From NCBI GenBank assembly GCA_902794115.1, contig CADBGD010000004.1:1-37498 (forward strand): a stretch of DNA of 37,498 bases, read 5' to 3'. Position numbers and translations under genes: made by a program. The notes beneath the pieces were generated by a model. The model was not told where the DNA came from and searched no databases. It saw nothing but the letters and a program-made list of their open reading frames with translations. Origin of the DNA: Oscillospiraceae bacterium. Its GTDB lineage: Bacteria; Bacillota; Clostridia; Saccharofermentanales; Saccharofermentanaceae. This document shows positions 1 through 37,498 of the stretch, piece by piece. Positions within the stretch are counted from its first letter, which is position 1; each line of letters starts with the position of its first letter.

Positions 1-47
1 CCCGAGCCACAAACTATAGTTAAATCTTTATATAAAGGAGAAAGTGT

Positions 48-3000
48 ATGGCATTACAACTTACAAAAAAGACCATGGACGGTAACGAAGCTGCTGCGTA
101 TACCTCGTATGCATTTACTGAGAACGCTGCAATTTACCCGATCACACCGTCCTCGCCTATGGCTGATCACACTGACCAATGGGCACAGCAGGGCAGAAAG
201 AATATCTTCGGACAGACGGTAAACATCGTCGAGATGGAGTCTGAGGGAGGTGCTTCCGGTGCTGTTCACGGCTCTCTGGCAACAGGTGCTCTGACAACAA
301 CCTATACCGCATCCCAGGGTCTTCTCCTGATGATCCCGAACATGTACAAGATCGCAGGTGAACTTCTCCCTTGCGTATTCCACGTTTCCGCTCGTGCTCT
401 GGCAGCTCATGCGCTGAACATTTTCGGTGACCACGCAGACGTTTATGCCTGCCGTCAGACCGGTTTCGCGATGCTCTGCTCCAACTCCGTTCAGGAAGTA
501 GCTGACCTGGCTGCTGTAGCTCACCTGGCTACCATCAAGACCAGAGTTCCGTTCATCCACTTCTTCGATGGTTTCCGCACATCTCACGAAATCCAGAAGA
601 TCGAGGTTATCGATTACGATACACTGGGCACCCTGGTTGACTACGATGCCATCAAGGAATTCCGTAAGAGATCCCTTTCTCCTAACCACCCGACACTTCG
701 TGGTACCGCTCAGAACCCGGATATCTACTTCCAGGGCAGAGAGGCTTCCAACCCGTTCTATCTGGCAGTTCCGGATCAGGTTCAGGCTTACATGGATAAG
801 ATCAATGAGATCCGTGGCACTAACTACAAGCTCTTCAACTACTATGGTGCTGAGGACGCTGACCGCGTAATCATCGCTATGGGTTCTGTCTGTGAGACAG
901 CTGAAGAAGTTATCGATTTCCTCAACGCTCACGGTGAGAAGGTTGGTCTTGTTAAGGTTCACCTCTATCGTCCGTTCTCTGCTGAGAAGCTCCTCGAGGC
1001 TATCCCGTCCACAACAAAGGCGATCGCAGTTCTCGACAGAACAAAGGAGCCGGGTTCTTACGCAGAGCCGCTGTTCCTCGACGTAGCTGCTGCTTACGTT
1101 GGCAAGAACGCTCCGAAGCTCATCGGCGGCCGTTACGGTATGGGTTCTAAGGATACAACTCCGGAGACCATCCTGGCTGTTTATAAGGAACTCAAGAAGG
1201 ATCAGCCGAAGGAAAGATTCACCATCGGTATCGATGATGACGTTACCTTCCTCTCTCTGGATTGCTCCGAGTCTATCGAAGTTGCCGGCGAGGGCACAGT
1301 TCAGGCTAGATTCTGGGGTCTCGGCGCTGACGGTACTGTTGGTGCGAACAAGAACTCCATCAAGATCATCGGTGACCACACAGACATGTATGCTCAGGCT
1401 TACTTCTCTTACGACTCTAAGAAGTCCGGTGGTATCACGATCTCTGACCTGAGATTCGGTACAACTCCGATCCGTTCCACATACCTCATCAACAAGGCTG
1501 ACTTCGTAGCTTGCCACAACCAGTCTTATGTTTATGAGTATGATATGCTCTCTTCCCTGAAGCCGGGCGGCACGTTCCTCCTCAATACTCAGTGGACAAG
1601 AGAAGAGCTCGAGGAGAGACTCCCGGGTTCCATGAAGAGATATATCGCGAACAACAACATCAAGTTCTATACTCTTGACGCTGTTGCTAAGGCTAAGGAG
1701 ATCGGCCTCGGCGGAAGAATCAACACCATCTGCCAGTCCGCATTCTTTAAGCTTTCCGGTATCCTTCCGGTAGAGCAGGCAGTTGACTACATGAAGAAGG
1801 CTGCTCTGAAGTCCTACGGTAAGAAGGGTGACGATATCGTTCAAATGAACTATGCTGCTATCGACGCTGGTGTGGATGCAGTAGTTGCTGTTGACGTTCC
1901 GGATTCCTGGAAGACAGCTGAGGACAAGCCGGTCGAGAAGAAGGCTGTTCCTGAGTTCATCGAGAAGGTCGTTAACGTAATGAACAGACAGGAAGGTAAC
2001 AAGCTTCCGGTATCTACCTTCAAGGGTATGGAAGATGGTACTTTCCCGCAGGGTACAGCTGCTTACGAGAAGCGCGGTACTGCTGTTGATATTCCGGTTT
2101 GGGATGCTTCTAAGTGTATCCAGTGTAACCAGTGCTCCATCGTATGTCCGCACGCTGCTATCCGTCCGTTCCTCCTTACTGAGGAAGAGGCTGCCAAGGC
2201 TCCGTTCGAGACCAAGGATGGCATGAAGGGTTACGAGCAGTACAAGTTCCGCATTCAGGTTTCCGCTATGGACTGCCTCTCCTGCGGTATCTGCGTAGAG
2301 TCCTGTATCGCGAAGGAAAAGGCAATCACCATGGTTCCGCTCAAGGACAACCTCAAGGAAGCCGAGAACTGGGATTACTGTGTTGCTCTGTCGCATAAGG
2401 ACAACCCGATGAATAAGGCCAGCATCAAGGGTTCTCAGTTCGAGCAGCCGCTCCTCGAGTTCTCCGGTGCTTGCGCAGGCTGTGGTGAGACACCTTACGT
2501 TAAGCTCCTGACCCAGCTCTTCGGTGACAGAATGCAGATCTCCAATGCTACAGGATGCTCCTCTATCTGGGGTGGTTCCGCTCCGTCTATGCCGTACACA
2601 ACCAACTACAGAGGTTTCGGTCCGGCTTGGGGTAACTCCCTCTTCGAGGATAACGCTGAGCATGGTCTGGGTATGTTCCTTGGTTACAAGCAGCTCAGAA
2701 ACAGAGCTAAGGATCTCGTTGAAGAGACTGTAGCTTCTACCTCTTCTGAGGATCTGAAGGCAGCTGCTCAGGCTTGGATCGACGGTTTCAACTCCGGTGA
2801 TCAGGCTCGTGAGAATGCTGAGAAGCTGGCTGACGCTCTGAAGGCTGAAGGTTCCGATTCCGCTAAGAAGGCTCTCGAGTATGAAGACTTCTTCATGAAG
2901 AGATCCCAGTGGATCATCGGTGGTGACGGATGGGCTTACGATATTGGTTACGGCGGACTTGATCACGTTCTTGCTTCCGGTGAGGATGTTAACGTTCTCG

Positions 3001-3554
3001 TACTCGATACTGAGGTTTACTCCAACACCGGTGGACAGGCTTCCAAGTCCACACCTCATTCTGCTGTTGCCCAGTTCGCTGCTGGCGGTAAGGCAATCAA
3101 GAAGAAGGACCTCGGCATGATGGCTATGAGCTATGGTTATGTATATGTTGCTCAGGTTTCCATGGGCGCAGATAAGAACCAGCTGATCAAGGCCTTCACA
3201 GAGGCTGAAGCTTACCATGGTCCGTCCATCGTAATCTGCTACGCTCCGTGTATCAACCACGGTATCAAGGGTGGCCTGAAGGTTGCTCAGATCAAGGAGA
3301 AGCAGGCTGTTGAGTGCGGTTACTGGCACCTGTTCAGATTCAACCCGACTCTGACAGCTGAGGGCAAGAATGCATTCACTCTCGACTCCAAGGAGCCGAC
3401 AGGTGACTTCATCGCCTTCCTCAAGAGCGAAGTTCGTTACAACTCCCTCTACAAGAAGTATCCGGAAGACGTCGTTGACGGTATGTTCGAAAAGACACAC
3501 CAGGATGCGATCGAGCGTTACGGTTCTTATGTAAAGAAGGCTAACGAAGCTTAA
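48..3554 (+). CDS. nifJ: Pyruvate:ferredoxin (flavodoxin) oxidoreductase
   Basis: This 1168-residue protein oxidatively decarboxylates pyruvate to acetyl-CoA and CO2 and passes electrons to ferredoxin in the cytoplasm. The full single-chain domain order is visible: an N-terminal pyruvate-binding transketolase-like domain (starting near YAFTENAAIYPITPSSPMA), the gamma-type domain with the FWGLGADGTVGANK segment, a two-cluster ferredoxin domain (CIQCNQCSIVCP and CLSCGICVESC), and a C-terminal TPP domain with CAGCGETPY, GGDGWAYDIGYGG and DTEVYSNTGGQ. Length is normal for the family. The ATG follows a strong AAAGGAG 6-7 bases upstream; a TATAGT at 15-20 could be a -10 box, but its -35 is outside the window. 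Codon use is strongly biased (AAG, CTC, GGT, TCC), as expected of a very highly expressed gene. It ends at its own terminator and is apparently monocistronic. Identification is secure. Confidence 0.98.
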   Translation: MALQLTKKTMDGNEAAAYTSYAFTENAAIYPITPSSPMADHTDQWAQQGRKNIFGQTVNIVEMESEGGASGAVHGSLATGALTTTYTASQGLLLMIPNMYKIAGELLPCVFHVSARALAAHALNIFGDHADVYACRQTGFAMLCSNSVQEVADLAAVAHLATIKTRVPFIHFFDGFRTSHEIQKIEVIDYDTLGTLVDYDAIKEFRKRSLSPNHPTLRGTAQNPDIYFQGREASNPFYLAVPDQVQAYMDKINEIRGTNYKLFNYYGAEDADRVIIAMGSVCETAEEVIDFLNAHGEKVGLVKVHLYRPFSAEKLLEAIPSTTKAIAVLDRTKEPGSYAEPLFLDVAAAYVGKNAPKLIGGRYGMGSKDTTPETILAVYKELKKDQPKERFTIGIDDDVTFLSLDCSESIEVAGEGTVQARFWGLGADGTVGANKNSIKIIGDHTDMYAQAYFSYDSKKSGGITISDLRFGTTPIRSTYLINKADFVACHNQSYVYEYDMLSSLKPGGTFLLNTQWTREELEERLPGSMKRYIANNNIKFYTLDAVAKAKEIGLGGRINTICQSAFFKLSGILPVEQAVDYMKKAALKSYGKKGDDIVQMNYAAIDAGVDAVVAVDVPDSWKTAEDKPVEKKAVPEFIEKVVNVMNRQEGNKLPVSTFKGMEDGTFPQGTAAYEKRGTAVDIPVWDASKCIQCNQCSIVCPHAAIRPFLLTEEEAAKAPFETKDGMKGYEQYKFRIQVSAMDCLSCGICVESCIAKEKAITMVPLKDNLKEAENWDYCVALSHKDNPMNKASIKGSQFEQPLLEFSGACAGCGETPYVKLLTQLFGDRMQISNATGCSSIWGGSAPSMPYTTNYRGFGPAWGNSLFEDNAEHGLGMFLGYKQLRNRAKDLVEETVASTSSEDLKAAAQAWIDGFNSGDQARENAEKLADALKAEGSDSAKKALEYEDFFMKRSQWIIGGDGWAYDIGYGGLDHVLASGEDVNVLVLDTEVYSNTGGQASKSTPHSAVAQFAAGGKAIKKKDLGMMAMSYGYVYVAQVSMGADKNQLIKAFTEAEAYHGPSIVICYAPCINHGIKGGLKVAQIKEKQAVECGYWHLFRFNPTLTAEGKNAFTLDSKEPTGDFIAFLKSEVRYNSLYKKYPEDVVDGMFEKTHQDAIERYGSYVKKANEA

Positions 3555-3580
3555 TCTGAAGCGAAGTTAAAAGCTAACTC

Positions 3581-3620
3581 AAAGGAGCGATTCCCATACG
3601 GGAACCGCTCCTTTTCTTTT
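3581..3620 (+). terminator. Rho-independent terminator of nifJ
   Basis: A stem of AAAGGAGCG plus TTCCC pairs with GGGAA plus CGCTCCTTT, with one A/C mismatch and a four-base ATAC loop. A T-rich tract (CTTTTCTTTTT) runs through and past the 3' arm. It lies 27 bases after the nifJ stop codon. Confidence 0.9.
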
Positions 3621-3653
3621 TCGAAAGAACCCGTGGAAAGCAGGAAGAAAATA

Positions 3654-3731
3654 GTCTTTGAAACCATGTGAAGGAGCGATTCCGCAGACGTGAAACGTCG
3701 AGGACCAGCGACGAACATGAGTTTCAAAGAT
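3654..3731 (+). other. Predicted RNA stem-loop in the nifJ-dnaD gap
   Basis: Bases 3655-3668 (TCTTTGAAACCATG) pair with 3716-3730, broken only by a bulged A at 3720, giving a stem of about 14 bp. It encloses about 47 bases that hold a second hairpin, GACGT-GAA-ACGTC (3687-3699). The enclosed segment begins with AAGGAGCGATTCC (3671-3683), a second copy of the 5' arm of the nifJ terminator. No known riboswitch family was recognised. It lies upstream of the likely dnaD promoter, so it could be a small RNA, part of nifJ read-through, or a DNA-level element. Small open frames crossing it lack a convincing ribosome binding site. Confidence 0.4.
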
Positions 3732-3779
3732 CTATTTCAGTGCTTGCCGGGGCGGGATGCTATCGCAATCTCCAAGGAG

Positions 3780-3808
3780 TTCTTTCGAAAGAGAAAAGGT
3801 GCTATAAT
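3780..3808 (+). promoter_or_regulatory. Likely promoter of the dnaD-dnaC-acpS operon
   Basis: A perfect TATAAT (-10) is at 3803-3808, about 28 bases before the DnaD-like start codon. The -35 region about 17 bases upstream (near 3780-3785, TTCTTT) is a poor match. This sets the operon start downstream of the stem-loop at 3654-3731. Confidence 0.55.
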
Positions 3809-3835
3809 AAAAACACTATTTTTTGGAGGTCAGCT

Positions 3836-5119
3836 ATGTCAGCGCAAGAGCGAGATAAGCTTTTACTATCAGACACTTTGGTGCCGGATCTGTTTATCAC
3901 CCAGTATATGTCTTCGCTGAGTGGCGCCGCCATACAGCTTTACCTTCTGCTTCTGATGGATCGGTCGAATTCCTCTTCATTAACGATCGACAGCCTTGCA
4001 AGAAAGATCGGCTGGACGAAAGAGGAAGTGAAAGAGCAGGTATTCCACCTTACTTCAGCTGGACTTATGGAGCGGGATGGAGAGAAGATCTCCCTTTCTG
4101 ACATCAAGGCAAAAGAAGTGGACCGGTATATCGAATGGAAAGAAAATGCCGGCCTGATCACTCCGCCCCAGCATGTGGATCCGTCGATGGAGAGTTTATC
4201 CAGAAGTATCGACGATACTTTCTTTATGGGGCATATGAACTATTCCTGGCACCGTTTTATCGATGAGAGTGCCAGTGTCTTTAAGCTGAAGCCCGACGTG
4301 ATCTATGCGCTTTTCGGCGCCCTTTCGGAAAGAAACAAGCTGCTGGTCAAGAGTACAAAGCCGGCGGAAGAACTGCGTGAAAAGTGGTGCCAGAGGGGTG
4401 TCCACACTTCTGAAGAGCTGGAAAAGATCCAGGAAGAAGATAGAAGCATCAAGGAATGCACGGACGCCATGGGAAAGAAGCTTCGTAAGAAACTGGATGG
4501 TGTTGCCATCGAGTATATCGAGAAGTGGATGCTGGTCTATAAGATGGAGCCGCAGGTTCCGCCTTTCCTTTACACCTATCTCCGGAAGGAGAAAAGAAAA
4601 GAACAGGTGACTTTCCCGCAGATGGATGAGATCTTACAGGAATGGTTTTCCCATAACATCCATACGGAAGAGGAAGCTTCCCTTTATGAGAATAAGAAGG
4701 TGGCGGCAGACCGCATGACGGCCATGACAAATTTCTGCGGAGAGCTTTTCAGGAAGAAACTGGATGGCATGGATCTGGAGATCATCTCGAAATGGGCAAA
4801 TGTTGATCTGTGGGAAGAGCCTCTGGTCCGGTATGCCTATGAAGTTCTGCATCAGTATATGAATACGATCACCATAAGCCAGGTGGATGACAGACTGAAG
4901 CTCTGGAAAGAAAATGGCGTGGCTTCGGTGACCCGTGCCAAGCAGTTTGAAGCGGAGAACAAGAAGAAAAATAAAGAAGAGTACCAGGCGCGGAAAAAGG
5001 GACCCATGGCAGGGCAGATGGAGATTCCTTTCCTGGAAAACGAGTATTCCCAGGCGCATCTGGATCAGAAGGAACAGGAGTCTATAGAGAATCTCGACAG
5101 ACTTCTTGGTGAGGAATAA
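3836..5119 (+). CDS. DnaD-like replication initiation protein
   Basis: This 427-residue protein is probably a primosome protein of the DnaD/DnaB type, which helps load the replicative helicase in Firmicutes. The N-terminal part (about residues 1-110) looks like the DnaD winged helix, with LSGAAIQLYLLLLMDR followed by a helix-turn-helix-like segment (LARKIGWTKEEV). The rest contains two repeated helical modules of the DnaD C-terminal (DnaB_2) type, around residues 135-240 and 265-365, both with the pattern (FRKK)LDGxxxExIxKW. The ATG at 3836 is chosen because GGAGGT lies 5 bases upstream and a TATAAT just before that; the open frame runs about 56 codons further upstream but through non-coding-looking sequence. 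The next gene, a DnaC/DnaI-like ATPase, follows after 9 bases, which supports a helicase-loading role. Confidence 0.85.
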   Translation: MSAQERDKLLLSDTLVPDLFITQYMSSLSGAAIQLYLLLLMDRSNSSSLTIDSLARKIGWTKEEVKEQVFHLTSAGLMERDGEKISLSDIKAKEVDRYIEWKENAGLITPPQHVDPSMESLSRSIDDTFFMGHMNYSWHRFIDESASVFKLKPDVIYALFGALSERNKLLVKSTKPAEELREKWCQRGVHTSEELEKIQEEDRSIKECTDAMGKKLRKKLDGVAIEYIEKWMLVYKMEPQVPPFLYTYLRKEKRKEQVTFPQMDEILQEWFSHNIHTEEEASLYENKKVAADRMTAMTNFCGELFRKKLDGMDLEIISKWANVDLWEEPLVRYAYEVLHQYMNTITISQVDDRLKLWKENGVASVTRAKQFEAENKKKNKEEYQARKKGPMAGQMEIPFLENEYSQAHLDQKEQESIENLDRLLGEE

Positions 5120-5128
5120 GGAGAGGCG

Positions 5129-6097
5129 ATGGATAGAATCTACGAAGATCTGAAACGTGTGATGGAAAACCGCCGCATCCGCAGCGCGATCCTGCAGCAG
5201 GACAAATATGAGTCGCTGATCCGGCGCTATCCGAAGCTGGCAGAAATCGAGCAGCGGATCGCCCAGACTACCGAAGATGCACTTCTGATGTCTTTGGACG
5301 GCGTCAGGGACGATTCTCTTCCGGAGAAGCTTGAGAAGCTGGAGGCGGAGAGAAGAAAGATCCTGGTGGACTGTCAGCTGACCGAGGAGGATCTGAAGGT
5401 GCAGCCGAACTGCCCCATTTGCGATGACACCGGATATGTGACGGTGAAGTCTCCGGATGGAAAAGAAAGAGAAGAATTCTGCACATGCACGAGAAAGCTT
5501 CTGGCTCCGGCGATGCTTCGCCGTTCCGGGGTTGAGAAATATCCGGACTATTCTTTTGAAAAGGGAAAAGCATCTTTTTACCCGGAAGATTCGGCGATGA
5601 ACAGCCTTTATGAGAAATTCGAAAAGATCGCGAAGAAGTGCCGGGTGCCGAACTGTGTATTCTTTGGTACTTCCGGAAAAGGAAAGACCTTCCTGGCTGT
5701 CTCGATCGCCCGGGAATATGCGATGCAGGGCCACTCGGCCTTAGTGATCCGTCAGGCGGAGGCTTCGGAAGTTATGCAGGAACATCGGAAAGTGATCGGT
5801 TCCTACTATACTCCGTCCCAGAAAGAAAATGAGATCGAAACCAGACGGGAGTACCTGATCGAGGCGGAGATCCTGGTGCTGGACGATCTGGGCGTGGAAC
5901 CCAAAACGCCGAATTCCCAGTCGGATCTGATCTATATTCTGGATGAGCGTGTGCTTTCCGGGAAAACAACGATCATTACGACCAACTATGACATGGATGC
6001 GCTGAAAGAGCGCTACGGCGGAAGGATCTTTGAACGTCTGGACCGGGATTTTTCCAAATTCCGTTTCAACGAAAAGACGGAAGGTGATCGGGCATGA
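5129..6097 (+). CDS. DnaC/DnaI-like helicase-loader ATPase
   Basis: This 322-residue AAA+ ATPase is of the DnaC/DnaI/IstB group and is expected to load the replicative DnaB-type helicase with the DnaD-like protein encoded just upstream. The N-terminal half is helical with a zinc-ribbon-like set of cysteines, CPIC (95-98) and CTC (118-120). The ATPase half carries Walker A GTSGKGKT (180-187), Walker B ILVLDDLG (about 248-255), and a sensor segment TIITTNY. AGGAG lies 5-6 bases before the start. The last four bases overlap the acpS start (ATGA), implying translational coupling. A transposon-borne IstB is unlikely because no transposase is nearby. Confidence 0.9.
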   Translation: MDRIYEDLKRVMENRRIRSAILQQDKYESLIRRYPKLAEIEQRIAQTTEDALLMSLDGVRDDSLPEKLEKLEAERRKILVDCQLTEEDLKVQPNCPICDDTGYVTVKSPDGKEREEFCTCTRKLLAPAMLRRSGVEKYPDYSFEKGKASFYPEDSAMNSLYEKFEKIAKKCRVPNCVFFGTSGKGKTFLAVSIAREYAMQGHSALVIRQAEASEVMQEHRKVIGSYYTPSQKENEIETRREYLIEAEILVLDDLGVEPKTPNSQSDLIYILDERVLSGKTTIITTNYDMDALKERYGGRIFERLDRDFSKFRFNEKTEGDRA

Positions 6098-6495
6098 TCT
6101 CGTCCGGTGTCGATATTGTTTCCCAGGAGCGGATCGCAAAGGCGATTGAAAAGCATGAAGAGGCCTTTCTCCAAAGAGTCTGTTCGGAAGGCGAGATCGA
6201 GCTTTACCGGTCCATCAAAACCCCTGCCCGGAAAGTGGAATTTTTATCCGGCAGGTTTGCCGCAAAAGAAGCTGTGTCAAAAGCACTAGGCACCGGACTG
6301 GGCGCCAAGGGCGTGGCCCTGACGGATATGGAGATCAAAAAGAAGGAAAGCGGCGCTCCGGAAGTAGTCCTTACCGGAAAAGCGAAAGAAGTATATAGTA
6401 AGCAGAAGGGAAGGAGTATTTCCGTCTCCATCTCCCATGATGCCGGTATGGCGGTGGCATTCTGCTGTATAGAGAAGGAAGAAGAAAAGAAATGA
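6094..6495 (+). CDS. acpS: Holo-[acyl-carrier-protein] synthase
   Basis: The 133-residue enzyme transfers 4'-phosphopantetheine from CoA to the serine of apo-acyl carrier protein, activating it for fatty acid synthesis. Family motifs are all present: GVDIVSQERI near the N-terminus (the Mg-binding Asp is D7), GRFAAKEAVSKALGTGLG with the metal-binding Glu, and SISHD near the C-terminus. Length is typical of the small bacterial AcpS. It is fused into the operon by 4-base overlaps on both sides (with the helicase-loader and with the membrane SH3 protein), so all are probably co-translated. Confidence 0.95.
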   Translation: MISSGVDIVSQERIAKAIEKHEEAFLQRVCSEGEIELYRSIKTPARKVEFLSGRFAAKEAVSKALGTGLGAKGVALTDMEIKKKESGAPEVVLTGKAKEVYSKQKGRSISVSISHDAGMAVAFCCIEKEEEKK

Positions 6496-7688
6496 GACAG
6501 GAGTCCCATTGGTGGAGACAATTTAAGGTCAGACTGACCAAGGTTTTCCGGAAAAAGTCGAAGGATGACGGAATCAGCGGCACAGGAAGCATTCTGGAGC
6601 CGACCGGTCAGTACGGAAAAGCAGAAGATCTGGTGGATGTATGGTCCCTCAATAAGTCGGATTCATCCGTATCGGATAGCCAGAAGAGCCGGTGGCCGAG
6701 ACTTGTGCTGGCCGCAGGTATCTTTCTGACCATCATGATGGTCGTATTTCTTCTTTTGCCGAGGGTGCTTCCGGGATTTTTCAAAAATACGGATATCGCT
6801 TTATTCGTGGAAAAAGAACCGCAACTCATCTATGACGATACCTATCGGGTGGTAAAAGTCAGTGCAGCCAGTGTGATGGCTTCAGATGACATCACCAGTA
6901 AGCGCCTCACCCAGGTCCTGATGAATGAACCGGTGCATTTCCTGAACGATGACTGCAAGAACGGTTACGTCTGCATCCGTACCATGGATAATATCGTAGG
7001 CTACGTCAAAGCGGACGAACTGAATACGGATATGTCCTCCTGCGAGCCGGAACTGCATCTTTTTAAACTGGTCGTGGCGGATATCAGTAAACGCGTTATG
7101 TCCCACGCCAGTAACGGTACCCTGATCAGCGAAGTGCCAATGAATACAGTGCTGTATGCTGACGTAAAACGTGATACCGTATACCAGGTGCAGCTGCCGA
7201 ACGGGGAGACCGGCTGGATCAGCAGCAGTGGTGTGATCGAGCTGCAGGTGGATGAAGATACTGCGGAAGTAGGCGTGCGTTATTTCGTCAGCTCGGCCAG
7301 GACCATGGTAAATGCCACCTATCTGGATGGCGGATTGACCAACCGTGGCATATCCATCCAGGGACTGATCTATGTGTCTGCCGCGGTAAACGGAATCGTG
7401 CTTCCCCGTGAGCTGAAGGACCTGATCACCTGCGGGAATGAAGTGGAACTTCAGTATGACGCGGTGACAAATGAACTGGTGATCGACTGTATTATCCCGG
7501 GAGACATCGTTTTCCTGGCGGATCCATACAGGCCGGGAAGCAAGGAACCGTATGAAGTGGCGATATGTACGGATACGGGGGTGCTTCTGATGCGGGCGCC
7601 GACCGGAACTTCCATCAAACTATGTAAGTTTGATGCAAGTTCGGATGTTGTGAAACGAATCATCTGCGTACGAAGGATCTTCTCGTAA
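6492..7688 (+). CDS. Membrane-anchored SH3 protein with a degenerate NlpC/P60 domain
   Basis: This 398-residue protein has a cytoplasmic N-terminus, one transmembrane helix (about 69-91) and an extracellular part. Outside it shows two bacterial SH3-like repeats (about 118-177 and 192-251, the second with LPNGETGWISSSGVIEL), typical of cell-wall binding. Residues about 262-398 line up with NlpC/P60 peptidoglycan hydrolases: GGLTNRGISIQGL corresponds to the usual GG...R-G-F-D-C-S-G-L, IVLPREL to the LPR segment, and IIPGDIVFL to the PGDLVFF segment. The catalytic Cys is replaced by Ile289 and the His of HVAIY by Glu355, so hydrolysis is not expected. A scaffold or regulator of wall hydrolysis is an inference. 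The reading frame is intact. The start overlaps the acpS stop (ATGA). Confidence 0.75.
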   Translation: MRQESHWWRQFKVRLTKVFRKKSKDDGISGTGSILEPTGQYGKAEDLVDVWSLNKSDSSVSDSQKSRWPRLVLAAGIFLTIMMVVFLLLPRVLPGFFKNTDIALFVEKEPQLIYDDTYRVVKVSAASVMASDDITSKRLTQVLMNEPVHFLNDDCKNGYVCIRTMDNIVGYVKADELNTDMSSCEPELHLFKLVVADISKRVMSHASNGTLISEVPMNTVLYADVKRDTVYQVQLPNGETGWISSSGVIELQVDEDTAEVGVRYFVSSARTMVNATYLDGGLTNRGISIQGLIYVSAAVNGIVLPRELKDLITCGNEVELQYDAVTNELVIDCIIPGDIVFLADPYRPGSKEPYEVAICTDTGVLLMRAPTGTSIKLCKFDASSDVVKRIICVRRIFS

Positions 7689-7708
7689 GGAAGATCCTTT
7701 TTATTTTA
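7673..7708 (+). terminator. Terminator of the dnaD-dnaC-acpS-SH3 operon
   Basis: A perfect 10-bp stem AAGGATCTTC / GAAGATCCTT with a 7-base loop is followed by TTTATTTT. The stop codon of the SH3 protein lies in the loop, so the 5' arm is coding. It also lies between this operon and the convergent reverse transcriptase gene. Confidence 0.9.
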
Positions 7709-8926
7709 GGCAAGTGCATTTTCCGTGCGGGAAAGATAGTATTCGTGACGAAGGCTTCGGAAACCCATCTCCTTGATCTGGTCATAGGTGACCGCGTAAT
7801 TTCCTTTATAGTGGCGGCCGGAGTAGAGATACCGGATATATTCGATCAGATACGAGTCCAGCTCCCGAAGGGTCTTATCCGTGGTGATCACCGGGAAGAA
7901 CCACCGGCTCCAGGTGAAAAGATCTTCCCGCAGCTCGTTGTAGAATTTCCGGTTGAAGGTGCGGATCAGAGCCCTGGCTGCCCGCTCGTAGCCGGCATCT
8001 TTTTGCGTCTTCCAGCGAAGAAGAGCGCGGGCTTTTCTCCGGATCTTTCCCTTCAGTTTTTCTTTCGTGACGGAGGAAATATCCACCTGATGATCCTGAT
8101 AGGAAAAACCCAGAAACTCCCAGGGTTCACCGGGTGTGGAAATGTGCATCTTTGAAGGGTTCAGAACAAGTCCCTTTTCTTCGATCCGGGAGGTAAAAAG
8201 ACGGATGGCATCTTCCAGTTCCTCACGGCTTTCGGCGAAGATCAGAATGTCATCCGAATACCGGAAATAGGAGATCCCTTTTTCTTCGAACTCCCGGTCA
8301 ACGGAAAGAAGATAGACATTGGCAAAAAACGGCGAGACCGGTGTGCCGGCCATGGCGCCGCGGGATTCCGGGATGACGGAACCGTCCGAAAGACGGCTTT
8401 TTCCGGCAAGAAGGAGACATCGGAAGAACCAGAGAAGATCCGGATCGTCATGGATCAGTTCCTCCAAAACGGAAAGGAGTTTTTCTTCCGGAATGGAATT
8501 AAAGTAATTCGAAATGTCCGCTTTGAAGCAGAAAAGAGAATCCTTGTTTTTCTGGGCAAGAATGTCGAAGATGGCATTTCGGGCAGAATGGGATCTCCGG
8601 AAGGAATAGCAGCGGTCGGAAAGAAGAGGGTCGTAGTGATAAAGCTGGAAAGAAAGTCCCTTTAAAAAGAGATTCTCTTCTTCGGAAAAAGTATAGACCG
8701 TGCGCTTTTTCGTGGTGCCGCTTTTATTAATCGTGCGGCGGAGCGGCAGGTCCAGACAGTAATCCCGCTGAGAAAGACGTGTGGCTATGGGAATGTACCG
8801 TTCTTCCTCGATAAAGGAACTCAGCTGCTCTTTTTCTTTCCTGCTCATATACTGATGGGTGAGCTTATATTCCAGAAATTCATCCCATGTTTTCCGCAAA
8901 AGCAGGTTTTCAAAAATCGAAGTCAC
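7706..8926 (-). CDS. Stand-alone reverse transcriptase
   Basis: An RNA-directed DNA polymerase of about 406 residues. All core RT blocks are present: a fingers region (RRTINKSGTTKKRTVYTF), motif A FKADISNYFNSI with the first catalytic Asp, motif B GAMAGTPVSPFFANVYL, motif C FRYSDDILIF with the catalytic YSDD, and the motif D/E region ending in PWEFLGFSYQ. A helical, basic C-terminal part of about 120 residues follows. There is no integrase, HNH or obvious maturase fusion, and no group II intron ends are seen. Motif B lacks the PQG seen in most group II and retron enzymes, and no VTG retron motif is seen, so it fits an unclassified or defence-like (UG/DRT) group better. The start is uncertain: the frame stays open to a TTG at 9034 but that stretch is a hairpin array; GTG at 8926 is adopted, with only a distant AAAGGA. 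It lies downstream of the GNAT-AKR gene on the same strand. Confidence 0.88.
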   Translation of the reverse strand: MTSIFENLLLRKTWDEFLEYKLTHQYMSRKEKEQLSSFIEEERYIPIATRLSQRDYCLDLPLRRTINKSGTTKKRTVYTFSEEENLFLKGLSFQLYHYDPLLSDRCYSFRRSHSARNAIFDILAQKNKDSLFCFKADISNYFNSIPEEKLLSVLEELIHDDPDLLWFFRCLLLAGKSRLSDGSVIPESRGAMAGTPVSPFFANVYLLSVDREFEEKGISYFRYSDDILIFAESREELEDAIRLFTSRIEEKGLVLNPSKMHISTPGEPWEFLGFSYQDHQVDISSVTKEKLKGKIRRKARALLRWKTQKDAGYERAARALIRTFNRKFYNELREDLFTWSRWFFPVITTDKTLRELDSYLIEYIRYLYSGRHYKGNYAVTYDQIKEMGFRSLRHEYYLSRTENALA

Positions 8927-8959
8927 TGGAAGCGGGCCCGGTCCTTTCTTTTCGAACAA

Positions 8960-9090
8960 TAAAAAAGAAGAGAAACAGCTTTGAAACAAGCATGCTTGTT
9001 TTACCGGATCTGTACCCGCGCCGGTTGTCTGCAAAACCGGTCACGATGCTCGTGATCCCGAAAGGGCACGGGCTTGGTCCACCGCAGACG
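8960..9090 (-). ncRNA. Candidate structured RNA 5' of the reverse transcriptase
   Basis: Read on the minus strand, four hairpins follow each other: CCCG...CGGG (9072-9057), TCACGA-GCA-TCGTGA (9055-9041), CCGGTT with an 8-base loop and AACCGG (9040-9021), and the perfect 18-base palindrome AAACAAGCATGCTTGTTT (9001-8984). Additional long-range pairing of GGATC (9058-9054) with GATCC (9010-9006) is possible. A pyrimidine-rich tract ending in six T follows at about 8979-8961. The 268-base gap between the GNAT-AKR stop and the RT is long for this compact genome. RTs of retrons and of the DRT2 and DRT9 defence types use an RNA encoded just upstream, so a template or cofactor RNA is a reasonable inference. 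No known RNA family was recognised; the ends are approximate. Confidence 0.5.
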
Positions 9091-9194
9091 CGAATAAACG
9101 CATTTCTCTTCTTGAATCGAGAATACCATAAAACCAGGCAGAAAACCACATCATTTCACTCTGCGGGAAGCGGGGGATCGGTGATACGAAAAAC

Positions 9195-10568
9195 CTAGTC
9201 TCTTGTGGCCCAATCCGGGAATTCTTTCGAGAAGAAGATCTGCGGCAGAACGGACAGGAAATGCATGTCTTCCTCGTTAATGGTAAAGCCGAAAATATCC
9301 TTATTTTCCTTCATGCGCTCTTCATGGGAACTCTTCGGGATGATCTGGATCCCGGATTGGTTGAGGAAACGAAGGAGTAACTGGGCGACGCTGACACCAT
9401 ACTGTCCGGCCATCTTTTCCAGGTAGGGTTCCTTCGAAAAATACATTCTTCCCAAGGGGCTCCAGGCCTGGGGAACGATTCCGCGGGCGCGGCAGAAGTC
9501 AACAGTATACTGCTGAAGGTAACCGACATGCAGCTCCAGCTGATCCACCATCGGCACCACTTCGCAGTCATCCAGGATCACCTGAAGGTGATGCGGCTGG
9601 AAGTTGCAGACACCGATCGCACGGCACTTTCCTTCTTTATACAGTTCTTCCATGGCGCGCCAGGTATCCCGGATCTTTTGTCTCCACTGAAGGTCCTGCG
9701 GATTTCTCTTCGGCCAGTGGATCAGATACAGGTCGATATAGTCGGTGCGAAGTTTCCGGCAGGATCTGGCAAAGGCCTCTTTCGTCTCCTCGTAGCCCAT
9801 TTCCGTCGGCCACATTTTGGTGGCCAGAAAGATCTCGTTTCTCGGGAGCCCGCACTCGGCCAGGGCCTCGCCGATGCATTCCTCATTGTTGTAGAAAGAG
9901 GCGGTGTCGATGTAACGGTAGCCCAGTTCCAGCGCCTTCAGGATCGGTGCTTTTCCTTCCTGTAAAGTCGACCGGTAAGAGCCGTAGCCGACTGGCGGGA
10001 TCTGGATCCCATTATTCAAGGTGAAGCTTTCCGGCGTTCCCGGGGTGCGAAGCCGGTACATGCTGACGGTTCTTTCCGCCCCGTCTTCCAGCATATGATC
10101 CAGGGCATCGCGCTCATAGACGAAACCGCACTTCTTCATGACGTTTCCGGAGGCCTTGTTTCTCACATCATGCCGGCCACGGAACTGGGTCTGGTGAAGT
10201 GTATTTCTTCCAAAGTCGAGCATGGCACGGGCGGCCTCGGTGGCCAGGCCTTTGCCCCACTGAGCCCTGGCAAAATTGTAGCCGATCTCAAACATGCCGT
10301 CTTCCTCATCATAGTACATTCCGCCGGAGCCGATCAGCTCGCCGCTTTCCTTCAAAACGAAGCCCCAGTCAAAATCCGTATCGCTATTCTCGTTGGCAAC
10401 TACGGACTTCAGCCACTCTTTCGTGGTCTCCACACTCTTGTGCGCATAGTAGCGCATATATCTGGCCACTTCCGGGTCGGAGGCCCAGGAATCAAATGCC
10501 GTCTGTGCATCGTCCAGGGTCAGGGGACGCAGTATCAGTCGTTCTGTGGTAAGGATCGGGTTTTTCAT
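9195..10568 (-). CDS. GNAT acetyltransferase-aldo/keto reductase fusion
   Basis: A 457-residue two-domain protein. Residues 1-175 form a GNAT N-acetyltransferase of the ribosomal-protein-alanine acetyltransferase (RimJ/RimL) type: TERLILRPLTLDDA at the start, the acetyl-CoA loop RAQWGKGLATEA (101-112) and NVMKKCGF near the end. Residues about 180-457 form a complete aldo/keto reductase with the tetrad Asp221 (DTASFY), Tyr226, Lys251 (ATKMWP) and His284 (IHWP), plus the NADPH-binding IPKSSHEERMKEN region. The ATG at 10568 is chosen because GGAGG lies 7 bases upstream and MKNPILTTERL is the normal GNAT start; the open frame further upstream crosses promoter sequence. There is no stop or start signal between the domains, so this is one polypeptide. 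Substrates are unknown. Confidence 0.9.
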   Translation of the reverse strand: MKNPILTTERLILRPLTLDDAQTAFDSWASDPEVARYMRYYAHKSVETTKEWLKSVVANENSDTDFDWGFVLKESGELIGSGGMYYDEEDGMFEIGYNFARAQWGKGLATEAARAMLDFGRNTLHQTQFRGRHDVRNKASGNVMKKCGFVYERDALDHMLEDGAERTVSMYRLRTPGTPESFTLNNGIQIPPVGYGSYRSTLQEGKAPILKALELGYRYIDTASFYNNEECIGEALAECGLPRNEIFLATKMWPTEMGYEETKEAFARSCRKLRTDYIDLYLIHWPKRNPQDLQWRQKIRDTWRAMEELYKEGKCRAIGVCNFQPHHLQVILDDCEVVPMVDQLELHVGYLQQYTVDFCRARGIVPQAWSPLGRMYFSKEPYLEKMAGQYGVSVAQLLLRFLNQSGIQIIPKSSHEERMKENKDIFGFTINEEDMHFLSVLPQIFFSKEFPDWATRD

Positions 10569-10604
10569 AAGTGGCCTCCGGATGAATATAATCAATATGT
10601 TTCC

Positions 10605-10633
10605 ATTATACACATTTCCCGGGAAACTCAGAA
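10605..10633 (-). promoter_or_regulatory. Likely promoter of the GNAT-AKR gene
   Basis: On the minus strand a perfect TATAAT (-10) is at 10610-10605, about 36 bases before the GNAT-AKR start. The -35 region near 10633-10628 (TTCTGA) is a weak match. It faces away from the promoter at 10643-10651. Confidence 0.5.
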
Positions 10634-10642
10634 AGTGCCGAA

Positions 10643-10651
10643 TGGTATAAT
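10643..10651 (+). promoter_or_regulatory. Extended -10 promoter of the TraX-family gene
   Basis: TGGTATAAT is an exact extended -10 element (TGnTATAAT), which can work without a good -35 box; none is seen. Transcription would begin near 10658, about 70 bases before the chosen TraX start. Confidence 0.55.
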
Positions 10652-10728
10652 GATTTCTGCGGGAAATGCACTGTTCCTTTTCATTCGAGAAAGGGACAGG
10701 GAAGAAGCAGGAGCTGATAATAAGAGAT

Positions 10729-11493
10729 ATGCCGGTCTTTTTACTGAAGATAATCGCTGCCGTCACGATGCTGATCGACCATGTGGGATATGGCTTTTTC
10801 CCGGAAGAAGTCATCTTCCGTTCCATTGGCCGTGTGGCATTTCCTCTTTATGCTTTTTTACTGGCGGAAGGGTACTATCACATTAAGGACGATCCGGAAA
10901 AAGAAAAGAGGCACTTTCGGCGGATCGTGCTTCTGACTGTGGTATCGGAAGTCATTTACGATCTTTTCATGACCGGAAAAGTGTGGGATCCCCAAAGTCA
11001 AAGTGTTATGCCCACGCTCCTTCTTGGCATGATGGGCCTGATGGTCGCAAAAAGATATGAGAAGAAGCCGGTGATCGTGTATGGTTTTTCTATACTGACC
11101 ATGGGAGTCGCCCATTTTCTCCACCCGAATTACGGTCTGATGGGTGTACTGATGATCTACTTTTTCTACTGGTACACAAGTAGCTTCAGAAAGACGCCCT
11201 TTCTTCAGAAATATATCATCCTTCTGGGTTTCTCTGCTGTCTGGGTTTTGGGCTTTAACTGGTTCCGCTTTGGTTTTCCCGATGCAGATACACTTGTGAA
11301 AAAATCTCTGGATGCCTGGCAGTGGATGGCGCCGTTTCCGGTGATCGATATCCTGATCGCGTCGTATAAAGGGGAGAACGGGTATAAGAACCGCGTCCTC
11401 AATACCCTCTATGCCTGGTTTTATCCCGCCCATTTACTGGTTCTGGCGATCCTTGAACTTTGTATGGGAATCGTGCATTTCAAGTGGCTCTGA
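10729..11493 (+). CDS. TraX-family membrane protein
   Basis: This 254-residue polytopic membrane protein matches the TraX family, whose founding member N-acetylates F pilin. Visible features are the N-terminal AAVTMLIDHVGYGFF, the following FRSIGRVAFPLYAFLLAEGY signature, a HFRRI segment and about seven further hydrophobic helices. Chromosomal TraX proteins of Clostridia stand alone, as here, and their substrate is unknown; there is no conjugation gene nearby. The ATG at 10729 begins the family-like MPVFLLKIIAAVTM sequence, but the nearest AGGAG is about 16 bases upstream. An earlier in-frame ATG at 10666 is the alternative; it would add 21 non-conserved residues. Confidence 0.85.
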   Translation: MPVFLLKIIAAVTMLIDHVGYGFFPEEVIFRSIGRVAFPLYAFLLAEGYYHIKDDPEKEKRHFRRIVLLTVVSEVIYDLFMTGKVWDPQSQSVMPTLLLGMMGLMVAKRYEKKPVIVYGFSILTMGVAHFLHPNYGLMGVLMIYFFYWYTSSFRKTPFLQKYIILLGFSAVWVLGFNWFRFGFPDADTLVKKSLDAWQWMAPFPVIDILIASYKGENGYKNRVLNTLYAWFYPAHLLVLAILELCMGIVHFKWL

Positions 11494-11518
11494 GAAAAGT
11501 GATGTAGAAATGAAAAAA

Positions 11519-11560
11519 CCCGCTTTTCCGAAAACGGAGAAGCGGGATAATTCTCTTTTT
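11519..11560. terminator. Bidirectional terminator between TraX-family gene and rpmB
   Basis: A 12-bp stem (11519-11530 with 11535-11546, one G-T pair) closes an AAAA loop. On the minus strand it is followed at once by TTTTTT (11518-11513), an ideal terminator for rpmB. On the plus strand a looser tract (ATAATTCTCTTTTT) follows, serving the TraX-family gene. Confidence 0.88.
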
Positions 11561-11585
11561 CAGCCTGAAACCGATGGAAAAGAAC

Positions 11586-11783
11586 TTACGCTCTTTCTAC
11601 TGCACCGGAACGAAGGCAACGCGTACAAACATGCATAGTCTTAGGGGTGCCATCAACAACGACCTTAACGTTACGAACGTTCGGCTGCTGCTGTGTCAAC
11701 GCACGACGGGAAACCTGTGAACGCGTGATGCTGATCTTTCTGCCGAAATGAGTATCTTTCTGACAGATCTCACACTTTGCCAT
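11586..11783 (-). CDS. rpmB: 50S ribosomal protein L28
   Basis: A 65-residue protein of the large ribosomal subunit. It begins MAKCEICQKDTHFG and ends VCTRCLRSGAVERA, carrying the CxxC...CxxC pairs of the zinc-binding (C+) form of L28. SITRSQVSRR and NVRNVKVVVDG are family motifs. AGGAGGTG lies 7 bases before the ATG. It is a single gene with its own promoter (11839-11867) and terminator (11519-11546), oriented as the Rnf operon that ends 120 bases upstream. Confidence 0.97.
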   Translation of the reverse strand: MAKCEICQKDTHFGRKISITRSQVSRRALTQQQPNVRNVKVVVDGTPKTMHVCTRCLRSGAVERA

Positions 11784-11838
11784 GTAAACACCTCCTATGT
11801 GCTACTTAAATACGCGACCTAAATTACGCGCAGACAAG

Positions 11839-11867
11839 ATGATAACACATTTATACGCCATGTGCAA
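11839..11867 (-). promoter_or_regulatory. Promoter of rpmB
   Basis: On the minus strand TTGCAC (-35, 11867-11862) and TATCAT (-10, 11844-11839) are separated by exactly 17 bases. Transcription would start about 50 bases before the L28 start codon. Confidence 0.75.
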
Positions 11868-11869
11868 GA

Positions 11870-11906
11870 TGATTTCGAAAAAAGAAATAACAGATTTTCG
11901 AAATCA
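11870..11906 (-). repeat. 12-bp inverted repeat at the end of the Rnf operon
   Basis: TGATTTCGAAAA (minus strand, 11906-11895) and TTTTCGAAATCA (11881-11870) form a perfect 12-bp inverted repeat with a 13-base T-rich loop. The 5' arm includes the rnfB stop codon. It may act as the Rnf terminator, but the T tract lies in the loop and 3' arm rather than after the stem. The rpmB -35 box begins three bases downstream. Confidence 0.6.
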
Positions 11907-12740
11907 GGAATTCTCCGCTTTCTTAGGGTACAGATTCTCCCGTAGGAAAGCGATCGCGTGGGTCGGACAGCCATTGACACAGACATCGCAGTGGATGCAT
12001 TTACTCTGGTCGATGACAGCCAGGGATTCTCTCATGGAGATGGCGCCCTGCTTACAGGAGCGGACGCATTTCTGGCATCCGATGCAGCCGATATTACAGT
12101 TCTTTCTGGTACGGGCGCCCGGCCATTCATTCTGACAGCGGACTGCCACTGTGGCCGTGATCGGCATGAGCTCCAGAAGTTTTTTCGGGCAGACCTTCAC
12201 GCACTGGCCGCAGCCGTGGCACTGGGAGCGGTCTACGGAAACGATGCCGTCTTTGAGCTTGAGAGCACCGAAGGCACATACTGCGATACAGTCACCAAAT
12301 CCCAGACAGCCGAACGTGCAGGAGTTCGGACCGCCCAGGAGACCGGCTGCCGCATGACAGCTGCTGGTGCCCAGATACACGTAGCGTTTGCTGGTTTGTT
12401 CACATGTGCCCTGGCAGCGGAGGACCGCCACTTTCTTTTCCGGGATGGTCGCTTCTTTTCCCAGGATCTGGGCGATCTCACGGGCACAATCCACACCGCC
12501 TACTGCGCAAAGTGCGGTATTGGTGCCGTTCTTGGAAAGGTAGTCGGCATAGCCTTCGCATCCGGCAAATCCGCAGCCGCCGCAGTTGGCGCCGGGAAGT
12601 GCCTCCAGGATCTTTTCTTTCGTTTCGTTCTTTTCCACGGCAAAGATACGGGAGACCAGTACGATCAGAAGACCTAAAAGAAGGGCGATCCCCAGCATAA
12701 TGCCGGTGGGAATAAGGATGTTCTCTAGTGTCTGCGGCAT
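11904..12740 (-). CDS. rnfB: Ion-translocating Rnf complex subunit B
   Basis: RnfB (about 278 residues) is the polyferredoxin subunit that accepts electrons from reduced ferredoxin at the cytoplasmic face. One N-terminal membrane helix (ILIPTGIMLGIALLLGLLIVLV) is followed by the RnfB-type cluster domain GANCGGCGFAGCEGYADYL, then several ferredoxin-like clusters, including CHGCGQCVKVCP, CIGCQKCVRSC and CIHCDVCVNGCP. The ATG at 12740 has GGAGG 9 bases upstream. ATG at 12746 (overlapping the rnfA stop) and TTG at 12749 are too close to that site but cannot be excluded. It is the last gene of the operon. Confidence 0.96.
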   Translation of the reverse strand: MPQTLENILIPTGIMLGIALLLGLLIVLVSRIFAVEKNETKEKILEALPGANCGGCGFAGCEGYADYLSKNGTNTALCAVGGVDCAREIAQILGKEATIPEKKVAVLRCQGTCEQTSKRYVYLGTSSCHAAAGLLGGPNSCTFGCLGFGDCIAVCAFGALKLKDGIVSVDRSQCHGCGQCVKVCPKKLLELMPITATVAVRCQNEWPGARTRKNCNIGCIGCQKCVRSCKQGAISMRESLAVIDQSKCIHCDVCVNGCPTHAIAFLRENLYPKKAENS

Positions 12741-12745
12741 ACTCA

Positions 12746-13342
12746 TCAACCTCCAAACAGATTCTCCACCAGGCCCTTAAAGCCCAGGAAGGAAACGGCG
12801 ACCAGAGAAGCCGAGATCAGGGTGATCGGAAGGCCTTTGAGCGCTTCCGGAACATCCGCCTTATCGATGCGGGAGCGGACGCCGGAGAACAGGAACAGCG
12901 AAAGTGTGAAGCCAATGCCGGCACCCAGTGCATTTACCATAGATTCGGCAAAGGTGTAGTTCTGGTTGATATTGAGGATCGTTACACCAAGGACTGCGCA
13001 GTTGGTGGTGATGAGGGGCAGATAGATGCCCAGCGCTTTATGGAGCGGCGGCATGGATTTCTTCATGATCATCTCGATCATCTGAACCAGCGCGGCGATA
13101 ACGAGAATGAAGACCAGCGTCTGAAGATAACCAAGTTTCAGCGGATTCAAAAGGAGATGCTGGATCGGCCAGGTGATGGCGGAGGCAACGAGCATAACGC
13201 AGACGACTGCGCCCGACATACCCATGGCGGTCTTTAAGTTCTTGGAGACCCCCAGGAAGGAACAGATGCCCATAAACTTCGAAAGAACGAAGTTATCGAC
13301 CAGGATCGCGGAAAAGATAATGATCAGAAATTCCTTGGTCAT
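12746..13342 (-). CDS. rnfA: Ion-translocating Rnf complex subunit A
   Basis: RnfA (198 residues) is an integral membrane subunit homologous to NqrE, with six predicted helices. The family signature near the N-terminus, ILVDNFVLSKFMGICSFLGVS, and the internal LPLITTNCAVLG motif hold the two conserved cysteines that bind a membrane-embedded iron-sulfur centre shared with RnfE. It starts 3 bases after the rnfE stop and its stop runs into the rnfB start region, consistent with translational coupling. Confidence 0.97.
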   Translation of the reverse strand: MTKEFLIIIFSAILVDNFVLSKFMGICSFLGVSKNLKTAMGMSGAVVCVMLVASAITWPIQHLLLNPLKLGYLQTLVFILVIAALVQMIEMIMKKSMPPLHKALGIYLPLITTNCAVLGVTILNINQNYTFAESMVNALGAGIGFTLSLFLFSGVRSRIDKADVPEALKGLPITLISASLVAVSFLGFKGLVENLFGG

Positions 13343-13345
13343 GAC

Positions 13346-14116
13346 TTACTCCTCCTTTCCTTTGCAAAGATTACAGCCGGCACAGGACAGGCAGTCGCTG
13401 GGGCTCGATGTGCCACAGGGAGAAGTGCCTTTGCCGGAAGAATGCTTTTCCTGCTTTTTCATGATCATCTGCACAAGGCAGATGCAGATACCGAATACGA
13501 AGAAACCTCCCGGCGGGAGCATGAAGAACATCATGGGCTCGAAGACGGAACCGAAGAGCGGAAGCTTCATGTCAAAGAAAGTGCCGCAGCCCAGGATCTC
13601 ACGGATGGAGCCCATGAGAAGGAGCGCCAGAGTAAAGCCGGTACCCATGGAAAAACCATCCAGGATACTCGGAAGGACTTTTTGCTTACTGGCAAAAGTC
13701 TCGGCCCGGGCAAGAAGGATACAATTTACCACGATCAAGGGAATGTAGATTCCCAAAGACTCGTTGAGCGCCGGAAAATAGGCCGAGATCAGCATCTGCA
13801 CGATCGTCACGAAGGTGGCGATGATGGTGATAAAAGCCGGAATACGGACTTTATTCGGGATCACATTCCGGAGAAGAGAAATGATCGCTTCCGATGCTGT
13901 CAGTACAAACAGAACAGCCAATCCCATGAAAAGGGAAGACTTGGCGGAAATGGTGACGGCCAGAAGCGGGCAGGTACCCAGGACCAGGCGAAGCGCCGGA
14001 TTCTCGAAAAGCACGCCGTTGAGGAAAATATACTTCGGGGTGTATTTACTCTTTTTCTCGGCCAGACGCTCATCCGGTGAACGGTAGGTGACATCTTTCA
14101 TTTTGTTTTCACTCAT
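13346..14116 (-). CDS. rnfE: Ion-translocating Rnf complex subunit E with a Cys-rich tail
   Basis: RnfE (256 residues) is the membrane subunit homologous to NqrD and pseudo-symmetric to RnfA. Core motifs are NGVLFENPALRLVLGTCPLLAV, GIYIPLIVVNCILLARAE and GFTLALLLMGSIREILG, with about six membrane helices. After the last helix it has a hydrophilic tail of about 35 residues ending with Cys234 and then C242-LS-C245-AG-C248-NL-C251, a regular CxxCxxCxxC array. NqrD and the core RnfE fold do not need such a tail, so it is an added feature that could bind a metal or iron-sulfur cluster. The start overlaps the rnfG stop by 4 bases. Confidence 0.95.
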   Translation of the reverse strand: MSENKMKDVTYRSPDERLAEKKSKYTPKYIFLNGVLFENPALRLVLGTCPLLAVTISAKSSLFMGLAVLFVLTASEAIISLLRNVIPNKVRIPAFITIIATFVTIVQMLISAYFPALNESLGIYIPLIVVNCILLARAETFASKQKVLPSILDGFSMGTGFTLALLLMGSIREILGCGTFFDMKLPLFGSVFEPMMFFMLPPGGFFVFGICICLVQMIMKKQEKHSSGKGTSPCGTSSPSDCLSCAGCNLCKGKEE

Positions 14117-14703
14117 ACGACCAGCCCCCTTTCTTTACAAACCTGATAGGCTTCCCTTGCCCGGTTGACACATCCGGTGGCGGCACGGGAAGAAATGGTG
14201 GCGCCGGACACGGCGGCCACATCCTGATTCAGAATGATCTCTTTATCTGTGGCAAGGCCTTTGAATCCATCCAGGAACGGACGTCCTTCCACTTCTTTTC
14301 CCAGCTTCGGGGTATCCGAAGCGGCGGTGGCGATGACCATGACGATATTTCCGTCGGTATTGATACCGACAGTCGTCTCGATCTTTCCGGCATAGCCGAA
14401 TCCGGAGGTGACGAAGATATACCCGATCACGGAACCGTCCGCGTTCTTGGCCACATATGCTTCATCCGGCATGATCCCGCGGTTTAGAAGTTCCCCGCGG
14501 ACCTCGCTCGGGAAGGACATTTCGTCGAAAGTGCTGGCACGTGGGAAGATAGTAAGCTTTCTTTCCTGGGCGGCATCTTCTTCCTGCTTCTGGATCGCAC
14601 TTTCCGTCACCGAATAGGTGCCGGCCAGAAGGAATACGCAGATACCGCAGATGAGAGCCAGGATCAGGGCCGGGAGAAAATCTTTCAGCTTAAGCTTTGG
14701 CAT
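14113..14703 (-). CDS. rnfG: Ion-translocating Rnf complex subunit G
   Basis: RnfG (196 residues) is the single-pass subunit with an extracytoplasmic FMN-binding domain. The membrane helix is at about residues 8-28 (FLPALILALICGICVFLLAG). The flavin attachment motif SGATISSRA is near residue 167, where the Thr carries FMN by a phosphoester bond. The GFGYAGKIETTVGINTDGNIV stretch is typical of FMN_bind domains. It overlaps the end of rnfD by 14 bases and the start of rnfE by 4 bases. Confidence 0.96.
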   Translation of the reverse strand: MPKLKLKDFLPALILALICGICVFLLAGTYSVTESAIQKQEEDAAQERKLTIFPRASTFDEMSFPSEVRGELLNRGIMPDEAYVAKNADGSVIGYIFVTSGFGYAGKIETTVGINTDGNIVMVIATAASDTPKLGKEVEGRPFLDGFKGLATDKEIILNQDVAAVSGATISSRAATGCVNRAREAYQVCKERGLVV

Positions 14704-15700
14704 TTTCTTTCACCTCCCCGAACGGTTTGCCCATCGTCCATTCGTCGATATGGGGCGTCAGAATATTCATCAGCAGGATGGAGAAGGAAACACCTTCTGC
14801 CATGTTGCCGTAGTAGCGGATCAGGAAGGTCAGGATGCCGCAGCCGGCACCGAAGATCAGTTTTCCCTTTACCGTAAGAGGTGAGGTCACGTAGTCGGTG
14901 GCCATGAAGAAAGCACCGAGTATCAGGCCGCCGGAAAGGATCATGTAGAGGCACTCATGGAAAAGCGTTTCCCATCCGGAAGCAGTGGTCAGGTCTCCTG
15001 TAAAGTGCAGGACGTTTGTGTGACCGAAGAAAAAGACCAGAATAAAGAAGGTACCGATGAAGGCGGCCGGGATCCAGGGACGGATCACGTGACGGAGCAT
15101 AAGGTACAGGGCTCCGATCAGTAAGGCCAGGATACAAACCTCGCCGATACAGCCGGCTTTGTCACCGATAAACAGGGACCACAGTGACGGTTCATTGGCG
15201 GAACCGAGGGAAGTCAGCGGGGTGGCGGAGGAGACCGCATCTACGGATTTGAAACTGTACCAGGCACCTTGGTGGACGGTCCAGGAAGTCATGGCCTTCG
15301 GGAAGGCGATCACCAGGAAGATACGTGCGGCGATGGCAGGATTGACGAAGTTATTGCCGATACCGCCGAACATCTGCTTGACGACCACAATGGCAAAACA
15401 GGCGCCGATCACGACCATGTAGATCGGGATCGTTACCGGAAGGTTCATTGCCAGAAGAAGACCGGTCACCGCGGCGGACAGATCATAGATGGTGTTATTC
15501 CGCTTCATGATCCGACGGGAAATGTACTCGAAGATCAGACAGGAGGCAACGGAAACCAGCGTGACCAGTACGGCACGGATACCGAAATAGTACCAGCCCG
15601 CAAAAGTAGCCGGCAAGAGCGCAATGATCACGTCCAGCATGATCGACTGGGTCGTGGCCTTGTCACGCACATGAGGGGAATGAGAGACTTGCAGTTTCAT
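14690..15700 (-). CDS. rnfD: Ion-translocating Rnf complex subunit D
   Basis: RnfD (336 residues) is a polytopic membrane subunit homologous to NqrB and part of the ion channel. It starts with the usual SHSPHVRDKATTQSIMLDVI. QMFGGIGNNFVNPAIAARIFL is a strongly conserved segment. The covalent FMN site is at DAVSSATPLTSL (Thr in the SATPL motif), and the C-terminal ATDYVTSPLT and IRYYGNMAEGVSFSILLMN motifs are present. About nine hydrophobic helices are seen. Its start shares one base with the rnfC stop, and its end overlaps rnfG. Confidence 0.97.
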   Translation of the reverse strand: MKLQVSHSPHVRDKATTQSIMLDVIIALLPATFAGWYYFGIRAVLVTLVSVASCLIFEYISRRIMKRNNTIYDLSAAVTGLLLAMNLPVTIPIYMVVIGACFAIVVVKQMFGGIGNNFVNPAIAARIFLVIAFPKAMTSWTVHQGAWYSFKSVDAVSSATPLTSLGSANEPSLWSLFIGDKAGCIGEVCILALLIGALYLMLRHVIRPWIPAAFIGTFFILVFFFGHTNVLHFTGDLTTASGWETLFHECLYMILSGGLILGAFFMATDYVTSPLTVKGKLIFGAGCGILTFLIRYYGNMAEGVSFSILLMNILTPHIDEWTMGKPFGEVKENAKA

Positions 15701-17094
15701 CAGGAAGAAGATCCTCCTTTTTGCTCAGATTCAGCCAGCAGTTTCTGCTCCTGCTGGATACGGGCCCGCTCGGCGCGAACCATGATTTTTCCGTTTTTAA
15801 TGCTCTGGGTCAGGAACCGCTTCGACGGGCAGGCATAAGTACAGCAGCCGCACTCGATACAATCCATAACATGGTATTTCTCCAGCATTTGCGGATCACG
15901 AAGCCGGGTAGCCTTGTCGATGCCGCAGGGGATCAGATCCATAGGGCAGGAGGCAACACAGCGGCCGCAGCGGATACATGGGGATTCCGGAGGGAGTGTG
16001 GTCTCTTCGGAACCAAATACCAGGATCGCATTGTTGGCTTTGATGATACCGTGATCGATACGGTCCAGCGCCACGCCCATCATCGCGCCGCCCATGATGA
16101 TCTTCTTGGGCTCTTCCCGGGTACCGCCCGCTGCCTCGATGATGTCCTGGATGCGGGCGCCAATGGGAACGATGAAGTTACCAGGTGTATTCAGGGCGCT
16201 GCCGTCCAGCGTCATACGCTTTCTGGTCAGCGGCACACCTTCCTTAAGATACAATCCGATGAAACGCAGCGTACTGACATTCATTACCAGAGTGTGCACA
16301 TCGATCGGAAGTTTTCCCGGAGGAACCTTTCGGCCTGTCAGTGTATAGATCAGCATCTTTTCCGCGCCCTGGGGATAGATGGTCTTCAGTGTCCGAACTT
16401 CAATATCCGGATGCCGGCCTGTCTTAAAGACACGCTTTTTGATCTCATGCGAGAAAATACGGGTAACAAGAGGCTTATTGTCCTCGACACCGATAATGGT
16501 CGTGGGGATCTCCAGCCACTTCATGACACACAGAATGCCGTCGATGATATCATCCGGATGCTCGCAGATCTGGCGGTAATCGGCGGTGATATAAGGTTCA
16601 CACTCAGCCGCGTTCACGATCAGGGTATCCGGCATCTTATTCTTCGGCGGATTTAACTTTATATAGGTAGGAAATGCAGCGCCGCCTAATCCCACCAGTC
16701 CGGAATCCCGGATCATCTGGATAAATTCTTCGAAACTTTCGACTTTCGGAGGACGGCAGAAGGGGCTGATGGTATGTTTCAGATCGGATTCGATCCGTAC
16801 AGCTTCCACCGGCGCACCGTTGGCGGAAACCACATAGTGGACTTCTTTGACAGTGCCGGAAATACTGGAATGGACGGGGACAGCCATGGGCTTATCGGCA
16901 CGTCCGACCATGGTTCCCACGTCCACGTGGTCACCGGGGTGCACCACACAGGTGCAGGGCGGTCCGATGTGCTGCTGCATCAGCAGTTCAACTTCCCGGA
17001 ACCCATGAAGGTGAATAGAAGGAAGAACATCGGTATTCTTGTTACCAAGCGGATGAACACCGCCGGTAAACGCGTGTATCGATCGTAGCGGCAT
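15700..17094 (-). CDS. rnfC: Ion-translocating Rnf complex subunit C
   Basis: RnfC (464 residues) is the soluble NADH/NAD+-binding subunit that passes electrons from ferredoxin-derived chain to NAD+. The N-terminal GGVHPLGNKN and a barrel-sandwich domain (VHPGDHVDVGTMVG) precede the nucleotide- and FMN-binding core (GLVGLGGAAFPTYIKLNPP, NAAECEPYITADYR). Two 4Fe-4S clusters follow near the C-terminus, CIRCGRCVASCP and CIECGCCTYACP. It is the first gene of the operon. Upstream ribosome binding (AGGT, 8 bases away) is only fair, and no clear promoter was found; a TTAATAT-like -10 lies around 17130-17137 on the minus strand. Confidence 0.97.
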   Translation of the reverse strand: MPLRSIHAFTGGVHPLGNKNTDVLPSIHLHGFREVELLMQQHIGPPCTCVVHPGDHVDVGTMVGRADKPMAVPVHSSISGTVKEVHYVVSANGAPVEAVRIESDLKHTISPFCRPPKVESFEEFIQMIRDSGLVGLGGAAFPTYIKLNPPKNKMPDTLIVNAAECEPYITADYRQICEHPDDIIDGILCVMKWLEIPTTIIGVEDNKPLVTRIFSHEIKKRVFKTGRHPDIEVRTLKTIYPQGAEKMLIYTLTGRKVPPGKLPIDVHTLVMNVSTLRFIGLYLKEGVPLTRKRMTLDGSALNTPGNFIVPIGARIQDIIEAAGGTREEPKKIIMGGAMMGVALDRIDHGIIKANNAILVFGSEETTLPPESPCIRCGRCVASCPMDLIPCGIDKATRLRDPQMLEKYHVMDCIECGCCTYACPSKRFLTQSIKNGKIMVRAERARIQQEQKLLAESEQKGGSSS

Positions 17095-17185
17095 GGGATG
17101 TACCTGCTTTCTCCGAATCTCTTATAGAATCATATTAACACAGAAAAAAGAAAAAAGACGAAATGATTTTCATTTCTGCGAAAGA

Positions 17186-17214
17186 TTGAAAAAAAAGAAG
17201 TTGCGTTGTAAAAT
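17186..17214 (+). promoter_or_regulatory. Promoter of the surface-glycan operon
   Basis: TTGAAA (-35, 17186-17191) and TAAAAT (-10, 17209-17214) are separated by 17 bases. Transcription would start near 17221, giving a leader of about 53 bases before the cytidylyltransferase start. The gap from 17095 to 17273 otherwise holds only A/T-rich sequence that should include the divergent Rnf promoter. Confidence 0.7.
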
Positions 17215-17219
17215 CATGC

Positions 17220-17256
17220 TGTGGTTTTTTGTGATTTCAGACCACAAGTCTTTTTT
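17220..17256 (+). promoter_or_regulatory. Leader hairpin with T tract (possible attenuator)
   Basis: TGTGGT (17220-17225) pairs with ACCACA (17241-17246) around a 15-base loop; six T follow at 17251-17256, 17 bases before the start codon. The stem is short and four bases separate it from the T tract, so termination would be partial at best. Confidence 0.3.
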
Positions 17257-17273
17257 GAGTGGGGTAATGAAAG

Positions 17274-17987
17274 ATGAATGTTGCGCTTCTGACGGCAGCC
17301 GGAACGGGGACCCGTATGGGCCAGGATATTCCGAAGCAGTTTATTCATATTGATAACAAGCCGATACTCATTCATACATTAGAAGCATTCCAGAATCATC
17401 CCAGCATCGATGCAATCATCGTGGTTACTTTGGCTTCCTGGATCGAAGTTGTAAAGGCCTACGCCAAACAGTTCAACATTACAAAGCTTCAGTGGGTCGT
17501 GGAAGGCGGCGCCACAGGGCAGGAGTCCATTAAGAAAGGTCTGGATGAACTGAAAGCACATATTTCCCTGGACGATGTGGTCCTGGTTCATGACGGCAAC
17601 CGTTCCATGGTCTCCAGCGAGATCATTTCCGATAGCCTGGTAAAATTCAAAAAATACGGCAGTGCCGTTGCCGCGATCCCCTGCGTGGAAGCGGTATTCC
17701 GAAGTGACGATGACGGTATTTCTTCTACCGTATCGGTACCGAGAGAGCAGCTGTTCCGTACTCAGACTCCGCATACTTACACCTTGGGAAAACTTCTCTG
17801 GGCGCATGAGGAAGCGGCGAAAAAAGGCATTACGAATACAGCCGCCTCGTGTACTCTGATGCAGCAGCTGGGTGAGAAAGTCTATTTCTCCAAAGGATCG
17901 GAAGAGAATATCAAGATCACAACCACGGATGATCTTCGTATTTTCCAGGCACTTCTTCATACTAAGACAGATAACTGGTTAAAGTAA
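17274..17987 (+). CDS. IspD/TarI-family cytidylyltransferase
   Basis: This 237-residue enzyme transfers CMP from CTP to a polyol or methylerythritol phosphate. Family motifs are the nucleotide-binding LLTAAGTGTRMGQDIPKQF at the N-terminus, a QESIKKGL segment, LFRTQTPHTYTL and NIKITTTDDL near the C-terminus. The usual HDAxRP motif is altered to HDGNRSMV. Position at the head of a surface-glycan operon with an NAD-dependent epimerase and LicD suggests a TarI-like role in making a CDP-activated wall or glycan precursor rather than isoprenoid synthesis; this is inference. The GTGGGG about 8-11 bases before the ATG is a moderate ribosome binding site. Confidence 0.85.
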   Translation: MNVALLTAAGTGTRMGQDIPKQFIHIDNKPILIHTLEAFQNHPSIDAIIVVTLASWIEVVKAYAKQFNITKLQWVVEGGATGQESIKKGLDELKAHISLDDVVLVHDGNRSMVSSEIISDSLVKFKKYGSAVAAIPCVEAVFRSDDDGISSTVSVPREQLFRTQTPHTYTLGKLLWAHEEAAKKGITNTAASCTLMQQLGEKVYFSKGSEENIKITTTDDLRIFQALLHTKTDNWLK

Positions 17988-18005
17988 GCCGAGGCAGTAC
18001 CCAGC

Positions 18006-18701
18006 ATGAAGCATAGAAAGAAAATAACCGGAATTGTTATGATTGCAGCAACGATCGTGTCGTTGGTGCTGGCCGTCGTTTTCTTTTTATTTCCTTCCAA
18101 GGTGGTAAGTGCAGGTAAGACAAATATCACCAATTCCAAACTGTCACGCATGTCGAGAGTATTTGATCTGACTAATGATAATGTCATGATCCTTCATTAT
18201 CCCTATGAAGAGGATAAGGAGACGCTGGGCCTTTCTCTGACGATCCGTATCCTGGAATGTGATAATCCGGTCAAGCATTGTTCCCTTCCTGATTCAGGAA
18301 AACTGGTATTTTCGATAATGGATGAGGATGGAGAGACGATCCTTTCCGATTCGATCAGCCTGAATACGATGGTAGTAGATGTCAGTAAGCCGGTAGAATA
18401 CCATTTCCGTTTCGCTTCAAAGGAGATCGAAAAAGGAGATGATATTCGTATTTTCTTTGCCCTTCAGAATGTGCCGGACGATGTGAAGGTATGTTTTTAC
18501 GGATACCGGTACGATGAGGAAGATGATGAATTGGATTCGCTTGCTTTTGAAAACAGTGAGTTTTCTAACCAGCGCGTGCCCTTTTACCGGGTGCTGACCG
18601 AAGGCAAAGATACTTCGATGACCATGCTATTTCTCATAGTAGCTTTTGTTTTGGCGGAAGGTTCCGTACTCTATTTCTTTGGAGAGAAACATGACAGGTA
18701 A
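18006..18701 (+). CDS. Bitopic membrane protein of unknown function
   Basis: A 231-residue protein not assigned to a family. It has an N-terminal membrane helix (about 9-29, IVMIAATIVSLVLAVVFFLF), an extracytoplasmic region of about 165 residues rich in beta-type patterns and acidic residues, and a C-terminal membrane helix (about 206-226). The extracellular part resembles in layout the N-terminal extracellular part of the next protein, a DUF2142 membrane protein, and the two genes overlap by 11 bases. A role alongside that protein in glycan assembly is an inference from context. Initiation at the ATG is supported by GAGG about 11 bases upstream. Confidence 0.75.
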   Translation: MKHRKKITGIVMIAATIVSLVLAVVFFLFPSKVVSAGKTNITNSKLSRMSRVFDLTNDNVMILHYPYEEDKETLGLSLTIRILECDNPVKHCSLPDSGKLVFSIMDEDGETILSDSISLNTMVVDVSKPVEYHFRFASKEIEKGDDIRIFFALQNVPDDVKVCFYGYRYDEEDDELDSLAFENSEFSNQRVPFYRVLTEGKDTSMTMLFLIVAFVLAEGSVLYFFGEKHDR

Positions 18702-20592
18702 GAAACACGGAACAATCAGAAAAGGGGTATTTGTCATGGTGGTCGCTATCCTTGTGGCCTCCCTGGCTGAGCTGCTCTTTAATATTCCGCTGTTCCGTGC
18801 ACAGGGAAAGCGGGATATCACGACCAATATTACCTGGAATGCTCTTTTTGGAAGCCAGCACCAGATCATCGAGGTGGAATATGATACCCCACACTATATT
18901 GAATATGTGCACCTCAAGGGTTTTGTAATGCAGGACTCTGTGCTGGAGATCCGTGGAAAATCCATTAATGGATTCGGGAAAGAAGAAAGTTTATATTCAG
19001 AGGGCTGTTTTTTAAATCTGGAAGAGGATGCGTACATTCCTGTCCGTAAGAAAATGATTTCCTATACGGTCTCCATGAAGACGAATACCAACGCCTTCTA
19101 CGTTGCGCAGGTCTCCGAAGAGACGGAACCCAGATTTAACGGATACCGTTTCTCCCTTGTATGCCTGACCGGAGTTCTGGTTATGGCGCTTCTGGTTTCG
19201 AAAGACATTAAGAAGCATCTTGTTCTGTATTTTGTGATCGCTTCTCTGGGTTATGGTTCTGTCATGATTTTTTCTACAGGTACACATCTGTCTACCTGGG
19301 ATGAAGAAACGCATTTCCACAGCGTGTACCAGATGGCCGGCGTCCACGATGATTCCTGGTCGGAGGCTGCATGGAGACACCACCGGAAAGATATTTACCA
19401 GCACAACAGCCTTCTGGCCAAAGAGCAGGTTGAACGTGCTTTGGACGAAATGGATGAGACGTCCTGGTACAATATCGAAAGAAACTATACAGCAGTGCCG
19501 TATACGAAACTGGCCTATGTGCCTATGGCCGTAGCCATGCGGATAGGCCATGACCTGAATCTGAGTTTTACCCGGACCTACATTCTGGTAAAACTTACGA
19601 ACCTGATCATGTATACGGCCCTGATCGCAGTGGCGATCTACATTTCCAAAACAAGAAAACTGTTTATTACCCTTCTTTCACTTCTTCCGACCATGCTGTT
19701 CCAGGGAAGTATGCTGACCTACGATGGTTTTGTATTTAGCATGATCACCTTAGGCATCGTCCTGATCGCCAACGAAGTGGAAGATCCGCTTAAGCCGCTG
19801 AACCGTGCCAACATCATGTGGGCGATCGTTTTGATCATAGTGGGTTCTGCTTCAAAAGCAATCTACATTCCGTTGATTTTGTTCCTGTTCCTCCTTCCCA
19901 AAAACAAGTTTGCCAACAAGACGGAGCGGCTGCTGTTTTATGGCGGCCTGATCCTGGTCTTTTTGATGGTTATGAGTACGTTTGTTTCACCGACCTTGTC
20001 CAATGCACTGGCACAGAACACGGATTTCGGCGGCGATTCCAGAGGCGGAGATACCGGCTCGGTAAAGCAGATCATATCTATGGTCAAGCATCCGCTGGCC
20101 ACCGTGCAGCTCTATCTGGAAAACATCTTCGGATTTGATAATCTCCGTAATATGGGCTCGGAAGCATATGACCACTATGTTTTCCCGAACCTGTTCTTCC
20201 TGAACCTGGGCGATTATGGCGTGGCGAAGGATAAGTGGGTCATGCTTCTGATACCGCTTTTGCTTCTCATGTTCTTCTATAATGATGAAGAGGAGCCGTT
20301 CGTTTATAGCAAAGGACAAAGATGGTTTTTCGGAACTGTCGTATTTGTGGTAGTCGGATTGATCTGGACTGCTATGTATCTCAGCTTTACGACGATCGGA
20401 AATACCACGATCGGCGGAGTTCAGGCACGGTATTATTTACCTGTCCTGCTGCCTGTCAGTTATGCCCTTTACGGGAACCGGATCAAGTTTACGGTCAAGC
20501 CGGAAACAATACGGAAACTGGCGCTCGGCACGGTTATTTTCTTTGAGACACATCTTATCTATCAACTGATTATTCTGGGGACTGTATCATGA
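18691..20592 (+). CDS. DUF2142 family polytopic membrane protein
   Basis: A 633-residue integral membrane protein. One N-terminal helix is followed by an extracellular domain of about 130 residues and then roughly ten helices. The motif STWDEETHFHSVYQMA at the start of the first extracellular loop is the DUF2142 hallmark (acidic DE followed by His), resembling the catalytic loop of GT-C glycosyltransferases. A GT-C-like transfer from a lipid-linked sugar is an inference. The ATG at 18691 has GGAG 6 bases upstream; a longer frame from 18646 is inside the previous gene and lacks a ribosome site. The stop overlaps the next start (ATGA). Confidence 0.85.
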   Translation: MTGKKHGTIRKGVFVMVVAILVASLAELLFNIPLFRAQGKRDITTNITWNALFGSQHQIIEVEYDTPHYIEYVHLKGFVMQDSVLEIRGKSINGFGKEESLYSEGCFLNLEEDAYIPVRKKMISYTVSMKTNTNAFYVAQVSEETEPRFNGYRFSLVCLTGVLVMALLVSKDIKKHLVLYFVIASLGYGSVMIFSTGTHLSTWDEETHFHSVYQMAGVHDDSWSEAAWRHHRKDIYQHNSLLAKEQVERALDEMDETSWYNIERNYTAVPYTKLAYVPMAVAMRIGHDLNLSFTRTYILVKLTNLIMYTALIAVAIYISKTRKLFITLLSLLPTMLFQGSMLTYDGFVFSMITLGIVLIANEVEDPLKPLNRANIMWAIVLIIVGSASKAIYIPLILFLFLLPKNKFANKTERLLFYGGLILVFLMVMSTFVSPTLSNALAQNTDFGGDSRGGDTGSVKQIISMVKHPLATVQLYLENIFGFDNLRNMGSEAYDHYVFPNLFFLNLGDYGVAKDKWVMLLIPLLLLMFFYNDEEEPFVYSKGQRWFFGTVVFVVVGLIWTAMYLSFTTIGNTTIGGVQARYYLPVLLPVSYALYGNRIKFTVKPETIRKLALGTVIFFETHLIYQLIILGTVS

Positions 20593-21392
20593 AAAAAGAG
20601 GGACAGAAAAAAAGAATATCGTTGAATCGGAATATTGTGATCATCGTCGCAATCGTCCTTCTGATTTGTTATGTTTCGAAATTCCCGTGGGTATTCTCGA
20701 AAAAATATAAGCATCACGATCTGGACCATGCCGAGATCAAACTGTCTGAGGAGATCGTCACCTATTCCGGCATGGAAGTGGCCCCCGAGATCCAGGTGAT
20801 CGTAGATGATGAAGTACTGAAGGAAGGCGAAGACTACGAAGTCCAGTATTTCCAGAATGTAATGCCGGGTACGGCCTTTGCCATGATCTCCGGAATCGGC
20901 GCCTATGACGGAAATAGTTTTGCCTCATTCCGAATCCTGATCAATGACGAGATCTGTGACGACCCGGAAAATGAAGCTGTGGTTCGTTTCGTATGCTCCT
21001 GGTATGAGAATCTGTTTGACAGAAGAAGAGCGTCCCGAAGTGAGATCATCCACTTTGTGAATGAGATCAGAAATGACACGCTCTACGATATGGATATCCT
21101 TTATAACATCCTGTTTACGCTGGAGATGGATCTTCACACATGCTCGAATGAAGAACTGGTGAAGCGGACATTCCGTGCCTTTTATTGTGAAGAAGCAGAT
21201 ACAGTCAGTATCAATTACTGGGTCGGAATTATCGAGAGCGGAGAGATCTCCCGTTACCGTTTTCTCAAGTGTATTATTGAATCGGACAAATTCATGGACC
21301 TTGCCCGCCACTATTCCATCGTAGAAGAGGAAGAAGAGGGTGAAGAGGAAACGCTCGAATCCGGCACAGAAGCGGATGAGACAGAGCAGTGA
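20589..21392 (+). CDS. Membrane-anchored Ig-like and DUF4214 protein
   Basis: A 267-residue protein with a membrane helix (about 15-33). An Ig-like repeat follows (about 50-118, ITYSGMEVAPEIQVIVDDE-type start, then LKEGEDYEVQYFQNV and AMISGIGAYDG), as found in Clostridia surface proteins. Residues about 128-245 resemble DUF4214: VRFVCSWYENLFDRR...NYWVGIIESGEISRYRFLKCIIESDKFMDLA. DUF4214 is often found with surface glycans and adhesins; its function is unknown. The C-terminal 25 residues are mostly Glu. Overlaps of 4 bases with the DUF2142 gene indicate co-translation. Confidence 0.75.
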   Translation: MKKEGQKKRISLNRNIVIIVAIVLLICYVSKFPWVFSKKYKHHDLDHAEIKLSEEIVTYSGMEVAPEIQVIVDDEVLKEGEDYEVQYFQNVMPGTAFAMISGIGAYDGNSFASFRILINDEICDDPENEAVVRFVCSWYENLFDRRRASRSEIIHFVNEIRNDTLYDMDILYNILFTLEMDLHTCSNEELVKRTFRAFYCEEADTVSINYWVGIIESGEISRYRFLKCIIESDKFMDLARHYSIVEEEEEGEEETLESGTEADETEQ

Positions 21393-21406
21393 AAAGAAAA
21401 GGGGCG

Positions 21407-22474
21407 ATGAGATTGTATCAGACGCAAACCTATATACGTGAATTAGACCGGGCGATCCGGTCGATGGATCTGGATCTTTCAGAACTGGAGAACAGATCCG
21501 TTGCCATAGCAGGCTCTACCGGAATGATCGGCTCGGCACTGGCGGATCTTCTTCTTCGGATCCGGGATACTCGAAAAGTAAACATGAAACTCTATCTTCT
21601 CAGCCGGAAAATGGACTCTCTGAAGACACGTTTTTCTTACTGCGAAGGAGATGAAAAAGTGATCTTCTGCCAGCAGGATGTATGTGATCCGATCGATCCG
21701 GAAATCAAAGCCGACTATATTATTCATGCAGCCAGTGATGCCAATCCGATCGCCTATGCGACCCGACCTGCGGAAGTAATGCAGGCCAATTTTATCGGCA
21801 TGCTGAATCTGCTGGAATGTGGAAAGAAGAATCAGAGCAAACGCATTTTGTATGTTTCTTCCGGCGAGATCTACGGGAAACTGGACGATTCCCACGACGG
21901 CTTTACGGAAGACTATTGCGGTTATGTGGATTATGCAGATGCACGTTCCTGTTACCCGTCTTCCAAGCGCGCCGCAGAAGTTTTGTGTCAGTCATATATT
22001 AAAGAATACGGATCGGATGTGGTTATCGTTCGTCCCTGTCATGTATATGGTCCGACCATGATCGACAGTGATACCCGTGCGGCAACGGCTTTTATCCGGG
22101 ATGCATCCGAAGGAAAAGATATTGTCCTGAAAAGTGACGGTTCCGGAAGAAGGACCATGTGTTATGCCTTCGATTGTGCGACAGCCATGCTCTACGTCCT
22201 TTTAAAAGGAGAAAATGGAAATGCCTATAATATTTCCGACGAGAAATGCAACGTGTCGATCCGGGAGATTGCGGAAACGGCTGCGGAGTACGGAAATCAA
22301 AAAGTGGTTTTCGATATCCCGAATCAGACAGAGGCACAGGGTTTTAACCGGGTGAAGAATGCGGTATTATATTCCGAAAAGCTTCGTTCCCTGGGATGGA
22401 TGCCGGAAACCGGACTTAAAGAAGGCATCCGCATTACGATGGATATTATCAAGGAGAGGAAAGAGTCAACATGA
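21407..22474 (+). CDS. NAD-dependent epimerase/dehydratase
   Basis: A 355-residue extended short-chain dehydrogenase acting on a nucleotide sugar or CDP-activated intermediate. It shows the Rossmann motif GSTGMIGSAL, the conserved HAASDANP stretch, the catalytic SSGEIYG and the YPSSK (YxxxK) motif, then RPCHVYGP and a C-terminal substrate-binding half with DGSGRRTMCYAFDCA. It belongs with the UDP-glucose 4-epimerase/dTDP-glucose dehydratase group; the exact reaction cannot be read. The ATG at 21407 follows AAGGGG; a GTG at 21389 overlapping the previous stop is the alternative. It sits between the cytidylyltransferase-led genes and licD, and its stop overlaps the licD start. Confidence 0.85.
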   Translation: MRLYQTQTYIRELDRAIRSMDLDLSELENRSVAIAGSTGMIGSALADLLLRIRDTRKVNMKLYLLSRKMDSLKTRFSYCEGDEKVIFCQQDVCDPIDPEIKADYIIHAASDANPIAYATRPAEVMQANFIGMLNLLECGKKNQSKRILYVSSGEIYGKLDDSHDGFTEDYCGYVDYADARSCYPSSKRAAEVLCQSYIKEYGSDVVIVRPCHVYGPTMIDSDTRAATAFIRDASEGKDIVLKSDGSGRRTMCYAFDCATAMLYVLLKGENGNAYNISDEKCNVSIREIAETAAEYGNQKVVFDIPNQTEAQGFNRVKNAVLYSEKLRSLGWMPETGLKEGIRITMDIIKERKEST

Positions 22475-23325
22475 CGAACGTATATGATCCGGAAACACTG
22501 GCTAAGATCCAGGCGGTAGAATTGGAGATGCTGAATGATTTTGATGCCCTTTGTGAAAAACATGGCATTCAGTATTATGCCGTGGGTGGTACCACGATCG
22601 GCTGTGTCCGCCATAAAGGATTTATCCCGTGGGACGATGATATCGATATCGGTATGATGCGTGACGACTATGAGAAGTTTTTGTCCGTTGCCAATACCGA
22701 GTATGGTAACAAATACAGTGTCCTGAATTTCGAATCCGATAATACCTATCCTCTGATGACCACAAGATGGGTCAAGAACGGTACGGTCTTCCTGGAAGAA
22801 AGTCTCAAGCATTTAAACTGCAATTTCGGTATCTTCCTGGATCTGTATGCCTTCGACAATGTTTCCGATGACGATAAGAAAATGAAGAAACAGTGCTTCT
22901 GGGCCTGGTTCTGGGGTAAGTGGATGATCCTTCGAAGCGTCAATGATCCGGTTTTGTATCAGACCGGATTTAAGGCAAAACTGATCCGTTTTGTCGTAAA
23001 GATCGGAAACGGATTATTAAGACTGTTCCATGTATCTCCGAAGTTTTTCTATAAGAAAGCGATGAAGCATGTGCTGAAATATAGAAATGAACCGACGAAG
23101 CGGGTCGCCTACATGTTTGACCCGAAGCCCGGCATGAGTATTATGTGCAAAGAAGATGTCCTTCCGACCATCAAGGTACCGTATGAAAATACCGTGATCG
23201 GCCAGCAGAAGAATGTGGAGAAGTATATCCGGTTCCGTTTCGGAGATGACTTTATGACGCTTCCGCCGGAAGAGAAAAGACATAATCATGTTCCATATAA
23301 ACTGGATTTTGGAGATGACAAATAA
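22471..23325 (+). CDS. LicD-family phosphotransferase
   Basis: A 284-residue LicD-family protein. LicD enzymes transfer phosphocholine or a related phospho-group from a CDP carrier to teichoic acid or polysaccharide sugars. The signature YYAVGGTTIGCVRHKGFIPWDDDIDIGM (nucleotidyltransferase-like GG and DDDID) and the following MMRDDYEKF are clear. Length is typical. AGGAGAGG lies about 10 bases before the ATG, which overlaps the epimerase stop. Pairing with a TarI-like cytidylyltransferase supports a CDP-linked donor made in the same operon; the donor itself is unknown. Confidence 0.9.
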   Translation: MTNVYDPETLAKIQAVELEMLNDFDALCEKHGIQYYAVGGTTIGCVRHKGFIPWDDDIDIGMMRDDYEKFLSVANTEYGNKYSVLNFESDNTYPLMTTRWVKNGTVFLEESLKHLNCNFGIFLDLYAFDNVSDDDKKMKKQCFWAWFWGKWMILRSVNDPVLYQTGFKAKLIRFVVKIGNGLLRLFHVSPKFFYKKAMKHVLKYRNEPTKRVAYMFDPKPGMSIMCKEDVLPTIKVPYENTVIGQQKNVEKYIRFRFGDDFMTLPPEEKRHNHVPYKLDFGDDK

Positions 23326-24371
23326 TGCCGGAAGTCAGTGTAATCATTCCTGTATATAAATCGGAAAAGTGTCTGGAAAAAGCGGTCAACAGTGTCTTAT
23401 CCCAGTCTTTTTCCGACTTTGAACTTCTTTTGGTGGACGATGGATCTCCGGATGACAGTCTGGCTCTTTGTCAGAAACTTAGTCAGCAGGATCCCCGTAT
23501 AAAAGCACTCCACAAGGAGAATGGCGGGATCTGCAGCGCCAGGAATTTCGGCATCGATCACGCGACCGGAAAATATATTGCTTTTCTGGATCATGATGAT
23601 GAGTATATGCCCGGTTATCTTGAGGAGAATCTGGCACTTCTGAAAAAGTATAATGCGGATTATGTGAAATTCGGAAAGATCTACCGTTGCGTAAATGATG
23701 ATGGCACAGTGGAAGATCATCACGATGAGAAAATGCTGAAGGCACTTCCGTTTAAAGATGGTGTGGCCGTTTTCTCGGGAGATGAGATCAAGAATAACTA
23801 CACGAAGATCCGTCAGGCTGTAAAGACTATGTATATCTGGGATGGAATTTACGTGGCCTCTTTGATCCAGGATAACAATATCCGTTTTGATACCGGATTC
23901 AAATACGGACATGAAGATATTATGTTTAATATCGAGCTCATTGCCAGAGCGAAGACCATCGTATACAGCGAGAAAGAGTACTTCATTCATAACTTTACGA
24001 AGATCTCTACTTCCTCCGTTTTCAAACCTGCCCGGGTATATGATGCGATCAAGACAGCTACTGCTGAAAAAAATCTTCTTACCAAATGGGAGATTCCGGA
24101 AGAGGTGATCCTTCAGGGATATATGAATGAGTTCTACCGGGTGCTGAATATGATCCATCTGGGAAGAAAAAGCGTGAAGTATAAGGAGAAAAAAGAATAC
24201 ATCATGCATTTTCGGAATGAGACCATAGCAAAGCTTCCGGATATCAAAGGCTCTATCAAAAAGCTTTATAAGAAAGACAAGATGAGCGCGGTTCTGGCTT
24301 TTTGTCTTCACCGCAAATGGGTCTTGTGCATCTCTATGATGTTCGGTGCCTATCAGCGTTTCTTTGGATGA
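23325..24371 (+). CDS. Family 2 glycosyltransferase
   Basis: A 348-residue GT-A-fold transferase that uses a nucleotide sugar to extend a surface glycan. The N-terminus VSVIIPVYKSEKCLEKAVNSVL, the VDDGSPDDS motif, GICSARNFGIDHATGKYIAFLDHDDEY with the metal-binding acidic pair, and the catalytic-region GHEDIMFN are typical. The C-terminal 100 residues are basic and helical, suggesting membrane association. The ATG shares a base with the licD stop (TAATG). Sugar specificity cannot be read. Confidence 0.93.
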   Translation: MPEVSVIIPVYKSEKCLEKAVNSVLSQSFSDFELLLVDDGSPDDSLALCQKLSQQDPRIKALHKENGGICSARNFGIDHATGKYIAFLDHDDEYMPGYLEENLALLKKYNADYVKFGKIYRCVNDDGTVEDHHDEKMLKALPFKDGVAVFSGDEIKNNYTKIRQAVKTMYIWDGIYVASLIQDNNIRFDTGFKYGHEDIMFNIELIARAKTIVYSEKEYFIHNFTKISTSSVFKPARVYDAIKTATAEKNLLTKWEIPEEVILQGYMNEFYRVLNMIHLGRKSVKYKEKKEYIMHFRNETIAKLPDIKGSIKKLYKKDKMSAVLAFCLHRKWVLCISMMFGAYQRFFG

Positions 24372-24401
24372 TAATAGCGATTAAAACAGGATGTTGTAAA
24401 A

Positions 24402-25199
24402 ATGGAAATGGATCATACATTTGTAATCTGTGCCTATAAAGAAAGTGCTTTTCTGGAAGAGTGTATCCGTTCTTTGAAAGCACAGACGATGCAGTCGAAA
24501 ATCATTGCCGTAACCCATACTCCTTCCTCCTTTCTGGATGAGATGATGGCAAAATATGAGATCCCGCTGATCGTCAATCACGGGGAAGGCGGCATTACCC
24601 AGGACTGGAATTTCGGACTGAAACAGATCACGACCCGCTTTGCGACTGTCGCTCATCAGGACGATGTCTATGAGCCGGATTACTTAAAAACACTTCTTCC
24701 TTTGCTTCGCAAAGCCAAGAAACCGATCATCGCATTTTCGGAATATGCGGAGATCCGCTCCGGAGTGAAGACTACGGATGTGAAGATGCTGAAGATCAAA
24801 CGGTTTATGCTTTGGCCGCTTCGTTTCCGGATCTTCTGGCCCAGCCGTTTTGTAAGAAGAAGGATCCTTTCCATGGGGGATCCGATCTGCTGCCCGGCAG
24901 TGACTTTCGATCTGGAAAGAGTGGAAAGACCGATTTTTGAGAATAATTTCCGCTGCGCAGAAGACTGGGAGGCCTGGGAGAAACTTTCCCGCCTGAAAGG
25001 AAGTTTCATCTATATTGCCAAACCACTTGTCTGCCATAGAATATATGAGGAATCTACCACCAGTGAAGTCATCAAGGAGGGCGGCAGAATTGAAGAGAAC
25101 TATATCATGTTCCGAAAATTCTGGCCGGCTCCGATTGCCCGTTTCATCAACAAGTTTTACACCAAGTCTGAAGATTCCAATAATCTGGAAAAGAAATGA
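24402..25199 (+). CDS. Family 2 glycosyltransferase
   Basis: A 265-residue GT-A transferase that is more divergent than its neighbours. It has TFVICAYKESAFLEECIRSLKAQ, a NHGEGGITQDWNFGL segment, the acidic motif VAHQDDVYEPDYL in place of the usual DxD, and EDWEAWEKLS as the likely catalytic acidic region. It follows the previous transferase after 30 bases, with only a modest ribosome site (CAGGA about 10 bases away), so it may rely on coupling or read-through. Substrate unknown. Confidence 0.88.
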   Translation: MEMDHTFVICAYKESAFLEECIRSLKAQTMQSKIIAVTHTPSSFLDEMMAKYEIPLIVNHGEGGITQDWNFGLKQITTRFATVAHQDDVYEPDYLKTLLPLLRKAKKPIIAFSEYAEIRSGVKTTDVKMLKIKRFMLWPLRFRIFWPSRFVRRRILSMGDPICCPAVTFDLERVERPIFENNFRCAEDWEAWEKLSRLKGSFIYIAKPLVCHRIYEESTTSEVIKEGGRIEENYIMFRKFWPAPIARFINKFYTKSEDSNNLEKK

Positions 25200-25232
25200 G
25201 CACGTTTGTGCTCTGTGAAAGGGAGTAGAGTC

Positions 25233-26291
25233 ATGCAGACCAAAGACTTGGTTTCAATTATCATACCGGCATATAATGCCGAAAAAACACTGGGGGAGAC
25301 TCTTGATTCATTAATTGGCCAGACATTCCAGAACTTTCAGATCGTTGTCATCGATGATGGTTCGAAAGATGGAACATTGGCGCTGATCAAAAGTTATGTG
25401 GAAAAATACCCGGAGAAGATCAAGTGGTATACACAGGAGAACCGTGGATTATCGGCAACGAGGAACCGTGCCCTGGATGAGGCGGAACTTGGAGAGTATG
25501 TGGGTTTTATGGATGCGGATGATCAGGCAAAACCGGACTATCTTCAGAAACTGTATGATGCGATCCGGTCTTCTGATGCCGACATTGCTGTTACCGGCTA
25601 TGAAAAGTATGATGTGCTCACCGGAGAAGTATTTTACCGTCACGATCCCAAGACATGGACAGTGCAGTTTGATAACGGAAAAGACTATGTTTTTCAATAT
25701 TCAGTGTGGGCAAAGCTTTACCGGACGGATTTCCTGAATTCGAATCATATCCGCTTTGGCGTGGGAGAAGTGCTGGAGGATGGCCCGTTTAGCATCGAGA
25801 CAAATCTTCTGGCGAAAAAGGTCGCTGTCGTGGATGATTACTTATATCGCTATCGCGCCAACCGGATCTCGTCGAGTGGAAAGAGTAAAAGTAACGAAAC
25901 CAGTTCTTCCGTAATGGGCATGGTAAGAAAAAAGAATTCCAAAGCCAGACTTCCCTATAACGGAATCCTTTCGGTGATCCGCGATGTAAGAAAAGCGGAC
26001 ATCACGCAGCAGGACGATCAGGTAATGGAATATTGTGTGATAAAAGCACTGGCCGGCTATTGCACGAATATGGGGAAATATATGGACAAAACCACCAGAA
26101 AAGAACTGTGTGGGTATTGTGACCGTACGATCCGGGAGTATTTCCCGAAGGTGCGGAAGAATCCGTATATCCGGATCGGAAAACTGAAAAATCTTCCGAA
26201 GTCGCATAGGATCGCGGTAAGATTGTTTGTCAATGCCTATTCGATGAAGATGCTCTACCCGTTTTCCCTTCTGGTCAGTAAGGTCCTGTAA
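25233..26291 (+). CDS. Family 2 glycosyltransferase
   Basis: A 352-residue GT-A transferase with VSIIIPAYNAEKTLGETLDSLIGQ, VIDDGSKDG, SATRNRALDEAELGEYVGFMDADDQ and the EVLEDGPFS catalytic-region motif. The ATG at 25233 is chosen because GGGAG lies 7 bases upstream; an open frame starting 9 codons earlier has no such site. It is the last gene read from the main operon, since the next glycosyltransferase has its own promoter. Confidence 0.93.
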   Translation: MQTKDLVSIIIPAYNAEKTLGETLDSLIGQTFQNFQIVVIDDGSKDGTLALIKSYVEKYPEKIKWYTQENRGLSATRNRALDEAELGEYVGFMDADDQAKPDYLQKLYDAIRSSDADIAVTGYEKYDVLTGEVFYRHDPKTWTVQFDNGKDYVFQYSVWAKLYRTDFLNSNHIRFGVGEVLEDGPFSIETNLLAKKVAVVDDYLYRYRANRISSSGKSKSNETSSSVMGMVRKKNSKARLPYNGILSVIRDVRKADITQQDDQVMEYCVIKALAGYCTNMGKYMDKTTRKELCGYCDRTIREYFPKVRKNPYIRIGKLKNLPKSHRIAVRLFVNAYSMKMLYPFSLLVSKVL

Positions 26292-26331
26292 AATGTTTAT
26301 GGTAAGAGTGTGTGGATAGGAATTAGCGGAT

Positions 26332-26360
26332 TTGAATAGATAGGCTTTTTTATGTACAAT
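26332..26360 (+). promoter_or_regulatory. Promoter of the 26391 glycosyltransferase
   Basis: TTGAAT (-35, 26332-26337) and TACAAT (-10, 26355-26360) are separated by 17 bases, 30 bases before the start codon. Confidence 0.75.
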
Positions 26361-26390
26361 ATGGCAAACAGCGTGGAGGGGTAAAAGACA

Positions 26391-27308
26391 ATGAGTACAA
26401 CGGACAAGGTAGCTGTTATCTTGTGCACATATAACGGAGCGGGATATATTGACGAGCAGATCAACAGTATTCTCGATCAGACCTATTCGAACGTACATAT
26501 TTATATTCAGGATGACCGTTCTAAAGACGATACCTGGGAAGTACTGCAGAAGTATGCAGATAATGATCGGGTGACGCTGTATCGAAGTGAAACCAATCTC
26601 GGATATCCGTTTGCATTCTATGATCTTCTGTCGAAGGTCAATGATGCGGACTACTATTCATTCAGCGATCAGGATGATGTATGGCAGAAAGATAAGATCG
26701 AGCGTGCCATGGACCTCCTTTCCGGCTCGGACAAGTCAAAGCCGGCGATTGCTTTTGCCAACTATGATGTTTGTGATGAAAACCTCAATAAGATCCGTAC
26801 CTCCACAGGTCCGAACCGGAAACCGGATTTCCTGTATTCCCTTTATGCCTGCCTGGGACTTGGGTTTACTTGTGTCATTAATCATACGGCAAAGGATCTG
26901 ATCCTGAACAGACGTTCAACGAGAAATATTACCAAGGACGTGTGGATGGGAATGTGCTGTACCGCATTCGGTGAAGCTTTCTTCGATCCGAAACCGTGTG
27001 CACTGCACAGACGCAACCCGGGTGCATTTTCTTCACAGGACAAGAACTTCTTCCAGATTCAGAAAGACCGTATCCGTAAGTTTGTAAAGAACGATGGATT
27101 GAAAAGAGTCTATGACGTAATGAAAGAATTTTACGAGGTTTTTGGTCCGGAACTTCCGGAGGAGAGAAGAAAAGAACTGGAGTTTTTCCTCTATCGTGGA
27201 TGGAATCCGATCCGCAGACTGAAGAAAGTGTTTTTCAGAAAGCGCCTCCGCTACGACAGAAAAGATGAGTGGATGCTCCGCATGATCTTCCTTATCGGAA
27301 AACTGTAA
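26391..27308 (+). CDS. Family 2 glycosyltransferase (rhamnosyltransferase-like)
   Basis: A 305-residue GT-A transferase. It begins VAVILCTYNGAGYIDEQINSILDQT and has the IQDDRSKDDTW and SFSDQDDVWQKDKI motifs, which are characteristic of the rhamnosyltransferase-like WsaF/RgpB-type family. VWMGMCCTAFGEAFFDP and the HRRNPGAFS segment complete the catalytic domain; the C-terminus is basic. It has its own promoter (26332-26360), a GGAGGGG ribosome site, and a terminator at 27337-27365, so it is probably a single-gene unit. Confidence 0.92.
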   Translation: MSTTDKVAVILCTYNGAGYIDEQINSILDQTYSNVHIYIQDDRSKDDTWEVLQKYADNDRVTLYRSETNLGYPFAFYDLLSKVNDADYYSFSDQDDVWQKDKIERAMDLLSGSDKSKPAIAFANYDVCDENLNKIRTSTGPNRKPDFLYSLYACLGLGFTCVINHTAKDLILNRRSTRNITKDVWMGMCCTAFGEAFFDPKPCALHRRNPGAFSSQDKNFFQIQKDRIRKFVKNDGLKRVYDVMKEFYEVFGPELPEERRKELEFFLYRGWNPIRRLKKVFFRKRLRYDRKDEWMLRMIFLIGKL

Positions 27309-27336
27309 GCGGATATAAGGTGAAAAAAGATGCCAG

Positions 27337-27366
27337 AGCTGATCTTCCGATCAGCTTTGTTTTTTC
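27337..27366 (+). terminator. Terminator after the 26391 glycosyltransferase
   Basis: AGCTGATC-TTCC-GATCAGCT forms an 8-bp stem with a UUCC-type loop, followed by TTGTTTTTT. The 3' arm and T tract overlap the last codons of the convergent glycosyltransferase (ending at 27351). Confidence 0.88.
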
Positions 27367-28265
27367 CCGGATCGAATCTCTTCACGAACCTGGTTGAGTT
27401 CTTTCTGTGCCTTGATCCGATCCTTCTTGATCATTTTATTGGCGGCGAAATATCCTCTGATCATAGCAGACAGATTCTTGATCTTATGCTTTTCAAAGAA
27501 GATGACACCGATCACGTAAGCAGACATTTCCCGCTTAACGAAGTAGGCACCGGCAATCTTCGGATATCTTTTCTTGAATACACGTATATTCCGTACGTAG
27601 TAGAATTTCCGGAACGGGGAATGATTCTTAACAACGAAAGAGAAGCGGTTAAAAAGCTTCACCTGTTTTCCGTCACCGATCTTGTGCTTGAAATGCACAT
27701 CATAATCGACTATGACAGCATATCCTTTGGTGATGAGTCTGGCGCAGTATTCATAATCCACGTAGTCAATAAAGAACTCATCATCAAATCCGCCGACTTC
27801 TTTCCAGATCGCCACGTTGGTCAGAGAAGCAGAGGTGATGGCACCCATTACAAATTTCCAGCCGGTGTAACTATTCACATTCCGATAATAGTTTTCGTCA
27901 ATAAAGGACGGAGCAATGATGCCGACCCGTTCTTTACTGCAGTGACGGGATAACTGAATTACCAGATCCGGAGGACAGACAGAATCCTGATCCAGCGTGA
28001 CTACCCAGTCATAGCCTTTGTCTGCGGCATACTGCATAGCTTGATTGAGGGCAGTAGCAACACCGCTGTTTCCCGGATTGGTAATGTGGTGAAGTTTGTC
28101 CGGGGCATTGATTTTCGAAACAAGAGAGAGAGTCTCTTCTTCAAATTCCTTGCCGTTTATGATCAGAACAACATCCGAAACCTGCTCCAGAATGGCGGTG
28201 ATATTCTTTTCCAGCCGATCCAGATCCGGTTTGAAAACAGTGATGGAGGCAATGATTCCGGACAT
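27351..28265 (-). CDS. Family 2 glycosyltransferase (rhamnosyltransferase-like)
   Basis: A 304-residue GT-A transferase with IIASITVFKPDLDRLEKNI, NPGNSGVATALNQAM, WVVTLDQDSVCPPDLV (acidic motif DQD) and GGFDDEFFIDYVDYEYCARL, the pattern of bacterial rhamnosyltransferases (RfbF type). The basic helical C-terminus (KKDRIKAQKELNQVREEIRSGKK) may hold it at the membrane. It follows the flippase gene on the same strand, and its ATG is about 12 bases from a GGAGG site. The two genes form a small operon with the promoter at 29875-29903. Confidence 0.93.
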   Translation of the reverse strand: MSGIIASITVFKPDLDRLEKNITAILEQVSDVVLIINGKEFEEETLSLVSKINAPDKLHHITNPGNSGVATALNQAMQYAADKGYDWVVTLDQDSVCPPDLVIQLSRHCSKERVGIIAPSFIDENYYRNVNSYTGWKFVMGAITSASLTNVAIWKEVGGFDDEFFIDYVDYEYCARLITKGYAVIVDYDVHFKHKIGDGKQVKLFNRFSFVVKNHSPFRKFYYVRNIRVFKKRYPKIAGAYFVKREMSAYVIGVIFFEKHKIKNLSAMIRGYFAANKMIKKDRIKAQKELNQVREEIRSGKKQS

Positions 28266-28271
28266 ACTATG

Positions 28272-29819
28272 TTACTTCCTCCTGCGTAGTTTCTTGCTTA
28301 CTAAACGGATTCCTTCCATAAGCTCATTATCTCTCATAAGAAGGAGAAGTACCAGATAGATCACACCGCCTGCAGCAATCTGGATGACGAAGATAACATG
28401 ACCGCCATGCCACATGCGATCCATCTGTTCGATTGCGGCGAACATAGCCAAAGACGCAATGAGCTTCTTGATAAAACTTGCCAGGATCTTGGAAGTGTAG
28501 ATATATTCACGGGTCGTTTTCCACTGGATGACCAGTACCATCGCTTCGGCGATGACGGTCGCGATGGCGGCACCATCTGCATTAAATCGGGGGATCAGAA
28601 TAGAATTCAGGATGATATTGGAGATAGCGCCGAGACCGAAGGCCAGCGTCATTTCTTTTGTCTTGTTGAAAGAGATCATTAACTGTGAACCCAGAACTTC
28701 ACCCATACCGATCGTCAGAATGGTAGGAGTCAGGAGCATCACGACGCTGACCGATTCAGTATATTCGGAACCTAAATACCATACTGTCAGATGGTTGGCG
28801 ATGGAAATGAGGCCGAAAGCCATCGGGATCAGGAAAAGAAATATGTACCGGATCTCCTTCATGACCAGCTGCTTAATATTCTCGATCCGTCCTTTAACGA
28901 ATTCATTGGAGATTCGCGGAAGCATAACGGCGGTGGTGGCAGCTGTAAGCTGAAGCGGTACTTTTACAATGGTCTCCGCTTTGTCGTAGATCGATACATA
29001 GGAAATGTTGGAGGCCAGAAGACCGATCATGGTACGGTCGAATTGTACATAAAGAGAACTGGCAGCCTGAGGTAAAAACAGAAGAAGAACAGGCTTGATA
29101 TGACGCTTGATATTCAACTGTTTTTTCTGTACTTTTCCGATATAGCGGCCTACATACGGATACATGCACAAAGAGCTGACGAAGGTGCAGGAGGCGGTGA
29201 TCAGTACATACTTGTAAAGATCTCCACGGCTTCGGATCAGAATGAAGACCAGCGCCGTCTGAAGGAGCTTGATGATCACATTTCGGATGACCGGTGATTT
29301 CATCTCTTCAAGACCGATAAACAGCCATGTCACATCGAGAAAGTAGCCGACTAAAGACAGGGAATGGATCAGAAAAAAGATCTTATACTGCGAAAAGAAA
29401 GAGAAACCGACGAAACCTGCCAGAACTATGCCGCAGAGAAATAAACGGATATATTGAAGTTCATAGTACAGATTGGTGAGTTTCTGCTTATTGTCCCGTA
29501 CATAGGCAACTTCACGGTTGGCGTAAAGGTTGATACCGAGGGCACCGAATAATTCCACCAGTGTGACGACGGACAAAACGTAACCGTCGATGCCCAGTTT
29601 ATCTTTTCCCAGAACACGGGCCAGGTACGGAGTAGTCAGGATCGGGATGATGATGAGAAGTAATTTGTAGGAACCATTGTAGAAATAGTTCTTCAGAAGT
29701 TTCCCGCTGAAAGAGGCGCTGCCGTTACCGGACTGATCCTTTGCCGGATCCTTCTTGTCCTTTGCGGGCGAAGTGATAGATGTGCTGTCTTTGCACATGT
29801 TTTCCGTGGCTTGATCCAA
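28272..29819 (-). CDS. Polysaccharide flippase (Wzx/MATE-like)
   Basis: A 515-residue integral membrane protein of the polysaccharide-export (RfbX/Wzx, MVF) superfamily, which flips undecaprenyl-linked glycan units across the membrane. After a hydrophilic N-terminus of about 35 residues, 12 or more helices are seen. Family features are NYFYNGSYKLLLIIIPILTTPYLARVLG near the start, GINLYANREVAYVRDN, and the repeated central NGxxxxPRI-like pattern. The start is a TTG with GGAGG 7 bases upstream; the first ATG is 7 codons in. It precedes a rhamnosyltransferase-like gene and is divergent from the DPM-like gene at 30070. Confidence 0.93.
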   Translation of the reverse strand: MDQATENMCKDSTSITSPAKDKKDPAKDQSGNGSASFSGKLLKNYFYNGSYKLLLIIIPILTTPYLARVLGKDKLGIDGYVLSVVTLVELFGALGINLYANREVAYVRDNKQKLTNLYYELQYIRLFLCGIVLAGFVGFSFFSQYKIFFLIHSLSLVGYFLDVTWLFIGLEEMKSPVIRNVIIKLLQTALVFILIRSRGDLYKYVLITASCTFVSSLCMYPYVGRYIGKVQKKQLNIKRHIKPVLLLFLPQAASSLYVQFDRTMIGLLASNISYVSIYDKAETIVKVPLQLTAATTAVMLPRISNEFVKGRIENIKQLVMKEIRYIFLFLIPMAFGLISIANHLTVWYLGSEYTESVSVVMLLTPTILTIGMGEVLGSQLMISFNKTKEMTLAFGLGAISNIILNSILIPRFNADGAAIATVIAEAMVLVIQWKTTREYIYTSKILASFIKKLIASLAMFAAIEQMDRMWHGGHVIFVIQIAAGGVIYLVLLLLMRDNELMEGIRLVSKKLRRRK

Positions 29820-29874
29820 TGTCTTTCCTCCGAACGAATCTTCCGAAATACTCTGATTTCTTCACAATAGTAAC

Positions 29875-29903
29875 ACTATACAGCATCGAGTAGTCTCTGA
29901 CAA
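29875..29903 (-). promoter_or_regulatory. Promoter of the flippase operon
   Basis: On the minus strand TTGTCA (-35, 29903-29898) and TATAGT (-10, 29880-29875) have a 17-base spacer, 55 bases before the flippase start. Confidence 0.8.
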
Positions 29904-29987
29904 TCATTTCTATTTTATACATTATTCCTAATATCTCTATAACAAATACGTTCTGCATTTAGTCATACAGCCCTGCATAGTGGAGAA

Positions 29988-30016
29988 TTGGAATAGCCGC
30001 ATTTGTATGATACAAT
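29988..30016 (+). promoter_or_regulatory. Promoter of the DPM-like glycosyltransferase operon
   Basis: TTGGAA (-35, 29988-29993) and TACAAT (-10, 30011-30016) with a 17-base spacer, giving a leader of about 47 bases. It is divergent from the flippase promoter; the 85 bases between the two hold no recognised operator. Confidence 0.78.
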
Positions 30017-30069
30017 GTTCTGTAATTGATTAAGCCAACGGAAGATTTACCCGTAAAAAAAGGAACACT

Positions 30070-30759
30070 ATGAAGAATCTTGTAATTATTCCAGCGTTCA
30101 ACGAAGAAGACAGTATCGTCGATACTGTTAAAGATGTCGTAGATCATGCGAAGGGCTTCGATTATATCGTTATTAACGACTGCTCTACTGACAATACGCG
30201 AAAAGTACTGCGAAAGAATAACATCAACTATGTCGACCTGCCGGTCAACTTAGGTATTGGCGGCGCCGTGCAGACGGGATACCGCTACGCGTATTACCAC
30301 GGTTATGATACCGTTGTACAGTTTGATGGTGACGGTCAGCATGACGCGAAATATCTCAATGCGATGTTAGATGAACTGAATAAGCATGAAGTGAACATGG
30401 TGATCGGTTCCCGTTTTATCGAAAAGAAAGGCTTTCAGTCTAATTCGGTAAGACGCGCGGGCATTACCTATTTTACCCGGCTGATCAAGATCCTGACCCG
30501 GACGCGGATCACAGACCCCACATCCGGTCTTCGTATGGTAGACGATAAGCTCATTAAGTATTTTGCTTTCCATTATCCCAGTGATTATCCGGAACCGGAA
30601 AGTGCTGTTTCCATTTTGACAAAGGGATGGAAGATCGCTGAGATCCCGGTGGAAATGCGTGCCAGACAGGGCGGAAAGTCTTCCATTAACTTCAAGAAAA
30701 GTATCTATTACATGATTAAAGTCTCCATTGCAATTTTCATTGCACGGGTGAGAGGATGA
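30070..30759 (+). CDS. Family 2 glycosyltransferase (polyprenyl-phosphate type)
   Basis: A 229-residue transferase of the DPM1/polyprenol-phosphate-mannose synthase-like group, expected to charge a polyprenyl phosphate with a sugar on the cytoplasmic side. Motifs: IPAFNEEDSIVDTVKDVVDHA, INDCSTDNTR, NLGIGGAVQTGYRYA, VVQFDGDGQHDAKYL (metal-binding DGD), TRITDPTSGLRMV and PVEMRARQGGKSS. There is only a weak C-terminal hydrophobic stretch (about 213-226). It is followed by a DUF2304 membrane protein, a pair seen together in many bacteria, which supports membrane attachment. Confidence 0.94.
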   Translation: MKNLVIIPAFNEEDSIVDTVKDVVDHAKGFDYIVINDCSTDNTRKVLRKNNINYVDLPVNLGIGGAVQTGYRYAYYHGYDTVVQFDGDGQHDAKYLNAMLDELNKHEVNMVIGSRFIEKKGFQSNSVRRAGITYFTRLIKILTRTRITDPTSGLRMVDDKLIKYFAFHYPSDYPEPESAVSILTKGWKIAEIPVEMRARQGGKSSINFKKSIYYMIKVSIAIFIARVRG

Positions 30760-30771
30760 TGAGGTAACGAC

Positions 30772-31173
30772 ATGACAGCGAGATTATCGATCATAATTGT
30801 TGTGGGCATGCTGCTCTCGATTATCTACTTCTTCGGGCTGGTTTCCAAGAACAGATTAGGTTATAAGTATGCATTCTACTGGGCGATCCTGGCATTGTGT
30901 GTATCCACGCTGGCGCTTTTCCCGCAGCTTCTGAATCTGATGGCGGATGCCATGGGTATCGCAAATCCGGTAAACGGACTCTTTTACCTGGGAATCTTTT
31001 TCCTGTTGTTTGTGGTATTCTCTCTTTCCATTTCCATCAGCAGACTGACTGATAAAGTCAGAAGACTTACGCAGGACTTGGGTATTCTCCGTAAGGAAGT
31101 AAACGATCAGATCGAAGAGATGGAGAAGAAAAACGAAGAGAGAAAAGAAGAAAAAGAAGAGAAAAAAGATTGA
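30772..31173 (+). CDS. DUF2304 family membrane protein
   Basis: A 133-residue protein with three predicted helices (about 5-24, 32-52, 66-90) and a C-terminal coiled-coil-like segment ending in Glu/Lys-rich repeats. The KNRLGYKYAFYWAI pattern and length match DUF2304, proteins that commonly follow polyprenyl-phosphate glycosyltransferases, as here. It is probably a membrane partner of the preceding enzyme. GAGG is 7 bases before the ATG, and a strong terminator (31216-31250) follows. Confidence 0.9.
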   Translation: MTARLSIIIVVGMLLSIIYFFGLVSKNRLGYKYAFYWAILALCVSTLALFPQLLNLMADAMGIANPVNGLFYLGIFFLLFVVFSLSISISRLTDKVRRLTQDLGILRKEVNDQIEEMEKKNEERKEEKEEKKD

Positions 31174-31207
31174 TCCTTTCAGGGCGAAAGTCCGGACAAA
31201 ACTTCGA

Positions 31208-32329
31208 CTATTCGTCAGCCTTGCCGCTACTGCGGTGAGGCTGCTTTTTTATCAGACGAAGTACAGAATCCTTGCCGAGAACATAAAGCGTTACGAGAAG
31301 AATACTCAGTACGATAAGGATCTCACCCAGATTATACGCATTCGTGAATCCAACACGGGTTTCGGCAGGTTTATTCATGATGAGGGAATAAACATAGTCG
31401 ATGATCTTAAAAGACAGAAGGTGAAGCGCCATATAGTGGAAGCTGTTTTTCCCGATATAACAAAAAGCTTTGCGGGTGATCTTGTGGGAACAGATACATG
31501 TGGCCAGACTGTAACAGAAACAGATACCCAGCAACGTGATCGGATAGAAACGTACTGCGTGATTTCCCAGTACATTCACGGAAAGATCGAAAAGTGTTGT
31601 CTTGGTCAGATAGTAGAGAAGAAGTGCGGAAAGGATATATACCACACGGTGGATATGTACGTTTATGGATCTGCCGTAGTTTTTGATCAGCCAGCCGATG
31701 TACATCGTAGGGACTGCCAAAAAAGAAATCTGAAGATGCAGCGGAAGACTCTCCGACTTTAATGAAAGACACAGATATTCACCTAAGAAACCGCACCCTG
31801 CTGCGCAAAGGATCTCCATGACACGACAGAGAATATTGGAGCGGAATCTCCGCTTGAACGCAGAGGATAACTTGAATAAAAGCCCCAGATAAAGAAGAGA
31901 AAAAACCAGTACAGGTAGAAACCAGAATGGGTAAAGCAGGAGCTCATCCGAGTTGAAGAGGAGGCCGGAAAGGATATGGTATAGGATTTCATTTCGGCTA
32001 TAAAGAGGATCTGAAATCAGGTAGAGCCGGGACAGAAGATTGTGAATACAGACGAAAAATGCATTGTAGCAAAAGTACAAGCCGACGATTTTCGTAAGTC
32101 TGCTGCCCATCAGAAGGGAAAGGTTGTTTTCGTATTTCTTTTCGTTAAAACAGTAACCGGAAACGAAGAAGAAGGCCATGATGTGATAAAGCTGAACAAA
32201 TCTTCCGATCCGGAGGTGAGTATAAGGAAGAACCGCACAGCTGTGACCGCAGATCACACTGATGATCGCAATGGCTTTGATGGCATCCATGACATCATTG
32301 CGAGAGTTTTTCTTTAGCTCTGTGCCCAT
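31208..32329 (-). CDS. Acyltransferase family 3 membrane protein
   Basis: A 373-residue polytopic protein of the acyltransferase 3 (OatA/NodX) family, which O-acetylates sugars or peptidoglycan from acetyl-CoA. About ten helices are predicted. The N-terminal NDVMDAIKAIAIISVICGHSCA carries the conserved His, and the FQLYHIMAFFFVSGYCFNEK segment is family-typical. There is no SGNH extracellular domain, so it is the membrane-only type. AGAGG lies 7 bases before the ATG. The terminator of the upstream gene (32346-32378) is only 20 bases before it, and no separate promoter is evident. Its place at the end of the surface region suggests glycan O-acylation. Confidence 0.9.
   Translation of the reverse strand: MGTELKKNSRNDVMDAIKAIAIISVICGHSCAVLPYTHLRIGRFVQLYHIMAFFFVSGYCFNEKKYENNLSLLMGSRLTKIVGLYFCYNAFFVCIHNLLSRLYLISDPLYSRNEILYHILSGLLFNSDELLLYPFWFLPVLVFSLLYLGLLFKLSSAFKRRFRSNILCRVMEILCAAGCGFLGEYLCLSLKSESLPLHLQISFLAVPTMYIGWLIKNYGRSINVHIHRVVYILSALLLYYLTKTTLFDLSVNVLGNHAVRFYPITLLGICFCYSLATCICSHKITRKAFCYIGKNSFHYMALHLLSFKIIDYVYSLIMNKPAETRVGFTNAYNLGEILIVLSILLVTLYVLGKDSVLRLIKKQPHRSSGKADE
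31216..31250 (+). terminator. Terminator of the 30070-31173 operon
   Basis: CAGCCTTGCCGC (31216-31227) pairs with GCGGTGAGGCTG (31232-31243) around a TACT loop with two G-T pairs, followed by CTTTTTT. It overlaps the 3' end of the convergent acyltransferase gene. Confidence 0.92.
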
Positions 32330-32343
32330 TCGTCTTCCTCTTT

Positions 32344-32378
32344 GTAAAAACGGCCGGGTAAATAATCACTCGGCCGTT
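32344..32378 (-). terminator. Terminator of the DUF4015 gene
   Basis: On the minus strand AACGGCCG and CGGCCGTT (32378-32371 and 32356-32349) form an 8-bp stem with a 14-base loop, followed by TTTTTAC. Confidence 0.8.
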
Positions 32379-32405
32379 ATGATCACATTATGTTTTACGT
32401 TTCCG

Positions 32406-33824
32406 TCAACTGAAGCGGTTGGCGTATTTTGCGGTGGCGTTCCAAAGGATCCACTCGTCATAGCCGGCATCGTAGATCGCCTGGATCTCCTGCTTGATCT
32501 CTGTCTCCGTGTAGTTCAGGTAATTGTCCTTACCGATATAGGTGGCGGTAAAAGCCTGGACGTACGGACGGACCGTACAGTAGCCTTCCTGAGAGGCGGC
32601 GTCCTTACCGCACATCAGGGCATTATACATAACGTCATAAGGATATTTGTCCGGTTTATCGAACATCTTTCCGTTCAGTTCTGTATTCAGGGCGTAGTGG
32701 GAAGGATACAGCATCGGGCAAACGGCATCGACACCGGTAAGTCCGACAGTGTTCCAGCCCTGGCCGATGAGCTTGCCGTCCAGTTCACTGGAGAGGATGA
32801 TACCGAATACGTCAGCGGTAACCGGGATTCCGGTCGGATCCTGAATGCGGCGGCGGGCTGTCTGCAGGAAACGGTTGATGGCATCGATACGGGTCGGTGT
32901 CGTATCTTCCGGACCAAAGTACGGCTTTTCACCACTCTTGGTGCTGATGGTCGGGAAACGGACATAGTCGAACTGGATCTCATCCACACCGCGGTCAATG
33001 GCTTCATTGGCGAGGTCGATCAGGAATTCCCAGACACGCTGGTCATAGGGATTGACGAACATGTGATAGCTCTCCAGCTTGAAACGCATGGTGTTGCCGT
33101 CCACATCCTTGATACTCATTTCCGGGTGGTTCTTTGCCAAAGACAGGTCGTTGAAGCAGACGATACGGCCGATGACCTTGATGCCGTTTTCGTGGCACTT
33201 CTTGATGACGTTATCCAGGTCATAGGCATTGGTAACATAGCTGCCCTTGTTCTCCCAGGTCTCATCACCGGTCTCCTTGTTGCGGCTATAGCCGTAAAGG
33301 GTCATGGAATTGGCCATCTCGTTGTTGCTGTTAAAAAGTACGCCGTTGGCCTCGTCCTTAAGGTCAACTACGAAGGCGTTGATGTCGGAAGACTTGGCAA
33401 GCTCGATGTTTTCATCCAGACGCATGCCGCCGGCGATGTAGATGCCGCGGATCTCGTTGTGCTGGACGGGCTTGACTTCAGTCACGTCCGGAAGCGGTCC
33501 CCAGTAAGCTTCCGCCAGATCATTCTTCGGAAGATATTCCTTGACTTCTACGGCAGAAGGCGCCGGAGTCGTGGCTTCGGTGGTCTCGGAAGTATCGGAG
33601 GAGTCTCCGCCTTCGGAAATGACTGCTGAGTCATTGGTGGCAGCAGTAGTCGTGATGGTCGTTGTATCGGATTTGCCGGACTTTCCTTTTCCGGCAAGAA
33701 GAATAATTACACAAACGAGATCGGCAATTAAGGTGATCACACAGAGACCGAACAGGACCATGACGACTTTACGGAGAAATCTGGCTCTGGCTCGTTTCTG
33801 TTCACGTGACATTGAAGTTCCCAT
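32406..33824 (-). CDS. Membrane-anchored DUF4015 putative glycoside hydrolase
   Basis: A 472-residue protein with a basic N-terminus, one membrane helix (about 20-46), and a Ser/Thr/Glu-rich linker of about 40 residues (TTTITTTAATNDS...). The rest is a TIM-barrel-like domain of the DUF4015 (putative glycosyl hydrolase) family. Its diagnostic segments are RGIYIAGG, INAFVVDLKDEAN, GIKVIGRIVCFND, GVDEIQFDYVRFP, ITADVFGI-like VTADVFG, VCPMLYPSHY and YDEWILWNA. Conserved Asp/Glu in these strands (for example D in VDLKDE, and E/D in DEIQFDYVRF) are likely catalytic. It is probably displayed on the outer face and may trim the surface glycan. AAAGG is 7 bases before the ATG. Confidence 0.9.
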   Translation of the reverse strand: MGTSMSREQKRARARFLRKVVMVLFGLCVITLIADLVCVIILLAGKGKSGKSDTTTITTTAATNDSAVISEGGDSSDTSETTEATTPAPSAVEVKEYLPKNDLAEAYWGPLPDVTEVKPVQHNEIRGIYIAGGMRLDENIELAKSSDINAFVVDLKDEANGVLFNSNNEMANSMTLYGYSRNKETGDETWENKGSYVTNAYDLDNVIKKCHENGIKVIGRIVCFNDLSLAKNHPEMSIKDVDGNTMRFKLESYHMFVNPYDQRVWEFLIDLANEAIDRGVDEIQFDYVRFPTISTKSGEKPYFGPEDTTPTRIDAINRFLQTARRRIQDPTGIPVTADVFGIILSSELDGKLIGQGWNTVGLTGVDAVCPMLYPSHYALNTELNGKMFDKPDKYPYDVMYNALMCGKDAASQEGYCTVRPYVQAFTATYIGKDNYLNYTETEIKQEIQAIYDAGYDEWILWNATAKYANRFS

Positions 33825-33858
33825 AGGCTGGCCTTTCTTATATAAGCAATCGTTATTT

Positions 33859-33888
33859 ACATAGGTTATATTACTATAAATTTGTTTT
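33859..33888 (-). promoter_or_regulatory. Possible promoter of the DUF4015 gene
   Basis: On the minus strand TTGAAA and TAATAT are separated by 16 bases in the A/T-rich gap; the -10 is about 45 bases before the start. The same gap also holds a plus-strand TAAAAT at about 33905-33910 with an upstream TTGTTT (spacer 18) that could serve the Nudix gene. Confidence 0.4.
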
Positions 33889-33942
33889 TTTTCAAAACAT
33901 CATGATAAAATGGAATAAATCTGTAAGAATGAGGTGATGGGC

Positions 33943-34356
33943 ATGCTGGAAAGAAACTGCGCGGGAGGAATTGTTTTCTTCGGCGACTCGGTATTACTGC
34001 TTCGAAATGAGAAGGCGGAATGGTGCTTTCCAAAAGGCGTGATCCGCACCGTGGAAAAACCGGAAGAAGTCGCTCTGGAGCGTGTTTCCTACGAAGCAGG
34101 GGTAACGGCAAAGATCCTTTTTCCCGTCGGCCGGACGAACTACGAATTTTACTCCATCACCCGTCAAAAACCGGTGTGCAACAAGATCGTCTGGTACGTG
34201 ATGCGTGCCGACAATGATACGGTAAAACCCAATCCGGAACAGAATTTTTCGGAGGGTGGATTCTTCCCGGTAGACGAAGCATTACAGAAAGTCACCTACA
34301 GTCAGGACAGATCCCTTCTGATGATGGCATACCAGCGCTATAAGGAGATGGTCTGA
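33943..34356 (+). CDS. Nudix-fold protein with a degenerate Nudix box
   Basis: A 137-residue Nudix-fold protein. The Nudix box spacing GX5EX7REUXEEXGU is kept exactly at residues 32-54: G32, E38, then E46-R47 where R-E is expected, Y50 where the first metal-binding Glu is expected, and E51, G53, V54 conserved. Two of the three key acidic residues are thus absent, so hydrolase activity is doubtful. The rest is Nudix-like: CAGGIVFFGDSVLLLRN and EWCFPKG before the box, EGGFFPVDEA after it. Start at 33943 is chosen because GAGGTG lies 6 bases upstream; other in-frame ATG/GTG codons lie inside that site. It is followed after one base by the YigZ-family gene, so they are co-transcribed. Confidence 0.8.
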   Translation: MLERNCAGGIVFFGDSVLLLRNEKAEWCFPKGVIRTVEKPEEVALERVSYEAGVTAKILFPVGRTNYEFYSITRQKPVCNKIVWYVMRADNDTVKPNPEQNFSEGGFFPVDEALQKVTYSQDRSLLMMAYQRYKEMV

Positions 34357-34357
34357 G

Positions 34358-35005
34358 TTGGCCCGTTCAAGCTGGAAGACTGTCGAGAAGCAGGCGCGGA
34401 TCGAATATGAAGTAAAAAAGTCCGTCTTTATCGCGGATGTGGCTCCGGTGGAGTCCGGCGAAGAAGCAACGGACTTTTTGCGTAAGATAAAAAAGGAGTT
34501 CCCGGATGCACGGCATCACGTATATGCTTACCGGGCCGGAAGTGAAACCGTGGAGCAGCGCTACAGCGATGATGGCGAACCCCAGGGAACAGCCGGCATG
34601 CCGGTGCTTGACGTGATCCGGCATCAGGAACTGGAAGACCTGATCTGCGTGGTGACCCGGTATTTCGGAGGTATTCTTCTGGGGACCGGAGGACTGACCC
34701 GGGCTTATTCCACCGCGGCATCTCAAGGGATCGAGGCCGCTGGCCCCTGCAAAATGGCCATGCTGGAACTGTATCACGTGAAGCTGGAATATTCCCTTTC
34801 AGAGAAATTCCAGTATGCTGCGAAAAAAAGTGGATTTCCACTGGGAGACATACTTTACGAAGACAAGCCCGTCATACCTGTATACTGCGCGAAAGAAGAT
34901 AAGGAGAAACTGATCCGTCTGGTGAACGATACCACTTCCGGACGGGCGGAGGTGACCCACATCGGTTCCTCGGCCACCCGGATCGAAGATGCCGGGCAGA
35001 GTTAA
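34358..35005 (+). CDS. YigZ/IMPACT family protein
   Basis: A 215-residue protein of the UPF0029/IMPACT (YigZ, YvyE) family. The signature DARHHVYAYRAG...QRYSDDGEPQGTAGMPVLDVI and VVTRYFGGILLGTGGLTRAY is exact; the C-terminal ferredoxin-fold domain (DUF1949) follows. The biochemical role is unclear; eukaryotic IMPACT regulates translation, and bacterial members are proposed to act on nucleic acids or as peptidases. The start is TTG, with AAGGAG 11 bases upstream; it lies one base after the Nudix stop. Confidence 0.93.
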   Translation: MARSSWKTVEKQARIEYEVKKSVFIADVAPVESGEEATDFLRKIKKEFPDARHHVYAYRAGSETVEQRYSDDGEPQGTAGMPVLDVIRHQELEDLICVVTRYFGGILLGTGGLTRAYSTAASQGIEAAGPCKMAMLELYHVKLEYSLSEKFQYAAKKSGFPLGDILYEDKPVIPVYCAKEDKEKLIRLVNDTTSGRAEVTHIGSSATRIEDAGQS

Positions 35006-35046
35006 CGTAAAGTTTTCATTTTGGCGAATTCTTAAAAAAGTTTATG

Positions 35047-35062
35047 CAGTACCATGGTACTG
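35047..35062. promoter_or_regulatory. Perfect 16-bp palindrome, possible operator
   Basis: CAGTACCATGGTACTG is an exact 16-bp palindrome located 66 bases before the sensor-GGDEF gene and 42 bases after the YigZ-family stop. The adjacent sequence has TTGGCG about 17 bases upstream, which could be a -35 box, placing the palindrome over or just after the -10 region. Size and symmetry fit a repressor site, although a short RNA hairpin is also possible. Confidence 0.45.
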
Positions 35063-35127
35063 TGTCATGAAGTGGATCCGGCCGGAAAAAACGGTGAACG
35101 GATAAGGAAGTGCAAAGAGGTGCCGCC

Positions 35128-37038
35128 ATGAAAAGAAAAGTTGCTGCATTTGCCAATGGCTGGAGTGATGAATATCTGATGGTTGCCATCGAAGGTATTC
35201 AGCGATGCGCCAAGGAAAATGACATCGATATCTACGTGTTTCTTGAATATGCTTCCCATAACCGGGAAGATGAAAATGTGCAGGGCGAACTCAATTTGTT
35301 ACGGCTTCCGAATCTTTCCGATTATGACGGGATCCTTCTGATGGGAAATACACTGAATAATGCAGGTGAGCTGGAGACGCTCAGTGAGCAGATCCGGAAG
35401 ATCGATATTCCGGCTGTCTGTCTGGAGTATCAGGTAGAGGGCATCGACTGCATCTGTACGGATAATTATCTGGGTATGCGCGAATTATGTGATCATCTGA
35501 TCGAAGAGCATGATGTCAAAAGAGTCGTCTGGGTCAGCGGTCTTTCCGGAAATGCGGAGAATGAAGAAAGGTATCGGGCACTAGTGGAAAGTCTTGAGGC
35601 ACATGGTCTTTCCCTTGATGAGAAAGATATCATCATCGGTGACTGGAGCTATTATACGGTACAGTTTAAGGTCGAGGACTGGCTGGATGAAAACAATAAT
35701 CAGCTTCCGGATGCTTTTGTCTGCGCCAATGACGTTATGGCCATGGGGGCCATGGCCCGCCTGATGCAGCGTGGCATTAAGATCCCTCAGGATGTGATAG
35801 TTACCGGATTCGATAACATCAAGTCTTCAAGGACCTTCGTTCCGGCCCTTTCTACGGTTGACCGGAGCTGGGACCAGAGAGGCTATGACGGACTGAAACA
35901 TCTGGTAGATCTGATGAACGGAGCGCCGAAAGCAGGGGTAAAGCTTTTCCCTTCCAAGGCGATGATCCGGGAAAGCTGCGGCTGCGACATCACGCCGGAG
36001 ATGAAAAGAGAACAGATCGAGACGATCAATCAGGTATATACTGTGCCCATTGAGCGCACTTTCTTTGACTGGCATCTGTCCGGTATGGATGATTCCGTGA
36101 ATGACTGCGTCACACTGGAGGCGATCCATGATGGACTTCAGAAATTCTTCGGAGAAGGAAGATGTAAATACGAAGGTGCGACCTTCTGTATCTGTCTGGA
36201 CGAAAGTTTTGTTGATTCGATCTATGAGGAGTCGGAGCCGAGCTGCCTGGGTTACAGCGAGCAGATGCATGTGCTCTACGCGAAACGGGATGGAAAACAT
36301 CTTCCTTACCAGAAGATCAAGACCTCATATATTTTCCCTGTTTTCTCGGATCCTTCTGAAAAGGGGAACATCTACATCATTGGCCCACTTCATATGTTAA
36401 GCGCCAATATGGGATATTGCGTCTTCAAGAATTACATCGAGATCCTGGATACATATTTCCTGTATTCCTGGATGAGACATCTTCGTGCCGGACTGATCCG
36501 CTGCCGCCAGAATATCATCATGGGAAACATGTATCAGCGGCTTCGTGATTATTCGGTACTGGATGAACTGACCGGTCTTCTGAACAGAAAGGGCTACGAA
36601 CGGAAAGGTATCCCGATGCTGGAAGAACTGAGAGAACAGAAGAAACGGGCGCTCATGATGGTAGTGGACATCAATAAGATGAAGACCATCAATGACCGTT
36701 ATGGACACCTTCAAGGAGACCTGGCGATCCGGATCGTGGCTAAAGCTATCAAGGAAAAGATCCCGGAGAACTGGTACGGTATCCGCTATGGCGGAGATGA
36801 ATTTGTCGTCATCGGCGAGAACGTTTTTATTGACGATGGTGATATTATGAAACGGCAGCTTTGTGCTGCAGTGGAACATGAGCGGGTGGCGCTCCAGCTT
36901 CCCTTCGAACTCAGTATCAGCGTAGGTTCCGTGGCGATCGATCCGTCGGAAAATATCAGTCTGGACGAGTATTTCCGAAGAGCTGACGATGCCATGTACG
37001 AAATGAAGAAAATCAATCATGCGGAGCGGAAGGATTAA
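35128..37038 (+). CDS. LacI-type sensor-GGDEF diguanylate cyclase
   Basis: A 636-residue soluble protein joining a sugar-sensor to a diguanylate cyclase. Residues about 1-285 form a periplasmic-binding-like LacI-type sensor domain (ICTDNYLGMRELCDHLIEE, VWVSGLSGNAENEERY, PDAFVCANDVMAMGAM, VTGFDNIKSSR), with no helix-turn-helix before it. An unrecognised middle region (about 290-470) follows, then a GGDEF domain (about 480-636) with LDELTGLLNRKGYE, INDRYGHLQGD and an intact catalytic YGGDEF at 555-559. No RxxD inhibitory I-site is seen 5 residues before GGDEF. No signal peptide or membrane helix is apparent, so it should sense a cytoplasmic ligand and make cyclic di-GMP. The ATG at 35128 has GAGGTG 5 bases upstream. 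Confidence 0.9.
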   Translation: MKRKVAAFANGWSDEYLMVAIEGIQRCAKENDIDIYVFLEYASHNREDENVQGELNLLRLPNLSDYDGILLMGNTLNNAGELETLSEQIRKIDIPAVCLEYQVEGIDCICTDNYLGMRELCDHLIEEHDVKRVVWVSGLSGNAENEERYRALVESLEAHGLSLDEKDIIIGDWSYYTVQFKVEDWLDENNNQLPDAFVCANDVMAMGAMARLMQRGIKIPQDVIVTGFDNIKSSRTFVPALSTVDRSWDQRGYDGLKHLVDLMNGAPKAGVKLFPSKAMIRESCGCDITPEMKREQIETINQVYTVPIERTFFDWHLSGMDDSVNDCVTLEAIHDGLQKFFGEGRCKYEGATFCICLDESFVDSIYEESEPSCLGYSEQMHVLYAKRDGKHLPYQKIKTSYIFPVFSDPSEKGNIYIIGPLHMLSANMGYCVFKNYIEILDTYFLYSWMRHLRAGLIRCRQNIIMGNMYQRLRDYSVLDELTGLLNRKGYERKGIPMLEELREQKKRALMMVVDINKMKTINDRYGHLQGDLAIRIVAKAIKEKIPENWYGIRYGGDEFVVIGENVFIDDGDIMKRQLCAAVEHERVALQLPFELSISVGSVAIDPSENISLDEYFRRADDAMYEMKKINHAERKD

Positions 37039-37498
37039 TGGAGAAGATCGAGCCATGTAAGGTGGCCAGACAATGCGGCGGCTGTGCATTTGCCGGCGTC
37101 GAATATAAAAAACAGCTAAGCGAAAAAGAGAAGCGCGTCAAAGCGCTTCTTTCGCCGTTATGTGAGGTGCGGCCCATCGTGGGGGCGGAAAAACCCTGCT
37201 ACTACCGGAACAAAGTGCACTGGGCTTACGGCTTCAACGGCAAAAGCACTTTCGCAGGAAGGTACGCGGAGGGCTCTCATCGTATCATTGAAAATGATGC
37301 ATGTCTTCTGGAAGACCGGGAGTGCCAAAAGATCCATATGGAGATCAAAAGACTTCTGGCTTCTTTTAAGATCCCGACCTACGATGAGCGGACAAGAAGA
37401 GGACTTCTCCGCCGCGTGCTGATCCGCAAGGGAATGGCGACAGGAGAGATCATGGTGGTACTGGTTCTGGCATCTCCTGTTCTTCCCGGAAAGAAAGC
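37038..37498 (+). CDS. 23S rRNA uracil-C5-methyltransferase (RlmD/TrmA type), partial
   Basis: Only the first 153 or so codons are in the window. The N-terminus has the iron-sulfur motif C7-x5-C13-GG-C16 (CKVARQCGGC), and the fourth likely ligand lies in the DACLLEDREC segment. YYRNKVHWAYGF matches the conserved RNK(M/V) motif of RumA-type methyltransferases, which methylate a uracil in 23S rRNA using S-adenosylmethionine. No N-terminal TRAM domain is present. The start shares a base with the previous stop (TAATG), so translation may be coupled. The catalytic cysteine and SAM-binding region are outside the window. Confidence 0.88.
   Translation, partial: MEKIEPCKVARQCGGCAFAGVEYKKQLSEKEKRVKALLSPLCEVRPIVGAEKPCYYRNKVHWAYGFNGKSTFAGRYAEGSHRIIENDACLLEDRECQKIHMEIKRLLASFKIPTYDERTRRGLLRRVLIRKGMATGEIMVVLVLASPVLPGKK

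What the first reader, a model, noticed from the sequence alone, without database searches (positions are those of the whole stretch)
7706..9194. Stand-alone reverse transcriptase with a row of hairpins in its leader
A complete RT (FKADISNYF, GTPVSPFFANVYL, YSDD) sits with no intron, integrase, retron effector or transposase. The 268-base gap upstream on the same strand holds four consecutive hairpins, including the perfect 18-base palindrome AAACAAGCATGCTTGTTT. Retron RTs and DRT2 or DRT9 defence RTs work on an RNA encoded just upstream; this pair could be a new RT-RNA system. Motif B lacks the PQG of most group II enzymes and no retron VTG is seen. The frame stays open through the hairpins to a TTG, but that looks like chance.
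Basis: partly seen in the sequence, partly recalled or inferred. Interest (0 to 1): 0.75.

Follow-up and report, generated by a model that had tools for sequence, protein, structure and literature searches.

The report
UG26 reverse transcriptase with RT-5 RNA
This bacterial reverse transcriptase always travels with one small folded RNA that it most likely copies, perhaps into repeats much as telomerase does, and in the window's own genus the pair is a permanent resident of the chromosome rather than a come-and-go defence gene.

Summary
The gene is a complete 404-aa RT starting at GTG 8920, not TTG 9034. It belongs to PADLOC class RT_UG26 (510 bits; next class 119). The leader encodes one 151-nt RNA (8963-9113, -) matching Rfam RT-5, not four independent hairpins. 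Both parts were catalogued, but I found no paper linking them or describing a function. RT-5 occurs in all 79 UG26-carrying genomes of the family and in 1 of 36 without UG26; at class level the same 15 of 391 genomes carry both. In 24 genomes the RNA lies 1.2-9.5 kb from the RT, with its own promoter, so it acts in trans. Covariation supports a closing stem, a central stem and a pseudoknot (99.2% paired). A direct repeat, TGTTTC-AAAGC-TGTTTC, lies where DRT10 RNAs keep their telomerase-like A-B-A' template; its statistics are only moderate. A nearly invariant C-terminal Tyr could prime synthesis. A degenerate nuclease-like protein tracks UG26 elsewhere but is absent here. In the window's genus all 23 genomes have the pair, at one locus in all 22 examined (dN/dS about 0.06), unlike a mobile defence system. 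Product and biological role are inferred.

The parts
7706..8920 (-). UG26 reverse transcriptase, 404 aa, GTG start at 8920; YSDD catalytic motif; nearly invariant C-terminal Tyr395 as candidate priming residue
   Evidence: PADLOC PDLC03764 9e-154, 510 bits; Pfam RVT_1; start by alignment with 45 homologues, Y395 at 90% or more; AlphaFold model pLDDT 93
8963..9113 (-). RT-5 ncRNA, extended to 151 nt beyond the Rfam boundaries (Rfam match 8972-9093)
   Evidence: Rfam RF03026 64.7 bits; alignment of 21 RNAs of the genus
9103..9113 (-). P1 closing stem, 5' strand AAGAAGAGAAA
   Evidence: pairs perfectly with 8965-8975; other lineages carry a different but complementary P1; 8 of 9 pairs with changes on both sides
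8965..8975 (-). P1 closing stem, 3' strand TTTCTCTTCTT, followed by a U run
9083..9089 (-). Pseudoknot 5' strand (GUCUGCG, RNA nt 25-31)
   Evidence: 99.2% of cells paired, 6 of 7 pairs with changes on both sides; two of its pairs rank 2nd and 3rd of all column pairs
9027..9033 (-). Pseudoknot 3' strand in the apical loop of P5 (UGCAGAC, RNA nt 81-87)
9006..9080 (-). Central stem P3 (9066-9073 with 9014-9021, basal extension 9076-9080 with 9006-9010), variable hairpin P4 (9039-9058) and hairpin P5 (9035-9038 with 9023-9026)
   Evidence: P3 91.8% and P5 94.2% paired with compensatory changes; basal extension 65%; P4 by inspection of A1
8984..9001 (-). Hairpin P6, the palindrome AAACAAGCATGCTTGTTT; proposed template boundary element
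   Evidence: equivalent hairpin of different sequence in other lineages
8972..8988 (-). Candidate A-B-A' template: A TGTTTC (8983-8988), B AAAGC (8978-8982), A' TGTTTC (8972-8977); predicted product (GCTTTGAAACA)n
   Evidence: direct repeat in the same place in other lineages; swap tests 0/2000 and 0/4000, letter shuffles 21/2000 and 33/4000
9120..9125 (-). Possible extended -10 (TGg-TATTCT) of the RNA promoter
   Evidence: position only; 27 of 27 RNAs that lie apart from their RT have TATAAT in the same place

Best explanation
The locus encodes a two-part ribonucleoprotein: a UG26 reverse transcriptase and its dedicated trans-acting RNA, RT-5. The RNA folds into a closed P1 stem carrying a central P3 stem with a P5 loop-5' strand pseudoknot and a terminal P6 hairpin. 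I infer that the RT binds this scaffold, primes on its own C-terminal Tyr395, copies the short segment between P6 and P1' (A-B = UGUUUCAAAGC), melts, re-anneals at the identical A' segment and repeats, giving single-stranded tandem-repeat DNA (GCTTTGAAACA)n, as DRT10 and telomerase do. Shown here: family membership, RNA structure, obligate pairing, action in trans, purifying selection, syntenic inheritance within the genus. Inferred: priming, template, product, and a role in phage immunity (or another stable cellular role).
For: UG26 membership. RT-5 match. RT-5 in 79/79 UG26 genomes of the family and 1/36 others, that one on a contig ending 7.2 kb downstream; same 15/391 genomes at class level. 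RNA 1.2-9.5 kb from the RT on the same strand in 24 genomes, with TATAAT before 27/27 such RNAs. Covariation of all six helices, pseudoknot 99.2%. A-A' identity above swap nulls, at 83-93% of RNA length, much as in Eco3DRT10 (about 78-87% of 137 nt, positions from PMC12632851). Nearly invariant Y395; DRT10 primes from a C-terminal Ser or Tyr (PMC12632851). RT model resembles DRT9 at Z 23.6 over 377 residues, although group II RT scores higher at Z 30. dN/dS about 0.06.
Against: The template segment is AU-rich and repeats of 3 nt arise by chance: letter shuffles give p about 0.01, and the number of lineages with A of 4 nt or more is not significant (11 against 8.4 expected). A partly overlaps P6 and A' partly overlaps P1', so some identity comes from pairing constraints. 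Another conserved direct repeat (GUAC...GUA) lies before P6. No assay exists. Fixed, syntenic presence in the genus is unusual for a defence system, and the DRT10 SLATT partner is missing.
Confidence: 0.55

Rival explanations
1. Same RNP, but the template is a different segment or mode, for example the GUAC-N6-GUA repeat before P6, a DRT9-like homopolymer, or a DRT2-like long template that assembles a gene.
For: A conserved GUAC...GUA direct repeat gives the strongest repeat signal along the RNA (z 6.3).
Against: That motif is sequence-conserved without covarying arms and partly lies in P3. DRT9-like: longest internal U run is 3-4 in nearly all RNAs. DRT2-like: RNA lengths vary by all residues mod 3 within the genus and only 5 of 84 RNAs leave any frame open in a concatemer.
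Confidence: 0.25
2. Same RNP, but its main role is not antiphage defence: a domesticated RT doing a stable regulatory, repair or DNA-marking job in these genera.
For: All 23 genomes of the genus carry both parts, at one locus next to dnaB-dnaI-acpS in all 22 examined; dN/dS about 0.06; no close UG26 in the phage or plasmid collections; no defence genes among the ten other window proteins scanned with PADLOC.
Against: All characterised UG enzymes act in phage defence (PMC12632851). UG26 is sporadic outside the family (8 of about 370 class genomes by strong match), and a nuclease-like partner tracks it in half of the genomes.
Confidence: 0.25
3. The RNA is a cis-regulatory leader or attenuator of the RT mRNA.
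For: In the window it lies 42 nt before the start codon and ends in a U run.
Against: In 24 genomes it sits 1.2-9.5 kb away with unrelated genes, some on the opposite strand, in between, and it has its own promoter.
Confidence: 0.03
4. Remnant of a group II intron or a retron.
For: General RT similarity; best structural match is a group II intron RT (Z 30).
Against: 118 bits against a cut-off of 300 for the group II RT model and 63.6 against 235 for the retron St85 model; no intron RNA in the window; UG26 model 510 bits.
Confidence: 0.02

Closest known systems
PADLOC RT_UG26 (class of the UG/Abi reverse transcriptases)
   Same: Full-length match, 510 bits
   Different: The model is only a sequence class; I found no published product, RNA or activity for UG26 in the library searched
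Rfam RT-5 RNA (RF03026)
   Same: Window RNA matches over all 104 positions, 64.7 bits
   Different: The full RNA is longer (151 nt): a 5'-3' closing stem and a pseudoknot not in the Rfam model's structure line; partner and role not given there
DRT10 (UG17 RT + SLATT + tandem-repeat ncRNA, PMC12632851)
   Same: Separate ncRNA with a large closing stem, a stem-loop directly 5' of a candidate A-B-A' template, conserved C-terminal Tyr, about 400-450 aa RT
   Different: UG26 not UG17 (510 against 98 bits); no SLATT found; the RNA can lie up to 9.5 kb away; pseudoknot; template sequence fixed within a genus
DRT9 (UG28) and DRT2 (UG2)
   Same: ncRNA-bound UG RTs; DRT9 structure aligns over 377 residues, Z 23.6
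   Different: No poly-U template and no gene-length template
Telomerase (TERT + TR)
   Same: Proposed alignment and template segments with a stem-loop as boundary; weak sequence match of the UG26 profile to TERT (1.2e-6)
   Different: No DNA-end substrate; no genomic array of the predicted repeat in the window's genome

Membership tests
UG26 RT class | Full-length match to the class HMM well above other classes | tested here: met
   510 bits against 119 for UG27
Rfam RT-5 | Score above the gathering threshold over the full model | tested here: met
   64.7 against 45.7 bits, 1-104/104
DRT10 | UG17 reverse transcriptase | tested here: not met
   UG17 model 98 bits, UG26 510
DRT10 | Adjacent SLATT protein | tested here: not met
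   no SLATT among the Pfam matches of the neighbouring window genes
DRT10 | A-B-A' template repeat directly after a stable stem-loop | tested here: inconclusive
   6-nt A/A' in the window; swap test 0/4000, shuffle 33/4000, A>=4 count not significant
DRT10 | Protein priming from a C-terminal Ser or Tyr | tested here: inconclusive
   Y395 nearly invariant; no biochemistry
DRT10 | Tandem-repeat cDNA and phage defence | not testable with these tools
   needs sequencing and phage assays
DRT9 | Universally conserved poly-U template | tested here: not met
   longest internal U run 3-4 nt in nearly all RNAs
DRT2 | Repeat unit divisible by three with an endless open frame | tested here: not met
   lengths vary mod 3; 5 of 84 RNAs with an open frame, tested over the whole RNA
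Group II intron RT | Curated model cut-off and flanking intron RNA | tested here: not met
   118 against 300 bits; no intron RNA
Retron | Retron RT family match above cut-off | tested here: not met
   retron St85 model 63.6 against 235 bits; other retron types were not modelled separately
Retron | msr-msd with priming guanosine | not tested
   no search for an msr-msd was made

The most novel reading that the evidence does not exclude
UG26-RT-5 is a telomerase-like tandem-repeat DNA synthesiser that has become a fixed, vertically inherited core component of a bacterial genus, with a single invariant repeat product (GCTTTGAAACA)n, doing something other than, or beyond, episodic phage defence.
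Probability: 0.2. Interest if true: 0.85.

Novelty: new variant of a known kind. Interest (0 to 1): 0.6.

Why it matters
It gives an orphan Rfam RNA an obligate partner and a testable mechanism, and gives an uncharacterised UG class its RNA, with boundaries, structure and a predicted product. If the product prediction holds, telomerase-like repeat addition extends beyond DRT10 to a second UG class. The strict core-genome inheritance in one genus makes the question of whether all UG RTs are defence enzymes directly testable. The RNA's independence from RT adjacency also shows that searches limited to RT-flanking DNA would miss RNAs of this kind.

Tried and rejected
Reading the leader by folding energy alone: uninformative (z -1.64). 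TTG start at 9034: rejected by homologues. Cis-regulatory leader: rejected by separated RNAs. Group II or retron origin: rejected. DRT9-like and DRT2-like templates: rejected. Genomic array of the predicted repeat (a telomere-like product in the chromosome): none in the assembly with up to 3 mismatches. First hairpin-finding script over-extended P6, so its repeat statistics were discarded and redone with strict stems. Associated protein c3 as an active nuclease: fold resembles PD-(D/E)XK domains only at Z 5-6.4 and the catalytic residues seem absent by eye. Literature: Mestre 2022 and Weinberg 2017 were not held, so priority of the UG26 to RT-5 link could not be checked; searches for UG26 with RT terms gave nothing relevant. 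TERT did not appear among the 50 structural rows shown, which says nothing either way.

Full report
OBSERVATION. The minus strand of 7706-8920 encodes an intact 404-aa RT. Homologues from the same genus begin with ATG where the window has GTG 8920, so the frame up to TTG 9034 is chance. The protein is PADLOC RT_UG26 (510 bits; UG27 119, UG17 98, Drt9 97). Group II and retron St85 models score far below their cut-offs. The only Rfam match in the window is RT-5 at 8972-9093, minus strand, 64.7 bits.

THE RNA. Alignment of 21 RNAs of the genus extends the RNA to 8963-9113, 151 nt. Its first and last 11 nt (before the U run) pair perfectly (P1). In other lineages P1 has a different sequence but stays complementary. 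On 52 RNAs from many genera, six helices are supported: 81.4% of cells paired against 68.3% in shuffles, 279 cells with changes on both sides against 101, none of 500 shuffles as high, and a sharp drop when partners are slid by one to three columns. The alignment mixes P1 and P6 registers between lineages, so their 70% and 67% are probably underestimates. The pseudoknot between the P5 loop (nt 81-87) and the 5' strand (nt 25-31) is 99.2% paired, with changes on both sides at 6 of 7 pairs; two of its pairs rank second and third in a search over all column pairs that did not use the structure.

PARTNERSHIP IN TRANS. In the family, 84 of 115 genomes match UG26, five of them only weakly, leaving 79 strong. 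All 79 have RT-5; one of the other 36 does, and its contig ends 7.2 kb after the RNA, within the range of distances seen elsewhere. In 391 class genomes the 15 with strong UG26 are the 15 with RT-5. A weaker UG26-like RT (G235, 284 bits) has no RT-5. In 24 genomes of the sister genus the RNA lies 1.2 to 9.5 kb upstream of the RT on the same strand, and in four on another contig, with unrelated genes between. All 27 such RNAs in hand have TATAAT 4-12 nt before P1, and 23 a -35 of at least 4/6. So the RNA is a free-standing gene product, not a leader.

INHERITANCE. In the window's genus all 23 genomes carry both parts. The 21 other loci examined, and the window itself, have the pair beside the same acpS/SH3/dnaI/dnaB genes, apart from a few contig ends and one locus without an acpS match. 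dN/dS of the RT is mostly 0.04-0.08 among close relatives, up to 0.16. No close UG26 relative exists in 50,697 phage and 72,556 plasmid records; matches are general RT similarity of at most 28% in the rows shown. Outside the family UG26 is sporadic.

A THIRD PROTEIN. A 150-200 aa protein (c3 in the clustering) lies just upstream of the RNA in many genomes. Its profile hits 41 of 115 family genomes, 40 of them UG26-positive, and it also occurs beside UG26 in four loci of other families. It has a weak PADLOC RTasCOG2852 match (E 7e-4) and a C-terminal domain resembling PD-(D/E)XK nucleases (Z 5-6.4) with catalytic residues apparently lost. It is absent from the window's genome.

MECHANISM. DRT10 RNAs (UG17) carry a repeat A-B-A' directly after a stable stem-loop and, by the published positions, before the 3' strand of the closing stem; the RT primes on a C-terminal Ser or Tyr and adds tandem repeats (PMC12632851). 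In the window the segment between P6 and P1' reads TGTTTC-AAAGC-TGTTTC. Other lineages have different repeats in the same place: GATTT-AAT-GATTT, CTGTT-AAATT-CTGTT, GTTTT-AAA-GTTTT, GGATT-TAAT-GGATT. Keeping each A side and swapping downstream segments between RNAs never reached the observed repeat length (0/2000 on 38 unique tails, 0/4000 on 22 lineages), while letter shuffles reached it in 21/2000 and 33/4000. The count of lineages with A of 4 nt or more is not significant. I therefore call the template supported but not established. Tyr395 is nearly invariant. The RT model (pLDDT 93) is closest to group II intron RTs (Z 30) and aligns with DRT9 over 377 residues (Z 23.6).

NOVELTY. Both components were catalogued. 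The obligate link, the closing stem, the pseudoknot, action in trans, the candidate template and core-genome inheritance I did not find described in the library, but two key papers are not held there. The description of RT-5 as an RNA found near RT genes, and of UG26 as a class defined by Mestre and colleagues, is from my own knowledge.

Noticed in passing
L069, L071-L073, L076, L093, L099, L115, L117, L119-L121, L123, L124: In 14 sister-genus loci a 794-aa HD-domain protein (apparently membrane-spanning N-terminus) ends directly at the aligned RT start, which suggests one operon with UG26.
   Followed up: partly
RNA upstream of P6, e.g. L127, and window about 9003-9017: A second conserved direct repeat, GUAC-N6-GUA (GGUA-CAGAUCC-GGUA in the window), gives the strongest repeat signal along the RNA; its meaning is unknown.
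   Followed up: partly
G235:C95:8243-9364: A more distant UG26-like RT (284 bits) without an RT-5 match; it may have a diverged RNA.
   Followed up: no
window 9195-10826: A single 543-aa frame joins a GNAT acetyltransferase and an aldo/keto reductase, an unusual fusion or two genes read as one.
   Followed up: no
L108, L112: In two genomes UG26 with RT-5 sits within or beside a row of B12-binding radical-SAM-like genes (identified by eye).
   Followed up: no
window 54-3500: A 1148-aa open frame runs antisense to almost the whole pyruvate:ferredoxin oxidoreductase gene; probably codon-bias chance.
   Followed up: no
L068:164-224: Rfam pemK RNA match (47.9 bits).
   Followed up: no
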